A stretch of DNA of 64,000 nt from the NCBI RefSeq assembly GCF_016888005.1, contig NZ_JAFDVE010000022.1, positions 1-64,000 of the forward strand. Direction: 5' to 3'. Source of the DNA: Phycicoccus sp. CSK15P-2. Its GTDB lineage: Bacteria; Actinomycetota; Actinomycetes; Actinomycetales; Dermatophilaceae. Below the pieces are notes generated by a model that was not told the DNA's origin, made no database searches, and worked only from the letters and a program-made list of their open reading frames with translations. The translations under genes and the position numbers were made by a program. This document shows, piece after piece, positions 1 through 64,000 of the stretch; position 1 is the first letter of the stretch, and every line of letters begins with the position of its first letter.

Positions 1-28
1 ACCGGGGCCTCCTACGACTGTGGATAGG

Positions 29-51
29 CCGAGCAGGCGCCTCCTGCTCGG
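29..51. terminator. Perfect 9-bp hairpin upstream of citrate synthase
   Basis: Arms CCGAGCAGG (29-37) and CCTGCTCGG (43-51) are perfectly complementary around a 5-nt loop. No U-tract follows. It may be the terminator of a gene that lies before the window, or a leader structure. Confidence 0.4.
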
Positions 52-192
52 TAACCCACGAACACTCGTGAGCGAGGCCCCGGCCCGCAACCCCCTCACC
101 GCGAGGGCGTCACGTCATACCGTCTGACTGTGCGGGTCGGCGGCGCAGCCTGATCGTGCCGGGCCGCTCCGGCTCGACCGTCGACGGCCGCG

Positions 193-222
193 TTTCACGC
201 CCCGGCTACGGGCGGGTAGGGT
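193..222 (+). promoter_or_regulatory. Putative promoter of gltA
   Basis: TTTCAC (193-198) and TAGGGT (217-222) are 18 nt apart. Transcription starting near 229 would leave a short leader containing GAGGA (254-258), 7 nt before the ATG at 266. Confidence 0.5.
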
Positions 223-265
223 CGAAAGGACGTCCGAGCCACCACGAACCCCCGAGGATCGCGAC

Positions 266-1552
<1,287 letters not shown>

Positions 1553-1998
1553 GCGGCCACGCCCCTACTCGTCTGCGCGGCGCTCTTCGGGCGCGACGAC
1601 CTGTCCCTGCCCTGGGCGTTCCGCGCGCCACGATCTGCACCTGCCCTGGGCGCCCGGGTTGGCGCCTGCCCGCGGCCTCCAGCGGACGGGGGAGGGGAGA
1701 CCCCTCGGCAGAGCTAATACTGCGGGTGAAGGGTTCGCTTCCGGCGCGGTAGTGGTTCTGCCGACCCCCATGGCACGGGGTGCCTGGCCCCGCCTCCCTG
1801 CCCGGTGGTCTCACCTGGCCTGGTGACGACCCCTACTTCCTCGACCGCCTTCACGTCTCCTCGTCATCGGGCTTGTGGACAACGCCCGAGCCTCGTGCGC
1901 CGCCCCGGGCAGGATGGTTCCGGGCGTCGGGCGGGTGATGGTGCTCCGGACGCGCGGTGGACACCGGCGGCGGAGGCGCAGGACCAGGGGAGGCGAGC
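1553..1998. other. Intergenic region without a convincing gene
   Basis: These 446 nt separate gltA from the MarR gene. Short open frames exist on both strands but lack ribosome binding sites and recognisable protein features. The region contains one direct repeat (listed separately) and a TAATACT box near 1714 that could be a -10 element. I saw no RNA gene. Confidence 0.5.
1596..1652. repeat. Two-copy direct repeat, period 34 nt
   Basis: Copies at 1596-1618 and 1630-1652 share ACGAyCTG followed by CCTGCCCTGGGCG, with 20 of 23 bases identical. The sequence between them is unrelated. No inverted repeats or coding content suggest an insertion sequence. Confidence 0.5.
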
Positions 1999-2547
1999 GT
2001 GGAGATGGGTGGGCACGTGACGAGCAGCGGGAGGGCGGAGCCCGACCGGTCGGTGGCCGAGCTGGTGGAGTTGCTGGAGCAGCGCGTACGCCTGGAGCGA
2101 CGACACGCGTACCGGATGCACCATCCGGACGTCGACCTCGCCGGTGACCTCCCACTGCTGCTGCGCCTTGCCTCCGCGGCCCTCGACACCCAGCTCGACC
2201 GAGCCCTCGCTCGGGCCGGGTCGGAGCTGAACCTGCTCGAGCTCGAGGTGCTACGCCGGGTCCGGGCCCGCCCGTCGGGGGGCGGTGACCTCGCCGAGTA
2301 CCTGGGTCGGAGCCCGCAACGCATGTCCGCCGTGCTCTCCGGGCTCGAGCAGGGCGGCCTCGTCGAGCGCGAGCCCGCATGGCACGACCAGCGGGTGAGG
2401 CAGGCCCGCCTCACGGACGCGGGCCTGGACGTCGCCGACGAGCTCGACGCCTGCCTGTCGTCCCGGCTCGACCTCGTGGTCGGCGACCTCGACCCGGTGG
2501 CCCGCCGGGCGCTCGCGCTCCTCCTGGCGCTCGTCCTCGTCGGGTGA
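1999..2547 (+). CDS. MarR-family transcriptional regulator
   Basis: A regulator of 182 aa from GTG at 1999, which has AGGGGAGG (1985-1992) 6 nt upstream. A longer in-frame GTG at 1957 lacks such a site. The middle of the protein has the MarR winged-helix pattern: helix LNLLELEVLRRV, the recognition-helix stretch DLAEYLGRSPQRMSAVLSGLEQ, and a wing ending in a basic DQRVRQARLTDAG segment. Predicted to bind DNA as a dimer and respond to a small ligand; no target can be assigned. It is convergent with the next gene, with only 7 nt between the stop codons. Confidence 0.8.
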   Translation: MEMGGHVTSSGRAEPDRSVAELVELLEQRVRLERRHAYRMHHPDVDLAGDLPLLLRLASAALDTQLDRALARAGSELNLLELEVLRRVRARPSGGGDLAEYLGRSPQRMSAVLSGLEQGGLVEREPAWHDQRVRQARLTDAGLDVADELDACLSSRLDLVVGDLDPVARRALALLLALVLVG

Positions 2548-2554
2548 CCGCGCC

Positions 2555-3457
2555 TCAGGAGGTGGCGAGGTCGATGACCACGTGCCCGGGGTCGCCGGCA
2601 CCGGAGTCGTCCGCGTCGAGCCGGGTGAACGTGAGCGAGGTGTCCGCCATCGACCGCTCCCACCGGTAGCGGTCGAGCGTGACGCGCACGGCACCGGTGT
2701 CGGTCGCCCGGGCCACGGCCCAGGAGGCGACCGCCCACGGCAGGTCGCCGTCGGAGCGGACGGTCACGGTCGCCCCGTCCACCTCCCCGGCGAGACCGAA
2801 GTCCTTCCGGAGCAATGCGGCGAGGTCCTCGGCGTCGCCCGGTGCCTCGGGGTCGCGCAGCGCGCAGCCGATGCCGGCGCTCGTCTGCCCGGACAGCACG
2901 GAGGCCGTCGCTCTCGCCTGCCCCTCGTGCTGGGCGTACGCCGACCCGGCGGCCGAGCGCTGCACCTCCTGCGCCGCCTCGGCGATGTCCATCTCGGTGT
3001 AGCCGTCGACCTCGACCAGCGCGTCGTAGAACGTGTTCGTCGAGTACTCGGGGTCGAGGATCTGCTCCGCGGTGCCCCAGCCCTGCGACGGACGCTGCTG
3101 GAAGAGCCCCAGCGAGTCACGGTCGCCGAACCGGACGTTGCGCACCTTCGACTCCTGCATCGCGGTGGCCAGGGCGATCGAGGCGGCTCGCGGCGGCAGC
3201 CCGCGCTTGACCGCGATCGCGGTGATCGCGGCCGCGTTGCTCGACTGGTCGGGGGCCCAGGTGTAGGTGGCACCGCCCGCGCTGACCTGGCACCGCTGGC
3301 TGGACAGCGTGTGCACGACCCGCTGGAACCCCTGGTAGCCGGCCACGCCGAGCACCCCGACGACGAGCACGCCGACGACCCCGGCGAGGACCCGCGCGGC
3401 ACGGCCGCGTGGCTGCTCCTCGGCGAGGGTCAGGGCACCCCTCGACGTGCGGGGCAT
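2555..3457 (-). CDS. Membrane-anchored lysozyme/transglycosylase-like protein
   Basis: A protein of 300 aa with one N-terminal membrane segment (about residues 21-45), so it is probably anchored outside the membrane. Residues about 75-170 resemble the SLT/lysozyme-like fold: a helix with AMQESKVRN supplies the candidate catalytic Glu, followed by DSLGLFQQRPSQGWGT. Homologues are widespread hypothetical proteins in actinobacteria, sometimes mislabelled as heavy-metal transporters. Cell-wall cleavage is inferred from the motifs, not established. ATG at 3457 has GGAGGGA about 9 nt upstream. It lies upstream of dapD on the complementary strand, separated by 20 nt. Confidence 0.65.
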   Translation of the reverse strand: MPRTSRGALTLAEEQPRGRAARVLAGVVGVLVVGVLGVAGYQGFQRVVHTLSSQRCQVSAGGATYTWAPDQSSNAAAITAIAVKRGLPPRAASIALATAMQESKVRNVRFGDRDSLGLFQQRPSQGWGTAEQILDPEYSTNTFYDALVEVDGYTEMDIAEAAQEVQRSAAGSAYAQHEGQARATASVLSGQTSAGIGCALRDPEAPGDAEDLAALLRKDFGLAGEVDGATVTVRSDGDLPWAVASWAVARATDTGAVRVTLDRYRWERSMADTSLTFTRLDADDSGAGDPGHVVIDLATS

Positions 3458-3477
3458 CGGCGAAGTCCCTCCGGTGG

Positions 3478-4410
3478 TCAGTCGTTGGCGTGCAGGACGG
3501 AGTTGAGGACGATGCCGTGGCCGTCCCGCGGCCGGGCCTCGACCGCGCCCGACACCGAGTTGCGGATGAACAGGAGGTTGCTCTGGCCGGACAGCTCGCG
3601 GGCCTTGGTGACCGTGCCGTCGGGCAGCGTGACCTTCGTCCCTGCCGTCAGGTACAGCCCGGCCTCGACGACGCAGTCGTCACCGAGGGCGATGCCGAGG
3701 CCGGCCTCCGCCCCGAGCAGGCAGCGCTCGCCGATGCGTACCCGCTCGGTACCGCCACCGGAGAGCGTCCCCATCGTCGAGGCCCCGCCGCCGACGTCCG
3801 AGCCGTCGCCCACGACGACGCCCTGGCTGATCCGCCCCTCGACCATCGACGAGCCGAGCGTGCCGGCGTTGAAGTTGACGAAGCCCTCGTGCATGACCGT
3901 CGTGCCGCTCGCGAGGTGCGCGCCGAGCCGCACGCGGTCCGCGTCGCCGATGCGGACTCCGCCCGGGACGACGTAGTCGACCATCCGGGGGAACTTGTCG
4001 ACGCCGAGCACCTGGACCGGACCGCGGGCCATGAGTCGGGCGCGAGTCGTCTCGAAGCCCTCGACGGCGCACGGGCCCTGCGTGGTCCACACCACGTTCG
4101 GGAGGACGCCGAACAGGCCGTCGAGCGAGATCGAGTTCGGCTCGCAGAGGCGGTGCGAGAGCAGGTGCAGGCGCAGGTAGGCGTCGGCGGTGTCGACCGG
4201 TGCCGCGTCGAGGTCGACCGTCACGAGCCGGATCTCGCGCTGCACGCCACGCGCGTCGTCCGGGCCGACCAGCGCCTCGAGCCCTGCGGGCGCGTCGAGC
4301 TCTCCGGCGCCCCCCGGCTCACCGAGGGCGGGGGAGGGGTACCAGGCGTCGAGGACCGTGCCGGTCCCGGTGGTCGTGAGGAGCCCGTGGCCCCAGGCGG
4401 TGCGCGTCAT
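3478..4410 (-). CDS. dapD: Tetrahydrodipicolinate N-succinyltransferase
   Basis: DapD of 310 aa, actinobacterial type. It transfers succinyl from succinyl-CoA to tetrahydrodipicolinate in the lysine/meso-diaminopimelate pathway. The C-terminal half is a left-handed beta-helix made of hexapeptide repeats, for example [20 protein letters not shown] and [19 protein letters not shown]. The start at 4410 is chosen because TACCCT lies 7 nt upstream on the same strand, a leaderless arrangement; a longer open frame exists upstream but overlaps dapE. It is divergent from dapE, which catalyses the desuccinylation two steps later, so one 69-nt region can control both. Confidence 0.95.
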
Positions 4411-4417
4411 GCCGTCC

Positions 4418-4423
4418 AGGGTA
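4418..4423 (-). promoter_or_regulatory. -10 box, leaderless dapD
   Basis: On the minus strand TACCCT lies exactly 7 nt before the dapD ATG, which matches the spacing seen at many other genes in the window. Confidence 0.55.
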
Positions 4424-4466
4424 CGGGGGCGGCGCGGGCACCCCACAGCGCGTCCGGCCCGCTCAC

Positions 4467-4472
4467 TAGGGT
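4467..4472 (+). promoter_or_regulatory. -10 box, leaderless dapE
   Basis: TAGGGT lies 7 nt before the ATG at 4480. No Shine-Dalgarno sequence is present, so transcription probably begins at the start codon. Confidence 0.6.
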
Positions 4473-4479
4473 GGACGGC

Positions 4480-5574
4480 ATGCCACCCGGAGCCCCGTCC
4501 CTCGACCTCTCCGCCGACGTCACGAGCCTCACGGCGGCGGTCTGCGACATCGAGTCGGTGAGCCTCGACGAGGCCGCTCTCGCGGATGCCGTCGAGGCCG
4601 CGGTCCGCGCGACGGGCCGGCTCGAGGTCACCCGGATCGGCAACACCGTCGTCGCCCGGACCGCCCTCGGCCGCGACGAGCGCGTCGTGCTCGCCGGGCA
4701 CCTCGACACGGTGCCCTTGACCACCGACCCCGAGAACCTCCCGACCCGGCGGGTCGACGGCGCCGGCGGCGAGGTGCTCTGGGGCCGCGGCACGGTCGAC
4801 ATGAAGGGCGGCGTCGCCGTCATGCTGCGCGTCCTGCACGAGGTGCCCGAGCCCACCCGCGACATCACGTACGTCTTCTACGAGGCCGAGGAGATCGACA
4901 GCCGGTTCAACGGCCTGCTCCACGTCCAGCAGGAGGCCCCGCACCTCGTCGAGGACGCCGACTTCGCCGTCCTGCTCGAGCCCACCGACGCGCGGGTGGA
5001 GGGCGGCTGCAAGGGCACCCTGCGGGCCCTGGTCTCCACCAAGGGCATCGCGGCCCACTCCGCGCGGCCGTGGAAGGGGCACAACGCCATCCACGACGCC
5101 GCCGAGATCCTCGCGCGCCTCGTCGCCTACGAGCCGGAGACCGTCGAGGTCGACGGCCTCGAGTACCGCGAGGCCCTCAACGCCGTCGGCGTCGAGGGCG
5201 GGGTCGCCGGCAACGTCATCCCCGACCGCTGCGTCGTCACGGTCAACTACCGGTACGCGCCCTCCCTCTCCGAGGCCGAGGCCGATGCCCACGTCCGCCA
5301 GGTGTTCTCCGGCTTCGAGGTCGAGGTCGTCGACAACGCCGGTGGCGCCCGCCCGGGGCTCGACCTCCCCGCGGCCCGCGCCTTCGTCGAGGCGCTCGGC
5401 CTGCCCGCCCGGGCCAAGCAGGGATGGACCGACGTCGCGCGCTTCTCGGCGATGGGCGTGCCCGCGGTGAACTTCGGGCCGGGCGACCCCAACCTCGCGC
5501 ACATGGACGACGAACAGTGTCCCGTCGCCCAGTACGAGGAGTGCGAGGCCGCGCTGCTCCGCTGGCTGTGCTGA
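4480..5574 (+). CDS. dapE: Succinyl-diaminopimelate desuccinylase
   Basis: DapE of 364 aa, M20 metallopeptidase family, releasing succinate from N-succinyl-L,L-diaminopimelate. Zinc-site motifs are visible in order: AGHLDTVP (His and Asp), [10 protein letters not shown] (bridging Asp), YEAEEID (catalytic Glu-Glu), LEPTD, and a C-terminal HMDDE. A dimerisation domain lies between (about residues 175-280, after [10 protein letters not shown]). ATG at 4480 has no Shine-Dalgarno sequence but sits 7 nt after TAGGGT. Divergent from dapD. Confidence 0.95.
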
Positions 5575-5616
5575 CGCGCGGAGGCAGCGGCACCCGGGGC
5601 CACTCGTGGACCGGCC

Positions 5617-5622
5617 TAGAGT
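5617..5622 (+). promoter_or_regulatory. -10 box, leaderless LOG-family gene
   Basis: TAGAGT ends 7 nt before ATG 5630. This supports 5630 over the in-frame GTGs at 5606 and 5621. Confidence 0.55.
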
Positions 5623-5629
5623 GACGGAC

Positions 5630-6406
5630 ATGACGCCCTCGCAGGACCGCGACTACTACCAGGGGCCGGTCGTCATGCGCCGGTCCAAGGTGCCGGGGTC
5701 GACCACGGACCAGCGGCTCCTCGACACGCGGGGGTCCGCCGACTGGCTGCACACCGACCCGTGGCGTGTCATGCGCATCCAGTCCGAGTTCGTCAACGGC
5801 TTCGGTGCGCTCGCCGAGCTCGGGCCGGCGGTCAGCGTGTTCGGCTCGGCCCGCACCCGCCCGGACGCCCCGGAGTACGCGCTCGGCGAGCGGGTGGGGA
5901 GGGCGCTCGTGGAAGCCGGCTACGCCGTCATCACCGGCGGCGGCCCAGGTGCGATGGAGGCCGCGAACAAGGGCGCCCTCGAGGCCGGCGGCACCTCCGT
6001 CGGCCTGGGCATCGAGCTCCCCTTCGAGGCCGGCCTCAACGAGCACGTCGACCTCGGCGTCAACTTCCGCTACTTCTTCGCGCGCAAGACGATGTTCGTC
6101 AAGTACGCCAGTGGCTTCGTCGTCCTCCCGGGCGGCTTCGGCACCCTCGACGAGCTCTTCGAGGCGGTGACCCTCGTCCAGACCCAGAAGGTGACGAGCT
6201 TCCCGATCGTGCTCCTCGGGTCCGCGTTCTGGGGTGGCCTCGTCGACTGGCTACAGGGGACCGCGGCCGTACAGGGGACGGTGGGGGCGAAGGACCTCGC
6301 CCTGCTCACCGTCACCGACGACGTCGACGAGGCCGTGGGTGTCGTCGTCGACGCCGACCGGGTGGCGGGGCGGGGAGGTCCGGGCGGCCCGGTGCGGCCG
6401 GAGTAG
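5630..6406 (+). CDS. LOG-family (TIGR00730) nucleotide-binding protein
   Basis: A protein of 258 aa with a Rossmann-like lysine-decarboxylase-like fold. It shows [19 protein letters not shown] and, later, [13 protein letters not shown], the PGGxGTxxE signature of the LOG family. Family members hydrolyse nucleoside 5'-monophosphates to base plus ribose 5-phosphate; the cytokinin-activating name comes from plants. A 70-residue N-terminal extension precedes the core, as in the dapE-adjacent actinobacterial members. It follows dapE by 55 nt and has its own leaderless promoter. The actual substrate is not known. Confidence 0.85.
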
Positions 6407-6422
6407 CCGCAGGTCGCGGCCG

Positions 6423-6428
6423 TAGGAT
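6423..6428 (+). promoter_or_regulatory. -10 box, DivIVA-like operon
   Basis: TAGGAT lies 6 nt before GTG 6435, the first gene of the four-gene overlapping operon running to 10568. Confidence 0.55.
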
Positions 6429-6434
6429 CGGCGC

Positions 6435-6722
6435 GTGGTCCCGATCGTCCTCCTGCTCCTCACCGGGGTGGCCCTCGTCGCCGCGACCCTCGCGGTGGCG
6501 TCCGGACGGCTGCGGGTCGACGGGCTGGCGGAGGCCACCACGTCGACCCCGGACCACGGCCTGGGGACCGAGCCGGAGGCCTCCGACGTCGACTCCGTGC
6601 ACTTCGACACCGCGCCCCGGGGCTACCGTCCGGAGGACGTCGACGCCCGGCTCGACGCGCTGCGCGACGAGCTCGCCGACCGCGAGCGTGAGCTCGCCCG
6701 GCTTCGGGACCAGGAGGCCTGA
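6435..6722 (+). CDS. Small membrane protein with DivIVA-like domain
   Basis: A 95-aa protein. Residues 1-22 form one hydrophobic segment. After a short linker, residues about 58-95 match the start of a DivIVA domain (FDTAPRGYRPEDVDARLDAL) and continue as a charged coiled coil ending DRERELARLRDQ. DivIVA/Wag31 proteins mark curved membrane and growth poles in actinobacteria, but this is far shorter and membrane-anchored, so it is likely an accessory protein. Its stop overlaps the next ATG (TGATG). The 698-aa protein two genes downstream has the same N-terminal layout. Confidence 0.75.
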   Translation: MVPIVLLLLTGVALVAATLAVASGRLRVDGLAEATTSTPDHGLGTEPEASDVDSVHFDTAPRGYRPEDVDARLDALRDELADRERELARLRDQEA

Positions 6723-7168
6723 TGGCCTTCACGGTGCACCGCAGCACCTCCCTCCCGGCGCCGCAGACCTGGGCGGTCGTCACCGACCTGCCCGAGCACA
6801 CCCGTCACGTGCCGCTCACCGACGTCGAGGTCGCCGGCGACCTCGCGCTCGGGACGGAGGTCCGAGCCGTGACCCGCGTCGGCCCCCTGGCGGGCGCGGA
6901 CCGGATGCTCGTCACGGCCCTCGAGCCCGGCCGTCGGCTCCGCCTGGTCAAGACCGGCTGGTTCCTGCGCGGCTGGGCCGACATCACGGTCGAGGACTCC
7001 CCCGAGGGCAGCCGGGTCGAGTGGACCGAGGAGCTGTGGCTCCCGGGGCTGCGCCGCGTGACCCGTCCGCTCGGGGACCGCCTCGGCCCCGTGCTCTTCG
7101 GACGCGTCGTCGACGGCCTCGTGAGCGGGGCCGAGCGGGCCGCGCCGGGCCGGGGGAGTGCCCGATGA
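6722..7168 (+). CDS. SRPBCC-superfamily protein
   Basis: A 148-aa protein of the START/polyketide-cyclase-like fold. It begins FTVHRSTSLPAPQTWAVVTD, the usual first strand and helix of SRPBCC proteins, and continues with the expected strand-rich core and a C-terminal amphipathic helix. Such proteins bind hydrophobic ligands; none can be named here. It overlaps the previous gene by 1 nt and the next by 4 nt (ATGA), so translation is coupled. Confidence 0.8.
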   Translation: MAFTVHRSTSLPAPQTWAVVTDLPEHTRHVPLTDVEVAGDLALGTEVRAVTRVGPLAGADRMLVTALEPGRRLRLVKTGWFLRGWADITVEDSPEGSRVEWTEELWLPGLRRVTRPLGDRLGPVLFGRVVDGLVSGAERAAPGRGSAR

Positions 7169-9261
7169 CCTGGTCGCTGCTCGCCGCGGCGGCCGCGCTG
7201 CTCGCGCTGGCGGCCGTCGCCGGATGGCTCGCGCTGCGTCCCGGCGGCGCCCGGGCCGCGGCCGTGGGGAGCGCCGACTCGTTCCGGACGGCGGTCCGCG
7301 GGTACCGGATGGACCAGGTCGACGAGGTCGTCGAGCGGCTGCGCACCCGGATCGCGTCGCACGACGTCGAGATCGCGCGGCTGCGCGGCGAGGAGCCCGC
7401 TGCGTCGGCCGTGGCCCTCGCCGAACCGCAGGCGCCGGCACCTCCGACCGAGGGCCCGGTGGACGCGGGGGACGACCCGCCCCCTCGAGACCGGCCGGCA
7501 GCCGGGACGGATCCGACTGCCGGCGACCCCGCGCCGTGGCGTGCCGGTGACTGGCTCGCCCCGCTCGCGTACCTCGTCGCCGCCGCCTACGTGACGCGCC
7601 ACCTGCTCGCCGGCATCCGTACCGGCTACCTGTCCCAGGGCGTCCAGGACCAGCAGGCCTTCGAGTGGTACTTCGGCGCCACGGCGCACAACCTCGTCAC
7701 CTTCTCCAACCCCCTCATCAGCGACCTCCAGAACTTCCCGGACGGCGTCAACCTCATGGCGAACGCCGCCGTCCTGGGGCTCGGGGTGCCGCTCGCCCCG
7801 GTGACCCTCCTCGCCGGGCCGGAGGTCACGTTCGTCCTCGTCGAGCTCCTCGGTCTGGCCCTCACGGCGTCGGCCTGGTACGTGCTCTTCCGGCGCCGGC
7901 TCGCCGTCCACCCGGCCCTCGCGTTCCTCGGTGCGGCGCTCGCCGGCTTCGGACCGGGCATGGTCTCGCACGCCAACGGGCACCCGAACTTCGTCGTCCA
8001 GGCCCTCGTCCCGCTCGTCGTCGACCGTGTGCTCCATCTCGCGGAGGGGCGGCGCCCGGTCCGTGACGGCGTGGTGCTCGGTCTCCTCGTCGCCTGGCAG
8101 GTGCTCATCGGCGAGGAGGTCCTGCTCCTGGCCGCCGTCGGCATCGGCGTGGCCGGTGCGGTGCTCCTCTCCGACGCGCGGGCCCGGGCGCGGCTGGCGC
8201 TCCGGCCCGCGCTGCAGGGTCTCGGCCTGGCGGCCGGGCTGGCCGCGGTCCTCGTCGCGTTCCCGCTCTGGTGGCAGTTCTCCGGTCCGCAGAGCTACAC
8301 CTCGATCTGGCACCCGCCTGCGGGCAACGACCTCGCGCAGCTGTGGGGACGGGCCACCCGTACCGTCGGGGCCGATCCGTGGGCGTCCGCGGCGGTCTCG
8401 ATGAACCGCACCGAGGAGAACTCGTTCTTCGGCGTCCCGCTCTGGGTCGCCGCGGCCGTCACCGTGCTCCTCCTGTGGCGCAGCGCCGTCGTCCGGGCCC
8501 TCGCCGCCGTCGTCGTCGTGTCGTGCTGGCTCAGCCTCGGTGAGGAGCTCACGCTGCACGGCACCCCGCTCGGCGTCCCCGGCCCGTGGGCCCTCCTGGA
8601 GCACGTCCCGGTCGTCGAGAACGTCCTCCCCACCCGGTTCGCCCTCGTGGCGCTCCCGGCGTTCGGGGCGCTCCTGGCGCTCGGTGCCGAGGCCCTGCGC
8701 CGCAGGGTGGACGACGCGGTGGGGGACGAGGGGCCCGGCGCCGCGCTGGCCGTGGTCGCCGCGGCGCTCGTGCTCGCGCCCGTCGTCCCCACCCCCCTCG
8801 TCGTCGACCCGCGTGACCCGGTCCCGGCGTTCTTCACGGCAGGCGCGTGGCGCGGGTACGTCGACGACGGCGGCTCCGTCCTCGCGGCGCCCCCGCCCGA
8901 CGTCGCCGACACCCGGGCGCTGGAGTGGCAGGCCGCGGCGCGCTGGCAGTTCCCCGTCGTCGCGGGCTACTTCGTCGGTCCGGACGGCTCACCCGAGCGA
9001 GGCGGCCAGTACGGTGCCACGCCCACGGGCCTCACGGTGTGGCTCGCCGAGACGGCCCGGAGCGGTGTGCCCACTCCCGCCACGCCGGAGCAGGTGGACG
9101 GCTTCACCGCCGACCTCCGGGCCGGGCGCGTGGACGCGATCGTGCTGCCGGACGGCCGCCCCTCGGCCGACGCCCTGCGCACCGCGCTCTCGCTGGCGTT
9201 CGGCGAGCCGGACCGGGTCGGCGGGGTCTCCGTCTGGGACGTCCGAGGGCAGGCCGGATGA
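7165..9261 (+). CDS. DivIVA-like domain fused to large polytopic membrane protein
   Basis: A 698-aa protein. Residues about 3-26 are a membrane segment, 38-70 a DivIVA-like segment (FRTAVRGYRMDQVDEVVERL then a charged coil), 75-120 a Pro/Glu-rich linker. From about 128 a polytopic region resembles GT-C glycosyltransferase-like membrane proteins, with loops such as NFPDGVNLMANAA and HANGHPNF. The last 130 residues are soluble. The first 70 residues repeat the plan of the 95-aa protein upstream, suggesting duplication and fusion. ATG 7165 overlaps the preceding stop. A glycosyltransferase or lipid-linked sugar role is inferred from shape and from the adjacent mannosyltransferase-like gene; I cannot identify catalytic residues. 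Confidence 0.7.
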   Translation: MTWSLLAAAAALLALAAVAGWLALRPGGARAAAVGSADSFRTAVRGYRMDQVDEVVERLRTRIASHDVEIARLRGEEPAASAVALAEPQAPAPPTEGPVDAGDDPPPRDRPAAGTDPTAGDPAPWRAGDWLAPLAYLVAAAYVTRHLLAGIRTGYLSQGVQDQQAFEWYFGATAHNLVTFSNPLISDLQNFPDGVNLMANAAVLGLGVPLAPVTLLAGPEVTFVLVELLGLALTASAWYVLFRRRLAVHPALAFLGAALAGFGPGMVSHANGHPNFVVQALVPLVVDRVLHLAEGRRPVRDGVVLGLLVAWQVLIGEEVLLLAAVGIGVAGAVLLSDARARARLALRPALQGLGLAAGLAAVLVAFPLWWQFSGPQSYTSIWHPPAGNDLAQLWGRATRTVGADPWASAAVSMNRTEENSFFGVPLWVAAAVTVLLLWRSAVVRALAAVVVVSCWLSLGEELTLHGTPLGVPGPWALLEHVPVVENVLPTRFALVALPAFGALLALGAEALRRRVDDAVGDEGPGAALAVVAAALVLAPVVPTPLVVDPRDPVPAFFTAGAWRGYVDDGGSVLAAPPPDVADTRALEWQAAARWQFPVVAGYFVGPDGSPERGGQYGATPTGLTVWLAETARSGVPTPATPEQVDGFTADLRAGRVDAIVLPDGRPSADALRTALSLAFGEPDRVGGVSVWDVRGQAG

Positions 9262-10568
9262 CCGCCGGGACGAGGACCCGCCAGGAGACCGGCACGCGGA
9301 CGTCGGTCCTCCGCCGGCTGCTCACCTCCGCCGGGCGGCACGAGCTGGCCGGGCACGCGCTGGCGCATCCGGTGCGCACCGTCCTCGTCGTCTACGTCGT
9401 CTCCCGCGTGGTGAGCCTCGTCGCGCTGTGGATGGCCGCCGAGTGGTTCCAGAACCCGGCGGGCGTCGGCCACCACGACCCGACGGTGTCCGACCTCCTC
9501 GGGCTGTGGGACAGCGTCTGGTACCGGCGGATCGTCGAGGACGGCTACCCGGTGCCGCTGCCCCGCGACGCCGACAACGGCCTCATCACCTACAGCGCCT
9601 GGGCCTTCTACCCGCTCTTCCCGTACCTCGTGAAGGGCGTGATGGTCACCGGGCTGTCCTTCGATGCCGCGGGGATGCTGCTCAACCTCGTCCTGGGAGC
9701 CGTCGCGGCGGTGCTCATCCACGCCCTGTTCCGGACCGGCTACCACGCCGACCGGCAGCCCCAGCGCGAGCGGCTGGCGCTCGTCGCGGCGTGCCTCTGG
9801 TGCCTCTACCCGACGACCGGCGTCATGCTCAAGCCGTACACCGAGGCGCTGGCCGTCGCCCTCGTCGCGACCGCGCTGCTCATGCTCGTGCGGCGGCACT
9901 ACGTCCTCGTGGCCCTCGTGGCGGTGCCGCTCGGCTTCACCCGTGGCGTCGCCCCGGCGCTCGGGGTGGCGGTCGTCATCCACCTCGTCGCCCGCTGGCG
10001 CGAGGAGCGGGGGGACCCGGTGGGGCCGCTCGCCGGGCAGCGGGTGTCGGCCGTCGTCATGCTGGGGGCGCTCGGGCTGTCGGCGGTCGCCTGGCCGGCC
10101 GTGGCCGGGATCGCCACGGGAGTGCCCACGGCCTTCTTCGACGTCCAGGCCGCCTGGGGGCAGCGGCCCGCCCTGGGGCCGTACGTGCTCTGGCTCGAGT
10201 GGGCCTGGGACGCCCACGGCCTCTTCGGGGTGCTCGTCCTCGTCGGGCTCGTCGCGACGTACGTGGCGCTCGTCCTCGGCCGGCACGGGCGCTGGCTCAG
10301 CCTCGAGATGCGTGCCTGGGCGCTCGCCTACCCGCTGTACATGTTCGCCGTGACCCGCCCGATCACGTCGATGTGGCGCTTCCTGCTCCTCGACGTCCCG
10401 TTGGCCGCCCTCGTCGCGTCCGTCGCGATGCGGACGGCGAACGGGCAGCGGGTGGTCCCGCACTGGCGGCGCCGGGTGGGGGTGGTCGTCCTCCTCCTCG
10501 TCGCCGGGATCGGCTGGTGGACCGTCACACTGCTCACGTACACCCCATGGGGCTCGTTCCCACCGTGA
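9258..10568 (+). CDS. PIG-V-like/GT-C mannosyltransferase family membrane protein
   Basis: A 436-aa polytopic protein with about ten hydrophobic segments. After the first membrane segment it has LLGLWDSVWYRRIVEDGYP and YSAWAFYPLFPYL, matching the extracytoplasmic WD...W(Y/F) loop and the FYPLYP-like motif of PIG-V-type mannosyltransferases. Those enzymes use polyprenyl-phosphate mannose to extend surface glycolipids or glycoproteins. ATG overlaps the stop of the 698-aa gene (ATGA), making this the last gene of the operon. The acceptor is unknown. Confidence 0.8.
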   Translation: MTAGTRTRQETGTRTSVLRRLLTSAGRHELAGHALAHPVRTVLVVYVVSRVVSLVALWMAAEWFQNPAGVGHHDPTVSDLLGLWDSVWYRRIVEDGYPVPLPRDADNGLITYSAWAFYPLFPYLVKGVMVTGLSFDAAGMLLNLVLGAVAAVLIHALFRTGYHADRQPQRERLALVAACLWCLYPTTGVMLKPYTEALAVALVATALLMLVRRHYVLVALVAVPLGFTRGVAPALGVAVVIHLVARWREERGDPVGPLAGQRVSAVVMLGALGLSAVAWPAVAGIATGVPTAFFDVQAAWGQRPALGPYVLWLEWAWDAHGLFGVLVLVGLVATYVALVLGRHGRWLSLEMRAWALAYPLYMFAVTRPITSMWRFLLLDVPLAALVASVAMRTANGQRVVPHWRRRVGVVVLLLVAGIGWWTVTLLTYTPWGSFPP

Positions 10569-10594
10569 CCTCGACCGACAAGGGCGCGTGTGGA

Positions 10595-10624
10595 TTTCGT
10601 CAGGTCGGAGCGCTGCGGGATAAT
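10595..10624 (+). promoter_or_regulatory. Strong promoter of DUF3117 gene
   Basis: GATAAT (10619-10624) is close to the consensus -10 and lies 18 nt after TTTCGT (10595-10600). A leader of about 75 nt would precede ATG 10707, unlike the leaderless genes around it. Confidence 0.55.
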
Positions 10625-10706
10625 AGGCCCTGTTGTGCGGCGGTAGGGCGCCGCGCGAGAACGCGGCTCGACCTTCGTGGTCGCGGTGACGAAGGGAATT
10701 GACCCA

Positions 10707-10880
10707 ATGGCGGCAATGAAGCCCAGGACGGGCGACGGCGACCTCGAGGTCGTGAAGGAAGGCCGCGGCATCGTGCTGCGGATGCCACTCGAGGGCGGCG
10801 GCCGGCTCGTCGTCGAGATGACCCCGGACGAGGTCCGTGCGCTCGGCAAGGCCATCGACAACTGCGAGGGTCTGTCCTGA
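10707..10880 (+). CDS. DUF3117 protein
   Basis: A 57-aa protein that matches the very conserved actinobacterial DUF3117 family along its whole length: MAAMKPRTGDGDLEVVKEGR, then IVLRMPLEGGGRLVVEMTPD, and a C-terminal helix. GAAGG precedes the ATG by about 10 nt. The function is unknown. High conservation, small size and a near-consensus promoter suggest an abundant housekeeping product. It lies immediately before the G/C-only tract. Confidence 0.92.
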   Translation: MAAMKPRTGDGDLEVVKEGRGIVLRMPLEGGGRLVVEMTPDEVRALGKAIDNCEGLS

Positions 10881-10892
10881 CTCCGGACGACA

Positions 10893-11030
10893 CCCGGCGC
10901 GGGGGGCCCCCCCCCCCCCCGGGGGGGGGCCCCCGGGGGGGCCCCGGGGGGGGGGGGGGGGGGGGGCCCCCCCCCCCGGCCCCCCCCCGGGGGGGGCCCC
11001 CCCCCCGGGCCGGGGGGGGCCCCCCCGCCG
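10893..11030. repeat. 138-nt tract of only G and C in long homopolymer runs
   Basis: No A or T occurs from 10893 to 11030. Runs of 4 to 20 G or C alternate, so the tract can fold on itself almost completely. It lies between the DUF3117 stop and the pepA promoter. A hyperstable terminator is possible, but a consensus or assembly artefact in an unreadable hairpin is more likely. Base-level content should not be trusted. Confidence 0.8.
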
Positions 11031-11043
11031 TGTCCGCCCTGAG

Positions 11044-11049
11044 TAGGGT
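11044..11049 (+). promoter_or_regulatory. -10 box, leaderless pepA
   Basis: TAGGGT lies 7 nt before GTG 11057, directly after the G/C-only tract. Confidence 0.55.
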
Positions 11050-11056
11050 CGTGCGG

Positions 11057-12550
11057 GTGCCCCACGACGTGCTCCTCGACCCGCCCCTGTCCGCCTGGTC
11101 CACCGCCCCGTCGCTCGACGAGGCCCTCGCCGGCGACGGCGGCGAGCGCGACCTCGTCGTCCCCCTCGGCGACGAGGTCGCCGTCACCGCCGCGCTCGAG
11201 GCGGCCGGCACCGATGCCGCCGACCTCCTCGAGACCCACGCCCCCGACCGTTCCGTGGCGAGCGTGTGCACCGTGCCGCTGCGGCCCGGGTCCGCGGCGG
11301 TCCGGCGGGTGCTGCTCGTCGGTGTCGGCGACGGCACCGCCGAGGCGTACCGCGCGGCCGGTGCGGCCGTCGGCCGGGCGACTCGCGGACGCTCCGCCGT
11401 GGTCCACGCCCTGTCCGCGGGCTCGGAGGCCACGACGGCGGCGTGGGTCGAGGGCGCGGCTCTCGGCGGCTGGGGCTCGCCGCGCTGGACCCGCGAGGGT
11501 GCCGTCGCCGCGGTCCGCCCGGCGCACTCCGCCGTCGTCGTCCGGGCCGACGCCGAGGCCCTCGTGCACCGGGCCGTCGCCGAGAGCCGCGCCCAGCTCG
11601 TGGCCCGCGGCCTGGCGATGACGCCCTCCAACACGAAGAACCCGGCCTGGATGGCGGCGCAGGCCCGCACCGTCGCCCGCCGGGCCGGCTTCGAGGTTCG
11701 GGTCCGGGACGAGAAGGCCCTCCGCACGGAGGGTTTTGGCGGTCTGCTCGCGGTGGGCTCCGGCTCGGTCACGCCACCCCGCCTCGTCGAGCTCTCGCAC
11801 CGCCCGTCCGCGGCCGCGGGGGCGCCGCACGTCGTCCTCGTCGGGAAGGGGATCACCTTCGACACCGGAGGCCTCCAGGTCAAGCCGGCCGAGGGGATGC
11901 TCGGCATGAAGACCGACATGTCCGGCTCGGCCGTCGTCCTCGCCGTGCTGGCCGCCTGCGCCGAGCTCGAGGTCCCGGTGCGCGTCACCGGCCTCCTGGC
12001 GCTCGCCGAGAACGCCGTCGGCGGGGCCTCCTACCGGCCCGGGGACGTCGTCACCCAGTACGGCGGCACGACCGTCGAGATCGGCAACACCGACGCCGAG
12101 GGCCGGCTCGTCATGGCGGACGCCCTCGCCTACGCCGACGCCCGTCTCGACCCCGACGTCGTCGTCGACATCGCCACACTCACGGGTGCGGCCCGCATCG
12201 CCCTGGCCCGCGCCGTCGCTCCCGTCTTCGCCACCGACGACGCCCTCGCCGAGGCACTGACCCGGGCCGGCGAGACGACCGGTGAGACGCTGTGGCGGAT
12301 GCCCCTCGCGGACACCTACCGTCGTGCTCTCGACTCCGACGTCGCCGACCTCACCCACATCGCCACCGGGGTCGGCGGTGGTGCCGTCACCGCGGCGCTC
12401 TTCCTCCGCGAGTTCGTCGGGCAGCGCCCCTGGGCGCACCTCGACATCGCGGGCACCGGTCGCTCGGACGTCGACGCCGGGCTCACCGCCAAGGGTGCGA
12501 CCGGCTTCGGGACACGACTGCTGCTGCGGTGGCTGGAGGAGATGCGATGA
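11057..12550 (+). CDS. pepA: Leucyl aminopeptidase (M17)
   Basis: A 497-aa cytosolic aminopeptidase using two metal ions. The C-terminal catalytic domain has GKGITFDTGGLQVKP (metal and substrate lysines), MKTDMSG, and the family signature NTDAEGRLVMADAL beginning at residue 344. The N-terminal macrodomain-like half is weakly conserved, as is usual. GTG at 11057 is chosen because of TAGGGT 7 nt upstream; in-frame starts upstream would begin inside the promoter. Stop overlaps the next ATG. Confidence 0.95.
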   Translation: MPHDVLLDPPLSAWSTAPSLDEALAGDGGERDLVVPLGDEVAVTAALEAAGTDAADLLETHAPDRSVASVCTVPLRPGSAAVRRVLLVGVGDGTAEAYRAAGAAVGRATRGRSAVVHALSAGSEATTAAWVEGAALGGWGSPRWTREGAVAAVRPAHSAVVVRADAEALVHRAVAESRAQLVARGLAMTPSNTKNPAWMAAQARTVARRAGFEVRVRDEKALRTEGFGGLLAVGSGSVTPPRLVELSHRPSAAAGAPHVVLVGKGITFDTGGLQVKPAEGMLGMKTDMSGSAVVLAVLAACAELEVPVRVTGLLALAENAVGGASYRPGDVVTQYGGTTVEIGNTDAEGRLVMADALAYADARLDPDVVVDIATLTGAARIALARAVAPVFATDDALAEALTRAGETTGETLWRMPLADTYRRALDSDVADLTHIATGVGGGAVTAALFLREFVGQRPWAHLDIAGTGRSDVDAGLTAKGATGFGTRLLLRWLEEMR

Positions 12551-12903
12551 ACGCCGGGTACGGACTGACGGTGCGCTGGTCCCTGGACGGAGCCCCCGAC
12601 GACGCCCCGGACCGGCTGCGCGAGTACGTCGTCGGCACGTCCATCGCCCGCTTCATGTTCCTCGACGGCCTCGCCTTCAAGGTGTGGCGGATGCGCGAGG
12701 GCGAGTGGTTCGAGGGCACCTACGTCTTCGACAGCGAGGAGGAGCGCCGCTCCTTCCGCGCCGACTTCGAGCCGGGTGCCGCGACCTCGCCCGGCAGCGA
12801 CATCATCGGGTCGGCCCCGGTCCTGCTCGAGGAGTGGGAGGTCGTCGCGATCGCCGAGGGCCCCGCGGGCTTCCGCCGCGGTGCAGGCCCTTCGGTCAGC
12901 TGA
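12547..12903 (+). CDS. YdhR-like dimeric alpha/beta-barrel protein (putative)
   Basis: A 118-aa protein starting at an ATG that overlaps the pepA stop (ATGA). The pattern VRWSLDGAP...LREYVVGTSIARF, then FKVWRMREGEWFEGTYVFDS and a helix EEERRSFRADF, resembles small ferredoxin-like monooxygenase-type proteins of the YdhR group. No catalytic residues can be assigned. It is convergent with the O-methyltransferase, with 15 nt between stops. Confidence 0.6.
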   Translation: MNAGYGLTVRWSLDGAPDDAPDRLREYVVGTSIARFMFLDGLAFKVWRMREGEWFEGTYVFDSEEERRSFRADFEPGAATSPGSDIIGSAPVLLEEWEVVAIAEGPAGFRRGAGPSVS

Positions 12904-12918
12904 GCGACGCGCGGCCGG

Positions 12919-13554
12919 TCAGCGGCGGACGGCGACGAGCACCCCGTCGCTCACCGGCAGCAGGGTCGGCACGAGGTCCTCGTGGTCGCGCAGCGACTTC
13001 CCGAGGTCGCGCAGCGTGGTCGTCGTGGTGTCCCGGGAGGCCGGGTCAGCCACCTGGTCGTGCCACAGCATGTTGTCGACGACGAGGACGCCCCCGGGCT
13101 TGAGCAGCCGGACCGCGTGGTCGACGTACGTGGGGTAGGTCTCCTTGTCGGCGTCGACGTGCACCATGTCGTAGCCGCCGTCGGCCATCCGGGGCAGGAC
13201 CTCCGCGGCCGCGCCGGTGATGACCCGGGTCCGCTGGTGGGGGTAGCCGGCCTCGAGGTACGCCTGGCGGGCGAGCCGCTGGTGCTCGGCCGAGACGTCG
13301 ATCGTCGTGAGCACGCCGTCCTCCGGCATCCCCGCCAGCAGCCACAGGCCCGAGGTCCCGGCGCCCGTGCCGACCTCGAGGACGTGCCTGGCCCGGACGG
13401 CGGCCGCGAGGAGCCGCAGCACGGCACCCGCCCCGGTGCCCACCGGTGCCGCGGCACCGAGCTCGGCTCCGCGGCGACGAGCGGCCTCGATGACCTCCGG
13501 CTCGGGCACGAACTCCTCGGCGTACGACCAGCTGGCCGGCTTCATCCCGCTCAT
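12919..13554 (-). CDS. SAM-dependent O-methyltransferase
   Basis: A 211-aa class I methyltransferase of the COMT-like family (Pfam Methyltransf_3). The SAM site VLEVGTGAGTSGLWLL is at about residues 58-73, followed by TTIDVSAEHQ and the metal-site region VHVDADKETYPTYV and LVVDNMLWHDQV. An equivalent gene lies divergent from sigE in M. tuberculosis, so the pairing is ancestral. Substrate unknown. TAGGGT lies 6 nt before the ATG on this strand. Confidence 0.88.
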   Translation of the reverse strand: MSGMKPASWSYAEEFVPEPEVIEAARRRGAELGAAAPVGTGAGAVLRLLAAAVRARHVLEVGTGAGTSGLWLLAGMPEDGVLTTIDVSAEHQRLARQAYLEAGYPHQRTRVITGAAAEVLPRMADGGYDMVHVDADKETYPTYVDHAVRLLKPGGVLVVDNMLWHDQVADPASRDTTTTTLRDLGKSLRDHEDLVPTLLPVSDGVLVAVRR

Positions 13555-13560
13555 GCGCCA

Positions 13561-13566
13561 ACCCTA
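13561..13566 (-). promoter_or_regulatory. -10 box, leaderless O-methyltransferase
   Basis: On the minus strand TAGGGT lies 6 nt before the ATG at 13554. Confidence 0.55.
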
Positions 13567-13624
13567 CGGCTCCGGAGGGGGTGAGCAGCGCCACGTGGCT
13601 CCCAGCGGACACCCAGGTTCTCCG

Positions 13625-13652
13625 GGAACAATTCACGGCTCCGACGCGTATC
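13625..13652 (+). promoter_or_regulatory. ECF-type (SigE-like) promoter of sigE
   Basis: GGAACA beginning at 13625 and CGTATC at 13647-13652 form a -35/-10 pair with 17 nt between GGAAC and CGTA. This resembles the GGAAC...CGTT type recognised by SigE-like ECF factors, so sigE probably activates itself. Confidence 0.6.
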
Positions 13653-13689
13653 GATGGGTGACATGACCAGCATGGCGAGGGACGAGCCG

Positions 13690-14310
13690 ATGACGACACA
13701 GGACACCGCCGGGGCCGGGGCCGGTGCCGCCTGGGCGCCGCCGACCTGGGAGGAGGTCGTCGAGCAGCACTCGGCGCGGGTCTACCGCCTCGCGTACCGG
13801 CTCACCGGCAACGTCCACGACGCCGAGGACCTCACCCAGGACGTCTTCGTCCGTGTCTTCCGGTCCCTCCACACCTACCAGCCCGGCACCTTCGAGGGCT
13901 GGCTGCACCGGATCACGACCAACGTGTTCCTCGACAAGATGCGCCGCAAGCAGCGGATCCGGTTCGACGCCCTCTCCGACGAGTCCGCCGCCCGGCTGCC
14001 CAGCCGGGACCGCGGGCCGGAGCAGACCTACGCCGACACCCACCTCGACGACGACGTGCAGCGCGCCCTCGACGCCCTCTCGCCGGACTTCCGTGCGGCC
14101 GTCGTCCTGTGCGACATCGAGGGGCTGTCCTACGAGGAGGTCGCCGCGACGCTCGGGGTGAAGCTCGGCACCGTGCGCTCCCGCATCCACCGCGGGCGGG
14201 CCCAGCTGCGCGAGGCCCTGGCCCACCGGGCCCCGCAGCCGCGTCCCGCGACGACGGCGAAGGTCCGCCGTGGGCCCGTCGTCCGCCGTCCCGCTGCGGG
14301 AACCGTATGA
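13690..14310 (+). CDS. sigE: ECF sigma factor SigE
   Basis: A 206-aa group IV sigma factor from ATG 13690. Region 2 (about residues 20-90) includes [20 protein letters not shown] and a DKMRRKQR end; region 4 (about 125-180) includes [20 protein letters not shown] and [12 protein letters not shown]. Earlier in-frame ATGs at 13654, 13663 and 13672 are possible, but 13654 coincides with the expected transcription start, and only 13690 has a GAGGGA site. Gene order with the anti-sigma gene, htrA and tatB matches the mycobacterial envelope-stress regulon. A SigE-like promoter lies upstream, implying autoregulation. Confidence 0.9.
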
Positions 14311-14867
14311 CGCAGCGACGCACCGTGGACTGCCTGGACGACGAGCTCTCGGAGTACGCCGCCGGTCGGCTGGACGACCTCCGGACCCGCGCGTGGGACC
14401 TGCACCTCGTCGCGTGCCGGGTGTGCGGTCACGCCGTCGCCGAGGAGCGGCGGCTGCGTGAGGCGCTCGCCGGCGGCCCGTCGATGCCGGGCGACCTCCG
14501 GCTGACCCTGCTCGCCCTGGGTCGCGAGCTCGACCACGTCCCCGCGGTGTCGCGGGCCTCGGCGCGCGAGCCGCTGGCCCTGCTGGCCCCGACCGCACCG
14601 GCCTGCCACCGCAGCGCGTTGCGCGCGACGGTCGTGGCGGCGGCTGCCGCGGGGGCGTCGGCCGCCGCGGCCTGGAGCCTCACCGTCATGGGCGGCCCGG
14701 GCGTCGCGCGCCAGGCCGTGGTCACCGGGCCCACCTCACCCGCGGTGGCGCCCGTGGGGTCGACGTCGCCGCGCCCCACCGGCCCGGTCATCACGACCGT
14801 CGGGTTCGGCCGGTCCGCCACCCCGCGGCCCGTCCAGTCCGGCCGCCAGGCAGAATCGGGTCCATGA
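14307..14867 (+). CDS. rseA: Zinc-binding anti-sigma factor (RseA type)
   Basis: A 186-aa protein overlapping sigE by 4 nt. The zinc anti-sigma motif HxxxCxxC is formed by His33, Cys37 and Cys40 ([10 protein letters not shown]). Residues about 104-128 are a hydrophobic, alanine-rich stretch that may cross the membrane; the C-terminal 55 residues are Pro/Thr/Ser-rich. It is expected to hold SigE until oxidative or envelope stress or proteolysis releases it. A membrane segment is not typical of every RseA, so the topology needs caution. Confidence 0.82.
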
Positions 14868-16207
14868 CGGAACGGGAGCCCGGGGCCGAGGAGTGGCAGC
14901 CGTGGGACCGGGGTGAGAGCCCGGCCGAGGGCCGGCAGCTCTCCGCTCCACAGCCGGCCGAGCCGTCGTGGGCCGCGCAGTACCCCGTCTCGCAGCCGAG
15001 CACCCCCACGGCGCCCTACGAGCCGATCAGCGGGTCGTGGTCGGCGCAGCCGCCGCTCCTGCCCACCGAGCCGCTTCCGCAGTCCGCCCCGCCGCCGCGT
15101 CGGCGCGGGCCCGGTTGGGGCGCACTCGTCGGGGCGACGGTCGCCAGCGCCCTGCTCGCGGGGACCGTCGGTGGCCTCTTCGGCGGCGCACTCGTCGAAC
15201 GTGGCGACACCGAGTCGTCGGCCTCCGGGTCGCGGGCCCCCGCCCCGACCCCCGGGGCGGGGGCCACGTCCCGTCCACAGGGCTCGATCGCCAACATCGC
15301 CGCCACCGCGCTGCCGAGCGTCGTCACGCTCCGCGTCGAGGGCGCCGACGGCGGGTCCACGGGGTCCGGGTGGGTCTACGACGACGGTGGTCACGTCGTG
15401 ACGAACAACCACGTCGTCGCCTCCGCGGGGGACCGGGGGAACATCGTCGTCGTCCTTGCGAACGGCGAGCAGGTCGAGGGGAAGGTCGTCGGTCGGGACG
15501 CCTCCTACGACCTCGCCGTGGTCGAGGTCACCGGGGCGGATCTCGCTCCGCTGCCGCTCGGACGCTCCGCCGACGTCGTCGTCGGCGACGAGGTCATCGC
15601 CGTCGGGGCGCCCCTCGGGCTGGACTCCACGGTCACCACCGGCATCGTCAGCGCCCTGGACCGGCCGGTCACACCCGGTGGCGACGACGACCAGTCCTTC
15701 ATCAACGCCATCCAGACCGACGCCGCGATCAACCCGGGCAACTCGGGTGGGCCGCTGCTCGACATGGCCGGCAACGTCATCGGCGTGAACTCGGCCATCG
15801 CCCGGGTCCCCGGCAGCTCCATCGGTGGACAGAGCGGCAACATCGGGGTGGGCTTCGCCATCCCGAGCGACCAGGTGTCCACCACCGTCGAGCAGCTCAT
15901 CGAGACCGGCTCCGCGAAACACCCGATCATCGGGGTCTACCTCGACAGCTCGTACCAGGGCGAGGGGGTGCGGATCGCGGACTCCGGGCCGGACGGCGCA
16001 CCGGCCGTCAACCCGAAGGGCCCCGCCGACGAGGCCGGGCTGGAGGCCGGCGACGTCATCGTGAAGTTCGAGGGACAGCCGGTCACCGAGGGCGGCGAGC
16101 TCGTCGTGAAGATCCGGGCCCGGCGGGTGGGTGACACCGTGACCCTCACCGTGCGGCGCGACGGCGCGGACCGGGATGTCAGGATGGTCCTGCAGGGCTC
16201 GGAGTGA
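14864..16207 (+). CDS. htrA: HtrA/DegP-like serine protease with PDZ domain
   Basis: A 447-aa membrane-anchored protease. A Pro-rich cytoplasmic region (1-80) precedes a membrane segment at about 84-110. The trypsin-like domain has His183 (TNNHVV), Asp216 (SYDLAVVEV) and Ser294 (NPGNSGGPLLD). A PDZ domain occupies about 345-440 (DEAGLEAGDVIVKFEGQPVT). It degrades or refolds damaged envelope proteins and often acts in the SigE circuit. It overlaps the anti-sigma gene by 4 nt. Confidence 0.95.
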   Translation: MTEREPGAEEWQPWDRGESPAEGRQLSAPQPAEPSWAAQYPVSQPSTPTAPYEPISGSWSAQPPLLPTEPLPQSAPPPRRRGPGWGALVGATVASALLAGTVGGLFGGALVERGDTESSASGSRAPAPTPGAGATSRPQGSIANIAATALPSVVTLRVEGADGGSTGSGWVYDDGGHVVTNNHVVASAGDRGNIVVVLANGEQVEGKVVGRDASYDLAVVEVTGADLAPLPLGRSADVVVGDEVIAVGAPLGLDSTVTTGIVSALDRPVTPGGDDDQSFINAIQTDAAINPGNSGGPLLDMAGNVIGVNSAIARVPGSSIGGQSGNIGVGFAIPSDQVSTTVEQLIETGSAKHPIIGVYLDSSYQGEGVRIADSGPDGAPAVNPKGPADEAGLEAGDVIVKFEGQPVTEGGELVVKIRARRVGDTVTLTVRRDGADRDVRMVLQGSE

Positions 16208-16240
16208 CCGGGCGGCCGACGGCGGAAGGGGTGTGAGGTC

Positions 16241-16753
16241 GTGGCCGGCGTCAACGGCTGGGAGTTCATCCTTCTCGCGCTCATCGCCGTCTTCGTGCTG
16301 GGTCCGGACAGGCTGCCGGAGTACGCGGCCAAGCTGGCGCACGGCATCCGGCGGCTGCGGGTCATGGCCGAGGGTGCGAAGGACCAGCTGCGCGACCAGC
16401 TCGGGCCGGAGTACGAGGACATCAACTGGCGGCAGTACGACCCGCGGCAGTACGACCCGCGCCGGATCGTGCGCGAGGCCCTGCTCGACCCGCTCGACGA
16501 CGCCGTGGCGCCGGTCCGTGACGAGATCGGCTCGGTGCGCGACGCCGCCCGGTTCCGGGACGGTGCCGAGACGGGCGGGGCCGCCGCGGCCGGGGCGGGG
16601 ACGGGGGAGGTCCCCGGGGACGACGAGGACCCGCCGGAGTACGAGGACGACCTGATGGACGACGACGAGCTCGTCATGGACCGGGAGGAGTGGGGCCGGC
16701 CCCGCGCCTGGGACCCGAGTCGTCCCACCCCGTTCGACACCGACGCCACCTGA
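16241..16753 (+). CDS. tatB: Twin-arginine translocation protein TatB
   Basis: A 170-aa protein with the TatB/TatA fold: short N-terminal membrane helix (WEFILLALIAVFVLGPDRLP), hinge, then an amphipathic helix (YAAKLAHGIRRLRVMAEGAK). The C-terminal tail is acidic and disordered. A short peptide repeat (RQYDP twice) occurs near residue 65. With TatC it binds twin-arginine signal peptides. GTG 16241 gives the conserved start. Position after htrA matches M. tuberculosis. Convergent with mrp. Confidence 0.92.
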   Translation: MAGVNGWEFILLALIAVFVLGPDRLPEYAAKLAHGIRRLRVMAEGAKDQLRDQLGPEYEDINWRQYDPRQYDPRRIVREALLDPLDDAVAPVRDEIGSVRDAARFRDGAETGGAAAAGAGTGEVPGDDEDPPEYEDDLMDDDELVMDREEWGRPRAWDPSRPTPFDTDAT

Positions 16754-16764
16754 CGCCGGCGACC

Positions 16765-17898
16765 TCAGCGGCCGACGGGGGAGAGCCCGAGCGAGCGGCC
16801 GGCGAGACCCCGGGCGCGCGAGGCGAGGTCCGAGGCCACCGCGCGCAGGGCGACGGCGGCGGGGGAGTCCGGCTCGCCGAGGACCACGGGCATACCCTGG
16901 TCGGCCCCGACCCGCAGCCGCGTGTCGAGCGGGACCTGACCCAGCAGCGGCACGTCGGCGCCGACCGCCCGGGAGAGCGACTCGGCCACCTCGCGGCCAC
17001 CGCCGCTGCCGAAGATCTCCTCGCGGGTGCCGTCCGGCAGCTCGAGCCACGACATGTTCTCGACGACGCCCGCGATCCGCTGGTGCGTCTGCAGGGCGAT
17101 CGAGCCGGCGCGCTCGGCGACCTCGGCGGCGGCCTGCTGCGGGGTCGTGACGACGAGGATCTCGGCGCCGGGGACGAGCTGGGCGACCGAGATGGCGATG
17201 TCGCCCGTGCCGGGCGGGAGGTCGAGGAGGAGGACGTCGAGGTCGCCCCAGAACACGTCGGCGAGGAACTGCTGGAGTGCGCGGTGCAGCATCGGCCCGC
17301 GCCACACGACGGGCTGGTTGCCGGGGACGAACATCCCGATCGAGATGACCTTCACGCCGTGCGCGTCCGGCGGCATGATCATGTCGTCGACCTGCGTCGG
17401 GCGGCGTTCGACCCCGAGCATCCGGGGGATGGAGAAGCCGTAGATGTCGGCGTCGACGACACCGACTGTGAGGCCCTGCTCGGCCATCGCCGCCGCGAGG
17501 TTCGCCGTGACCGAGGACTTGCCGACCCCACCCTTGCCGGACGCGACGGCATAGACGCGGGTCAGCGAGCCGGGCTGGGCGAACGGCACCTCGCGCTCGG
17601 CCGTGCCGCCACGCAGCTTCGTCTTGAGCTCGGCGCGCTGCTCGTCGGTCATCACGCCGAGGGTGACGTCGACGTGGGTCACGCCCTCGACGCCCGAGAG
17701 CGCCGTGGTCGTGTCGGCGGTCAGGGTGTCCTTGAGCGGGCACGCGGCGACGGTGAGGAGGATCGTCACGGCGACCCGTCCGTCGGCGTCGCAGGTGAGG
17801 TCCCCGACCATGCCGAGCTCGGTGACCGGCCGCCGGATCTCGGGGTCGATGACCGTCTCGAGGGCGGCGTGGAGGGCGTCGGGGCTGACCTGCGGCAT
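16765..17898 (-). CDS. mrp: Mrp/NBP35-type iron-sulfur cluster carrier ATPase
   Basis: A 377-aa P-loop ATPase. An N-terminal MIP18/DUF59-like domain (about 8-90) is followed by the Walker A GKGGVGKSS at 121-129, DADIYGFSIPRML, and LPPGTGDIA. Family members carry or transfer Fe-S clusters. A clear C-terminal CxxC pair is not seen, which is common in actinobacterial members. The ATG at 17898 lies 7 nt after TAGACT on the minus strand. Confidence 0.93.
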   Translation of the reverse strand: MPQVSPDALHAALETVIDPEIRRPVTELGMVGDLTCDADGRVAVTILLTVAACPLKDTLTADTTTALSGVEGVTHVDVTLGVMTDEQRAELKTKLRGGTAEREVPFAQPGSLTRVYAVASGKGGVGKSSVTANLAAAMAEQGLTVGVVDADIYGFSIPRMLGVERRPTQVDDMIMPPDAHGVKVISIGMFVPGNQPVVWRGPMLHRALQQFLADVFWGDLDVLLLDLPPGTGDIAISVAQLVPGAEILVVTTPQQAAAEVAERAGSIALQTHQRIAGVVENMSWLELPDGTREEIFGSGGGREVAESLSRAVGADVPLLGQVPLDTRLRVGADQGMPVVLGEPDSPAAVALRAVASDLASRARGLAGRSLGLSPVGR

Positions 17899-17905
17899 GG
17901 CCTCG

Positions 17906-17911
17906 AGTCTA
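17906..17911 (-). promoter_or_regulatory. -10 box, leaderless mrp
   Basis: TAGACT on the minus strand, 7 nt before the mrp ATG. It overlaps the 3' end of the DUF1003 gene, so mrp can be transcribed separately from that gene. Confidence 0.55.
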
Positions 17912-18460
17912 GGTCGCCGCGGCCTGCTCGCCGTCCTCGGCCCCGGCGGGCGTCTCCTGCCTGGTCACGACGAGCCCGCGCTCCTCCATCTCGTCGAGGA
18001 GGTCGCGCAGCTCGCTGCGGACGAAGTCGCGGGTGGCGGTGTCGCGCATCGCGAGGCGCAGCGCCGCGACCTCGCGGGTGAGGAACTCGGTGTCGGCGAG
18101 GTTGCGCTCGTCGCGGGAGCGGTCCTGCTCGAGGGCGACGCGGTCGCGGTCGGCCTGCCGGTTCTGGGCGAGGAGGATGAGCGGGGCCGCGTACGAGGCC
18201 TGGAGGCTCAGCATGAGCGTGAGGAAGATGAAGGCGTACGGGTCGAAGCGGACGTCGGCCGGGGCGAGGCTGTTCCAGAGCAGCCAGGCCGCGACGAACA
18301 CCGTCATCCCGATGAGGAAGTACGCCGTGCCCATGAACCGGGCGAACTTCTCGGAGAGGACGCCGAACGCCTCCTCCGAGAACGACACGGGCATCGTCAG
18401 GCGTCGACGCCGCGCCTCGACGGGGACGTCGATCCGGGTCCGCCGCTCGCGCTCAGCCAC
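17909..18460 (-). CDS. DUF1003 membrane protein
   Basis: A 183-aa protein with two hydrophobic helices (about 45-66 and 78-100) joined by a short loop containing FDPYAFIF, followed by a coiled-coil cytoplasmic tail (QADRDRVALEQDRSRDERNL). This is the DUF1003 layout; function unknown. GTG start has GGAGGTGA upstream and overlaps the end of the MgtE_N-CBS gene by 8 nt, so the two products are probably made together. Confidence 0.85.
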   Translation of the reverse strand: MAERERRTRIDVPVEARRRRLTMPVSFSEEAFGVLSEKFARFMGTAYFLIGMTVFVAAWLLWNSLAPADVRFDPYAFIFLTLMLSLQASYAAPLILLAQNRQADRDRVALEQDRSRDERNLADTEFLTREVAALRLAMRDTATRDFVRSELRDLLDEMEERGLVVTRQETPAGAEDGEQAAAT

Positions 18461-19751
18461 CGCTCACCTCCGCAGGGGCGACGACGTCGTGCCGCTCCTC
18501 GCGCCAGTCCTCCGGGAGGATGTGGTCGAGGACGTCGTCGACCGTGACCGCGCCGAGCAGGTGGCCGTCGTCGTCGACGACCGGCAGTCCGACGAGGTCG
18601 TACGTGGCGAGTGTGCGGGTCACCGCACCGAGGCTCGCGGCCGGGGGGAGCGGCTCGACGTCCTTGTCGATGATCCCGCCGACCGGGTTGTGCGGCGGTT
18701 CCCGGAGCAGCCGCTGGAGGTGGACGACGCCGAGGAACTTGCCCGTGGGGGTCTCGAGCGGCGGGCGGCACACGAAGACGGTGCAGGCGAGCGCCGTGGA
18801 GAGCTCCTTGCGACGGACGACGGCGAGGGCCTCGGCGATCGAGGCCTCGGGGCCGAGGATGACCGGTTCGGTCGTCATGAGACCGCCGGCGGTGTTCTCG
18901 TCGTAGGTGAGGAGGCGGCGGAGGTCTGCGGCGTCGTCGGGCTGCATCGTCTGGAGCAGCTCCTCCTGGCGCTCGACCGGCAGCTCGGCGAGGAGGTCGG
19001 CGGCGTCGTCGGGCTCCATGGCCTCGAGGACGTCGGCGGCGCGCCTGACCTCGAGCCCGACGAGGATCTCGACCTGGTCGTCCTCGGGGAGCTCCTCGAT
19101 GACGTCGGCGAGCCGCTCGTCGGTGAGTGCCGCGGCGACCTCCGCCCGGCGCTGGGCGCTGAGGTCGTGGATGACCTCGGCGAGGTCGGCCGGCTTGAGG
19201 TCGCCGTAGGTCTCGAGGAGCTTGGCGGCGCCCTGGTTCTCGCTCGCGTCCCGCAGTCCGCGGACGTCCTCGATGGGCGCGACGAAGGTCTCGCCGCGGC
19301 GCCGGCCGAGGCGTCCGAGCCGGCTCGGCCGGGATGCCTGGAGCCGGACCGCCGCGCGGGTGACGTTCCATCCGCGCGGGCCCAGCTGCTCGATGCCGAC
19401 GTCCTGGACGGTGGCGGGCACGACGTCGCCGCCGTCGGTGCGCACCTGCACCTGGCGCTCGAAGAGCTCGGCGACGACGAGGGTCTCGTTCGGCCGCTGC
19501 TCGAAGCGACGCATGTTGACCAGACCGGTCGTGATGACCTGGCCCCCCTCGACCGAGGTGACCCGGGTCATCGGGACGAACACGCGGCGCCGGCCCGGGA
19601 CCTCGACGACGAGCCCGATGGCGCGCGGGCGGGTACGGGCGACACTGAAGGTGACGACGACGTCGCGGACCCGGCCGACCTTGTCACCGAGCGGGTCGAA
19701 GACGTCCAGCTCGGACAGACGGCCGACGAAGGCGCGGGTCGGCGTGCTCAC
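18453..19751 (-). CDS. PRC-barrel-like / MgtE N-domain / CBS-pair protein
   Basis: A 432-aa soluble protein. Residues about 8-110 look like two PRC-barrel-type segments (LGDKVGRVRDVVV). Residues about 180-300 are MgtE intracellular N-domain repeats (ADVIEELPEDDQVEIL, ADLLAELPVERQEELL). Residues about 305-425 are a CBS pair ending VGLPVVDDDGHLLGAVTVDD. The Mg2+ channel part of MgtE is absent, so it is a sensor or regulator rather than a transporter. The mycobacterial equivalent lies in the same sigE neighbourhood. Confidence 0.88.
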   Translation of the reverse strand: MSTPTRAFVGRLSELDVFDPLGDKVGRVRDVVVTFSVARTRPRAIGLVVEVPGRRRVFVPMTRVTSVEGGQVITTGLVNMRRFEQRPNETLVVAELFERQVQVRTDGGDVVPATVQDVGIEQLGPRGWNVTRAAVRLQASRPSRLGRLGRRRGETFVAPIEDVRGLRDASENQGAAKLLETYGDLKPADLAEVIHDLSAQRRAEVAAALTDERLADVIEELPEDDQVEILVGLEVRRAADVLEAMEPDDAADLLAELPVERQEELLQTMQPDDAADLRRLLTYDENTAGGLMTTEPVILGPEASIAEALAVVRRKELSTALACTVFVCRPPLETPTGKFLGVVHLQRLLREPPHNPVGGIIDKDVEPLPPAASLGAVTRTLATYDLVGLPVVDDDGHLLGAVTVDDVLDHILPEDWREERHDVVAPAEVSGG

Positions 19752-19758
19752 GTCCGAC

Positions 19759-19764
19759 AGGCTA
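19759..19764 (-). promoter_or_regulatory. -10 box, leaderless MgtE_N-CBS gene
   Basis: TAGCCT on the minus strand, 7 nt before GTG 19751. Confidence 0.5.
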
Positions 19765-19791
19765 GCCGTCGGCGGTGCTCACCCGGCCGCG

Positions 19792-20436
19792 TCAGGGGCC
19801 GTGTTGCGCAGCCCGCACGTTGCGGCGCGCCCCGGAGCGTCCGCGCCAGTGCCACGGTCTCCACCGTGCCGTCGTGCCGGCCGCGGGGCGGACCGGCGCC
19901 GCGCCGGAGTCGTCGTCGTAGCGGCCGGGGGACTCGACGGGCGGACCCTGCGGGGTGAGGACGTGGATGGTCGCGGAGTGCCGCCACCGTTCCGCGAGCT
20001 CGTCCGCGGTCCCCGAGGCGTTGAGCCGGGCCGGGCGGAGCACGGCCACCGCGGTGTCCCACTCCGGCGAGGCGGGCTCGACCTCCCGGACCGTCGCGCG
20101 GAGGATGAGCAGCCGGCCACCGGAGTCCTTGCTGCGCAGGACGACCTCGACCTCGTCGGGCAGCCGGGGCAGGCTCTGCTCGCCCGGGCCGGAGACGACG
20201 TACGCCGCCGGGCCGGCGCCGCCCTCGTCCTCGGTGTCGTGCCAGACGTGCCAGACGGGATGGGTGGTTCCCTCGGGGATGCGCACCCAGAGCATCCCCG
20301 ACTTCGACGCGGCCTCGTGCGTCACCCGCGTGACGTCGACGAGATGCCGCGCGGGGGGTGCGGGGGGTGCCGCGCCGGCCGCGTCCGCCGGCCGGCCCGG
20401 AGCCGCCGAGGCCGAGTCGCCGTCCGTCCCGCTCAT
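19792..20436 (-). CDS. Conserved actinobacterial protein of unknown function
   Basis: A 214-aa protein from ATG 20436. An Ala/Pro-rich N-terminus (about 30 residues) precedes a folded core with HLVDVTRVTHEAASKSGMLW, then PVWHVWHDT and AYVVSGPGEQ. The core vaguely recalls FMN-binding split-barrel proteins, but I cannot assign a family. The C-terminal tail is basic and Trp-rich. GAGAGT lies 7 nt before the ATG, supporting this start over a longer frame that begins at 20574. Confidence 0.6.
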   Translation of the reverse strand: MSGTDGDSASAAPGRPADAAGAAPPAPPARHLVDVTRVTHEAASKSGMLWVRIPEGTTHPVWHVWHDTEDEGGAGPAAYVVSGPGEQSLPRLPDEVEVVLRSKDSGGRLLILRATVREVEPASPEWDTAVAVLRPARLNASGTADELAERWRHSATIHVLTPQGPPVESPGRYDDDSGAAPVRPAAGTTARWRPWHWRGRSGARRNVRAAQHGP

Positions 20437-20443
20437 GAGGAGC

Positions 20444-20449
20444 ACTCTC
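20444..20449 (-). promoter_or_regulatory. -10-like box before the 214-aa gene
   Basis: GAGAGT on the minus strand, 7 nt before ATG 20436; one mismatch from the TANNNT pattern. Confidence 0.35.
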
Positions 20450-20507
20450 GCACAGCCGGGACCGGACCCCACGACGCAGACCACGAACCTCCGCCCCGCG
20501 CAGCCCG

Positions 20508-20593
20508 TCCATGAGCCCATCCGTGAGCTCACCCGTGAGTCGACCGGTGAAGCCCGGATCCCATACGCCCCCACCTGTGGAGCCCGGGCTTCA
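20508..20593. repeat. Four 12-bp tandem units followed by a 10-bp inverted repeat
   Basis: Units at 20508, 20520, 20532 and 20544 follow the pattern yCCrTGAGnnnA (the last, CCGGTGAAGCCC, is diverged). TGAAGCCCGG (20548-20557) and CCGGGCTTCA (20584-20593) are perfect inverted copies 26 nt apart. They lie in the 303-nt region (20437-20739) between the minus-strand 214-aa gene and the lyase operon, so could be regulator sites. No gene is seen in this interval. Confidence 0.55.
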
Positions 20594-20739
20594 TCCGTCG
20601 CCCCACGCCCGGTCCGCGCCGGTCACGCGCTCTCCGGCCACCGCGGCGTCCGTCACACCGTGACGTGCCTCATGCGAGCGCGGCCCGGCCCGCTGCTAGC
20701 GTCCGAGCGGACCCGTCCACGCCCCCGAAGGGACCCTCG

Positions 20740-21804
20740 ATGCGCAGCGCCAAGGACTTCTTCGCTCCCCTCGCCGTGGGCGCGCCGGCCCCGCTGCGGG
20801 AAGTACCCGCGCGGCCGGCGCGGATGATCCACTTCTTCGACCCGAGCAACCCGAAGATGGCGGCCAAGGTGCCGGACATGGTCGGCAGCGTCGACGTCCT
20901 CCTCGGCAACCTCGAGGACGCCGTCAAGGCCGAGAACAAGGAGGCCGCGCGGCAGGGTCTCGTCGACATCGCCCGCGCCACCGACTTCGGCGAGCACACC
21001 CAGCTGTGGACGCGGGTCAACGCGCTCGACAGCCCGTGGGCGCTCGACGACCTCGTGACCCTGGTCACCGAGGTCGGCGACCGGCTCGACGTCGTCATGG
21101 TGCCCAAGGTGCAGGGCCCCGAGGACATCCACTACGTCGACCGGCTGCTCGCGCAGCTCGAGGCCAGGGCCGGGCTGACCCGCCCGGTGCTCGTGCACGC
21201 CATCCTCGAGACCGCTCGTGGCGTCGCGAACGTCGAGGAGATCGCCGGCGCGAGCCCGCGGATGCAGGGAGTCAGCCTGGGGCCTGCCGACCTCGCCGCG
21301 GACCGGCGGATGAAGACCACACGCGTCGGCGGGGGCCACCCCGGCTACCTCGTGCGCCAGGACCCCGTCGACGGGGACGTCGCGGGGGAGCGGACCACGT
21401 ACCAGCAGGACCTCTGGCACTACACGATCGCCCGGATGGTCGACGCCTGCGCGATGCATGGCATCTTCCCGTACTACGGCCCGTTCGGGGACATCAAGGA
21501 CGTCGTCGCGTGCGAGGACCAGTTCCGCAACGCCTTCCTGCTCGGCTGTGTCGGCGCCTGGACGCTGCACCCGGCGCAGATCGCCATCGCGAAGCAGGTC
21601 TTCAGCCCGAGCGCCGAGGACGTGGCGCATGCCCGCCGGGTCGAGGCGGCCATGGGCGACGGCACCGGGGCGGTCATGCTCGACGGGAGGATGGAGGACG
21701 ACGCGAGCCTCAAGCAGTGCCTCGTCATCCTCGAGCTCGCCGAGCGGCTGGCCGCCACCGACCCCGAGCTCGCCGAGCTCTACGCCGAAGGTGGCCCGGC
21801 ATGA
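20740..21804 (+). CDS. HpcH/HpaI-CitE family CoA-ester lyase (malyl-CoA lyase-like)
   Basis: A 354-aa aldolase of the citrate-lyase beta superfamily. Visible features: [36 protein letters not shown] (metal-binding region), [22 protein letters not shown] and [16 protein letters not shown] (substrate and metal Glu). Length and the C-terminal lid [17 protein letters not shown] fit L-malyl-CoA/beta-methylmalyl-CoA lyases, which split malyl-CoA into glyoxylate and acetyl-CoA in the ethylmalonyl-CoA pathway. ATG 20740 has GAAGGGA 7 nt upstream. The stop overlaps the next gene. Confidence 0.85.
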
Positions 21805-22667
21805 CCGACACGTACCGCCCGCGCCGCTCGGTCCTCTACATGCCGAGCAGCAACGAGCGGGCCCTCGAGAAGGCCAAGGCCCTGCCCGTCGACGGACTCA
21901 TCCTCGACCTCGAGGACGCCGTCGCCCCCGACGCGAAGGAGACCGCCCGCGAGAACGCCTGCGCCGCTGCTGCCTCCGGCGAGTACGGGCACCGTGAGGT
22001 GACGATCCGGGTCAACGGTCTCGGTACGCATTGGCACGACGCCGACCTCGCGGCCGCGTGCGCCGCCGGCCCGGACGGCGTCGTCGTCCCCAAGGTCGGC
22101 TCGGCCGAGGAGGTCCGCGGTCTCGTCGCGGCGATGGAGCGTCACGGAGCACCGGGCCACACCCGACTCTGGGCCATGGTCGAGACCCCCGGCGCGGTCG
22201 TCGGCGCCCGCGACCTCGCGGTGGCCGACGAGCGGCTCGCCGTCCTAGTCCTCGGCACCAACGACCTCGTCAAGGAGCTCGGCGCGCGGTTCGTGCCCGG
22301 CCGTGCCCCGCTCCTCACGGCCCTCTCGACGGTCGTCCTCGCCGCCAGGGCCGCGGGTGTCGCCGTGCTCGACGGTGTCTACAACGACGTCAAGGACGCG
22401 GGCGGCTTCGTCGAGGAGTGCCGCCAGGGCCGCGACCTCGGCTTCGACGGCAAGACGCTCGTCCACCCGGGCCAGGTCGACCCGTGCAACGCCACCTTCG
22501 CGCCGTCCGAGGAGGAGGTCGAGGACGCCCGGGGGCTCCTCGCCGCCTGGGAGGCCGGGGCCGGGTCCGGCGTGGTGACCCACCACGGCCGGATGGTCGA
22601 GAACCTGCACGTCGAGGTCGCCGAGCGCGTGCTCGCGACACACGACGCCATCCGCGCCCGCGGCTGA
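21801..22667 (+). CDS. HpcH/HpaI-CitE family CoA-ester lyase or thioesterase
   Basis: A 288-aa paralogue-like enzyme starting at the ATGA overlap. It has [61 protein letters not shown] and [15 protein letters not shown], all CitE-superfamily motifs. It is shorter and closer to stand-alone CitE proteins than the upstream lyase. Candidate roles are (S)-malyl-CoA thioesterase or another acyl-CoA lyase step; the pair probably processes one CoA-ester flux. Confidence 0.85.
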
Positions 22668-22779
22668 GCACGGCGGGGTAACGAAAGGGTCACGGGCGCG
22701 CGGGTCGGGCAACCCCGCGCGTGATGAAGGCGTCTTCTGGGTAGCACGGACGTGCTCGACGACCGGAAGTGAAGGTGCC

Positions 22780-23664
22780 ATGAGGACGACACACCGCGCA
22801 GCCGCTGTGGCCGCGTCGGCCCTGGCCGTGACCACCGTCCTCGGTGGCTGCGCCCAGCTCGACCAGTGGACGGGGGCGAGCGCCGCCGCCGAGCCACCGA
22901 CGCCCACTGCCACCCCCACCGGGACCCCGCGGCCTTCCGAGAGCTCGCCGTCGGCGAGCCCGAGCCCGTCGTCCTCACCCTCTCCGTCCGAGACCCCGAG
23001 CGCCACCCCTACCGCGACCCCCACCGCGTCGGAGAGCCCGAAGCCCTCGCCCAGCCCGACGCCGAAGCGGACGTCACTGCGGTACGGCGACTCCGGGCCG
23101 AAGGTGCGCGAGCTCCAGGAGCGCCTCAGCGGGCTCGGCTACTGGCTCGGCGACGTCGACGGTAAGTTCGGCTCCTTGACCCAGCAGGCCGTCTTCGCGC
23201 TGCAGAAGTCCGCCGGGCTGTCCCGCGACGGCGTCGTCGGCCCGAAGACCCGCAAGGCCCTCGCCGCCGGCGCCCGGCCGAGCCCGAAGCTCGAGGGGAA
23301 CGGCGTCGAGGTCGACATCGACCGTCAGATCATCATGGTCGTCCGCGGCGGCAAGGCGGCGACCGTCATCAACACCTCCACCGGCAACGGCGAGCCGTAT
23401 ACCTCCTCGGCCGGACGGCCGGCGCGGGCCGTCACCCCCAAGGGCAGCTTCGAGGTCGTCCGGCAGGTCGACGGCCCGGACGACAGCGAGCTCGGCAAGC
23501 TGTGGCGGCCGAAGTACTTCTACCGCGGCTGGGCGGTGCACGGGTCGCCGAACATCCCGCCGTACCCGGCCTCGCACGGCTGTGCCCGGGTGAGCAACGC
23601 GGCGATGAACATGTTCTGGTCCAGCGGCGTGATGAAGATCGGCACCCCGGTCCTCGTCCACTGA
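22780..23664 (+). CDS. Lipoprotein L,D-transpeptidase with peptidoglycan-binding domain
   Basis: A 294-aa exported protein. Signal peptide ends in lipobox VLGGC (Cys24). Residues 35-95 are a Ser/Pro/Thr-rich spacer. A PG_binding_1 domain follows (about 97-155, KVRELQERLSGLGYWLGDVD). The YkuD catalytic domain (about 165-294) ends AVHGSP and SHGCARVS, with Cys268 as nucleophile. It would form 3-3 cross-links in the peptidoglycan. GAAGTGAAGG lies just before the ATG. A hairpin follows the stop. Confidence 0.93.
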   Translation: MRTTHRAAAVAASALAVTTVLGGCAQLDQWTGASAAAEPPTPTATPTGTPRPSESSPSASPSPSSSPSPSETPSATPTATPTASESPKPSPSPTPKRTSLRYGDSGPKVRELQERLSGLGYWLGDVDGKFGSLTQQAVFALQKSAGLSRDGVVGPKTRKALAAGARPSPKLEGNGVEVDIDRQIIMVVRGGKAATVINTSTGNGEPYTSSAGRPARAVTPKGSFEVVRQVDGPDDSELGKLWRPKYFYRGWAVHGSPNIPPYPASHGCARVSNAAMNMFWSSGVMKIGTPVLVH

Positions 23665-23670
23665 CGGGCG

Positions 23671-23695
23671 CCGGAGGGCCTCCGGGCCCATGGGC
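23671..23695 (+). terminator. Hairpins after the L,D-transpeptidase gene
   Basis: CCGGAG-GGC-CTCCGG (23671-23685) is followed by the palindrome GCCCATGGGC (23686-23695), 7 nt after the stop codon. No U-tract. Confidence 0.45.
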
Positions 23696-23738
23696 TCAGC
23701 CGCCCGGACGTCGTGATGCGGGGACGCGAGGACTGCCG

Positions 23739-23896
23739 GATGGGAGCGTCTTCGACGGCGAGCGGCTCGACGAGGAGTGTCGGCAGATCATCGTGGACCA
23801 GCCGGTCGGCCGCTACCTGCTCGCCGTCACCGAGTTCCAGATGAAGGTCGTCGACCGCGAGGCGGTCTTGCTCGAGGGGCCGATCCGGGAGACGAC
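23739..23896 (+). pseudogene. Short coding-like fragment, family unknown
   Basis: In one forward frame these 158 nt have strongly GC-biased third positions and read like protein (SVFDGERLDEECRQI, then LLAVTEFQMKVVDREAVLLE). There is no start codon or ribosome binding site, and the coding signal fades after 23896 although the frame stays open. It is probably a remnant cut off by the event that brought in the 24.0-26.6 kb cluster. I do not recognise the family. Confidence 0.35.
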
Positions 23897-23964
23897 TACT
23901 GCCCAGGGCGGGCCGTCCGCAGTCCGGATGCAGGTTGTTGCAGTCTGCTTGGTGGGCCGTCGGA

Positions 23965-23985
23965 TGCAGAGGCAGCATCTCTGCA
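23965..23985 (+). promoter_or_regulatory. Hairpin in the leader of the ThiF-like gene
   Basis: TGCAGAG (23965-23971) and CTCTGCA (23979-23985) form a perfect 7-bp stem with a 7-nt loop, 42 nt before GTG 24028. It could be an attenuator or RNA stability element. The region 23665-24027 has no other convincing gene. Confidence 0.4.
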
Positions 23986-24027
23986 GGGGTGCCGTGGGGC
24001 ACCGCCCGGCGGGGAGGAGCAGGGAGG

Positions 24028-25194
24028 GTGCGACCACAGTTGAAGGACGTCGTCTGGGAACGCACGGACGACGAGCTCACGCTCGTCTTCGACCGGCGCT
24101 CGCCACTCGTCGTCACCGATGTCGACGGTCGGATGGAGATGCTCCTGGGGCTGCTGCGGCTCGGAGGACTCACGGTCGACGAGCTCGCCGCGCGGCTCTC
24201 GCAGGAGGGCCCTGCGGTGCCGCCGTCGGACGTCGCCGACATCGTGGCGACCCTCGACGGCCACCGGCTGGTCGAGGACGGCGAACGGCTCGGCCGGTAC
24301 CGGGGCGATCTGGGTGAGCGGCACTACTCGAACCTCGCGTTCTTCGAGACCTTCGCGACGCTGGCGCGCTCGCACGAGGATCTCCTCGACGCGGCGCGCG
24401 GCGCCCATGTGCTCGTGCTCGGGACCGGCGGCCTCAACTCCAACACCGTCCCGCACCTGGCGGGGCTGGGGGTCGGCCGCCTGACCCTCGCCGACCGTGA
24501 CCTCGTCGAGGCCAGGAACTTCGCCAGGCAGTACCTCTACTCGTGGCGCGATCTCGGGCGGTCCAAGGTGGAGGCGGCCGGTGCGTGGGTCGAGCGCTTC
24601 GACCCCGACCTCGACGTGGCGACCCACGAGCTCGACGTACGAGGTCCCTCCGACGTCGCCCGTCTCGTCGACGAGACGGCTCCGGACGTCGTCATGTCGG
24701 GCATCGACTCGCCGCGGGAGGTCGACCTGTGGGTGAACGAGGTCTGCGTCCCGCGTGGCGTCCCGTTCGTCCGCGGGGGGATGGGCGTCTCGGCGGCCGG
24801 AGTCTGGTCCGTCGTGCCGGGGGTGAGTGCGTGCCGGATGTGCCTCGAGCTGGCGGACCCCACCCACGGCGAGTCCGACTTCTCGCCCGGGAGCGACGAC
24901 GCGCACACGAGAACCGCTCGCAGGATCTTCGAGGCCAAACCCCGCGTCAACCGGGGGATCGGGGCGGTCGCGGGGCTCCTGGGCTCGTACGCGGCGTTCG
25001 AGGTGATCCGCCTGCTCACCGGCTTCCAGGAGCCGCAGTACTCCGGCTCCCTGCTCACCATCGACCTGGTCGACGGATGTTCCACCACGGTTCGGCGCTG
25101 GGAGCGGCACACCGACTGCCCGGTCTGCCGGGCCTTCGGCCCGCTCGACCGCCGGACGACCTCCAGCACGTCGCGACGGCCGGTGGCCGTCTGA
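24028..25194 (+). CDS. E1/ThiF-like adenylyltransferase with N-terminal RRE/PqqD-like domain
   Basis: A 388-aa protein. Residues about 1-90 (WERTDDELTLVFDRRSPLVV, then helices LLGLLRLGGLTVDELAARL) resemble a PqqD-type peptide-recognition domain. The ThiF/MoeB/HesA domain has GTGGLN (132-137), ADRDLVEARNFARQYLY, and a zinc site from Cys269/Cys272 (CRMC) and Cys364/Cys367 (CPVC). This order recalls MccB of microcin C and pantocin-type enzymes, which activate the carboxylate of a short peptide with ATP. GTG 24028 has GGGGAGGAG about 8 nt upstream. A 22-codon gene follows 33 nt downstream, supporting a peptide substrate. Confidence 0.8.
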   Translation: MRPQLKDVVWERTDDELTLVFDRRSPLVVTDVDGRMEMLLGLLRLGGLTVDELAARLSQEGPAVPPSDVADIVATLDGHRLVEDGERLGRYRGDLGERHYSNLAFFETFATLARSHEDLLDAARGAHVLVLGTGGLNSNTVPHLAGLGVGRLTLADRDLVEARNFARQYLYSWRDLGRSKVEAAGAWVERFDPDLDVATHELDVRGPSDVARLVDETAPDVVMSGIDSPREVDLWVNEVCVPRGVPFVRGGMGVSAAGVWSVVPGVSACRMCLELADPTHGESDFSPGSDDAHTRTARRIFEAKPRVNRGIGAVAGLLGSYAAFEVIRLLTGFQEPQYSGSLLTIDLVDGCSTTVRRWERHTDCPVCRAFGPLDRRTTSSTSRRPVAV

Positions 25195-25227
25195 CGCCCT
25201 GCCGCGACGACCGAGAGGAGGTGCCCC

Positions 25228-25296
25228 ATGAAGATCGAGATCCGTGAGGTGGAGAACACCCGCCTGACCGTCTGGGTCCCCGAAGAGGACAGCTGA
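25228..25296 (+). CDS. 22-aa putative precursor peptide
   Basis: ATG 25228 is preceded by GAGAGGAGG (25213-25221) with 6-nt spacing, among the best ribosome binding sites in the window. The product begins MKIEIREVEN, has a single Trp16, and ends VPEEDS. It lies between the ThiF-like and M50-like genes, and the same 9-base binding site precedes the latter. Size, position and the two flanking proteins with peptide-recognition-like domains make it the likely substrate of the cluster. No known precursor family is recognised, and it could instead be a translational leader. Confidence 0.6.
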   Translation: MKIEIREVENTRLTVWVPEEDS

Positions 25297-25369
25297 CCCG
25301 GTCACGTCCGACCAGGTGGGCCGGGGCCGGAAGGTCAGGTCCCGGTCCACCACCCGAGAGGAGGCTTCT

Positions 25370-26587
25370 GTGGACGAGACGACGGAGACCACGTCCTCCG
25401 AGCCGCTCGCCGTGGGCCACGGCCTGCGGCGGCTCGTCGTGGCGGACGAGGACGACGGCTGCGTCCTCGGCCGGCCTGACCTCGGCCGCTATGTCACCGT
25501 GCCTCCCGCCGGCGGCGCGTTCGTGCGGTCGCTGCAGGACCACGGTGACCTCGTGCGCGCCACCCGCGCAGCCACCGAGGTCGCGGGTGAGGAGGTGGAC
25601 GGTGAAGACTTCGTCCGGGCGCTCGCCGGGATGGGCCTGCTCACCGATCCGGAGGTCGACGAGACCCGGACGCGGCCACTGGTCACCCCCGGCGTCGCCG
25701 GCGTCTTCTTCGGCCGGGTCGCGTGGTGTGTCTACGCCGTTGCTGTCCTCGGCTCGCTCCTCGCGATCCTGTCGACGCCCGCCCTACGGCCCGGGTACTC
25801 GGACGTGTGGTTCCTTCGCGACAAGGCACTGTCGTCACTGGTCGTCGGGCTCGTCGGTATCGCGCTCGCGGGGGTCCACGAGCTGTGGCACTGGCTCGCG
25901 GGACGGGCAGAGGGGCTGTCCGGGCGGTTCCGGGTCAGTCGACGTGGTGTGTTCCTCGTGTTCGAGACCGACCTCACCGAGGTCGTCACCATGCCACGGG
26001 CTCGACGCCACGGCATCTACCTGGCCGGTATGGCGGTCGACTCCGTCATCCTCGCCATGGCCCTCCTCGTGGAGTGGCTCGCGCTCTCGGGGAGTGGCGG
26101 GCTCCCCGCCGGGGTCGGCCGGTTCGCGGCCGCCGTGGCCTTCATCAAGGTCGTCGGCATCGGACAGCAGTGGGCCATGGTCTTCCTCCGCAGCGACGTC
26201 TACGCGCTGCTCGCCAACCTGCTCGGTTGCCACAACCTCTACCGCGCCACCTGGCTGACGACCAAGAGGCGAACCGTCGGTCTCACCACCCCCGAGAGCG
26301 ACGAGCTCGCCCGGATCGGCGAGCACGACCGGGCGGTCGCAGCGTGGTTCGGCTGGGTCCATCTCAGCGGTCTTGTCGCCGTGGCGGCCATGGTCGTCTT
26401 CTGGGTCGTCCCCTACCTCGCGGGCATGGTGCGGTGGCTGGTGCCGGTACTCGCCCGTGGCGATGTCGGGTCAGGTCAGTTCTGGACGGCCGCCGGTCTG
26501 CTGACCCTGACCGCCGTCACCTGGCTCACGCCGGTGGTCGTCGCGGTGCGGGAACGTCGTCTGCGCCTCGCGGGTCGCCTGCTCTAG
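25370..26587 (+). CDS. M50-like membrane zinc metalloprotease with PqqD-like domain
   Basis: A 405-aa protein. Residues about 18-100 look PqqD-like (GHGLRRLVVADEDDGCVLGR and helices ending ALAGMGLLTDPE). From about 105 there are six or more membrane segments. HELWH (His170, Glu171, His174) inside the second membrane segment matches the HExxH of intramembrane M50/site-2-type proteases seen in peptide maturation. GTG 25370 follows GAGAGGAGG by 5 nt. With the ThiF-like enzyme and 22-aa peptide it forms a three-gene unit; a role in leader cleavage, export or self-protection is inferred. Confidence 0.75.
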   Translation: MDETTETTSSEPLAVGHGLRRLVVADEDDGCVLGRPDLGRYVTVPPAGGAFVRSLQDHGDLVRATRAATEVAGEEVDGEDFVRALAGMGLLTDPEVDETRTRPLVTPGVAGVFFGRVAWCVYAVAVLGSLLAILSTPALRPGYSDVWFLRDKALSSLVVGLVGIALAGVHELWHWLAGRAEGLSGRFRVSRRGVFLVFETDLTEVVTMPRARRHGIYLAGMAVDSVILAMALLVEWLALSGSGGLPAGVGRFAAAVAFIKVVGIGQQWAMVFLRSDVYALLANLLGCHNLYRATWLTTKRRTVGLTTPESDELARIGEHDRAVAAWFGWVHLSGLVAVAAMVVFWVVPYLAGMVRWLVPVLARGDVGSGQFWTAAGLLTLTAVTWLTPVVVAVRERRLRLAGRLL

Positions 26588-26613
26588 GTAGCGGCTGAGC
26601 GTGAGGCCGGATG

Positions 26614-27657
26614 TCACTCGCCGGGGTAGACGACGCCGACCTGGCGGCGCACCTCGTCCATGACCGCCATGACCCGGCGGGTGGCCTCCCACGGCACCGA
26701 CCACGCCTCCGTGCGGGCCTCGGCCAGGGCACGGGCGACCTCCGCGGCCTGGAACCGGAAGCCGTGCTCCGAGGTCTCCGGGACCCACTCGTCGAGCAGG
26801 TCCCCATCGGGCGACACGAGTCGGACGACCGAGCCCGCGGCGTAGAAGTGGCCGGGGCCGGTCAGCTCGACCCGGCCCGCCGTGCCGGCGACCAGCGCGT
26901 CGCAGGGGGTGGCCGCCGCCATCGTGCTCGTCATCCGGGCCAGCGCCGACCCGACCCGGCCGGTGACCCCGACGGTGACGTCGACGCCCTGGTCGCTCAG
27001 CGTGCCGCGCGCCGCGACGTCGTCGAGCTCGCCGAGCAGGTGGTCGGCGAACGCGATCGGGTACACGCCGAGGTCGAGCAGTGAGCCGCCGGCGAGCGCG
27101 GGGTCGGACAGCCGCTGCGGGCCGTCCGGCCAGAGCAGCTGGCCGTGGTCGGCCTGGACGAGGACGACGTCCCCGATCGTCCCGGCCTCGACGGTGCGGC
27201 GGACGATGTCGTACTGCGGCATGTAGCGGGCCCACATCGCCTCGGCGGCGAAGAGCCCCGCGTCGCGGGCGGCGGCGAGGACCTCGTCGGTCTCGGCGAG
27301 GCTGCGGGCGAAGGCCTTCTCGACGAGCACCGGCTTGCCGGCGCGCAGGGCGAGCAGCGCGTGGTCGCGGTGCTCGCTGTGCGGCGACGAGACGTACACG
27401 GCGTCGACGGTGTCGTCCGCGACGAGATCCTCGTAGGAGCCGTGGGAACGCGCCACGCCGTGCCGCCGCGCGTACGCGCTCGCGCGGTCCTTGGAGCGCG
27501 ACCCGACGGCGACGACCTCGCTGCGGGTCCCCGACCGGACGGCGTTGGCGAAGGTGTTCGCGATGCCACCGGGACCGAGGACACCCCACCGCAGCGGCGG
27601 CGCCTCCATCGGGTCCGGGACGGTCGGGGCGGCGAGCGTGGGCGTCGTCCGAGGCAT
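26614..27657 (-). CDS. Gfo/Idh/MocA-family oxidoreductase
   Basis: A 347-aa NAD(P)-dependent dehydrogenase. The N-terminal Rossmann site is WGVLGPGGIANTFANAV, followed by AVGSRSKDRA, VYVSSPHSEH and the active-site region GKPVLVEKAFARS (EKP-like, with A replacing P). The C-terminal domain is of the GFO_IDH_MocA type. Substrates are usually sugars, inositols or trans-dihydrodiols; none can be chosen. ATG 27657 lies 7 nt after TAGGGT on the minus strand; a longer frame from 27693 is unlikely. It is convergent with the M50-like gene (26 nt apart). Confidence 0.88.
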   Translation of the reverse strand: MPRTTPTLAAPTVPDPMEAPPLRWGVLGPGGIANTFANAVRSGTRSEVVAVGSRSKDRASAYARRHGVARSHGSYEDLVADDTVDAVYVSSPHSEHRDHALLALRAGKPVLVEKAFARSLAETDEVLAAARDAGLFAAEAMWARYMPQYDIVRRTVEAGTIGDVVLVQADHGQLLWPDGPQRLSDPALAGGSLLDLGVYPIAFADHLLGELDDVAARGTLSDQGVDVTVGVTGRVGSALARMTSTMAAATPCDALVAGTAGRVELTGPGHFYAAGSVVRLVSPDGDLLDEWVPETSEHGFRFQAAEVARALAEARTEAWSVPWEATRRVMAVMDEVRRQVGVVYPGE

Positions 27658-27664
27658 GACCGCG

Positions 27665-27670
27665 ACCCTA
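27665..27670 (-). promoter_or_regulatory. -10 box, leaderless oxidoreductase
   Basis: TAGGGT on the minus strand, 7 nt before ATG 27657. Confidence 0.55.
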
Positions 27671-27699
27671 TCGGCCCACGGGTGGCAGGGCATCGGCGC

Positions 27700-28553
27700 T
27701 CAGAAGCGGCTCGTCGCCTCGGCGACCAGGTCGCCGAGGAGCTCGCCGGCATCGACATCCAGGCCCTTGCGCACGAACCAGGCGGCCATCGTCGTCGCGT
27801 CCCGCTCGAGGAAGTCGAAGCCTTGGGGGTTGCCGATGACGTCGACCACCTGCGGCCAGTCGATGAGGACGAGCCGCCCGTCGTCGACGAGCGCGTTGTA
27901 CGGGCTGAGGTCGCCGTGGGTCCAGCCGTGACGGGCCACGGCGAGCATCGCCGATCGCAGCTGGTCGAAGAGGTCGGCGAGCAGCTCCGGCCCGGGGCGG
28001 CACTGGCCGAGCCGCGGCGCGGCGACGGGTGCCGCGCCGTCCGTACGGCCGACGAACTCCATGAGCATCTCCGACTCGTCGAGCTGCACGGGGTAGGGGA
28101 CCGGGAGGCCGAGCTCCCACAGGCGGCCGAGCGCGTCGAACTCGGCGGCCGCCCACTGGCCGGCGATCAGCTGCTTGCCGAAGCCGGTACGCCGGGCCAT
28201 CGCGCGGGTCTCGCGGCTCTTGCGCACCCGGCGCCCCTCGAGGTAGCCGGCGTCGCGGTGGAACAGGCGGTGCTCGCCGGAGCGGTAGCGCTTGGCGGCC
28301 ATCGTCGTGACCTGGTCGGTGCCGGGCAGCCAGCGGCGGACGACGTGGACGTCCGCCTCCTTGCCGGTCTTGAGGACGCCGAGGTCGGCGTCGACCGCGC
28401 CGAGCTCGGTGACGACCCATCCGGGGCGGGGGCGTGGCCCGTGGGTGGCGCCGTCCCAGGTGGACCGGCGTCACCCTCGGGCGGAGCGTCAGGGGAGGTG
28501 TCGGTGGAGAAGGCTGCCTGCTTCTCCGGCAGGTGGAACGGCGGATGTGCCAT
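27700..28553 (-). CDS. RIO-type serine/threonine protein kinase, apparently frameshifted
   Basis: The kinase body is clear: nucleotide-binding lobe DLGVLKTGKEADVHVVRRW, then FHRDAGYLEGRRVRKSRE, catalytic HGDLSPYN and metal-binding IDWPQV. This frame is open only back to a stop near 28471, just upstream of RRSTWDGATHGP, without a start codon before the ATP-binding lobe. In the next frame MAHPPFHLPEKQ starts at ATG 28553 with an AGGAG site 8 nt upstream and runs into the same point. Adding one base near 28466 joins them into a normal 284-aa kinase. The alternative start at 28302 would lack the ATP-binding lobe. Either a recent mutation or a sequencing error. Confidence 0.75.
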
Positions 28554-28805
28554 CGGAGTGCTCCTGAGCGAAGGGGGTGTGCGGGGCCGAGGTGCGGCCC
28601 GGGACGGTCGTGGACATGTCGGCCTCCTCCGTCGCTCGTCGGGCGCGCCGTCGCGTGCTCCGTGGTCGGCCCAGGGTGACGCACCGCGCAGGTCTCGCGC
28701 CACCGGTTAACGTCGGAGGGGCGGGTGGCCACGGGCCGCGTGGGAGGCATCACACGGTGGGGGGTCTCACACCCCGAGGCGGTGCCCGCCGCCCGAGCCG
28801 CCGGG

Positions 28806-28811
28806 CATACT
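28806..28811 (+). promoter_or_regulatory. -10-like box, leaderless acyl-CoA dehydrogenase
   Basis: CATACT lies 7 nt before ATG 28819; no Shine-Dalgarno sequence is present. Confidence 0.4.
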
Positions 28812-28818
28812 CGCAGCC

Positions 28819-30015
28819 ATGTCGCGACTGCAGACCACCGACGGCCTCACCGAGGAGCAGCAGGAGCTGGTCAAGCTCGTCCGCGAGTTCGTCGACGAGC
28901 AGATCCTCCCGGTCGCCGGTGCGCTCGAGGCGAAGGACGAGTACCCCACGGACATCGTCGAGGGCATGAAGGAGATGGGGATCTTCGGCCTGATGATCCC
29001 GGAGGAGTACGGCGGTCTCGGCGAGAGCCTGCTCACCTACGCGCTCGTCGTCGAGGAGATCGCCCGGGGCTGGATGAGCGTCAGCGGCATCATCAACACC
29101 CACTTCATCGTCGCCTACATGGTCCTGCGGCACGGGACCGAGGAGCAGAAGCAGCGGTACCTGCCGCGGATGGCGACCGGCGAGGTGCGCGGGGCGTTCT
29201 CGATGTCCGAGCCCGGGCTCGGCTCCGACGTGGCCGCCATCCGTACCAAGGCGGTCAGGGGCGACGACGGGTGGACGGTCGACGGCCAGAAGATGTGGCT
29301 GACCAACGGCGGCTCGGCCAACCTCGTGGCGGTCCTCGTCAGGACCGACCTCGGCGAGTCCGGCAGCCCGTACAAGAACATGACGACCTTCCTCGTCGAG
29401 AAGGAGCCCGGCTTCGGCGAGACGGCGCAGGGCGTCACCGTGCCCGGGAAGATCGACAAGATGGGCTACAAGGGCGTCGACACGACCGAGCTCGTCTTCA
29501 CCGGCCACCGCACGAGCGACGAGCAGATCCTGGGGGGCGAGCCCGGCAAGGGCTTCTACCAGATGATGGACGGGGTCGAGGTGGGCCGCGTCAACGTCGC
29601 CGCACGGGCCTGCGGCCTCGCCCGCCGCGCCTTCGAGCTGGGCATCGAGTACAGCCAGCAGCGGGAGACGTTCGGCAAGAAGATCGCCGAGCACCAGGGC
29701 ATCCTCTTCCGGCTCGCCGACATGGCGACGAAGGTCGAGGCGAGCCACCAGATGATGGTCAAGGCGGCCCGGCTCAAGGACGCCGGGAAGCGCAACGACC
29801 TCGAGGCCGGGATGGCGAAGTACCTCGCGTCGGAGAACTGCGCCGACGTCGTCGAGCAGTCCTTCCGCATCCACGGCGGCTACGGGTACTCCAAGGAGTA
29901 CGAGATCGAGCGGCTCTACCGCGAGGCGCCGATGCTGCTCATCGGCGAGGGCACGGCCGAGATCCAGAAGATGATCATCGGCCGCCGGCTGCTCGAGGAC
30001 TACAAGGCCCGCTGA
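28819..30015 (+). CDS. Acyl-CoA dehydrogenase
   Basis: A 398-aa FAD enzyme that introduces the alpha-beta double bond in acyl-CoA thioesters and passes electrons to electron-transfer flavoprotein (etfA/etfB lie at the window end). FAD-binding motif FSMSEPGLGSDVAAIRTKA, WLTNGG, and QQRETFGKKIAEHQGI are present. The C-terminal catalytic Glu sits in LLIGEGTAEIQ. Length is standard. Methylsuccinyl-CoA or short-chain acyl-CoA would be plausible substrates given the CoA-ester lyases nearby, but specificity cannot be read. Confidence 0.92.
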   Translation: MSRLQTTDGLTEEQQELVKLVREFVDEQILPVAGALEAKDEYPTDIVEGMKEMGIFGLMIPEEYGGLGESLLTYALVVEEIARGWMSVSGIINTHFIVAYMVLRHGTEEQKQRYLPRMATGEVRGAFSMSEPGLGSDVAAIRTKAVRGDDGWTVDGQKMWLTNGGSANLVAVLVRTDLGESGSPYKNMTTFLVEKEPGFGETAQGVTVPGKIDKMGYKGVDTTELVFTGHRTSDEQILGGEPGKGFYQMMDGVEVGRVNVAARACGLARRAFELGIEYSQQRETFGKKIAEHQGILFRLADMATKVEASHQMMVKAARLKDAGKRNDLEAGMAKYLASENCADVVEQSFRIHGGYGYSKEYEIERLYREAPMLLIGEGTAEIQKMIIGRRLLEDYKAR

Positions 30016-30077
30016 GCCGGGCGCGGGCGGACGACGCGGGAGCGGGTGCCGTCCAGCCGTGACCCAGGCGGTGGTGG

Positions 30078-30083
30078 GACACT
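30078..30083 (+). promoter_or_regulatory. -10-like box before the stress-protein gene
   Basis: GACACT lies 6 nt before ATG 30090. It diverges from the TANNNT pattern at the first position. Confidence 0.35.
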
Positions 30084-30089
30084 GGGGTC

Positions 30090-30647
30090 ATGAGCAGCCA
30101 GCCGATGCGTCCCGGCCTACGGGCCGCCCTGTCGCTCGAGTACCCGATGAGCCTCGGTGTCCATGACACATACGAGGACGCGCAGGAGGCCGTCGACTAC
30201 CTGTCCGACCACGAGTTCCCCGTGCAGGACGTCCTCATCGTCGGCACCGACCTCAAGCAGCTCGAGCGGGTCACCGGCCGGCTCACCCAGGGCCGCGTCA
30301 TCGGGGCGGGCGCCCTCTCGGGAATGTGGCTCGGTCTCTTCGTGGGCGTGATGTTCGCCCTCTTCGACCCGGCCGGCGTCGAGCTGCTCAACATCCTCGC
30401 CACGGTCGCCTTCGGGGCGGTCTTCGGCGCGGTCTGGGCCACCGTGGGCTACCGGCTCACGCGGGGCCAGCGAGACTTCACGTCCGTCAGCCAGGTCGTG
30501 GCCAACAAGTACGAGGTGCTGTGCGAGCACAAGCACGTCCAGCGCGGCCGTGAGCTGCTCGCCGAGATGGACCCGATGAAGGCCGCCCAGGAGCAGGTGC
30601 GCCAGGCCCAGGAGGCCGAGCGCGCCCGCCTCTCCACCGAGCAGTAG
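30090..30647 (+). CDS. YflT-like general stress protein
   Basis: A 185-aa protein. An N-terminal alpha/beta domain (EDAQEAVDYLSDHEFPVQDV, LIVGTDLKQLERVTGRLT) is followed by two glycine-rich hydrophobic segments (about 74-97 and 99-122) and a charged C-terminal coil. This matches the general-stress-protein 17M/YflT family widespread in Gram-positives. The molecular function is not known. The gene stands alone between the acyl-CoA dehydrogenase and the PIG-L gene. Confidence 0.8.
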   Translation: MSSQPMRPGLRAALSLEYPMSLGVHDTYEDAQEAVDYLSDHEFPVQDVLIVGTDLKQLERVTGRLTQGRVIGAGALSGMWLGLFVGVMFALFDPAGVELLNILATVAFGAVFGAVWATVGYRLTRGQRDFTSVSQVVANKYEVLCEHKHVQRGRELLAEMDPMKAAQEQVRQAQEAERARLSTEQ

Positions 30648-30669
30648 GCCCGGTCCGGACCAGCCGGGC

Positions 30670-30675
30670 TATCGT
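30670..30675 (+). promoter_or_regulatory. -10 box, leaderless PIG-L gene
   Basis: TATCGT lies 6 nt before ATG 30682. Confidence 0.5.
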
Positions 30676-30681
30676 CGCGGC

Positions 30682-31449
30682 ATGGCCGACGAGCATCCTG
30701 CGCTGGAGCCCTTCGACGGGTCGTTCACCTCCGTCCTGTGCGTCGTCGCGCATCCCGACGACATCGAGTACGGCACCGCCGCGGCGGTCCACCGGTGGGT
30801 CGGGGAGGGTGCGACGGTGGCCTACCTCCTCCTCACGAGAGGAGAGGCCGGGATCGACACGATGGATCCGGAGCGGGCCGCCGGGGTGCGCGAGAGCGAG
30901 GAGCGCGAGAGCGCCCGCCGGGTCGGCGTCGAGACCGTCGAGTTCGCCGGATGGCAGGACGGCGCGGTCGAGTACGGCGTCCCGCTCCGGCGCGAGATCG
31001 CGGCGGCCGTCCGGCGGCACCGGCCGGATCTCGTCGTCGGCCAGACGTGGGCGGAGTTCTTCGGGCCGAACATGGCCAACCAGGCCGACCACCGGGCCGT
31101 GGGTCTGGCCACCCTCGACGCCGTCGCCGACGCCGGGAACAGGTGGCTGCACCGGGACCTGCTGGACGAGGGGCTCGAGCCGTGGAACGGGGTCACCGTG
31201 CTGGCCGTCATGGGGTCGCCCACCCCCACCCACTACCTGGACGTCTCGGGCGAGCCCTTCGAGGCCGCGGTGCACTCGCTCGAGGCCCACGAGGAGTACA
31301 ACGCCGCGCTCCCGGACGACTTCCCGGCGCCGCGCGACCTGCTGACGATGATCCTGGGCGGCGGGGGAGAGGCGGCCGGGGTCGACAAGGCCTGGACAGC
31401 GCAGGTCGTCATCGACCGGCGGCCACCACGCGAGGACGCGAAGGGCTGA
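30682..31449 (+). CDS. PIG-L/LmbE-family deacetylase
   Basis: A 255-aa zinc enzyme with the family motif AHPDD at 23-27, GEAGIDTMDPERAAGVRESE and the later DHRAVGLATLDAV histidine site. Related enzymes remove N-acetyl groups from GlcNAc-type substrates, including the mycothiol enzymes MshB and Mca, which are longer. Substrate unassigned; the FFGPNMANQADH loop differs from MshB. Convergent with the thioesterase gene, 9 nt between stops. Confidence 0.88.
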   Translation: MADEHPALEPFDGSFTSVLCVVAHPDDIEYGTAAAVHRWVGEGATVAYLLLTRGEAGIDTMDPERAAGVRESEERESARRVGVETVEFAGWQDGAVEYGVPLRREIAAAVRRHRPDLVVGQTWAEFFGPNMANQADHRAVGLATLDAVADAGNRWLHRDLLDEGLEPWNGVTVLAVMGSPTPTHYLDVSGEPFEAAVHSLEAHEEYNAALPDDFPAPRDLLTMILGGGGEAAGVDKAWTAQVVIDRRPPREDAKG

Positions 31450-31458
31450 CCGGACGAC

Positions 31459-32265
31459 TCACGATGACCAGCGGGCCAGCTGGCGGGACTGCACCATGAG
31501 CCGACCCTGCGCGTCGTGGACGAGCGCGTCCTCGTCGAGGAAGCCGCCCTCGACGTGCCGGGTACCGGCGACGACGGCGAGCGGCCCGACCCCTGCACGG
31601 GCTCGGACATGGGCGGTGAGCTCGACGGTGGGGACCCAGCCGGACCGTCCCAGGGCGTTCCACGCCGCCGGAGGGGTCATGTCACACATGGCGAGCGCGC
31701 CCAGCTGGTCGGCCGGCAGGTCGTCGGCGACGGCGCGGATCTCTGCCGTGCCGTCCGGTGCCCCCTCGAGAAACCCGGTGGACGCGAGGTCCATCCGCGT
31801 TCCCGACCGGGCGGAGGCGCCCGGGGTCCGCAGACCCGCAGCCTCCTGCTCGGGCGTCGCGTGGACCGGCGCGAACCGAGCGGATGCGGCGTCCCACGGC
31901 TGGGTCCGGTGCCAGGTGGGGCCCTCGAAGGACGTGCGGTCACCGACCGAGGCCATGACCGCGAGGACGACGTCCTCGCCCTGGGTCGCGGTCGCCGTCA
32001 CGGTGGAGAACCGGCGGCTGCCACCGAGCCGGCCCACCGAGAACCGGATGGGTCCGAAGCGCGCCTTGCGCAGGTAGTGCGTCGTGATCGTGAAGACGTC
32101 CGGGGCGCCGGTAGCGGTGAGCACGGCGTTCCCCGCGAGGGCGAGGAGGTACCCGCCGTGCGGGATGCCGTAGATGTCCCATCCCTCGTGGACGCGTCCG
32201 ACGAGCTCGGCGCCGTCGGTCTCGAGCGCCACCGCCTCGTCGAAGGGTGCTGCATCGGTCGTCAT
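31459..32265 (-). CDS. Acyl-CoA thioesterase-like double-hotdog protein
   Basis: A 268-aa protein with two hotdog-like halves. The first has WDIYGIPHGGYLLALAGNAV, the HGG helix typical of acyl-CoA thioesterases of the TesB/4HBT_3 type, and TITTHYLRKARFGPIRF; the second contains PTVELTAHVRAR and the C-terminal strand GRLMVQSRQLARW. It probably hydrolyses acyl-CoA esters. ATG 32265 is preceded by AGGGAGAGGA with good spacing. Confidence 0.83.
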   Translation of the reverse strand: MTTDAAPFDEAVALETDGAELVGRVHEGWDIYGIPHGGYLLALAGNAVLTATGAPDVFTITTHYLRKARFGPIRFSVGRLGGSRRFSTVTATATQGEDVVLAVMASVGDRTSFEGPTWHRTQPWDAASARFAPVHATPEQEAAGLRTPGASARSGTRMDLASTGFLEGAPDGTAEIRAVADDLPADQLGALAMCDMTPPAAWNALGRSGWVPTVELTAHVRARAGVGPLAVVAGTRHVEGGFLDEDALVHDAQGRLMVQSRQLARWSS

Positions 32266-32342
32266 GGAGGTCCTCTCCCTGCGGCGGTGGGGTGCGGTGG
32301 CGCGCCCGCTCGGAGCGCACGGGCGGACGCGTCGTCGTGGGC

Positions 32343-33833
32343 TCAGCGAGCGGTGAGACGCTGCACCCAGGCCTCGACGTCGTCGGCGCTGCGGGGCATG
32401 GCGTCGGAGAGGTTCTCGCAGCCGTCCTCGGTGACGAGCACGTCGTCCTCGATCCGCACGCCGATGCCGCGGAAGCGCTCGGGGGCCTTGAGGTCGTCGG
32501 CCTTGAAGTACAGTCCCGGCTCGACGGTGAGGACCATCCCGGGACGCAGCTCGGCGTCCATGTACTCCTCGCGGGTCGCGAGCGCGCAGTCGTGGACGTC
32601 GAGGCCGAGGTGGTGCGACGTGCCGTGGACCATCCAGCGCCGGTGGTACTGGCCGTGCTCCTTGTCGAGGGTGTCCTCGACCGACACGCCCTCGGGCAGC
32701 AGGCCCCAGGCATGAAGGTGCTCGGCGATGACCCGGATGGCGGCGTCGTGGACGTCGCTGAACCGGTTGCCCGGGCGCACCGCGGCCATCCCGGCCTCCT
32801 GCGCGGCGTACACCGCCTCGTAGACCTCGCGCTGGGCGTCGGTGAAGGTGCCGTCGACCGGGAGGGTGCGGGTGATGTCGGCGGTGTAGAGGCTGTCGAC
32901 CTCGACCCCGGCGTCGATGAGCACGAGCTCGCCCTCGGTGACGTCGCCGGTGTTCTTGATCCAGTGCAGCGTGTTCGCGTGGTTCCCGGCCGCGCAGATG
33001 GCGTCGTAGCCGACGCCGTTGCCCCGGTGGCGCGCGGTGAGCCCGAAGGTGCCCTCGAGCCAGCGTTCCCCGCGGCCGTTCGCGACGGCGTCGGGCAGGG
33101 CCGCGACCATCGCCTCGAAGCCCTCGCGCGTCGCCGCGACCGCGGCGCGCATCTGCTCGACCTCGTGCTCGTCCTTCGTCATCCGCGCGTGCGACACCGC
33201 GTGGGCCAGGGCGTCGTCGGACCCCGCGAGCGTCTCGCGCTCGGCGCCGTTCGCGACCCGGGCGTCGTCGAGGCGCTCGGTGAGCTCGCGGTCGGCGTCG
33301 CGGACGACCCGGACGGTCACCTGCCCGGCGTCCTTCGCCACGGCGTCGACGAGACCGTCGACGTGCCGGGCGGTCACCCCGAGCTCGAGCTCGACGTCCT
33401 CGAGGGTCGGACGGGCGCCGACCCAGAACTCCCCGTACCGGGAGTCGGCGAAGAACTCGTCGCTGTCCCGGTCGGCCAACGGGCGGAAGTAGAGCACGGC
33501 CTCGTGGCCGCCGTCGTCGAACGGCTCCATGACGAGCACGGCGTCCGGCTCGCGGTCGGCGCCGAGGCCGGTGAGGTACGCGAAGGCGGTGTGCGGCCGG
33601 AACACGTAGTCACTGTCGTTGCTGCGCACCTTGAGCCCGCCGGCCGGGACGACGAGCCGCTGCCGCGGGTAGGCCGCGCTGAGCAGTGCCCGCCGGTCGG
33701 CGGCGTACCGCGCGGCGGGCGACGGGCCCTGCACGGTGGGGCGGCGCGCGGCCCAGCCCTCGCGGATGAACGCCCGCAGCTCGTCGGTCGTCGACCGCGC
33801 CCGGTTGTCGGCCTGCTTCTGCTCCTCACTCAC
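32343..33833 (-). CDS. pepP: Xaa-Pro aminopeptidase (M24B)
   Basis: A 496-aa dinuclear-metal aminopeptidase P. The N-terminal domain is the typical creatinase-like fold (RLVVPAGGLKVRSNDSDYVF). The catalytic domain has metal ligands in LIDAGVEVDSLYTADITRT (two Asp), MVHGTSHHLGLDVHD (His), EPGLYFK (Glu) and GVRIEDDVLVTEDG (Glu). It removes N-terminal residues preceding proline. GTG 33833 is chosen because the frame before it overlaps the divergent gene and lacks family features. Confidence 0.93.
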   Translation of the reverse strand: MSEEQKQADNRARSTTDELRAFIREGWAARRPTVQGPSPAARYAADRRALLSAAYPRQRLVVPAGGLKVRSNDSDYVFRPHTAFAYLTGLGADREPDAVLVMEPFDDGGHEAVLYFRPLADRDSDEFFADSRYGEFWVGARPTLEDVELELGVTARHVDGLVDAVAKDAGQVTVRVVRDADRELTERLDDARVANGAERETLAGSDDALAHAVSHARMTKDEHEVEQMRAAVAATREGFEAMVAALPDAVANGRGERWLEGTFGLTARHRGNGVGYDAICAAGNHANTLHWIKNTGDVTEGELVLIDAGVEVDSLYTADITRTLPVDGTFTDAQREVYEAVYAAQEAGMAAVRPGNRFSDVHDAAIRVIAEHLHAWGLLPEGVSVEDTLDKEHGQYHRRWMVHGTSHHLGLDVHDCALATREEYMDAELRPGMVLTVEPGLYFKADDLKAPERFRGIGVRIEDDVLVTEDGCENLSDAMPRSADDVEAWVQRLTAR

Positions 33834-33913
33834 CGTTCCATGCTCCCACGGCCCGGGGCCGCGTCTCTCCGCGGCGCTGACCAGGGGGCTTGCCGATGCT
33901 CCGAGGGTGTTGC

Positions 33914-33919
33914 CAGACT
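33914..33919 (+). promoter_or_regulatory. -10-like box, leaderless Pro/Ser-rich protein
   Basis: CAGACT lies 6 nt before ATG 33926. Confidence 0.4.
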
Positions 33920-33925
33920 CGCCGG

Positions 33926-34480
33926 ATGGGCAAGCACAGCGCACCGTCCCGCGGTGGCCCGGCTAGGCGCCCTCGCCGCGGTCCCGTGGCCGTCCTCCTC
34001 GGCGCATCGGTGGTCACGGCGAGCGCGGTCTTCGCCACGACGCTCATCGACGGCACCCGCGGGGTCCCGCCGAGCGCGCAGGCGCCGCAGGAGACCCCGC
34101 GGCCCGCGACGAGCCACGTCCTGTCCGAGCTCCCACGGCCGGACGACCCCAACCGGGCGTCTCGCACGTTACGGCGCACCGCGCCACCGGCACCCGCACC
34201 GACCACGGCCCGGGGCGGGCGTCCGCCCGCCCCGCCCACCATCGCCGCGAGACCCACGCCCCGCCCGTCGCCCAGCGGAACGCCCTCGGAGCCGGAACCG
34301 GCGCGTCGTGGCGCGACCCCGACCCCGTCCTCCACGCCCTCACCCTCAGCGTCGCCCTCTTCGTCCGCGTCGCCGTCGCCGTCGCCGTCCGGGACGCCGA
34401 GCCCGACACCCACCACCTCTCCGACCCCCCTGTCGCTCGCCCACGCGCTCCGGGACCTCGTCGGCGGGGTCGTGCCGTGA
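33926..34480 (+). CDS. Membrane-anchored Pro/Ser/Thr-rich protein
   Basis: A 184-aa protein. A basic N-terminus is followed by one membrane segment (about 19-40, GPVAVLLGASVVTASAVFAT). The rest is low-complexity Pro/Ser/Thr with long SP repeats and a short hydrophobic end (LSLAHALRDLVGGVVP). It is probably a cell-wall-spanning stalk or a regulator tether. No enzyme domain is seen. Its stop overlaps the start of the DUF2332 gene, so both are translated together. Confidence 0.65.
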   Translation: MGKHSAPSRGGPARRPRRGPVAVLLGASVVTASAVFATTLIDGTRGVPPSAQAPQETPRPATSHVLSELPRPDDPNRASRTLRRTAPPAPAPTTARGGRPPAPPTIAARPTPRPSPSGTPSEPEPARRGATPTPSSTPSPSASPSSSASPSPSPSGTPSPTPTTSPTPLSLAHALRDLVGGVVP

Positions 34481-35517
34481 CGTCGGACCTCACGCTCGCC
34501 GACCGCCTCCGCGACCACTTCGGCCACCGGGACCACCTGTACGGCGTCCTGCTCGCCGAGCTCGCCGACGACTGGGACGCCGGAGGGGTGGCGCGCGAGA
34601 TCTTCGCCGGATGGGAGGACGCCGAGGCCCGCCAGCTCCCGCAGCTGCGCCTCCTCGCGGGGCTCTTCCGGATCGTGCTGCGCGGTGACGCGCCGCAGCT
34701 CGAGCCCTTCTACCCCTGCCTCGGTGGCGACACCGACCCGGAGGAGGCCTGGCCCTCCGTGCGCCCGCTCCTCGCCGCGCACGTCGAGGAGCTGCGCGCG
34801 TCGCTCACCGAGGCGCCGCAGACGAACGAGCCGGGTCGCGCCGTCGCGCTGCTCGTGGGGCTGTCCGAAGCGGTGCGCCGCACCGGGACGCGGCGGGTCC
34901 GCCTTCTCGAGCCGGGTGCGTCCGCCGGGCTCGGGCTGCTCGTCGACCGCTACCGCTTCGAGGGCGAGGGATGGAGCGCCGGGCCCGCGGAGACACCCTT
35001 CGTCGTCCGGGGCTGTGGCGCGGAGGGGCTCGTCCCGGAGAGCGTCGAGATCGTGGAGCGGCGTGGCTGCGACCTCGCGCCCGTCGACGCCTCGACCCCC
35101 GAGGGGCGTACCTACCTACGGTCGTTCGTCTGGCCCTGGCAGCTCGACCGGCACGCCCGGTTGGACGCCGCGCTCGCCGTCGCCGCGGAGCATCCGGTGA
35201 CGGTCGACCGGTCGGGGGCGGCCGCCTGGGTGCGCGAGCGGCTCGCCGAGCCTGTCGCCGACGATGTCCTCACCGTCGTCTGGCACTCGGTCACCCGGCT
35301 GTACTGGCCGCTCGAGGAGACGCAGGCGATGGAGGCCGCGGTCGCCGAGGCGCGCGAGCGCGTCCCGGTCGCGCACGTCGCGATGGAGCATCCCTGGGTG
35401 ACGTGGCAGGAGCGCCCGTCCGTGGACGGCGGCCGCACGCCGTCCGTCGAGCTGGACGGCGAGGTGCTCGGGTCCTGCGGCCACCACGGCCCTCCGCTCG
35501 TGCTCGCCCCGCGATGA
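34477..35517 (+). CDS. DUF2332 protein
   Basis: A 346-aa cytosolic protein of the DUF2332 family. Characteristic stretches are LAELADDWDAGGV, FYPCLGG, QTNEPGRAVAL, VRLLEPGASAGLGLLVDRYR (methyltransferase-like glycine loop) and LTVVWHSVTRLYWP. Function unknown; the fold hints at a nucleotide or SAM-type site. GTG 34477 overlaps the preceding stop. Its own stop overlaps an ATG that begins a truncated acyl-CoA synthetase. Confidence 0.88.
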   Translation: MTSDLTLADRLRDHFGHRDHLYGVLLAELADDWDAGGVAREIFAGWEDAEARQLPQLRLLAGLFRIVLRGDAPQLEPFYPCLGGDTDPEEAWPSVRPLLAAHVEELRASLTEAPQTNEPGRAVALLVGLSEAVRRTGTRRVRLLEPGASAGLGLLVDRYRFEGEGWSAGPAETPFVVRGCGAEGLVPESVEIVERRGCDLAPVDASTPEGRTYLRSFVWPWQLDRHARLDAALAVAAEHPVTVDRSGAAAWVRERLAEPVADDVLTVVWHSVTRLYWPLEETQAMEAAVAEARERVPVAHVAMEHPWVTWQERPSVDGGRTPSVELDGEVLGSCGHHGPPLVLAPR

Positions 35518-35615
35518 CCGACCCGGTGCCGAGCGGGCCGTTCAACCTGGCCCGGTACTGCCTCGGGGCGGCACCGCACCGGCCCCCGCCTGACACCGGG
35601 CTCGTCGTCACCCAG
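35514..35615 (+). pseudogene. 5' remnant of an acyl-CoA synthetase gene
   Basis: ATG 35514 overlaps the DUF2332 stop (ATGA). The first 33 codons read MTDPVPSGPFNLARYCLGAA and on to DTGLVVT, like the N-terminus of AMP-forming acyl-CoA synthetases (FN.ARYCL...PD..ALVV). After about 35615 the similarity ends; the GntR gene of the catabolic island starts (its 3' end) at 35680. No other part of the synthetase is found at the far island end. The breakpoint cannot be placed more closely than about 20 nt. Confidence 0.55.
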
Positions 35616-35679
35616 GAACAGGAATCGACACCCCGATCTCCTGCCACGGAAGGCACGTGTTGCGTTCACACGCCAGCAA

Positions 35680-36420
35680 TCACCCGCTCACCGGCGGAAC
35701 CGGGTCGGGGTCGACTCTGTAGGCGAGCAGGTCTCCCAGACCGCCTCGCACGTCCTCGATGACGATGGCTTCGGCCGCGGTCGAATCGCGTGACCGCAGC
35801 GCGGAGACGAGAGCTCGGTGACTGGACCACCGATCGAGCCCGAAGGTGGGGTCCTGCGTGGCGCGTTCGATGAGCCTCGCTCGTCGCTCGCCGCGTGGGA
35901 AGACGCGCGACTGATCAAGGAGTCGGACGAGAACGGGGTTGGCTGCGCAGGCGTCGACGGCGTCGTTGAAGAGCTGCATCGTGTCGAGCAGCTTGTGCAG
36001 TCGCCCTGTGACGTCCTCGCCGGCGCTGTGCCGTTGCTTGATGATGATCAGTTGGTCGTCGGCCTCGTCGAGGATCGCGTCGAGCTGGTCGATCTGAGGG
36101 GGGGTTGCGTGTCGTGCGGCGAAGCGCGCGACCATGCCGCGCAGCGCGACCTCGACCTCTGCAAGGTCGGAGATGGCTTCGTCACGGAGTGCGGAGACCT
36201 TGACGGTGCGGGGACCCGTTCGATGGAGCAGCCCTTCCTGTTCGAGGCGTCGGATCGCCTCACGTACCGGTGTGGCACTCATCCCCAGCTGGTCGGCGGC
36301 AGCGCGCTCGGTGACTTTCTCGCCAGACCTGAGCCCGCCGGTCACGATCGCATCGCGCAAAGAGCGGTAGGCGCTGTCGGCGAGTGTGCGCTCGGTGGTG
36401 TCGGTGGCAGGAGAGGACAT
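35680..36420 (-). CDS. GntR-family (FCD) transcriptional regulator
   Basis: A 246-aa regulator. The N-terminal winged helix has LADSAYRSLRDAIVTGGLRSG and AADQLGMSATPVREAIRRLE; the C-terminal FCD ligand domain is helical, with His residues that may bind a metal. Such proteins usually repress a divergent catabolic operon and respond to an organic-acid intermediate. Here the divergent operon starts 106 nt away, and a palindrome lies inside its promoter. TAAGGT 6 nt before the ATG suggests a leaderless transcript. AT-richer codon use than the flanks. Confidence 0.9.
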   Translation of the reverse strand: MSSPATDTTERTLADSAYRSLRDAIVTGGLRSGEKVTERAAADQLGMSATPVREAIRRLEQEGLLHRTGPRTVKVSALRDEAISDLAEVEVALRGMVARFAARHATPPQIDQLDAILDEADDQLIIIKQRHSAGEDVTGRLHKLLDTMQLFNDAVDACAANPVLVRLLDQSRVFPRGERRARLIERATQDPTFGLDRWSSHRALVSALRSRDSTAAEAIVIEDVRGGLGDLLAYRVDPDPVPPVSG

Positions 36421-36426
36421 GCGGTC

Positions 36427-36432
36427 ACCTTA
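36427..36432 (-). promoter_or_regulatory. -10 box, leaderless gntR gene
   Basis: TAAGGT on the minus strand, 6 nt before ATG 36420. Confidence 0.5.
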
Positions 36433-36465
36433 CCGCCTGACCATGGCAGGTAATTTTACGACCTC

Positions 36466-36494
36466 TTGCGAATTTTGCCATAGCAAACTAGTGT
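36466..36494 (+). promoter_or_regulatory. Promoter of the catabolic operon with embedded operator
   Basis: -35 TTGCGA (36466-36471) and -10 TAGTGT (36489-36494) are 17 nt apart. The perfect palindrome TTTGC-CATA-GCAAA (36474-36487) fills the spacer, a position where a bound repressor would block RNA polymerase. An additional ATGGCA arm near 36442 pairs with TGCCAT at 36476-36481. The divergent GntR protein is the likely ligand-controlled binder. Confidence 0.65.
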
Positions 36495-36526
36495 GGCCTG
36501 CGCCGCGGCGAAGCGGTAGGACGGAC

Positions 36527-37906
36527 GTGGGTGTCGGGATGACCACTGCGGGTACGGAGCACGTCGGCGGGGAGAAGCGTCCGCGGACCGGGCGGGTCAC
36601 GCTGCTGGTGGCACTTGCGGTGTTCGCCCAGGAGTCGACGTGGAACTTCTACGACAACCAGGTGCCGCCGCTACTCCGTGAGCATCTGGCCAGCGCGGCT
36701 CTGGTGGGTCTGTTCATGGGCATGGACAACCTGCTCGGGATCTTCGTGCAGCCCTGGCTGGGGAGCAGGTCGGACAACACGCGGACCAGATGGGGGCGCA
36801 GGATTCCATACCTCGTGGTCGGTATGCCGGTGGCCGCTGTGCTGTTCCTCCTCATCCCGCACGCCGCCGCCACGTTGCCGACGCTGATCTTGACGATGTT
36901 CTCGTATGCGTTGGTGGCGAACGCGTTCAAGCCGATCGCGGAGGCGCTGCTGCCGGACTTCATCGAGCCGGATCGACGCAGCCGCGCCAACGCGGCGGTG
37001 AAGATCGCCTCAGGCCTGACCGTGATCGTCGCAGCGTCGATCAGCCTGCTCGTCGTCGACGAGCATCCCTATCTCGCGTTCGCGATCCCCTCGGGGCTCA
37101 TGGTCATGGCGGTCGTGGTCTTGGCGAGTCGGCTTCGTGAGACCAGGTCGACCGGCTATCAGACCGCGCTGGCCGATGACTCTGCTTTCGCCGCTCGTGA
37201 AGGTGGGCAGAACCTCGGGCAGGGACGACACGCGGGTCCGGTGGGCACACGGGTGCGTGACACCTTGGTCGACATCGTGGGTGACCCGGACCGCAGCCGG
37301 TTGTCGATGATGCTGGCCATCTTCGTTTTCGCCGGTGCCTGGTTCTCGAGCCGGTCGTTGATGACGCCGTTCGGGCAGGAGGCGCTTGGTCTGTCCCGCG
37401 GTGATGCGGGCGGCCTGACACTGCCGAGCGGTCTCGCCTTTCTGTTGGCCGTGTATCCGGCTGCGCTGCTCGCTGAGCGGTACGGCCGGTTCGTGGTGAT
37501 CATGGCAGGGATGGGCGTGTTCGCAGGAGCCTTGGTCCTGGGAACCGTGCTGGACAGCTCGACCGGCGTGGTCGTCGCGCTCTGCATCGGCGCGGCCGGT
37601 GCCGCGGGATTCATGGTCAACGCGGTCGTCGTGTTGTGGAACCTTGCGCCGAGCGTACGGGTGGTGGGCACCTACTCCGGCTTGTACACCGTGGGCTGGA
37701 TGAGCGGCGGGTTCCTCGGCCCAGCCCTCGTCGGTGGTCTCGTGGACCTGCTCGGGTGGCGCTGGATGTTGCTCGACATCGCTGCTCTTGCCGTCATCTC
37801 CATCGCGATCGTTGCGCGTGTGCGCCGGCACCACCGGCACCCGGACGAGCAGTCCGCGGACGAGCGCTCCGCGAGTGACCGGGTTGCCGAGGAGCGGACC
37901 ACGTGA
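36527..37906 (+). CDS. MFS transporter
   Basis: A 459-aa, 12-segment transporter from GTG 36527 (AGGA at 36518) or 455 aa from ATG 36539. Visible are TWNFYDNQVPPLLREH near the first helix and NTRTRWGRRIPYLVVGMPVA, the cytoplasmic loop 2-3 signature (D-x-x-x-R-x-G-R-R). The N-terminal half resembles the SLC45/GPH-like group. As first gene of the operon it probably imports the substrate. Its stop overlaps the next GTG. Confidence 0.88.
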   Translation: MGVGMTTAGTEHVGGEKRPRTGRVTLLVALAVFAQESTWNFYDNQVPPLLREHLASAALVGLFMGMDNLLGIFVQPWLGSRSDNTRTRWGRRIPYLVVGMPVAAVLFLLIPHAAATLPTLILTMFSYALVANAFKPIAEALLPDFIEPDRRSRANAAVKIASGLTVIVAASISLLVVDEHPYLAFAIPSGLMVMAVVVLASRLRETRSTGYQTALADDSAFAAREGGQNLGQGRHAGPVGTRVRDTLVDIVGDPDRSRLSMMLAIFVFAGAWFSSRSLMTPFGQEALGLSRGDAGGLTLPSGLAFLLAVYPAALLAERYGRFVVIMAGMGVFAGALVLGTVLDSSTGVVVALCIGAAGAAGFMVNAVVVLWNLAPSVRVVGTYSGLYTVGWMSGGFLGPALVGGLVDLLGWRWMLLDIAALAVISIAIVARVRRHHRHPDEQSADERSASDRVAEERTT

Positions 37907-38955
37907 GCCGGATCCTGATCACCACCGACTACCTACGTCCTGGCGACGAGGTCGACCGCTACCTCACCGGTCGCGGCCACGAGACCACCCATCTTCCGAT
38001 GGTGGGCCGGCGTGACCCCGGGGAGCTGGTCGCCGCCTTGCAGGCCGTCGACGGGGCGCTCATCGCCAACGAACCGTTGGACGCCGACGTTCTGGGGCGT
38101 GTCCCGGGGTTACGCGCCCTCGTGCGTACCGGAGTGGGTTTCGACTCGGTCGACATCGAGGCCGCGGCAGGTCTGGGCATCACGGTGAGCAACCTTCCGG
38201 GAGTCAATGCCAACGCGGTCGCCGAGTACACCCTCGGGCTGTTGCTCGCCGCCGCCCGCCACCTGGTCCAGAGCGCTGTCGGGGTCGCCGCAGGTCGCTG
38301 GCCCCGCGAAGACGGACGTGAGCTACGCGGCGCCACCGTCGGGCTGATCGGCTACGGTGCGGCCGCGAAAGCGCTGGTGCCGCTCGTCGAAGCCGTGGGC
38401 ATGTCGGTGCTCTGCACGACCAACATGCCGATCTCGGATCCGGCGGGGGAGCGGGAGCACCCGAACGTGCGGTTCGTGGAGCTGCCCGAGTTGCTCGCCG
38501 AGTCCGACTATGTCTCGATCCACACTGCGCTCACCGCGCGGAGCAGGGGCCTGATCGGCGCCGACGCACTAGCCCTGATGAAGCCGACGGCGATCTTGGT
38601 GAACACCGCTCGCGGCGGCATGGTCGACGAGGTCGCTCTGGTGGACGCCGTGCGCTCGGGCCGGATCGCGGGGGCCGCGCTCGACGTGGTCGCCGCCGAA
38701 CCGCTGCCGGCCGAGAGCCCGCTACGAGGCGTGGACGGCATCGTCGTCTACTCACACATGGCCGGGCAGACCACCGAGGCACGAGCCGCCTCCGGGCTTC
38801 GAGGGGCGAAGGAGCTCCTTGCCGCGCTCGCGGGAGAGCCCCGGAACTGCGTGAACGCGCATCTCATCGAGCGACTGCGTGAGCGGCGCCACGAGAGCGT
38901 GGATACGCCGGGAACGACAACGAAGACTCCAGACACACCAAGGACTCTCGGATGA
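37903..38955 (+). CDS. D-2-hydroxyacid dehydrogenase family protein
   Basis: A 350-aa NAD-dependent dehydrogenase of the phosphoglycerate-dehydrogenase type. The substrate domain has ALVRTGVGFDSVDIEAA; the nucleotide domain has VGLIGYGAAAKALVPLVEA (GxGxxA-like), NTARGGMVDEVAL (substrate Arg) and a catalytic His in VYSHMAGQTTEA. It would interconvert a 2-oxoacid and a D-2-hydroxyacid. GTG start overlaps the MFS stop; its stop overlaps the next ATG. Confidence 0.88.
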   Translation: MSRILITTDYLRPGDEVDRYLTGRGHETTHLPMVGRRDPGELVAALQAVDGALIANEPLDADVLGRVPGLRALVRTGVGFDSVDIEAAAGLGITVSNLPGVNANAVAEYTLGLLLAAARHLVQSAVGVAAGRWPREDGRELRGATVGLIGYGAAAKALVPLVEAVGMSVLCTTNMPISDPAGEREHPNVRFVELPELLAESDYVSIHTALTARSRGLIGADALALMKPTAILVNTARGGMVDEVALVDAVRSGRIAGAALDVVAAEPLPAESPLRGVDGIVVYSHMAGQTTEARAASGLRGAKELLAALAGEPRNCVNAHLIERLRERRHESVDTPGTTTKTPDTPRTLG

Positions 38956-40046
38956 CCGGCCAGAGCGCATACCGGATCGCGGTGATACCCGGTGACGGGA
39001 TCGGCATGGAAGTCATCACCCCCACGGTGCGGGTGCTGGACATGCTGGCCGACCGGGGCGGGTTCAGCCTCGACTACGACCACCTCGACTGGTCGTGCCA
39101 GCGCTACCTGGCGACCGGCACCATGATGCCCTCCGATGGCCTGGAGCAGATTGCCGGCCACGACGCCATCCTGTTGGGTGCCGTCGGCTGGCCCGGCGTA
39201 CCCGACCACGTCTCCCTGTGGGGGCTGCTGATCCCGATCCGGCGCCACTTCCGCCAGTACGTCAATCTCCGCCCGATCAAGGTGATGGACGGTCTGCCCG
39301 GGCCGCTGCGCGACTCCGGCGGCGTCGACTTCGTGGTCGTCCGTGAGAACGTCGAAGGCGAGTACAGCGAGATCGGCGGCCGGACCAACCGGGGGTTCCC
39401 CGACGAGATGGCCGTGCAGGAAGCTGTGTTCACCCGGGCCGGCGTCACCCGCATCGTCGACTACGCCTTCGAGCTGGCCGTGCAACGCGGCAGCACCCTG
39501 ACGTCGGCGACGAAGTCCAACGGCATCGTCCACACGATGCCCTTCTGGGACGAGATCGTCCGGGAGCGGGCCGCGCTCCATGACATCCCATGGCGGCACG
39601 AGCACATCGACGCCCTGGTCGCCAAGCTGGTCCTCCGTCCCCGCGACTTCGACGTCATCGTCGGATCCAACCTCTTCGGCGACATCCTGTCCGACCTCGC
39701 CGCCGCGATCGCCGGCAGCATCGGTATCGCCCCTGCGGCCAACCTCAACCCCGAGCGCGAGTTTCCCTCGATGTTCGAACCCGTGCACGGCTCTGCCCCC
39801 GACATCGCGGGCCAGGGAATCGCCAACCCCCTCGGATGCCTGTGGGCCGCCGCCATGATGTTGGACCACCTCGGCCAACCGGGCGCAGCGCACGCGCTGA
39901 TGGTGGGCATCGAGACCACCCTGGCCGAAGGCAGCGTCCGCACCCCCGACCTCGGTGGCGACGCCACCACTGGCGAGCTGACCGACGCCGTCCTCGCCGC
40001 CATCCCCACCGTTCACGCCGGGTCGACCCCGACCATCCAACCCTGA
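38952..40046 (+). CDS. Tartrate/D-malate dehydrogenase-type beta-decarboxylating dehydrogenase
   Basis: A 364-aa member of the isocitrate/isopropylmalate dehydrogenase superfamily. VIPGDGIGMEVI opens the protein; HVSLWGLLIPIRRHFRQYVN and LRPI match tartrate dehydrogenase/D-malate dehydrogenase rather than LeuB. VVRENVEGEYSEIGG, SNLFGDILSDLAA (metal Asp) and EPVHGSAPDIAGQGIANP complete the active site. It oxidises a 2-hydroxy-dicarboxylate at the carbon next to a carboxyl group, often with loss of CO2. ATGA overlap with the upstream gene. Confidence 0.9.
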   Translation: MTGQSAYRIAVIPGDGIGMEVITPTVRVLDMLADRGGFSLDYDHLDWSCQRYLATGTMMPSDGLEQIAGHDAILLGAVGWPGVPDHVSLWGLLIPIRRHFRQYVNLRPIKVMDGLPGPLRDSGGVDFVVVRENVEGEYSEIGGRTNRGFPDEMAVQEAVFTRAGVTRIVDYAFELAVQRGSTLTSATKSNGIVHTMPFWDEIVRERAALHDIPWRHEHIDALVAKLVLRPRDFDVIVGSNLFGDILSDLAAAIAGSIGIAPAANLNPEREFPSMFEPVHGSAPDIAGQGIANPLGCLWAAAMMLDHLGQPGAAHALMVGIETTLAEGSVRTPDLGGDATTGELTDAVLAAIPTVHAGSTPTIQP

Positions 40047-40065
40047 AGACCGAAAGCAGCCTCGA

Positions 40066-41454
40066 ATGAATGCGACCGAAAGAGTGAGCGTGTTGGTGCC
40101 TGCCGGGATGCTCGGCGCCGGGTTCGCAGAGGCCACCGTGGAGCGAGGGCTGGCCCTGGGTGCCGACGTGATCGCGGTGGACGGCGGATCGACCGACTCT
40201 GGAGCCCACTACCTCGGCTCGTCGACCTCGAAGAGCACCGCAGGCGCGGTCGCACGAGACCTCCGTAGTCTGATCAAGGCGGCAGCCCGAGCCGACATCC
40301 CACTCATCATCGGGTCGTGCGGCACCAGCGGCACCGACGATGGCGTCGACTGGGTGGCAGACATCGCGGCAAGGGTGATGGCCGAGGAGGGCCTGGACCT
40401 GCCGGTCGCCCGCATCTACGCCGAACAGCAGGCCGGCACCCTCGAAGAGATGCTCGGCGCCGGGCGGGTCCACCCGCTGCCACCCCTGGGCGAGCTCCAG
40501 GTGGGCACGCTCGAGAGCTGCGCCCACATCGTGGCGATGATGGGCCACGAGCCGATCGCCGCGGCGCTCGAGGAGCTCGGGGAGGCCGGGACCGGTGCTC
40601 GGGTGGTGCTAGCGGGTCGGGCCACCGACACCGCCCTCGCCGCCGCCCTTCCCCTCATGCGGGGCATGCCCGCCGGCCCTACCTGGCACGCAGCGAAGAT
40701 CGTCGAGTGCGGCGGACAGTGCACCACCAACCCCCGCGCCGGAGGAGTCTTCGTGACGATCGACCACCACGGGTTCACCATCGAACCGCTTGACCCCGAG
40801 TCGGCCTGCACCCCCATCTCCGTGGCCGCCCACATGCTGTACGAGACCGTCGATCCGTTCCAGATGCGCGAACCGGACGGCACCCTCGACGTTCGTGAGG
40901 CGACCTACGTCGCCCTGGACGAACGCACCGTACGGGTCGAGGGTTCGCGGTTCCACACCGCCGAGCAGTACACCGTGAAGCTGGAAGGTGCTCGGGTCGC
41001 CGGGTTCGAGACGATGTCGTTCACCGCCATCCGCGACCCCCTCATCCTGGCCGACATCGACGCCTGGGCCGACCTGCTGCGCACCACCCTCACCCAGTGG
41101 GTCACCGACAAGTTGGCACTCTCCGAGGACGAGTACGCCTTCGACATCCGCCTCTACGGCCACAACGCGGTCCTGGACGACCTCGAACCGGCGACCGCGC
41201 CGCCGCGTGAGGTGGGGGTGATGCTGCTGGTCAACGCCGTCGACCAAGCCACCGCGACGGCCGTGGCAAAGGTCGCGAACCCGTTGATGCTGCACCTGCC
41301 CACGCCCCGCATGGACTACCTGCCCAGCCTCGCTTTCGCCACCTCACCGGCCGAGGTCGAACGAGGACCAGCCTTCGAGTTCGTCCTCAACCACGTCGTG
41401 GACACGACCCCGCTGGAGATGTTCCGCATCGAGCGCCGGGCAGGCGGGTCATGA
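40066..41454 (+). CDS. AtuA-like DUF1446 protein
   Basis: A 462-aa protein of the acyclic-terpene-utilisation AtuA/DUF1446 family. It shows VLVPAGMLGAGFAEATVERG, IAVDGGSTDSGAHYLGSS, LIIGSCGTSGTDDGVDW and VVLAGRATDTALAAA, then GGQCTTNPRAGGVFV. Biochemical function is not established for the family. Its neighbour DUF4387 is the usual partner, so the two probably form a complex. ATG 40066 follows the previous gene by 19 nt with GAAAGCAGC upstream. Confidence 0.88.
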   Translation: MNATERVSVLVPAGMLGAGFAEATVERGLALGADVIAVDGGSTDSGAHYLGSSTSKSTAGAVARDLRSLIKAAARADIPLIIGSCGTSGTDDGVDWVADIAARVMAEEGLDLPVARIYAEQQAGTLEEMLGAGRVHPLPPLGELQVGTLESCAHIVAMMGHEPIAAALEELGEAGTGARVVLAGRATDTALAAALPLMRGMPAGPTWHAAKIVECGGQCTTNPRAGGVFVTIDHHGFTIEPLDPESACTPISVAAHMLYETVDPFQMREPDGTLDVREATYVALDERTVRVEGSRFHTAEQYTVKLEGARVAGFETMSFTAIRDPLILADIDAWADLLRTTLTQWVTDKLALSEDEYAFDIRLYGHNAVLDDLEPATAPPREVGVMLLVNAVDQATATAVAKVANPLMLHLPTPRMDYLPSLAFATSPAEVERGPAFEFVLNHVVDTTPLEMFRIERRAGGS

Positions 41455-41828
41455 ACGGCCCCGAGCCGGGCGTCGCTGCGGGCCCCGGTGCAGGCGCGGG
41501 CCCGGTCACCATCGGCGACCTGGCCCTGGAGGTCCGCTCCAAGAACGCCGGACCGTTCTGGGTCACCATGGAGCTGTTCATGCGCGGCGCCGACGGATAC
41601 GCCCTCGTCGCAGACCCGTCCTTCCTTGACGAGTACGTCGTCGCTGGTCTCTACAGGGTCGACCCCGGAACGGTGCAGATGTTCCGGATCCCGTCGCTGA
41701 ACGTCGTGAAGATCTCCTTCCCACGGCCGGTCACACAGGGCTCACTGCGCGACCGCGACATGCACGCCGGCCAGCACCATGTCCCACTCGCCCGGCTGCC
41801 CGTCCCTTCACGCGGGGAGCACCCGTGA
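41451..41828 (+). CDS. DUF4387 protein (AtuA partner)
   Basis: A 125-aa protein overlapping the DUF1446 gene by 4 nt. The core (about 20-110) contains ALEVRSKNAGPFWVTMELFM and NVVKISFPRPVTQGSLRDRD, matching DUF4387. The first 20 residues are Gly/Ala/Pro-rich and may be dispensable. Its constant pairing with DUF1446 across genomes suggests a small subunit; function unknown. Confidence 0.85.
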   Translation: MNGPEPGVAAGPGAGAGPVTIGDLALEVRSKNAGPFWVTMELFMRGADGYALVADPSFLDEYVVAGLYRVDPGTVQMFRIPSLNVVKISFPRPVTQGSLRDRDMHAGQHHVPLARLPVPSRGEHP

Positions 41829-43504
41829 ACACCGACCGGACCCGTCCGAGGCGAGTGACCGGCGAGACCGATGTGGTCGTGGTCGGCGCCGGCCTCGCGG
41901 GCCTGGTCGCGGTCGCCGAGGCCGCTGACGCCGGCCAGCAGGTGATCGTGGTCGACCAGGAGCCTGAACAGAGCCTCGGCGGTCAGGCGTTCTGGTCGCT
42001 GGGCGGCCTGTTCCTGGTCGACAGCCCCGAACAGCGGCGCATGGGGGTCAAGGACTCCCACGAGCTCGCCCGGCAGGACTGGATGGACAGCGCCCAGTTC
42101 GACCGCGACGGGGACCGGTGGCCACGCGCTTGGGCAGAGGCCTACCTCGATTTCGCCGCCGGTGAGAAGCGGTCCTGGCTGCGGCAGATGGGCCACCGGC
42201 TCTTTCCCGTTGTCGGCTGGGCCGAGCGCGGCGACGGCCGAGTCGACGGGCACGGCAACACTGTGCCGCGGTTTCACATCACCTGGGGTGCCGGCCCGGG
42301 TGTCGTCACGCCCTTCGAACAGCGCGTTCGAGAGCACGTGTCCGCCGGGCGGGTCACCCTCGCCTTCCGGCACCGGGTCGACGAGGTCATCATCGAAGGC
42401 GGAGTCGTTGTCGGGGTTCGGGGCCGGTTGCTCGAGCCCAGCGACGTCGCACGTGGCCGCCCCTCCAGCCGCGTGGACCTCGCCGACTTCGAGATCCGCG
42501 CCCGAGCCACCATCGTCACCAGCGGCGGCATCGGCGGCGATCTCGACCTGGTGCGCCGCAACTGGCCCACCTCGCTGGGCAAGCCCCCGGTCAGCATGGT
42601 CGCCGGGGTGCCCGCGCACGTCGACGGACGCATGCTTTCCATCGCCGAGACCGCCGGTGCCAGCGTCATCAACCGCGACCGCATGTGGCACTACGTGGAA
42701 GGGATCCGGAACTGGGACCCGATCTGGGACAACCACGGCGTCCGGATCCTGCCAGGGCCCTCCAGCCTCTGGCTCGACCCCACCGGGAAGCGGCTACCCC
42801 CGCCGTACTTCCCCGGTTTCGACTCCCTCGGCACCCTGCGCCACCTGCGAACCACCGGATACGACTACTCCTGGTTCGTGCTGACCCAGGCAATCATCGA
42901 GAAGGAGTTCGCACTCTCGGGCTCCGAGCAGAACCCCGACCTCACCGGCAAGAACATCAGGCTCCTCCTCCAGCGGCTCAGGAAGGGTGCGCCCGGCCCC
43001 GTCGAGGCCTTCAAGCAACACGGTGAGGACTTCGTGGTCGCGGACACTCTCTCCGAGCTGGTCGCGGGAATGAACGAGCTCGGAGAGGTCGACATCGACG
43101 AGCCGGCCCTGCGCACTCTGGTCGAGCGGCGCGATCGCGAGCTCGACAATGCCTTCGGCAAAGACGCCCAGCTCACTGCGATCCGGGGGGCTCGCAACTA
43201 CCGCGGCGACACGATGAGTCGGATCGCCGGCCCACACAAGCTGCTCGACCCCGCGCACGGCCCCCTGATCGCGGTGCGACTGCACATCTTGTCCCGCAAG
43301 ACTCTCGGGGGGCTGGAGACCGACCTTTCCGGACGTTGCTTGACCACCTCGGGCGAACCGCTTCCGGGCCTGTACGCCGCCGGGGAGGTCAGCGGGTTCG
43401 GCGGCGGTGGCATGATGGGCCACAACGCACTGGAAGGAACCTTCCTCGGCGGCTGCCTCTTCAGTGGGCGAGTCGCAGGCCGTGCGGTGGCCGGCTCCTC
43501 CTGA
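41825..43504 (+). CDS. FAD-dependent dehydrogenase (flavoprotein, fumarate-reductase-like)
   Basis: A 559-aa flavoprotein. Dinucleotide site VVVVGAGLAGLVAVAEAADA and VDQEPEQSLGGQAFWSLGG at the N-terminus; a capping domain in the middle; C-terminal FAD motif LPGLYAAGEVSGFGGGGMMG. It matches long FAD-binding dehydrogenases related to fumarate reductase/ketosteroid dehydrogenase flavoproteins. It may oxidise the substrate next to a carboxylate, as TcuA does for tricarballylate, but the substrate is not known. Last gene of the operon; ATGA-type overlap with DUF4387. Confidence 0.87.
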   Translation: MNTDRTRPRRVTGETDVVVVGAGLAGLVAVAEAADAGQQVIVVDQEPEQSLGGQAFWSLGGLFLVDSPEQRRMGVKDSHELARQDWMDSAQFDRDGDRWPRAWAEAYLDFAAGEKRSWLRQMGHRLFPVVGWAERGDGRVDGHGNTVPRFHITWGAGPGVVTPFEQRVREHVSAGRVTLAFRHRVDEVIIEGGVVVGVRGRLLEPSDVARGRPSSRVDLADFEIRARATIVTSGGIGGDLDLVRRNWPTSLGKPPVSMVAGVPAHVDGRMLSIAETAGASVINRDRMWHYVEGIRNWDPIWDNHGVRILPGPSSLWLDPTGKRLPPPYFPGFDSLGTLRHLRTTGYDYSWFVLTQAIIEKEFALSGSEQNPDLTGKNIRLLLQRLRKGAPGPVEAFKQHGEDFVVADTLSELVAGMNELGEVDIDEPALRTLVERRDRELDNAFGKDAQLTAIRGARNYRGDTMSRIAGPHKLLDPAHGPLIAVRLHILSRKTLGGLETDLSGRCLTTSGEPLPGLYAAGEVSGFGGGGMMGHNALEGTFLGGCLFSGRVAGRAVAGSS

Positions 43505-43677
43505 GGCAGAGGGCACGTGAAGCCGGTTCTGTGTGGAGGCATCCGAACGAGGACTGAGCTGTGGTGCCCTCCCTCCCTCGGGGGGACGGAGCTCGCCCTC
43601 GGACACGGAACTGGCCCACGGATGTCTCAGAAGAGCCGCTTTTCCGCGGGTCGGTGGCGGTCCCGCGTGGTGCGGGG

Positions 43678-43683
43678 CACGAT
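43678..43683 (+). promoter_or_regulatory. -10-like box before the damaged hydrolase gene
   Basis: CACGAT lies 6 nt before GTG 43690. Confidence 0.35.
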
Positions 43684-43689
43684 CGCGGC

Positions 43690-44539
43690 GTGACGACGGA
43701 CCTGATGTGAACCACGGCGGGACGACGCGCGCTTGTCCTCGGCGGGCCGGCCGGACTGGCCCTGGGGGCCGTCGGGCTCACCGAGCCGGCGGCAGCGGCC
43801 GGGATCGACACCGCCTCGCAGCTGTCCTCCGCGCTCGACCGGTGCATGGCCACCCGGTCGGGGGTCGCCGGGATCATGGTGCGCGACAACCGCAACGGCC
43901 GGTACTTCCAGTGGCGTCCGCGGCGGCAGCAGAGCCACAGCACGATCAAGGTGCTCATCCTCATGACGACCCTCAAGATCCAGCAGGACCGGCGCCGCGG
44001 CCTGACGTCGCACCAGAAGTCGCTCGCGTCGGCGATGATCCGCCGCTCCGACAACTCCGCGACGAACGCCCTGCTCAGGTGGGCCACTCCGCGCCGGTGC
44101 CGCATCGTCGCCGACCAGCTCGGGCTGCGCAGCACGAGGTTCCTCGGCGGGACGACGTTCCGGTCGAGCACGTGGTGGGGGGCACTCGACGACGACGAAC
44201 CGCGACCTCGTCCAGCTCGAGAACCACCTCATCCTCGGGACGTACCTCTCGCCCGCACGCCGGGCGTACGCCCGGCGGCTCATGGCCTCGGTCACGCCGT
44301 CGCAGACGTGGGGTCTGGGTCAGGGTCTGCCGAGCGACGTGCACGTCGAGCTGAAGAACGGATGGGGCCCGCGCTCGGACGGCTACCGGCTCAACTGCGT
44401 CGGGTACGTGTCCGGCCGCGGTCGCGACTACCAGATGTCCATCCTGTCCCGCAGCTTCAAGGGCTACTCCTACGGGCAGACCACGGTGAACCGGCTCTCC
44501 CGCATCGTCTTCGACGCCCTCGACCAGCCACTGCGCTGA
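43690..44539 (+). pseudogene. Secreted class-A beta-lactamase-like serine hydrolase with nonsense codon and frameshift
   Basis: From GTG 43690, codon 7 is TGA (43708-43710), after which the frame continues with a signal-peptide-like stretch TTAGRRALVLGGPAGLALGA. Active-site motifs follow: STIK (SxxK), RRSDNSATN (SDN), and, in the next frame, VELKNGWG (KTG-like). The frame changes at a run of six G (44177-44182); removing one G gives WWGHSTTTNRDLVQL and a continuous protein to the stop at 44539. Intact, it would be a penicillin-interactive secreted enzyme of about 280 aa. Two lesions point to a decayed gene, though base errors are possible. Confidence 0.7.
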
Positions 44540-44656
44540 GATCTCGCTCCCGGCCCGGCGCAGTCCGCGCGCCGTTCCCGAGCGTCCCGACCTCGACGCC
44601 GGACGACGGCGCGACTCCCGTCGCCGGGGGCCGCGCCGTCGCTCGTCGTGCCGGGG

Positions 44657-46738
44657 TCAGCCGCTGACGCGGGTGAGGGCCCAGCTGTGGGAGGCGTACC
44701 GCGTGTTGTGCTTCCGCTGGGCCAGCACGCGGTGGCTGTCCAGCCTCGTCGAGCCCAGGGCGAGGTCCATCCCGGTGTGCTGCACCCGGAAGGTCACGCC
44801 GGCGCGGCCGCGGTAGGCGCCGAACAGCTGGTGTGCCTGCCGGTCGCAGCGCTGCTGGACGAACGGTGCGCCGTTGGCTCGCGACGCGTCCTTGACGCCG
44901 AGGCACAGCCCGCTGCTCGCCGAGCGGAGCATGTACTTCCCGTCGCCGACGTCGACCGCGCTCCACTTCTGGTTCTGGCCGGACGTCGCGGGGTACTGGA
45001 TGACACCGCCGTCGACGTCGCCGTTCGCGCGGAACACGTCGGCGAGGAGGCCGGTGCGCCCGTTCGTCATCGTGAAGTACGTGGCGGGCTGGGGGTCGTC
45101 GGTCCCGGCCTTGGCCGTGCGCACCGAGAGTGCCGCGCTCGCCGGCGAGGCGTTGCCGGCCGCGTCGCGTGCCACGACCGTCACCGAGTAGGCGGTGTCG
45201 GGGGTCCGACCCTCCACCTTCAGCGAGGTGCCGCCGGTGCTGCCGACCTTGTCGCCGCCGACGAGCACGTCGTAGGCGGTGACGCCGTGCTCGGCGTCGG
45301 CCTCCGTCCATGACACGGTGAAGGCCGTGGCCGTGACGTCCGCGGACTGCAGCCCTTCGGGGGCCGGGGGAGCGGTGGTGTCGCCGCCTCCGCCACCGCC
45401 ACCGCCACCGTCGCCGTCGCCGTCGCCCCCATCACCGCGGATGAGGAAGGTGTTGTCGGCGACGTTGTAGTGGGTCGCGAGGTAGCTCCCGGGGCTGGGC
45501 TCGGCCGAGTAGTAGTCGTCGTGGTTGCAGTCGAGCAGCCTGTCGAACGCGCGGTCCGTGCAGACGTAGCGCATCGGCGGGTTGTACGGCGCGTCGGAGT
45601 AGCACATGATGTCGTACTCGTCGACGCAGTGCCCACCACGGCTGGTGTTCGGCGCGGAGTTGTTGACCGCACCGAGGTTGTGCCCGAGCTCGTGGGCCGC
45701 GGTCGAGGCGCTCCAGCAGCCGCTGTCGCTTCGGCCGTAGGACGGACCGAAGTTCGACCGGTTGGAGGCGCTCTTGCTGTCGTCGCCGGTGAACCCGCCG
45801 ATGCCGCAGTAGGTCTTGTCGTCGACCCAGAGCACGTACTTGCGGTCCTTGCGGTCGTAGCCCTTGCTCGCGAGCTCCCGGTTGACGCCCGAGAAGTCGC
45901 CGATGACGCTCGCGCTCACCTGGACCGGGGTGACGGTCGGACGGCAGTCGGCGTCCACCGTCTCGGTCACGAACCGCACGTGCCGGTCTCCGCCACTCTG
46001 CTTCGCGCTCTCGGAGTAGATGTCGTCGATACCGGCCGTCCAGGTGACGAACGAGTCGCGGTACTCCTCGAAACGGCTCGTGCCGCTGTACACGTACAGC
46101 GCCTGCACCCGGTTGCCGGACTGGCCGTCGCCCTCGCAGACCACCGACATGTCCGACGGTGCGGCGACGGCGTCGGCGGTCGCGGCGGCCGCCTCGGCGT
46201 CGGCGGCGAGCTCCTCCTCGTCGGGCAGGGGAGCGTCCTGCCCGGTGGTCTCCGCCGGCTTGGAGGCGACGACCGGTGGGGTGTCCGTGGTCGGGTCCTG
46301 GCCTGGGAACGGAACGTCCGGACCATGGGTGCAGATCGTGGTGTCGCCGACCTTCGCTTCGAACTGCCCGACGCAGGGACCGTCGGTCGGCGTGTCGAGG
46401 CCGTCGTAGACGAGGCCCTTCTCCGGCTGGTTCGCAGGCTTCTCGATGGGCTCCGGCGCCTTGCCGTGGTCGTGGTCCCCGTGGTCGTGGTCGCTGTGGT
46501 CATGTTCGGCCGGCTCCGGGTCCGGCGCCTCGGTCTCGGTCTCCGCCGCTGTGGTGACCTCGGGTGCGGCCGGGGCGGCGACCGCCACCGCGGCGGGCGC
46601 TTCGTCGTCGGTCGCGGCCCCCACGGAGGGGGCCACGAGGAAGGCGAGGCCGAGCGATGCCATGGCGGCGAGTGTGCTGAAGGTGCGCTTTCGCCGCACG
46701 CGCCGTCGGGGCGCCCCCGTCATGCTGTGTCGTCCCAC
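44657..46738 (-). CDS. Secreted metallopeptidase with His-rich propeptide, FN3 and ricin-type lectin domains
   Basis: A 693-aa exported protein. Signal peptide 1-41; low-complexity region with a histidine-rich stretch at 79-92 (HDHSDHDHGDHDHG), probably metal-binding. The peptidase domain (about 195-440) has AHELGHNLG (His349, Glu350, His353) and a Met-turn DIMCY (Met378); the usual third ligand position of HExxHxxGxxH is Asn359. An FN3 domain spans about 457-545 and a beta-trefoil lectin about 555-690. It likely binds and digests extracellular protein or glycan-bearing targets. GTG 46738 is preceded by AAAGGAT. Confidence 0.85.
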   Translation of the reverse strand: MGRHSMTGAPRRRVRRKRTFSTLAAMASLGLAFLVAPSVGAATDDEAPAAVAVAAPAAPEVTTAAETETEAPDPEPAEHDHSDHDHGDHDHGKAPEPIEKPANQPEKGLVYDGLDTPTDGPCVGQFEAKVGDTTICTHGPDVPFPGQDPTTDTPPVVASKPAETTGQDAPLPDEEELAADAEAAAATADAVAAPSDMSVVCEGDGQSGNRVQALYVYSGTSRFEEYRDSFVTWTAGIDDIYSESAKQSGGDRHVRFVTETVDADCRPTVTPVQVSASVIGDFSGVNRELASKGYDRKDRKYVLWVDDKTYCGIGGFTGDDSKSASNRSNFGPSYGRSDSGCWSASTAAHELGHNLGAVNNSAPNTSRGGHCVDEYDIMCYSDAPYNPPMRYVCTDRAFDRLLDCNHDDYYSAEPSPGSYLATHYNVADNTFLIRGDGGDGDGDGGGGGGGGGDTTAPPAPEGLQSADVTATAFTVSWTEADAEHGVTAYDVLVGGDKVGSTGGTSLKVEGRTPDTAYSVTVVARDAAGNASPASAALSVRTAKAGTDDPQPATYFTMTNGRTGLLADVFRANGDVDGGVIQYPATSGQNQKWSAVDVGDGKYMLRSASSGLCLGVKDASRANGAPFVQQRCDRQAHQLFGAYRGRAGVTFRVQHTGMDLALGSTRLDSHRVLAQRKHNTRYASHSWALTRVSG

Positions 46739-47040
46739 GATGATCCTTTCGTCACTGCTTCATCACGACGCCTCGAATCGTCCTGTCCTCCACGGGCCGT
46801 CATCGAGGGTCGTGGTTCGCAGGCGTTTGGAGCAAGAGTTATCGACTCGTTACTCTCAGGCCGCTTTCAGGCTTCCCGGGGACCAAGACGCCGAGATGCG
46901 GGACGGTCGCTCGCAAGGCCCGTCCGGGTGTGTGGGCAAGGGCACGTCGTGACGCCGCGCCCACCGTCGGTCCCACGCGGGAGGATGAGCGGGCAGCGCG
47001 GCGGAACGACCGCCGCGCGACATCCGCGAGGAGGACCGCC
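46739..47040. other. Divergent intergenic region
   Basis: These 302 nt separate the minus-strand metallopeptidase and plus-strand MaoC gene. An AT-richer imperfect palindrome near 46835-46857 (GAGTTA...GTTACTC) probably belongs to the metallopeptidase promoter. No further gene is seen; GAGGAGGA at 47028-47035 is the MaoC ribosome binding site. Confidence 0.4.
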
Positions 47041-47574
47041 GTGCAGTTCGGGCGCAGCTACGAGGAGTTCGAGGTCGGCGCGACGTACAAGCACTGGCCG
47101 GGCAAGACGGTCACCGAGTACGACGACCACCTGTTCTGCCTGCTGACGATGAACCACCACCCCTTGCACCTCGACTCGCACTACGCCGAGGGGACGACGC
47201 AGTTCGGGAAGAACGTCGTCGTGGGCAACTACGTGTACTCGATCCTGCTCGGGATGTCGGTTCCGGACATCAGCGGCAAGGCCATCGCCAACCTCGAGAT
47301 CGAGTCGCTGCGCCACGTCGCGCCCACCTTCCACGGCGACACCCTCTACGGAGAGACGCGGGTCCTCGACAAGTGGGAGAGCACGAGCAAGGACGATCGG
47401 GGCGTCGTCCACGTCGAGACCGTCGGCTACACCCAGGACGGCACGGTCGTCTGCATCTTCCGCCGCAAGGTCATGGTGCCGAAGGCGAGCTACCTCGAGG
47501 CCCGCGGCGGCGAGCAGCCGGGCCGTCCGACGCCCGTCCCCGACAAGAGCCGGCCGGGGCCGGAAGCCGGCTGA
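47041..47574 (+). CDS. MaoC-family hydratase
   Basis: A 177-aa hotdog-fold hydratase. It begins FGRSYEEFEVGATYKHWPGK and contains the hydratase-like motif NHHPLHLDSHYAEGTTQFGK (Asp/His pair) and VAPTFHGDTLYGETRVLD. Similar proteins stand in actinobacterial ethylmalonyl-CoA clusters as mesaconyl-CoA hydratase candidates, which would link it to the CoA-ester lyases 25 kb away; this is inference. GTG 47041 follows GAGGAGGA by 5 nt. Convergent with the next gene, stops almost touching. Confidence 0.85.
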   Translation: MQFGRSYEEFEVGATYKHWPGKTVTEYDDHLFCLLTMNHHPLHLDSHYAEGTTQFGKNVVVGNYVYSILLGMSVPDISGKAIANLEIESLRHVAPTFHGDTLYGETRVLDKWESTSKDDRGVVHVETVGYTQDGTVVCIFRRKVMVPKASYLEARGGEQPGRPTPVPDKSRPGPEAG

Positions 47575-47575
47575 G

Positions 47576-49027
47576 TCACTCGAACCCGAGGGTGTGCGTC
47601 CGCCCGTCGACACCGGTCCAGCGCAGCTGCGCGACGGCGAGCCCCTCGGCTCCCGGGGAGGCCACGACGACGTGCACGCCGGCACCCGGCACGTCCACCT
47701 GGTCCCAGCCGGCCTGCCCGCCGAGCTCTCGGCCGAGGACGTCGAGCAGCGTGATGTCCTTCGCCTCGTCGGGGAGGGCGGCGCACACCGCGCCGCCGTC
47801 GGGCAGGCACTCGACGAGACGGCCCTCGGCCGGGAGGTCGGAGGCGTCGACATCCGTGACGACGGGCCTGCCCGCGTCGTCGAAGCGGACGAGGTGCACC
47901 GTCGTCGCGCCGTCGAGGGTCACGCCGTACACGCCGATCTCCACGCCGGAGCCGGGGGTGGTGAGCGCACCGGCGTGGCCGACGTCGTGGCGGCCCGTGG
48001 CGTCGGTCCAGTGCACCTGGGTCACGCCGCTGCCTTCGGACTCCGGTGGTGTGGTCAGCCGGGCCAGCATGACGGTCGCCCGGTCGCCGAGCGCGCTCGT
48101 CGTGCTGTCCTCGAGCGTGGCGTCGGGAGCGAGGTCCACCGAGACGTCCTCGGCCCCGGGTGGGAGGAGGACGGCGTAGGTGGTGTCCATGGCAGACGCG
48201 TCGCGGCGCACACCCATCAGGGCCTCCGGGGGGAGCCCGGTATCGGTGTCGTCGCTCGTCGGGACGTTGCCCCAGCCCTCCGGGGTCACGACACCGAACA
48301 TCCCGCCCTGCTGGTCGTGGTAGGCGATGCGATCGCCCATCGCGGCGCTCTCGACGGTGCGGCCGTCGGCGGTCCGCACGGCCCTGCCGTCGGTCCAGTA
48401 GACGTCGGTCACCTCGGTGCCGCGGTCCTCCCGCTGCCCGCGGACGACGAACGCGCGGTAGCCCGTCCCGGCGAGCTCCGCGTCCCCCGTGCTCACCCCC
48501 CGCTGCTCGCTGATGACGGGGGAGAACGAGGTAGCCCCCGCGGGCAGGACGCCGACGACGACGAGCGGGTCCTCGCTCACCCGGCCGTAGAGGACCTCGG
48601 AGCGTCCCGCGGAGAGCGTCCCGACCTCGACGGCCCGATCCTGTGCGCCCCCTCCGGGGAGCTCGGCGGAGAGGGTGCGACGGTCGGTGTCGAGGCGGAC
48701 GAGCACGGTCCCCTTGGCGCCGTCGGGCACCCGCGCCTCGACCACGCCGGTGGCGGTGGCACTCGGCGTCGGCGTGCCGCTCTGCGTCGCGGGCACCTCG
48801 TCCAGCGCGTCCGGGGTGCCCTGGGCGAGGACGGCCCACGCGCCGAGCCCCGCCACGACGGCGAGGGCGAGGGTGCCTCCCGCGGCGGCCATCCGACGGC
48901 GCCGGATGATCCGTGCGCCGGACCCGATCACCGATGCCGTGTCGATGTCGAGGAACGCGCCGGCCTCGGCGTCCGCGGCGGAGCGTAGCTGGCCGCGCAG
49001 CTCGTCCTCGAAGATGTCGGGGCTCAT
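47576..49027 (-). CDS. Membrane-anchored extracytoplasmic protein paired with a sigma factor
   Basis: A 483-aa protein overlapping the sigma factor gene by 4 nt. A cytoplasmic N-terminus of about 45 residues (FEDELRGQLRSAADAEAGAF) ends in a basic patch IIRRRR, then one membrane segment (about 46-68). The large extracellular part is beta-rich with repeated DVYWTDG-, QVHWTDA- and QLRWTGVDG-like strands, possibly a propeller or repeat fold. Position suggests an anti-sigma or sensor, but the N-terminus has no zinc anti-sigma motif. Confidence 0.65.
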   Translation of the reverse strand: MSPDIFEDELRGQLRSAADAEAGAFLDIDTASVIGSGARIIRRRRMAAAGGTLALAVVAGLGAWAVLAQGTPDALDEVPATQSGTPTPSATATGVVEARVPDGAKGTVLVRLDTDRRTLSAELPGGGAQDRAVEVGTLSAGRSEVLYGRVSEDPLVVVGVLPAGATSFSPVISEQRGVSTGDAELAGTGYRAFVVRGQREDRGTEVTDVYWTDGRAVRTADGRTVESAAMGDRIAYHDQQGGMFGVVTPEGWGNVPTSDDTDTGLPPEALMGVRRDASAMDTTYAVLLPPGAEDVSVDLAPDATLEDSTTSALGDRATVMLARLTTPPESEGSGVTQVHWTDATGRHDVGHAGALTTPGSGVEIGVYGVTLDGATTVHLVRFDDAGRPVVTDVDASDLPAEGRLVECLPDGGAVCAALPDEAKDITLLDVLGRELGGQAGWDQVDVPGAGVHVVVASPGAEGLAVAQLRWTGVDGRTHTLGFE

Positions 49028-49533
49028 CGGTGGTCTCCTTCGGAGGTGGTGAGCTGGGCGCGCAGCGTCGCGAGGCCACGTGACGCTGCCGACTTGACCG
49101 AACCGACGGAGATGTCGAGGAGGTCCGCGACGGCTCGTTCGGAGAGGTCGGTGTAGTAACGCAGGACGACGACGCGGCGCTGCTGGTCGGGCAGCGCCGC
49201 GAGGAGCCGGACCACCTGGTCGCGGTCCTCGGTCGTCGTGGCGGGGCGCTCGTGCGGGCCCTCCGGGATCTCGCCGACCACGACCTCCCGGTGACGCCGG
49301 CGCCAGAGGTCGGTGCGTTCGTTGACGAGCACCTTGCGGGTGTACGCGAGGGCACCCTCGGGCCTGACCCGCGGCCACGCGACGTAGGTCTTGACCAAGG
49401 CGGCCTGGACGAGGTCGTGCGCCACGTGGTGGTCACCGGTGAGCAGCCAGGCCGTGCGCAGCAGCGAGGGCGAGGCCTGCTCGACGAAGCGCGTGAACGC
49501 CTCGTCGCGCGCGGCGCGGCCCCGGGTCGTCAT
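49024..49533 (-). CDS. SigE-family ECF RNA polymerase sigma factor
   Basis: A 169-aa sigma factor of the Streptomyces-type SigE family (TIGR02983-like), different from SigE at 13.7 kb. Region 2 includes LLRTAWLLTGDHHVAHDLVQ; region 4 includes VLRYYTDLSERAVADLLDIS and VGSVKSAASRGLATLR. ATG 49533 has GAGGAGGTC upstream. It is followed and overlapped by a membrane-anchored gene that is probably its regulator. Confidence 0.9.
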   Translation of the reverse strand: MTTRGRAARDEAFTRFVEQASPSLLRTAWLLTGDHHVAHDLVQAALVKTYVAWPRVRPEGALAYTRKVLVNERTDLWRRRHREVVVGEIPEGPHERPATTTEDRDQVVRLLAALPDQQRRVVVLRYYTDLSERAVADLLDISVGSVKSAASRGLATLRAQLTTSEGDHR

Positions 49534-49618
49534 GCGACCTCCTCGGTGTCACCCATACCCTCTCCTACGGGGGAGCGCATGGAAAGGTTGCCGCGCACGA
49601 CGAGGTCGTCCACGCCAC

Positions 49619-49624
49619 TACGCT
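49619..49624 (+). promoter_or_regulatory. -10 box, leaderless PHP gene
   Basis: TACGCT lies 6 nt before GTG 49631. Confidence 0.5.
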
Positions 49625-49630
49625 CCTGTC

Positions 49631-50476
49631 GTGATCGACCTGCACACGCACTCGACGGCGAGCGACGGGACGGAGACGCCGGCCGCTCTCGTCGGGTCGG
49701 CGGCCACGGCCGGGCTGGATGCGGTCGCCCTCACCGACCACGACACGACCGCCGGCTGGGACGAGGCGGCCGGCGCCGCCCGGCAGCGGGGCGTCGTGCT
49801 CGTCCCCGGCATCGAGGTCTCGTGCGCCCGCGGGTCACGGTCGGTGCATCTCCTCGCCTACCTGCCCGACCCCGCTCACCCGGTCCTCGTCGCCGAGCTG
49901 GCCCGGGCCCGGGAGAGCCGGGACACGCGCCTGGACCGGATGGTCGAGAAGATGGCGGCCGACGACATCCCGGTCACCGTCGAGGCCGTCCGGGCCGAGG
50001 TGCGGCCGGGTGCCACACCGGGGCGCCCGCACATCGCCGACGCCCTCGTGCGTGGCGGGGTCGTCAGCCACCGGGACGAGGCGTTCGCCCGGTGGCTGGG
50101 CGACGACAGCCCGTACTACGTGACGCACTACGCCCCGGACCCGGTGCGGGCCGTCGAGGTCGTCCGCGACGCCGGCGGGGTCGCCGTCATCGCGCACCCG
50201 CACTCGCGCACCCGCACCGGCACGGTCGGTGACGAGCTCGTCGAGGAGATGGCCGCCGCCGGGCTCGCCGGGGTCGAGGTGCACCACCGCGACCACGACC
50301 CCGAGGCCGTCGCCCACCTGTGCCGCCTCGCGGAGGCCCTCGGGCTGCTCGTCACCGGCTCCAGCGACTACCACGGCGCGGGCAAGCGCAACCGCCTCGG
50401 TGAGCACACGACCGACCCCGCGACACTCGCCGCGATCGAGGAGCGGGCCGGTGGCTCGGAGGTGGTCCGCCCGTGA
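49631..50476 (+). CDS. PHP-domain metal-dependent phosphoesterase
   Basis: A 281-aa phosphoesterase. Metal ligands are visible as IDLHTHSTASDG, LTDHDTTAGWDEA, PGIEVSC, VIAHPHSRTRTG and GSSDYHG. Family members include 5'-3' RNA/DNA exonucleases of the TrpH/RNase AM group and AMP phosphatases. The length and motif order fit that group. GTG 49631 gives the conserved MIDLHTHS start. Overlaps the marC gene by 4 nt. Confidence 0.9.
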   Translation: MIDLHTHSTASDGTETPAALVGSAATAGLDAVALTDHDTTAGWDEAAGAARQRGVVLVPGIEVSCARGSRSVHLLAYLPDPAHPVLVAELARARESRDTRLDRMVEKMAADDIPVTVEAVRAEVRPGATPGRPHIADALVRGGVVSHRDEAFARWLGDDSPYYVTHYAPDPVRAVEVVRDAGGVAVIAHPHSRTRTGTVGDELVEEMAAAGLAGVEVHHRDHDPEAVAHLCRLAEALGLLVTGSSDYHGAGKRNRLGEHTTDPATLAAIEERAGGSEVVRP

Positions 50477-51102
50477 GCTGGTTCGACGTCGCCGCGTTCT
50501 CGACGACCTTCGTGACCCTCATCGTCATCCTCGACCCGCCCGGGGCCATCCCGATCTTCCTCGCGCTGACCGGCCCGCTCACCCCCAGGCAGAAGGCGGC
50601 CGCCGCCCGCCGCGCGAGCCTCGTGGCGGTCGGCGTCATCGCCTCGTTCGCCGTGTTCGGCCAGCAGATCCTCGACTACCTCGGCATCACCCTGCCGGCC
50701 CTGCAGGCCGCCGGTGGGCTGCTCCTGCTCATCGTCGCGCTGCAGCTGCTCACCGGATCGGAGTCCGAGCAGCACGCGGACGCCGGGGTCAACGTCGCAC
50801 TCGTCCCGCTCGGGACCCCGCTGCTGGCCGGCCCGGGGGCGATCGTCGCGACGATGCTCGCCGTGCAGCGGCACGACGACACCGCGGGCGGGATCGTCGC
50901 CGTCGCCGCCGCACTCGTCGCCGCGCTGCTCGTCGTCTACCTCGTGTTCCGGTTCGCGACTCCCCTCGCCCGCTTCCTCAAGGACAGCGGCATCGTCCTC
51001 CTGACCCGGATCGCCGGGCTCCTGCTGTCCGCCATCGCCGTCCAGATGGTCGCCAACGCCGTCATGGCGTTCGTGAGAGGCGAGGGCACCCCGGTCGGCT
51101 GA
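50473..51102 (+). CDS. MarC-family membrane protein
   Basis: A 209-aa protein with six hydrophobic segments. FVTLIVILDPPGAIPIFLAL and VPLGTPLLAGPGAI are the family's repeated proline-rich motifs, one in each half. Once linked to antibiotic resistance in E. coli, the family now has no firm function. GTG overlaps the PHP stop. Confidence 0.88.
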   Translation: MSWFDVAAFSTTFVTLIVILDPPGAIPIFLALTGPLTPRQKAAAARRASLVAVGVIASFAVFGQQILDYLGITLPALQAAGGLLLLIVALQLLTGSESEQHADAGVNVALVPLGTPLLAGPGAIVATMLAVQRHDDTAGGIVAVAAALVAALLVVYLVFRFATPLARFLKDSGIVLLTRIAGLLLSAIAVQMVANAVMAFVRGEGTPVG

Positions 51103-51107
51103 GCGCG

Positions 51108-51113
51108 TAGCGT
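51108..51113 (+). promoter_or_regulatory. -10 box, leaderless purU
   Basis: TAGCGT lies 7 nt before GTG 51121; it favours this start over GTG 51112, which is inside the box. Confidence 0.55.
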
Positions 51114-51120
51114 GGCCGCC

Positions 51121-51981
51121 GTGCCGCAGACCGCCCAGTACGTGCTGCTCCTGTCCTGTCCCGACCGCCGGGGCATCGTCGCCACGGTGACCGCGCTGCT
51201 CTTCGAGCACGGCGGCAACATCGAGGAGAGCCAGCAGTTCGACGACGTCCGGACCGACCAGTTCTTCATGCGCATCCGGTACTCCGTCACCGACGACGAG
51301 GTCGACGCGGACGGCTGGCGCGCGCGCTTCGCCCCCGTCGCCGCGCAGTACGCCATGGAGTGGACCATCCGTCCGGCCGACGAGCCGTACCGCGCCGTCC
51401 TCATGGTGAGCCGGTTCGGGCACTGCCTCAACGACCTGCTGTTCCGCTGGCGCTCGGGGCAGCTCAACCTCGAGATCCCGGCGGTCGTGAGCAACCACCC
51501 GGACCTCGAGCCGCTCGTCGCGTCGTACGGCGTCCCGTTCGTCCACGTGCCGGTCACCGCCGACACCAAACCGCAGGCGGAGTCCCGGCTGCGCGGGGTC
51601 CTTGCCGAGCACGAGGTCGACCTCGTCGTGCTGGCCCGCTACATGCAGGTGCTCTCCGACGGCCTCGCCCGTGACCTCGACGGCCGGGTCATCAACATCC
51701 ACCACTCGTTCCTGCCCTCGTTCAAGGGAGCCAGGCCCTACCACCAGGCCTTCGAGCGTGGTGTGAAGCTCGTCGGTGCGACCGCGCACTACGTGACACC
51801 GGACCTCGACGAGGGTCCGATCATCGAGCAGGACGTCGTGCGCGCCGACCACCGCCTGTCGCCGGACGAGCTCGTGAGCGCGGGCGAGGAGGTCGAGTCC
51901 CGCGTGCTGGCACGCGCCGTGCGCTGGCACTGCGAGTCGCGCATCCTGCGCAACGGGACGCGCACGGTCGTCTTCAGCTGA
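51121..51981 (+). CDS. purU: Formyltetrahydrofolate deformylase
   Basis: A 286-aa enzyme hydrolysing 10-formyl-THF to formate and THF, balancing one-carbon units. An N-terminal ACT domain (about 1-85, LSCPDRRGIVATVTALLFEH) precedes the formyltransferase-like domain with VVSNHPDLEPLV, LARYMQVLS, INIHHSFLPSFKGARPYHQA and GATAHYVTPDLDEGPII (catalytic Asp). Length is standard. Confidence 0.95.
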   Translation: MPQTAQYVLLLSCPDRRGIVATVTALLFEHGGNIEESQQFDDVRTDQFFMRIRYSVTDDEVDADGWRARFAPVAAQYAMEWTIRPADEPYRAVLMVSRFGHCLNDLLFRWRSGQLNLEIPAVVSNHPDLEPLVASYGVPFVHVPVTADTKPQAESRLRGVLAEHEVDLVVLARYMQVLSDGLARDLDGRVINIHHSFLPSFKGARPYHQAFERGVKLVGATAHYVTPDLDEGPIIEQDVVRADHRLSPDELVSAGEEVESRVLARAVRWHCESRILRNGTRTVVFS

Positions 51982-52033
51982 GGCGGGTCCCGGCGCCTGT
52001 GGAAAACTCCGCGGCCACCGGCCCGGACGGCGG

Positions 52034-52039
52034 CAGTCT
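52034..52039 (+). promoter_or_regulatory. -10-like box before the 145-aa gene
   Basis: CAGTCT lies 7 nt before ATG 52047. Confidence 0.4.
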
Positions 52040-52046
52040 GGGCGGC

Positions 52047-52484
52047 ATGAGCTTCGACGACCTCCCCGAGTCCTGGTCCGACCTCCCCCTCGACGACCCC
52101 CGTCTGGCCGCGGACGTCGTCGACCTCCTGGTCGGCCACGCCGACCGCCTGGACGGGTGCCTGTGCCTGCTCCTGCTCGACGACGGTCTGCGGCTGCTCC
52201 AGCCGGTGCTCGTCTCCGAGGGCGGGCAGGAGCGTGACCCCCGTGCGGCCGCGCCGGGCATCGGGGCGGTCCTCGACGACGTCGCGGCGGCCGGCGGTGC
52301 GCTGGTCTTCGCCCGAGGCCGGGACGGGTCGGTCCTGCTGACCGACACCGACCGCGTCTGGCACGAGGTCGTGCTCGCCGAGTCCCGGCGTTCCGGGGCG
52401 CCCCTCGTCGGCGCGTACCTCGCGACCCCTGCGGCCGTGCGCTCCTTCCCGGCTCCCCTCGGCGAGGCCGCCGCCGCGTCGTGA
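52047..52484 (+). CDS. Conserved actinobacterial hypothetical protein
   Basis: A 145-aa acidic protein beginning MSFDDLPESWSDLPLDDPRL. Its middle is alternating strands and helices (CLCLLLLDDGLRLLQPVLVS and an Arg/Asp-rich loop). Similar short proteins with the same opening occur across actinobacteria; no function known. The start is fixed by the -10 box 7 nt upstream. It is convergent with betT. Confidence 0.7.
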   Translation: MSFDDLPESWSDLPLDDPRLAADVVDLLVGHADRLDGCLCLLLLDDGLRLLQPVLVSEGGQERDPRAAAPGIGAVLDDVAAAGGALVFARGRDGSVLLTDTDRVWHEVVLAESRRSGAPLVGAYLATPAAVRSFPAPLGEAAAAS

Positions 52485-52508
52485 CGACGGCCTCGCCGTG
52501 GGTGGGCC

Positions 52509-54599
52509 TCAGGAGCCGGACGGCTCCGCGAGCCGGAGGAACTCCAGGTGCCGCTCGTAGTGGTCGAGGCAGTCGTGGATGACCTGCGCCTGGGTGTAGC
52601 CCATGACGTCGTAGTCCTGGCCGCCGTCCTCGAGGTGCACCTCGAGCCGGGCGTAGGTGTCCCGGGCCTGCACCATCCGTCCGCCGTACGTCGGCACGGG
52701 CGACATCTCGAGCGCCACGCGGTAGACGAACGGGGTGGCGTCCTCACCCTCGGTGCGCAGCGCCACCGCGGGCTCGTCGCCCTCGTAGTCCTCCTCGCAC
52801 ACCGTGGTGACGCCGAGCCCCGAGAGCTCCGCGGCCACCTCGGTGAGCGCGGGGGAGACGACGTCGCGCAGGTGCGCCAGGGCGTCCTCGCGGTCGACGA
52901 AGTTCGTGGCGCGGGCCAGGCGGGTCTTCCACGACGCCCCGGCCTGCACCGCGTCGCGCGGCTGGGCGCTCCGGGCGGAGAGCAGCGCGTGCATCGCGTG
53001 GTCGCGGCTGGCCGCGCGATGGCCCTCGACCCGCAGTGCGCGGAGCAGTCCGACCATGACGAGCACGAGCACGACCGCGAACGGCAGCCCGAAGATGATC
53101 GTCGCGTACTGCAGCGCGACGATCCCACCGACGAGCAGCATCGCGACCGTCAGCAGGCCGGTCGCTGCGGCCCAGACGATCCGCAACCAGGGGGCGGCGT
53201 CGTCGGAGAGCGAGCCGAGGCGGCTCGTGAGGTTCGCCATGACGAGCGCGCCGGAGTCGGCCGAGGTCACGTAGAACAGCAGGCCGACGAAGAACGCGAG
53301 GGCGATGACGACCTGGCCGGCCGGGTAGCCCTCGAGGAGCTCGTAGAACCCGAGCCCGGTGAAGTCCTGCGCGGTCTCGGCGAAGGTGGCGTCGCCGTCA
53401 CGGATCCGCTCGATGGCGGCGTTCCCGAAGATCGAGATCCACATGACGATGTAGAGGAACGGGATGACGAGCGTGCCGGCGACGAACTGCCGGATCGTGC
53501 GTCCTCGCGAGATGCGGGCGAGGAAGAGCCCGACGAACGAGGCCCAGGCGACCCACCAGGCCCAGAAGAAGAGCGTCCAGTAGCTCATCCACTCGGCGTT
53601 GTCGACGAAGGGGAAGGTCTCCATCGTCTTGGCGGGGAAGGTGCGCACGAAGTCGCCGACGTTCGCCACCGTCACGTTCAGCAGCAGCGCGGTCTTGCCG
53701 GTGACGAGCACCCAGGCCGCCAGCCCGAGCGCGAGGACGACGTTGAGCTGGGACAGGAAGCGGATGCCCTTGTCGACGCCGGTCGTCGCCGACACCGCCG
53801 CCATGACGACCGCGAGGACGGCCAGCGCGATCTGCGCACCGGTGCCGACGGGGATGCCGAAGAGGACCTCGAGGCCGACGTTGAGGAAGACGACGCCGAT
53901 GCCGAGCGAGGTGGCGACGCCGAAGATCGTGCCGAGCACGGCGGCGGTGTCGACCGCGTGGCCGAGCCCGCCGTCGATGCGCTTGCCGAGCACCGGCGCG
54001 AGCGCCGAGCGCACGGCCAGCGGCAGGCCGCGGCGGTAGCAGAAGTACCCGAGGGCCAGGCCCATCAGCGCGTACATGCCCCAGCCGGTGATGCCGTAGT
54101 GGAAGAGCGTCCAGACCGTGGCCTCGCGGGCGGCGCCGACCGTCTCGGCCTCCGGCCCGCCCGCGGGCGGGGCCATGTACTGCGTCGCCGGCTCGACGAC
54201 GCTGTAGAACATGACGTCGGTCCCGATGCCCGCGGCGAAGAGCATCGACGCCCAGGCGAACGTCGAGAACTCGGGCCGTGAGTGGTCCGGGCCGAGCCGG
54301 ACGTGCCCGTAGCGCGAGAGGCCGAGGTAGATGACGAAGAGGAGGACGGCGGTCGCGAGGAGGACGTAGAACCAGCCGTACCACTCGGTGACCCAGGTCG
54401 TCACGGTGCCGAGCGTGGACTCGGCCGACTCCGGCGACACGAGCGCCCACACCGCCATGACGAGCACGCCGGCGAGAGAGGCGGCGAACACGGGCACGCG
54501 GATCGGCGCTCCTCCGAGCGAGCGCGGGCCGACAGGAGGCGGTGCGGCGGGGGTGTCGTGCGGGGTCGTGCCGCCCGGCGGGGAGTCGGTGGTGGTCAT
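52509..54599 (-). CDS. betT: BCCT-family choline/betaine transporter
   Basis: A 696-aa sodium- or proton-coupled transporter with 12 membrane segments. Family features include FYSVVEPATQYMAPPAGGPE, FHYGITGWGMYALMGLALGY (the substrate-box tryptophan/glycine region) and WTLFFWAWWVAWASFVGLF (signature motif with Trp box). The 140-residue C-terminal cytoplasmic domain is typical of BetT and osmoregulated BCCT members. ATG 54599 follows AGGAGA. It is last in the betB-betA-betT unit and most likely imports choline. Confidence 0.93.
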   Translation of the reverse strand: MTTTDSPPGGTTPHDTPAAPPPVGPRSLGGAPIRVPVFAASLAGVLVMAVWALVSPESAESTLGTVTTWVTEWYGWFYVLLATAVLLFVIYLGLSRYGHVRLGPDHSRPEFSTFAWASMLFAAGIGTDVMFYSVVEPATQYMAPPAGGPEAETVGAAREATVWTLFHYGITGWGMYALMGLALGYFCYRRGLPLAVRSALAPVLGKRIDGGLGHAVDTAAVLGTIFGVATSLGIGVVFLNVGLEVLFGIPVGTGAQIALAVLAVVMAAVSATTGVDKGIRFLSQLNVVLALGLAAWVLVTGKTALLLNVTVANVGDFVRTFPAKTMETFPFVDNAEWMSYWTLFFWAWWVAWASFVGLFLARISRGRTIRQFVAGTLVIPFLYIVMWISIFGNAAIERIRDGDATFAETAQDFTGLGFYELLEGYPAGQVVIALAFFVGLLFYVTSADSGALVMANLTSRLGSLSDDAAPWLRIVWAAATGLLTVAMLLVGGIVALQYATIIFGLPFAVVLVLVMVGLLRALRVEGHRAASRDHAMHALLSARSAQPRDAVQAGASWKTRLARATNFVDREDALAHLRDVVSPALTEVAAELSGLGVTTVCEEDYEGDEPAVALRTEGEDATPFVYRVALEMSPVPTYGGRMVQARDTYARLEVHLEDGGQDYDVMGYTQAQVIHDCLDHYERHLEFLRLAEPSGS

Positions 54600-54638
54600 G
54601 GGTGTCTCCTGAGGGTGGGTCGTGGTCGGGGGCGAGGT

Positions 54639-56411
54639 TCAGGCGCCGGCGGGCGGATCGAGCGGGCTCCCGGCACGGTGGTCGTACCAGGGCGCGTCCG
54701 ACGGCGGCAGCGGGGTGTTCCCGGCGATGAGGTCCGCCGCCTTCTCGGCGAGCATGACGACCGGGGCGTAGATGTTGCCGTTCGTCACGTAGGGCATGGC
54801 GCTGGCGTCGACGACACGCAGGCCCTCGGTGCCGTGCACCCGCATCGACGCCGGGTCGAGGACGGAGAGGTCGTCGGTGCCCATCCGCGCGGTGCAGCTC
54901 GGGTGGAGCGCGGTCTCGGCGTCGGCGCGGACCCAGTCGAGGATCTGCTCGTCGGTCTCGACCTCGGGCCCCGGCGAGATCTCGCCGCCGTCGTAGGCCG
55001 CGAGGGCCGGCTGGCCCAGGATGTCCCGGGACACCCGGACGGCCTCGACCCACTCGCGCTGGTCCTGCTCGGTGGAGAGGTAGTTGAACTGCATCGCCGG
55101 CTTCATCCGCGGGTCGGTGCTGCGGATCCTCAGCCAGCCTCGGGCGTCTGAGTACATCGGGCCGATGTGCACCTGGTAGCCGTGCCCCTCGACCGGGCTC
55201 GTGCCGTCGTAGCGGATCGCGATCGGCAGGAAGTGGAACATGAGGTTGGGGTAGTCGACGTCCTCGTTGCTGCGGACGAACCCGCCGCCCTCGAAGTGGT
55301 TCGTCGCCCCGAGGCCCTGGCGCAGGAAGAGCCACTCCGCGGCGAGCTTCGGCCGGTTCTTCCAGGCCAGGCCCGGCGCGATCGACACCGGCTGGGTCGC
55401 GGCGTGCTGGATGTAGACCTCGAGGTGGTCCTGGAGGTGCTCGCCGACCCCGCGCAGCCCGGAGACGACGTCGATGCCGAGCGGCCGGAGCAGCTCGGGG
55501 TCGCCGACCCCGGAGAGCTGGAGCAGCTGCGGGGTGTTGACGGCACCCCCGGCGAGGACGACCTCGCCGGCGCGGACGGTGTGCCGCCGCCCGAAGGCGG
55601 TGTACTCGACGCCGACGGCCCGGCTGCCCTCGAAGAGCACCTTGGTCGTCATCGCGAGGGTGCGGACGTGCAGGTTCGGCCGATGCATCACCGGGTGCAG
55701 GTAGGCACGGGCCGCGGAGAGCCGGCGGCCGCGGTGGACGTTGCGGTCGAAGGGGGCGAAGCCCTCCTGGCGGTAGCCGTTGACGTCGGTCGTGCGCGGG
55801 TAGCCGGCCTGCTGCGCGGCCTCGAAGAAGGCCGTGAAGAGCGGGTTGGTGGCCGGCCCACGCTCGAGGACGAGCGGCCCGTCGCCGCCGCGCCAGGTGT
55901 CGGCACCGGCGAGGCAGCTCTCCATCCGCTTGAAGTACGGCAGGCAGTGCGCGTAGTCCCAGTCCTGCATGCCGGGGTCGGCACCCCAGCGCTCGTAGTC
56001 CTTGGGGTTGCCGCGCTGGAAGATCATCCCGTTGATCGAGGACGACCCGCCGAGGACCTTGCCGCGGGCGTGGTAGACCCGCCGGCCGTTCATGTGCGGC
56101 TCGGGCTCGGACTCGTACTTCCAGTCGTAGAAGCGGCTGCCGATGGGGAACGGCAGCGCGGCCGGCATGTGGATGAAGGGGTCGGCCTTGAGGTCGCTGC
56201 GTCCGGCCTCGAGGACGAGGACGGAGGTGCCGGCGTCCTCGGAGAGCCGGTTCGCGAGGACGCAGCCGGCGCTGCCCCCGCCGACGACGACGACGTCGAC
56301 CTGGTCGGGGACCTCCGCCATCGTCGTGCGGTCGCGCAGGCGCTCGGCGGTGTCCCGTCCGCGCGTCAGCGCCGTCCGGGCGGTGTCGGTGATGCGGTCG
56401 GTCATGCTCAT
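54639..56411 (-). CDS. betA: Choline dehydrogenase (GMC oxidoreductase)
   Basis: A 590-aa FAD enzyme oxidising choline to betaine aldehyde. The FAD site [20 protein letters not shown] follows a 45-residue N-terminal extension. Other motifs are [20 protein letters not shown] (GMC signature 1), [20 protein letters not shown] (signature 2) and the C-terminal active site HPSCTARMG with the following [16 protein letters not shown] 56411 overlaps the betB stop (ATGA). Confidence 0.94.
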
Positions 56412-57877
56412 GAGAACCATCCCGTCGGGGCCGGCTCGGTGTTCTCCCACACGTGCTTGGTCTCCTGGTACTCCTCGAGGCCGAGCTCTCCGAGCTCACG
56501 GCCGATGCCGGACTGCTTGTGCCCGCCCCACTCCGCGGGGGCGACGTAGGGGTGGTAGTCGTTGACCCAGACCGTCCCGAGCCGCAGGCCGCGAGCGACC
56601 CGGGCGGCCTTCTCGGGGTTACCGGTCCACACCGCGCCGGCGAGGCCGTAACGCGTGCCGTTGGCCAGGGCCACGGCCTCCTCCTCGGTGCGGAAGGTCT
56701 CGACGGTGAGGACCGGGCCGAAGGACTCCTCCTGGACGACGTGCATGTCGACGCGGCAGTCGTCGAGGACGGTGGGGAGGTAGTAGTGGCCGTCGGCGAG
56801 GGCCGGGTCGTCCGGACGGGCCCCGCCGCAACGCAGCGTGGCGCCCTCGGCGATGCCCTCGGCGACGTAGTCCTCGACCTTGGCGAGGTGCTCGGCGCTG
56901 GTCAGCGAGCCGGTCTGGGCGTTCTCGTCGAACGGGGTGCCGAGCCGGATGTGCTGTGCCCGCTCGACGATGGTGTCGACGACCTCGTCCTTGACCGACC
57001 CCTCGACGAGCAGCCGGGCGCCGGCCGAGCAGACCTGGCCCGAGTGGAGGAAGACGGCCGTCATCGCGTTGTCGACCGCCGCCTTGCGGTCGGCGTCGGC
57101 GAAGACGATGTTGGGGTTCTTGCCGCCGAGCTCGAGGGCGACCCGCTTGACGGTGCCCGCGGCCTCGCGCATCAGGTGCTGGCCGACGGCGAGGCTGCCG
57201 GTGAACGAGACCATGTCGACGCGCGGGTCGGTGGACAGCGGGCCGGCGCAGCCCGGCCCGGTACCGAGGACGAGGTTGGCAACCCCCGCCGGGACGCCGG
57301 CCTCGTCGACCGCGCGGACCATGAGGATCGTCGAGTGCGGGGTGATCTCGCTGGGCTTGAGGACGAACGTGTCGCCGGCGAGCAGCGCGGGCGCGACCTT
57401 CCAGCTGGCCTGCAGCAGCGGGTAGTTCCACGGCGTGATGAGCGAGCAGACTCCGATGGGTTCGCGGTGGACGCGGCTGACGACGCCCGGCTGGCCGGGG
57501 TCGACCTCGCGGACCCGTTCGACGACGTCGCCCTTTCCGGCGTAGTGCCGGAAGACGCTGACGACGTCGGCGACGTCGATCTTCGCCTCCTCGAACCGCT
57601 TGCCGGTGTCGAGCGCCTCGGCGCGGGCGATCTCGTCGGTGTCCCGCTCGAGGGCGTCGGCGATGCGGCCCAGGGCCGCCGCGCGCTCCTGCGGCGGGAC
57701 GTCGCGCCACCGCCCGTCGTCCGCCGCCCGGCGCGCCGCCTCGATGGCGCGGAACGTGTCGGACTCGTCGGACTCGTCGACCTCGCCGACGTGCGTCCCG
57801 TCGGCGGGGCACGTGATGGTGCGGCGGCCACCCGCGGCGGCCGACGTCCACGTGCCGTCGATGAAGAGGTCGGGCAT
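56408..57877 (-). CDS. betB: Betaine aldehyde dehydrogenase
   Basis: A 489-aa NAD(P)-dependent aldehyde dehydrogenase, oxidising betaine aldehyde to glycine betaine. Motifs: [31 protein letters not shown], catalytic Glu in [13 protein letters not shown], and nucleophilic Cys in [18 protein letters not shown] 57877 is preceded by GGAAGGAC; a longer frame from 57961 is less likely. First gene of the operon, so osmoprotectant synthesis and uptake are coupled. No BetI-type regulator lies next to it. Confidence 0.93.
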
Positions 57878-57997
57878 GGGGTCCTTCCCGTCGGGGGTGG
57901 TGCGGCGGAGGCGCCCAGCGGGCACCGTCCCAGACTTCCGAGCGGAGGGACCGGCCGTCAAGCCGGGTCCCCGGTCGGGCCCCCGGGCCGGTGTGGC

Positions 57998-58628
57998 TCA
58001 GTCCATGGCCTCGATTCCGAGCCGGGCCGGCTCGCCCGTGTGGTCACGGATCCGCCGGACCGTCTCCGGCGGAGGCGGCTCCCATCCGGTGACCTCCTCG
58101 ACGACGCGCAGTGGCTCGGTGGTCCGGTAGGACCGGGTCGGGTTCCCGGGGAAGCGCTTGTCGGGTCCCGTGGACGAACGGGCCGGGGTCGTCGACCACC
58201 CGCGGAGCCGGCGCCGGGTCCCGGAGCAGGCCGTCGAGGCGAGCGGTGAGGGCCGCGGTGCGGCTGCGTCCCTCGGGTGCCCGGGGGTAGCGGGAGAGCA
58301 CGTCGCGGACCACGGGCGTCATCCGCGTGGCGGCGGTGGTGAGCACGTACTCGGCGACCACCGGGTCGTCGCCCCGGGCGAGCTCGGCCGCCCGGGCGGC
58401 GTGGACCGGCGACCCGAGGATGTGGTGCAGCTGGGTGGCCTTGGCCAGCGGGTGCAGGTAGGCAGCCGCGGCGGCGTGCGCTGCTGCGGTGGCCGCGTGC
58501 CGAGCCGCGTCGGTGGTGGCCTCCCGGGCGGCGCGGTGGGCGTCCGTGGCGGCGGTGCGCTGCAGCCGGGACCGCGCCGCGCCCTCGGCGAAGACCCGTG
58601 CGGCGCACTCCAGGCAGTACAGCGTCAC
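57998..58628 (-). pseudogene. Putative-immunity/SbcC-like protein gene with frame break
   Basis: The N-terminal 145 codons read like the actinobacterial 'putative immunity protein' family: YLHPLAKATQLHHILGSPVH, AARAAELARGDD, VVRDVLSRYPRAPEG. The in-frame sequence before GTG 58628 (DFELTSDELRA) also fits the family but has no start codon. Near 58167 a run of three C (G on this strand) disrupts the frame; removing one base joins the first part to PDKRFPGNPTRSYRTTEPLR and on to a stop at 57998. The downstream part is clearly codon-biased but I cannot assign it to a family. Decayed gene or base error. Confidence 0.5.
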
Positions 58629-58734
58629 GGCCCGCAGCTCGTCGGAGGTCAGCTCGAAGTCACCCCGTGGTCAGGTCACGGGGTCCACCCTGGCACCGGG
58701 GTGGCTCAGCGACCGCCTGACACCTCGAGAGCGC

Positions 58735-59502
58735 CTACGCGAGCGTGAGGACCTCGGCGCCGTCGGCGGTAACGGCGACCGTGTGCTCGCTGTGCGCCGT
58801 CCGACAACCCGTGGCGCTGCGCAGCGTCCAGCCGTCGGGGTCGGTGACGAGCTCGTCGGTGTCGGCCATGACCCACGGTTCCAGCGCGAGCAGCATCCCT
58901 TCGCGAAGCGTGAAGCCCCGGCCGGGACGCCCGTGGTTGGGGACGTGCGGGTCCTGGTGCATCGTCGAGCCCACGCCGTGGCCGCCGAAATCGGTGTTCA
59001 CGCGGTGGCCGGCGTCGGTGAGGACCGTGCCGATGGCGTGCGAGAGGTCGCCGACGCGCGCGCCGGGCCGTGCCGCGGCGATGCCCGCGGCGAGGGCTTC
59101 CTCGGTCGTGCGGATCATCGCCTCGTCCTCCGGCGCCCTGGGGGCGCCGACGACCATGCTGACCGCGGCGTCCGCAACCACGCCACCGAGGGAGACAGCG
59201 AGGTCGAGCGAGAGCAGGTCGCCGTCGGCGAGCTCGCGGTCGTGGGGCAGGCCGTGCAGGACGGCGTCGTTGACGGACGTGCAGATGTGGTGGCCGAAGG
59301 GGCCGCGCCCGAAGGGCGGTGCGTAGTCGACGTAGCAGGAGGTGGCACCGGCGTCCGCGATCATTTCCCGGGCCCAGCGGTCTATGTCGAGGAGGTTCGT
59401 GCCCGCGGTGCCGCGGTCCCGGAGGGTCCGCAGGATCGACCCGACGAGGGCGCCGGTCTCTCGCGCCCTTACCAGCTCGGCCCGGCTGAGGATCTCGATC
59501 AC
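58735..59502 (-). CDS. map: Type I methionine aminopeptidase
   Basis: A 255-aa M24A peptidase. The metal ligands and substrate histidines are visible: FGHHICTSVNDAVLHGLP, DGDLLSLDLAVSLGGVVADA (Asp-Asp), GGHGVGSTMHQDPHVPN (His), LALEPWVM and HSEHTVAVT (Glu ligands). It has no N-terminal zinc extension. GTG 59502 with GGGAAGG about 8 nt upstream gives the usual size. It is divergent from a small XRE regulator, so it is probably a regulated, extra copy rather than the housekeeping enzyme near the ribosomal genes. Confidence 0.9.
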   Translation of the reverse strand: MIEILSRAELVRARETGALVGSILRTLRDRGTAGTNLLDIDRWAREMIADAGATSCYVDYAPPFGRGPFGHHICTSVNDAVLHGLPHDRELADGDLLSLDLAVSLGGVVADAAVSMVVGAPRAPEDEAMIRTTEEALAAGIAAARPGARVGDLSHAIGTVLTDAGHRVNTDFGGHGVGSTMHQDPHVPNHGRPGRGFTLREGMLLALEPWVMADTDELVTDPDGWTLRSATGCRTAHSEHTVAVTADGAEVLTLA

Positions 59503-59520
59503 GACGTCGACCTTCCCGGG

Positions 59521-59559
59521 TTGATAACTATCCCGGCCATGGTATCCCGGGACTATCAT
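59521..59559. promoter_or_regulatory. Shared XRE/map control region with TATC repeats
   Basis: TATC(C/A) boxes recur at 59529, 59543 and 59554; TATCCCGG is exactly repeated at 59529-59536 and 59543-59550, with CCATGG between. GATAACTATC at 59523 is an inverted repeat (GATA/TATC). TATCAT (59554-59559), 6 nt before the XRE ATG, is a near-consensus -10 box overlapped by the repeats, consistent with autoregulation and co-control of map. Confidence 0.55.
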
Positions 59560-59565
59560 CGGGTC

Positions 59566-59856
59566 ATGGTCAGGCTGCCCCTCACCCCGGCCGAGGTCGA
59601 GCGCGGACAGCGCCTCGGCGCGCTGTTGCGACGAGCGCGTGGCGCGCGGTCGATGCTGCACACCGCGCTCGACGCGGGAGTCTCGCCCGAGACACTCCGC
59701 AAGATCGAGTCCGGGAGGGTGGCCACTCCGGCGTTCCCGACGGTCGCAGCCATCGCCGAGGTCCTCGGCCTCTCTCTGGACGAGGTGTGGGCCGAGATCA
59801 CCGGACCCGACCGTGTTCACGGTGGAGAAGGCGTAGCCGAACGCTCGGCCTCCTAG
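59566..59856 (+). CDS. XRE-family HTH regulator
   Basis: A 96-aa single-domain regulator. The helix-turn-helix is GALLRRARGARSMLHTALDA, SPETLRKIESGRVATP, then AAIAEVLGLSLDEVW. ATG 59566 lies 6 nt after TATCAT, so the transcript is probably leaderless. Divergent from map with operator-like repeats between, a pairing known in several actinobacteria. Confidence 0.85.
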   Translation: MVRLPLTPAEVERGQRLGALLRRARGARSMLHTALDAGVSPETLRKIESGRVATPAFPTVAAIAEVLGLSLDEVWAEITGPDRVHGGEGVAERSAS

Positions 59857-59928
59857 CGACGGCAGCCGCGGCGCCGTTCGTCTCGGCCGCACCGACGCCC
59901 GTGCCACCACGGGAACCTGCGCCAGGCC

Positions 59929-60455
59929 GTGCTCGAGCGGGCGCGGGTGATGCTGCGCGAACGGGGCGCCGACGGCTTGGCGCTCCGTGAGATCGCAGGT
60001 CACATCGGCGTCACACACGCCGCTCCGCGACGCTACTTCCCGGACCGCCAGGCTCTGCTCGACGCGCTCGCCGTCGACGGCTTGGCCCGGCTGGGTGCGC
60101 GGCTGCGCACGGCCGCCGACGCGTCATCGGAGCACCATGTCCGGGTCCGCGCGCTCGCCGCGGCCTACATCGACCTCGCCGACACGGACGCGACCTCCTC
60201 GCGGTCATGTTCGCGCACCACGACGGGCCCGAGCACGAGGCCGTCGCGGAGAGCGCCGTCCAGGCGTTCACGCCCGTTCTCGAGGTCTTCCGCGGCCAGG
60301 ACGACGAGGGCGGCGCGCCGGAACGGACAGCGGTGATCTTCCTGGCCACACTGCAGGGCACCGCCGGCCTCGTCGCGTGCGGTGTCATCCCGGTCGCCGA
60401 GGTCGGGCCGGTGGTCGACGACGTCGTCGGACGGTTCACGGACACGGCTCGCTGA
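59929..60455 (+). pseudogene. TetR-family regulator remnant with frame break
   Basis: The DNA-binding part is typical: HHGNLRQAVLERARVMLRER, ALREIAGHIGVTHAAPRRYF, DRQALLDALAVDG. The conserved HHGN start segment (about 59905) has no ATG/GTG before it; the frame comes directly out of the XRE stop. The frame then breaks near 60190; in the next frame MFAHHDGPEHEAVAESAVQA continues the ligand domain to a stop at 60455. One lost base near 60190 explains the break. Lack of a start plus a frameshift suggests decay. Confidence 0.6.
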
Positions 60456-60476
60456 GACGCCCGTCCGGGCACCGGG

Positions 60477-61862
60477 TCAGCACTCGATGACGTTGACGGC
60501 GAGCCCGCCGCGTGCGGTCTCCTTGTACTTGACCTTCATGTCGCGGCCGGTGTCGCGCATCGTCTTGATGGCCTTGTCGAGCGAGACGACGTTCGAGCCG
60601 TCGCCGCGCAGCGCGATGCGGGCCGCGGTGATCGCCTTGACCGAGGCGACGGCGTTGCGCTCGATGCACGGGATCTGGACGAGTCCGCCCACGGGGTCGC
60701 AGGTGAGCCCGAGGTTGTGCTCGATGCCGATCTCGGCGGCGTTCTCGACCTGCTTCGGGGTGCCGCCGAGCACCTCGGCGAGCGCGCCGGCGGCCATCGA
60801 GCAGGCCGACCCGACCTCGCCCTGGCAGCCGACCTCGGCCCCGGAGATCGACGCGTTCTCCTTGTACAGCGACCCGATCGCCGCGGCGGTGAGCAGGAAG
60901 TCGACGACGCCGTCGTCGTCAGCGCCCGGGACGAACCGCGTGTAGTAGTGCAGCACCGCGGGAATGATCCCCGCCGCGCCGTTCGTCGGGGCGGTGACGA
61001 TGCGTCCGCCGCTGGCGTTCTCCTCGTTGACCGCGAGCGCGTAGAGCGTGACCCAGTCCATCGCGGCGAGCGGGTCGCCGGCGTGCTCGCGCCGCAGCTG
61101 GAGCGCCAGTCGCGGGGCACGCCGCTGGACCTTGAGCCCGCCGGGCAGCACACCCTCAGTCCGGCAGCCGTTGTCGACGCACTCCTGCATCACGTGCCAG
61201 AGGTGCAGCAGCCCCTCGCGCACCTCCGCCTCCGTACGCCAGGAGAGCTCGTTGGCGAGCATGACGCCGCTGACCGGCAGCCCGGACTCGCGGCACCGCT
61301 CGAGCAGCTCGGCGCCGGTCGTGAACGGGTGGCGCACCGGGGTGGAGTCCGGGACGATCGCGCCCTGGCCGATCTCCTCCTCGCCGAGGACGAAGCCGCC
61401 GCCGACGGAGTAGAACTCACGGGTGCGCAGCGGCTCCTCGCCCTCGGCCGGCTCGGCCGACGCCCACGCCGTGAAGCGCATCCCGTTGGAGTGGAACGGC
61501 AGCCGCTCCTTGCGGTGCAGGACGATGTCGGCGTCCGGGTCGCAGGCGACGTCGCGCTCGGCGCCGAGCCGGAGCCGCCCCGAGGCGCGGACCTCGTCGA
61601 CCCGCCCCTCGGCGGTGCGTGGGTCGGTGGTCTCGGGTGCCTCACCCGCGAGGCCGAGGAGCACCGCCTTGAGCGACCCGTGCCCGTGACCGGTGGCGCC
61701 GAGCGAGCCGAAGAGCTCGCCGCGGACCCGGCCGACCTGCCCGAGCAGGCCGTCGGCGCGCAGCCCGTCGACGAAGAGGTGGGCGGCCCGCATCGGGCCG
61801 ACCGTGTGGGAGCTCGACGGCCCGATGCCGACGGAGAAGAGGTCGAACGCGGAGATGGCCAT
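60477..61862 (-). CDS. sdaA: L-serine ammonia-lyase (iron-sulfur dependent)
   Basis: A 461-aa one-chain L-serine dehydratase converting serine to pyruvate and ammonia. The beta-domain begins [20 protein letters not shown]. The alpha-domain holds the 4Fe-4S cysteines in [20 protein letters not shown] and [20 protein letters not shown], with [18 protein letters not shown] before them. Length and domain order match SdaA. ATG 61862 follows GAGGGG; a longer frame to 61895 would overlap the next gene's promoter. Convergent with the TetR remnant. Confidence 0.95.
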
Positions 61863-61932
61863 GGCGCCCCTCAGTCTGTCACCCGCGACGCGCACCTGTG
61901 GAGGGGTGCGTCGCGCCGTCCCGGGCAGGGGC

Positions 61933-61938
61933 TACCGT
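61933..61938 (+). promoter_or_regulatory. -10 box, leaderless RecB-family gene
   Basis: TACCGT lies 7 nt before GTG 61946. Confidence 0.55.
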
Positions 61939-61945
61939 CGGTGGC

Positions 61946-62800
61946 GTGAGGACGACGGGGGAGCGCGACGGGCCGCGGCAGGCGGCCTTCCCCGGAATGC
62001 CCGAGCCGCTGTGGGGCGGTAGCCCGAGCAAGCTGCTCGCCTTCCTCGACTGTCCGCGCCGCTACCGGATGCAGTACCTCGACACCCCGCGCCCGCCGGC
62101 CCGGCCGCAGCGCGCGCACACCTCGCTCGGCATCGCCGTGCACAACGCACTGCGGGACTGGTGGGACCTGCCCGAGCGCACTCCGGAGGGCGGGGCGCGC
62201 CTGGTCGAGAAGGCCTGGATCGACGTCGGCTTCCGGGACGCCGTACAGTCCGGGCGCTGGAGGCAGCGGATGCGGGACGCCGTCGCCGGCTATCTCGAGC
62301 GCTCCGGGACGCAGGAGCGGCCGGTCGGCATCGAGCGCACCGTCTCCTTCGTCAGCGACGACCTGCGCGTCCAGGGCCGGGTCGACCGGCTCGACGACCG
62401 CGCCGGCGAGCTCGTCGTCGTCGACTACAAGACCTCCCGGCAGGTGCCGACGGATGACGACGCCCGCACGTCGCTGCCGCTCGCGCTCTACGCCGCCGCG
62501 GTGTGGAAGATGTTCCGCCGTCCGGTGCACCGGGTCGAGCTGCACCACGTCCCGTCGGGCACCGTCGTCGCCCACGAGCACACGCCCGAGTCGCTCGGCC
62601 GGCACGTCGAGCGGGCCCGGTCGATCATGCGCGACGCCCGGAAGGCCGACGCCGACTTCGCACGTCACGGCGTCGGGTCCACGATGTTCCCGCCGGTCAC
62701 CGGGCCGCTGTGCGGCTGGTGCGACCTGCGCGAGCACTGCCCCGAGGGGCAGGCCGCCGCACCCGAGAAGTCGGACTGGGCCGCACTCGGGGACGACTGA
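61946..62800 (+). CDS. RecB-family exonuclease (PD-(D/E)XK)
   Basis: A 284-aa nuclease of the Cas4/RecB-like type. The N-terminal cysteine in KLLAFLDCPRRYRMQYLD and the C-terminal CGWCDLREHCPEG provide four candidate Fe-S cysteines. The nuclease core is TSLGIAVHNAL (His), VQGRVDRLDDRAGELVVVDY and KTSR (the D...ExK motif, with E, V and K around 150-165). Such stand-alone proteins are common in actinobacteria; the precise repair role is unknown. No cas genes or CRISPR array are nearby. Confidence 0.88.
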   Translation: MRTTGERDGPRQAAFPGMPEPLWGGSPSKLLAFLDCPRRYRMQYLDTPRPPARPQRAHTSLGIAVHNALRDWWDLPERTPEGGARLVEKAWIDVGFRDAVQSGRWRQRMRDAVAGYLERSGTQERPVGIERTVSFVSDDLRVQGRVDRLDDRAGELVVVDYKTSRQVPTDDDARTSLPLALYAAAVWKMFRRPVHRVELHHVPSGTVVAHEHTPESLGRHVERARSIMRDARKADADFARHGVGSTMFPPVTGPLCGWCDLREHCPEGQAAAPEKSDWAALGDD

Positions 62801-62811
62801 CGGCCCGCGGC

Positions 62812-63768
62812 TCAGCCCAGCTCCTCGAGCACGGCGGGCAGCACCTCGTGCATGTCGCCGATGACGGCGTAGTCGGCCTTGGTCACCATCGGGGCGTCCG
62901 GGTCGGTGTTGACGGCGATGATCGTCCGGCTCGACGCACAGCCCGCCCAGTGCTGGATCGACCCGGAGATGCCGCACGCGAGGTAGAGGTCCGGGGCGAT
63001 CCGGGACCCGGTCTGCCCCACCTGCTCGTGGTGCGGCCGCCAGCCGAGCGAGGTGACGACCCGGGAGACCCCGACGGCGCCGCCCAGCCGCTCCGCCAGC
63101 CGGTCGACCGCGGCGAACCCGTCCGGGCCCCCGGCACCCCGTCCGGCGCCGACGACGACCTTGGCGGCGGTGAGCCCGGAGGTGTCACCGCTCTCGCGCT
63201 TCTCGACCCGGACGACCTGCGCGCGCAGGTCCTGGGGGTCGATCGTCAGGGCGAGGGGTGCCACCCGGGCCGCACCGGGAGCATCGGCGGCCGACGGCTC
63301 GACCGCGTGCCCGGCCATCGTCAGCAGGCGGACCCGGCCGTCGACCGTCGCGCGCTCCAGTGCCGCACCGCCGACGACCTGCCGCTGGACCACGAGTGGT
63401 GCGAGCGACTCGACGGCGACGACGTTGGCGGCCATCCGCAGGTTCCGGCGGGCGGCGACGTGGGCGAGCACCTCGTTGCCACGGCCGGTCCCCGGGGCGA
63501 CGACCAGGTCGGCGCGGGCGGCCCGCCCCGCGGCCTCGACGACTGCGGCCCAGGCAGCGGCGGCGTACCGCTCGAGCGCGGGGTCGCCGGCCTCGTGGAC
63601 GACGGCGACCCCGGCGTCCCGGCAGTCGGCGACCACGGCCTCGGGGGCGGGCCCGACGACGACCGCGTGCAGGTCGCCCGCCCCGAGGGAACGGGCGAAG
63701 GTCAGGGCCTCGCGGGAGACGAGCGAGGCCCGTCCCTCCTCGACCTCGACGAGGACGACGACGCTCAT
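62812..63768 (-). CDS. etfA: Electron transfer flavoprotein, alpha subunit
   Basis: A 318-aa subunit that carries the FAD. The C-terminal signature is present: VVTSLGWRPHHEQVGQTGSR, PDLYLACGISGSIQHWAG and IIAVNTDPDAPMVTKADYAV (FAD loop). The N-terminal domain starts MSVVVLVEVEEGRASLVSRE. ETF shuttles electrons from acyl-CoA dehydrogenases, such as the one at 28.8 kb, to the membrane. ATG overlaps the etfB stop (ATGA). Confidence 0.95.
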   Translation of the reverse strand: MSVVVLVEVEEGRASLVSREALTFARSLGAGDLHAVVVGPAPEAVVADCRDAGVAVVHEAGDPALERYAAAAWAAVVEAAGRAARADLVVAPGTGRGNEVLAHVAARRNLRMAANVVAVESLAPLVVQRQVVGGAALERATVDGRVRLLTMAGHAVEPSAADAPGAARVAPLALTIDPQDLRAQVVRVEKRESGDTSGLTAAKVVVGAGRGAGGPDGFAAVDRLAERLGGAVGVSRVVTSLGWRPHHEQVGQTGSRIAPDLYLACGISGSIQHWAGCASSRTIIAVNTDPDAPMVTKADYAVIGDMHEVLPAVLEELG

Positions 63769-64000
63769 CCGTGCACCACCTTGAGCTCGCGCAGCACGGC
63801 GACCAGGCCCGGCGCCGCGGCCGTGCCCTCGCCGATGACGGTGACCTCGTTCGGCGGCGGCTCGGGGACCGTGAGCGCCTCGCGGCCGGCGCCGACCGGA
63901 GACCCGGTCCAGCCGAGCGTCTCTACCTCGGCCTTCTTCGCCTTCATCCGCCCCACGACGCTGGGGTACTTCGGGGACACACCGCCCTCGAGGACGGTGG
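63765..64000 (-). CDS. etfB: Electron transfer flavoprotein, beta subunit (C-terminal part)
   Basis: The last ~78 codons of etfB; the gene continues beyond the window. It reads VSPKYPSVVGRMKAKKAEVE and then TVPEPPPNEVTVIGEG, the C-terminal part of ETF-beta with the AMP-binding and recognition-loop side. Overlaps etfA by 4 nt, giving the usual etfB-etfA order. Confidence 0.9.
   Translation of the reverse strand, partial: TVLEGGVSPKYPSVVGRMKAKKAEVETLGWTGSPVGAGREALTVPEPPPNEVTVIGEGTAAAPGLVAVLRELKVVHG

Follow-up and report, generated by a model that had tools for sequence, protein, structure and literature searches.

Within the 64-kb stretch of DNA analyzed here, referred to as the window, three genes lie on the forward strand in the order E1 enzyme, short peptide, and membrane protease. 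They span positions 24028 to 26587, and all of them are intact (Table 1). A first-pass annotation had described a ThiF enzyme, a 22-codon gene, and a membrane protein with a HELWH motif, and both the coordinates and the Pfam ThiF match of the first product (residues 113 to 366; 2.1e-40) agree with that description. The same annotation was right that the peptide gene and the protease gene have identical Shine-Dalgarno sequences but gave their length as nine bases; the common stretch, CCGAGAGGAGG, comprises 11 bases, with the second copy at positions 25354 to 25364. On the two strands of the 64 kb, 5 starts of ORFs of 15 to 30 codons have a GGAGG-type site upstream, and hence a mini-ORF led by a Shine-Dalgarno sequence is by itself weak evidence. 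The short gene is regarded as real because it has homologues, namely, MKLEIRKVENTRLTYFIPDYDS, which occupies the equivalent slot of a Janibacter locus (L002), and a recognizable relative in 48 of 51 loci that encode both an E1 and an M50 protease.

Table 1. Genes, predicted domains, and motifs of the locus (positions in the window)
Feature	Position	Strand	Remarks
E1 (RRE-ThiF), predicted E1-like adenylyltransferase	24028..25194	+	GTG start; 388 aa; Pfam ThiF 2.1e-40
RRE-like domain, N terminus of E1	24028..24285	+	Residues 1-86; profile, AF2, Foldseek
Shine-Dalgarno stretch CCGAGAGGAGG of peptide gene	25211..25221	+	Identical 11 bases 5' of protease gene
Precursor peptide gene, 22 codons	25228..25296	+	Product MKIEIREVENTRLTVWVPEEDS
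Precursor leader MKIEIREVENTRLT, 14 codons	25228..25269	+	Glu9 and Thr14 invariant; pN/pS
Precursor core VWVPEEDS, 8 codons	25270..25293	+	Variable; pN/pS
RRE-M50 protease, predicted intramembrane metalloprotease, 405 aa	25370..26587	+	GTG start
RRE-like domain, N terminus of protease	25412..25648	+	Residues 15-93
HELWH zinc motif of protease	25877..25891	+	Residues 170-174; sequence
Asp276 codon of protease	26195..26197	+	Invariant, 12/12

Within one family, 92 of 297 genomes contain a match to the E1 at an E value of up to 1e-20. The 51 loci consist of 37 with wide flanks (the window, L002, L003, L029, L030, L034, L039 to L048, L085 to L099, L102, L103, L110, L111, L117, and L118) and 14 others (L063, L066 to L072, L074, L077, L080, L082, L083, and L138), which have 1.5-kb flanks except for L138. 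Duplicates were dropped, namely, L104, which is from the genome of L002, and short copies of wide loci. Also excluded were L100, L101, and L112 to L115, in which the E1 is accompanied by no protease match; candidate precursors are present in L100, L101, and L114, a weak one is present in L113, and none was found in L112 or L115, with one weak candidate in L054, a short copy of L115. The E1 of L111 is a fragment only. Twenty regions were picked by hand from the better E1 matches while their neighbors were still unseen, genes around the loci were called with a script based on G+C content by codon position, and the patterns for precursor scans were drawn up after the first precursors were known. 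A pattern scan of one public genome collection yielded 2 relatives among 54 matches and is thus a narrow sieve. In the gene tables for L117 and L118, of which the plasmid table is incomplete, the precursor is unlisted and the protease is given as hypothetical; being very short, such precursors are easily missed in annotation.

Conservation of the 22-codon gene between ThiF and M50 pairs, on which the first-pass reading depended, is therefore found in nearly all loci; pattern scans gave no precursor in 3 of the 51, L003 (which contains runs of N), L047, and L048. In all 21 tabulated peptides, Glu9 and Thr14 are invariant and the leader has 14 residues, followed by a core of 4 to 11 residues whose sequence is variable. 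The pN/pS ratio of the leader is 0.43 in subfamily A and 0.47 in subfamily B, indicating purifying selection, and a chance ORF is rejected on account of this selection together with the homology. For the core, the ratios are 1.28 and 1.33, respectively, over the ungapped first core codons aligned from the leader end, which denotes an absence of conservation and not positive selection. Every subfamily A peptide (10/10) ends in Ser, for which AGC and TCC codons are both used, and the last residues of the 21 peptides are S (11), T (4), V (2), A (2), G (1), and H (1). The leader motif reads IREV in the window and VRKV, IRKV, IRKA, or other variants in relatives. The precursor gene is located 5' of the E1 gene, between the two enzyme genes, or 3' of the protease gene, with the trio staying together, and in L110 two precursors with a common leader and different cores lie between the E1 and the protease. 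A search of eight precursors against the NCBIfam precursor families gave no match.

The chains of known structure nearest to a profile of nine E1s are MccB (4.1e-47) and PaaA (2.2e-45), and residues G132, G134, G135, R167, K180, and D227 as well as Cys269, Cys272, Cys364, and Cys367 are invariant in the nine aligned sequences. The N terminus of the E1 is an RRE-like domain, as the first-pass annotation had supposed from its PqqD/RRE shape. Its nine-sequence profile matches PaaA residues 7 to 91 at 1.3e-9, followed by chain Ap3 (5.1e-4) and PqqD (5sxy; 0.045), with calmodulins and troponins from 0.05 onward. In the AF2 model, this domain consists of strands and then three helices (pLDDT mostly 66 to 89), and past residue 86 the model is of low quality (mean pLDDT, 42.5). 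Foldseek searches with the E1 model matched the RRE-bearing proteins ThcOx and McbB, with MccB as the top match and none at an E value of 0.001 or better. In Pfam, PqqD was weakly matched by 3 of the 9 E1s and 3 of the 12 proteases. In azole clusters of the YcaO type, the ThiF protein serves for docking only; such a cluster was rejected here, as the adenylation residues of the E1 are intact and no YcaO protein is found among the recurring neighbor families. R167, K180, and D227 (9/9) correspond to the Arg/Lys/Asp set of EnfB, which the available text of PMC12250964 reports as essential.

The third protein has the features of an M50 enzyme, that is, an HExxH motif and a conserved Asp in a protein with membrane helices. 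His170, Glu171, and His174 of the HELWH motif are invariant in 12 of 12 proteases, as is Asp276, which, going by M50 enzymes in general, is probably the third metal ligand. The M50 family found here has a SpoIVFB-like fold, and one relative matches the NCBIfam family daptide_HExxH. Pfam Peptidase_M50 was matched by 6 of the 12 relatives at E values up to 1 (best, 0.0021); the Pfam search with the window protease matched no family, Peptidase_M50 included, and its Foldseek search gave no match at 0.001 or better. The N terminus of the protease is likewise an RRE-like domain: it matches the lasso peptide RRE TbiB1 both by profile and by fold, with single matches of middling strength, and it matches the E1 N terminus at 2e-5. 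The PqqD-like character ascribed to it in the first-pass annotation is upheld by these matches.

Judged from its sequence features (the ATP-site residues, the fused RRE, and the conserved precursor), the locus is of the ThiF-like (TLAT) RiPP type, with a predicted modification. We think it likely that the three genes form a RiPP operon in which the leader is bound by RREs, the C terminus is adenylated, and the M50 protease releases the modified peptide. The E1 would hold the 14-residue leader through its own RRE and, with ATP, adenylate the carboxylate at the C terminus of the short core. The simplest nucleophile to attack the acyl-AMP would then be a backbone amide, giving a cyclic imide; an amine could also react with it. 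The protease, whose own RRE would bind the same leader, would cut at or near the invariant Thr14 and release a peptide of approximately 8 residues in the window and 4 to 11 in relatives. The modified peptide may act as an antibiotic or as a signal. The sequences show intact genes, a conserved precursor, two RRE-like domains, and conserved catalytic residues, from which we infer the C-terminal activation, the cleavage point, the release, and the product. The earlier idea, in which two proteins with RREs flank a single RiPP precursor, is strengthened by the conservation of the precursor, by both RREs, and by the MccB, PaaA, SpoIVFB-like, and daptide matches. Its proposal of carboxylate activation had left the choice between C terminus and side chain open. 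The C-terminal carboxylate now appears to be the likeliest target of the E1, since several cores (GFAV, GLQV, QFMT, QFVT, and QNPAT) are free of Asp, Glu, Cys, and Lys and it is their sole carboxylate; the invariant Glu9 nevertheless keeps a side-chain target in the leader in play. EnfB is reported to make a cyclic imide at the C terminus and to be able to amidate activated C termini with amines (available text of PMC12250964).

In the side-chain alternative, which we consider unlikely, the E1 would activate Glu9 or a core Glu or Asp to form a cross-link or a lactone, for instance, to Thr14. PaaA, a close relative of known structure, acts on a Glu-Glu pair of the pantocin precursor, and the window core contains such a pair, but it is the only one of the 21 peptides to do so. 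The invariance of Glu9 (21/21), with Asp or Glu at the equivalent position of the DUF6879-type, L039, and L044 precursors but Gly in the precursors of 7 E1-less loci, would suit this chemistry; however, Glu9 may serve E1 binding, as would be expected of a residue in the RRE-bound part. Thr14 is kept in the E1-less loci as well, which weakens the case for a Thr14 lactone and points to the protease as the partner of Thr14. A microcin C-type function, with a nucleotide joined to the C terminus and carried by the peptide into target cells, seems very improbable to us even though MccB is both the closest solved E1 domain and the top Foldseek match. As far as the available literature describes it, the MccB route requires Asn at the C terminus. 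Asn is the last residue of five of the six DUF6879-type precursors found (L040, L042, L043, L045, and L046), but of none of the 21 tabulated precursors and none among four further kinds; the window peptide ends in Ser, and no exporter gene has a constant position next to the loci.

The precursor could also be a reusable scaffold, as for pearlins, with a small amine joined to the activated C terminus and then clipped off by the M50 protease. The available parts of two reports describe M50 proteases, TglG and TmoG, that free C-terminal amino acids from scaffold peptides (PMC10885120) and the amidation of activated C termini by EnfB (PMC12250964). We nonetheless regard this as quite improbable, since the cores are diversified, with two different ones adjacent in L110, and since 6 of 43 loci is the highest count for any neighbor family besides the regulators described below, the TPR protein of the E1-less loci, and DUF6879. 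The last alternative, in which the short ORF is incidental and the E1 and M50 proteins serve otherwise, e.g., in protein tagging, could appeal to the three loci in which no precursor was found, but it is close to refuted by the conserved leader under purifying selection, the three gene placements, and the RRE-like domains on both enzymes.

An NB-ARC-TPR regulator, mostly of the SARP type and mostly 700 to 1,100 aa long, adjoins 35 of the 51 loci. None was seen in the other 16 (the window, L003 with its runs of N, L034, L039, L040 to L048, L066, L077, and L099), the status of L066 and L077 being based on 1.5-kb flanks only. A regulator hidden in the window was sought by tblastn with the regulators of four relatives (best E value, 0.059) and was rejected, and a search of the window's own genome gave two distant matches only (31 to 32%). 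The module-adjoining regulators do not group into a single clade, which fits repeated recruitment but also ordinary pathway-specific SARPs. Proteins resembling parts of MFS and ABC transporters are encoded 2 to 8 genes away from the module, at varying places and each in 6 or fewer of 43 loci; an exporter may be among them. It is an attractive possibility, although not the one we would favor, that the module makes a short, modified pheromone peptide for which the adjoining NB-ARC-TPR regulator, SARP or HTH type, is the intracellular receptor. The E1 would then cap or cyclize the core of 4 to 11 residues, the RRE-M50 protease would release the product, and the copy in the window would produce a signal, its receptor gene having been lost or being located elsewhere.

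Several known systems resemble parts of the locus. As described in the available text of PMC12250964, the enterofaecin system of Enterococcus has a 21-residue precursor, EnfA, and an RRE-ThiF enzyme, EnfB, with the Arg/Lys/Asp set. Its (V/I)RKA leader motif resembles the VRKV, IRKV, and IRKA motifs of our relatives, whereas the window reads IREV. EnfA ends in WWIVI; a similar end, WWIIV, is found only in the L114 candidate precursor, which shares the window's gene order, and in none of the 21 tabulated peptides. The enterofaecin cluster contains four transporter genes (PMC12250964, available text), whereas the family described here has an RRE-M50 protease, no fixed exporter, different cores, and, in relatives, adjoining NB-ARC-TPR regulators. 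The likeness to the enterofaecin precursor and the regulators at most relatives lay outside the view of the first-pass annotation. PaaA of pantocin A (5ff5) matches the E1 profile over almost its entire chain, RRE included, but the Glu-Glu core pair is not conserved here and Pfam PaaA-like_N is matched by 1 of 9 E1s, below the cutoff. GrcB and the IndF/IndP system of Streptococcus likewise combine a minimal precursor with an RRE-ThiF enzyme, the latter also with a protease; in the available text of PMC12150305, however, IndP is an M16 protease and the Ind system includes a transporter, in contrast to the M50 protease with its own RRE here. That text reports 27,400 RRE-ThiF fusions in a RefSeq scan, with several unexamined candidate groups, and the actinobacterial branch may be among them. 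The known RiPP M50 proteases, namely, the daptide HExxH protease, EpeP, and TglG/TmoG (NCBIfam and available text of PMC10885120), are likewise intramembrane HExxH enzymes of RiPP operons; the fused N-terminal RRE and the ThiF partner distinguish the present protein. A small precursor gene adjoining a TPR regulator is known from RRNPP and Rgg-SHP systems, and Eep, a membrane metalloprotease, trims Rgg pheromone precursors (PMC10075063 and PMC13361665, available text). The differences from those descriptions are the modification expected here, the NB-ARC-TPR regulators, the occurrence in Actinomycetota, and a window locus without a regulator. In the literature searched, we met no RRE-M50 partner of a ThiF enzyme, no set of three gene orders, and no NB-ARC-TPR regulator adjoining such a module.

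The ThiF-like enzymes of RiPP pathways form a young group whose chemistry is surprising, and those characterized in the available text of the cited literature are from enterobacteria, Bacillus, and lactic acid bacteria (PMC12250964 and PMC12150305). To these, the present loci add a sizeable actinobacterial branch with a second RRE, fused to a predicted intramembrane protease; reconstitution of such a minimal system should be straightforward. The recurrent pairing with NB-ARC-TPR regulators makes an activator of large SARPs directly testable. If the pheromone proposal were true, the module would be the equivalent of Rgg/SHP in actinobacteria, with NLR-like proteins as its basis, and large SARP regulators would gain a genetically encoded ligand.

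The 22-codon gene noted in the first-pass annotation is real, as a recognizable precursor is present in 48 of the 51 distinct loci in which the RRE-ThiF enzyme (E1) and the RRE-M50 protease occur together. The protease query matched 18 of 394 genomes of the class at E values of up to 1e-3, and the E1 query matched 6 of 396 genomes of the order at 1e-30 and 5 of 186 genomes of the window's own family at 1e-20 (window genome included in each count), as well as 92 of 297 genomes of f24, a different family within this class, at 1e-20. Wide flanks were examined for a chosen set of loci and short flanks for the remaining best E1 matches. In the window itself, an 11-base stretch, CCGAGAGGAGG, precedes the starts of both the peptide gene and the protease gene. 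The window protease matched no Pfam family, and its match to the NCBIfam lasso PqqD model was marginal (E of 0.044).

Genes of the module in the window
Feature	Positions	Strand	Product or match
ThiF/E1 enzyme, 388 aa	24028-25194	+	Pfam ThiF, 2.1e-40
22-codon peptide gene	25228-25296	+	MKIEIREVENTRLTVWVPEEDS
Membrane protein with HELWH, 405 aa	25370-26587	+	

The closest named relative, Janibacter sp. HTCC2649, has MKLEIRKVENTRLTYFIPDYDS in the equivalent slot. In subfamily A, as in the window's family, the precursor lies between the E1 and protease genes; it lies 5' of E1 in subfamily B and 3' of the protease on two Streptomyces plasmids (MEIKVRKVEDVKATGLQV). ATG, GTG, and TTG are all found as start codons. 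One locus of the window's family, L110, has two tandem precursors with nearly identical leaders and the cores GLCGDCIGNS and TLCGDCLDS. At another locus, L114, a candidate precursor, MKNVTVRRAEKVEATVWWIIV, was seen at oriented positions 7728 to 7793, 5' of E1, in the window's order; its end resembles the WWIVI of enterofaecin. A third locus, L111 (oriented 6951 to 8773), looks truncated in E1, since the match covers only residues 208 to 367; the precursor and protease are still present, and the regulator match stops 12 bases ahead of the E1 match.

All 21 tabulated peptides (from subfamilies A and B and close relatives of these) have a 14-residue leader with invariant Glu9 and Thr14, followed by a core of 4 to 11 residues, and four further kinds of precursor, with the cores VRDA, VKDA, TNGTV, and QYMT, also keep both residues. 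Between peptides, pN/pS over leader codons 2 to 14 was 0.43 (10 peptides) and 0.47 (7 peptides), while the first core codons, in an ungapped lineup, gave 1.28 and 1.33, i.e., no conservation. Serine is the last residue in all 10 subfamily A peptides, and this position looks to be under selection, because the codons used, AGC in six and TCC in four, are not interconvertible by single changes.

Nine E1 proteins have in common G132, G134, G135, R167, K180, and D227, plus two CxxC pairs (four cysteines); for the enterofaecin enzyme EnfB, Arg167, Lys180, and Asp225 are reported to be essential (PMC12250964). Twelve proteases share HExxH and R-x-D-x-Y; one relative matches the NCBIfam daptide intramembrane metalloprotease (5.1e-6), and two match RseP weakly (best, 0.0024).

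Seven loci (L031 to L033 and L035 to L038) have no E1 within the examined stretch. They encode an RRE-M50 protease of the same kind and a precursor, MKKIxxRKxGxVRLT plus a variable core, in which Thr is kept and Gly replaces the Glu9 of E1-linked leaders. A roughly 700-aa TPR protein is encoded 3' in all seven, and a divergent SARP-NB-ARC protein is found in four. This arrangement may be a variant of the scheme in which the peptide stays unmodified. Because these loci keep Thr and have Gly for Glu9, we infer that Thr14 would serve the protease and that Glu9 would serve E1 as a contact. That Glu9 itself is the target of E1 is less likely. Some cores, such as GFAV, GLQV, QFMT, and QNPAT, contain no Asp, Glu, Cys, or Lys, and hence E1 would have to use the C-terminal carboxylate, provided that it acts alike on cores across the family. 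Use of the C-terminal carboxylate is also described for EnfB, with a backbone amide or an added amine as the nucleophile (PMC12250964); nucleophiles other than those of EnfB are reported for the RRE-ThiF enzymes IndF (PMC12150305) and GrcB.

In a third arrangement, a DUF6879 protein (PF21806, 2.1e-33 in L042) adjoins E1 and the protease at L040 to L043 and L045 to L047; six of these seven loci have a precursor, five ending in SNSVGN and one in SGNSNS.

A regulator of the NB-ARC-TPR kind is present in 35 of the 51 loci. Among strong-E1 loci of f24, a SARP/NB-ARC-TPR-type regulator is divergent from the module in 31 of 33: all 19 with wide flanks (L029, L030, L085 to L098, L100, L102, and L103), at 37 to 353 bp between regulator match and module, and 12 of the other 14, the misses (L066 and L077) having short flanks only. 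One f24 genome of 9.07 Mb encodes about 29 BTAD proteins (30 matches, two being one frame), so that a chance BTAD neighbor within 0.4 kb is expected at about 0.3% of loci. Among f24 loci with weaker E1 matches, L039 and those of the DUF6879 group have no such regulator. A short SARP is encoded on the same strand at L101, where E1 matches more weakly and the protease query gave no hit. L002 (Janibacter), L110, and L111, all of the window's family, each encode an NB-ARC-TPR protein (Pfam domains checked for Janibacter only) immediately 5' on the same strand. The window locus has no adjoining regulator of this kind; a 363-bp gap lies 5' of E1 (23665 to 24027), where same-family relatives have the NB-ARC-TPR gene, and a frame within it resembles a piece of another protein (FDGERLDEECRQIIVDQPVGRYLLAV...). 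A BTAD regulator is 5' of ThiF on the Streptomyces plasmids L117 and L118, in whose gene tables the protease is annotated as hypothetical and the precursor is absent. Streptomyces accounts for 21 of 42 plasmid records matching E1, including large plasmids.

In a tree combining 26 regulators associated with the module or with its E1-less form and 18 further SARPs from a single genome, 5 label changes are required, at least 4 of them forced, versus 14.2 after shuffling; the link was therefore gained several times or swapped.

The features tested support placing the module among the ThiF-like RiPPs; it is distinct from microcin C, pantocin, and enterofaecin proper. In the openly licensed full texts searched, we found no description of an RRE-M50 partner of a ThiF enzyme. 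A RefSeq-wide scan reported 27,400 RRE-ThiF fusions (PMC12150305) and may already hold these E1 enzymes without describing them. RRNPP regulators are reported to bind small peptides via TPRs, and the metalloprotease Eep to trim Rgg pheromone precursors (PMC10075063, PMC13361665); according to a SARP review (PMC10972967), which also cites a title concerning peptidyl ligands, NosP responds to metabolites. The repeated occurrence of regulators beside the module gives strong evidence for a functional tie between the two, compatible with peptide sensing or plain gene switching. The bold case, put forward tentatively and rather doubtful, is that the module would make a modified-peptide pheromone, with the NB-ARC-TPR regulator next door as its receptor.
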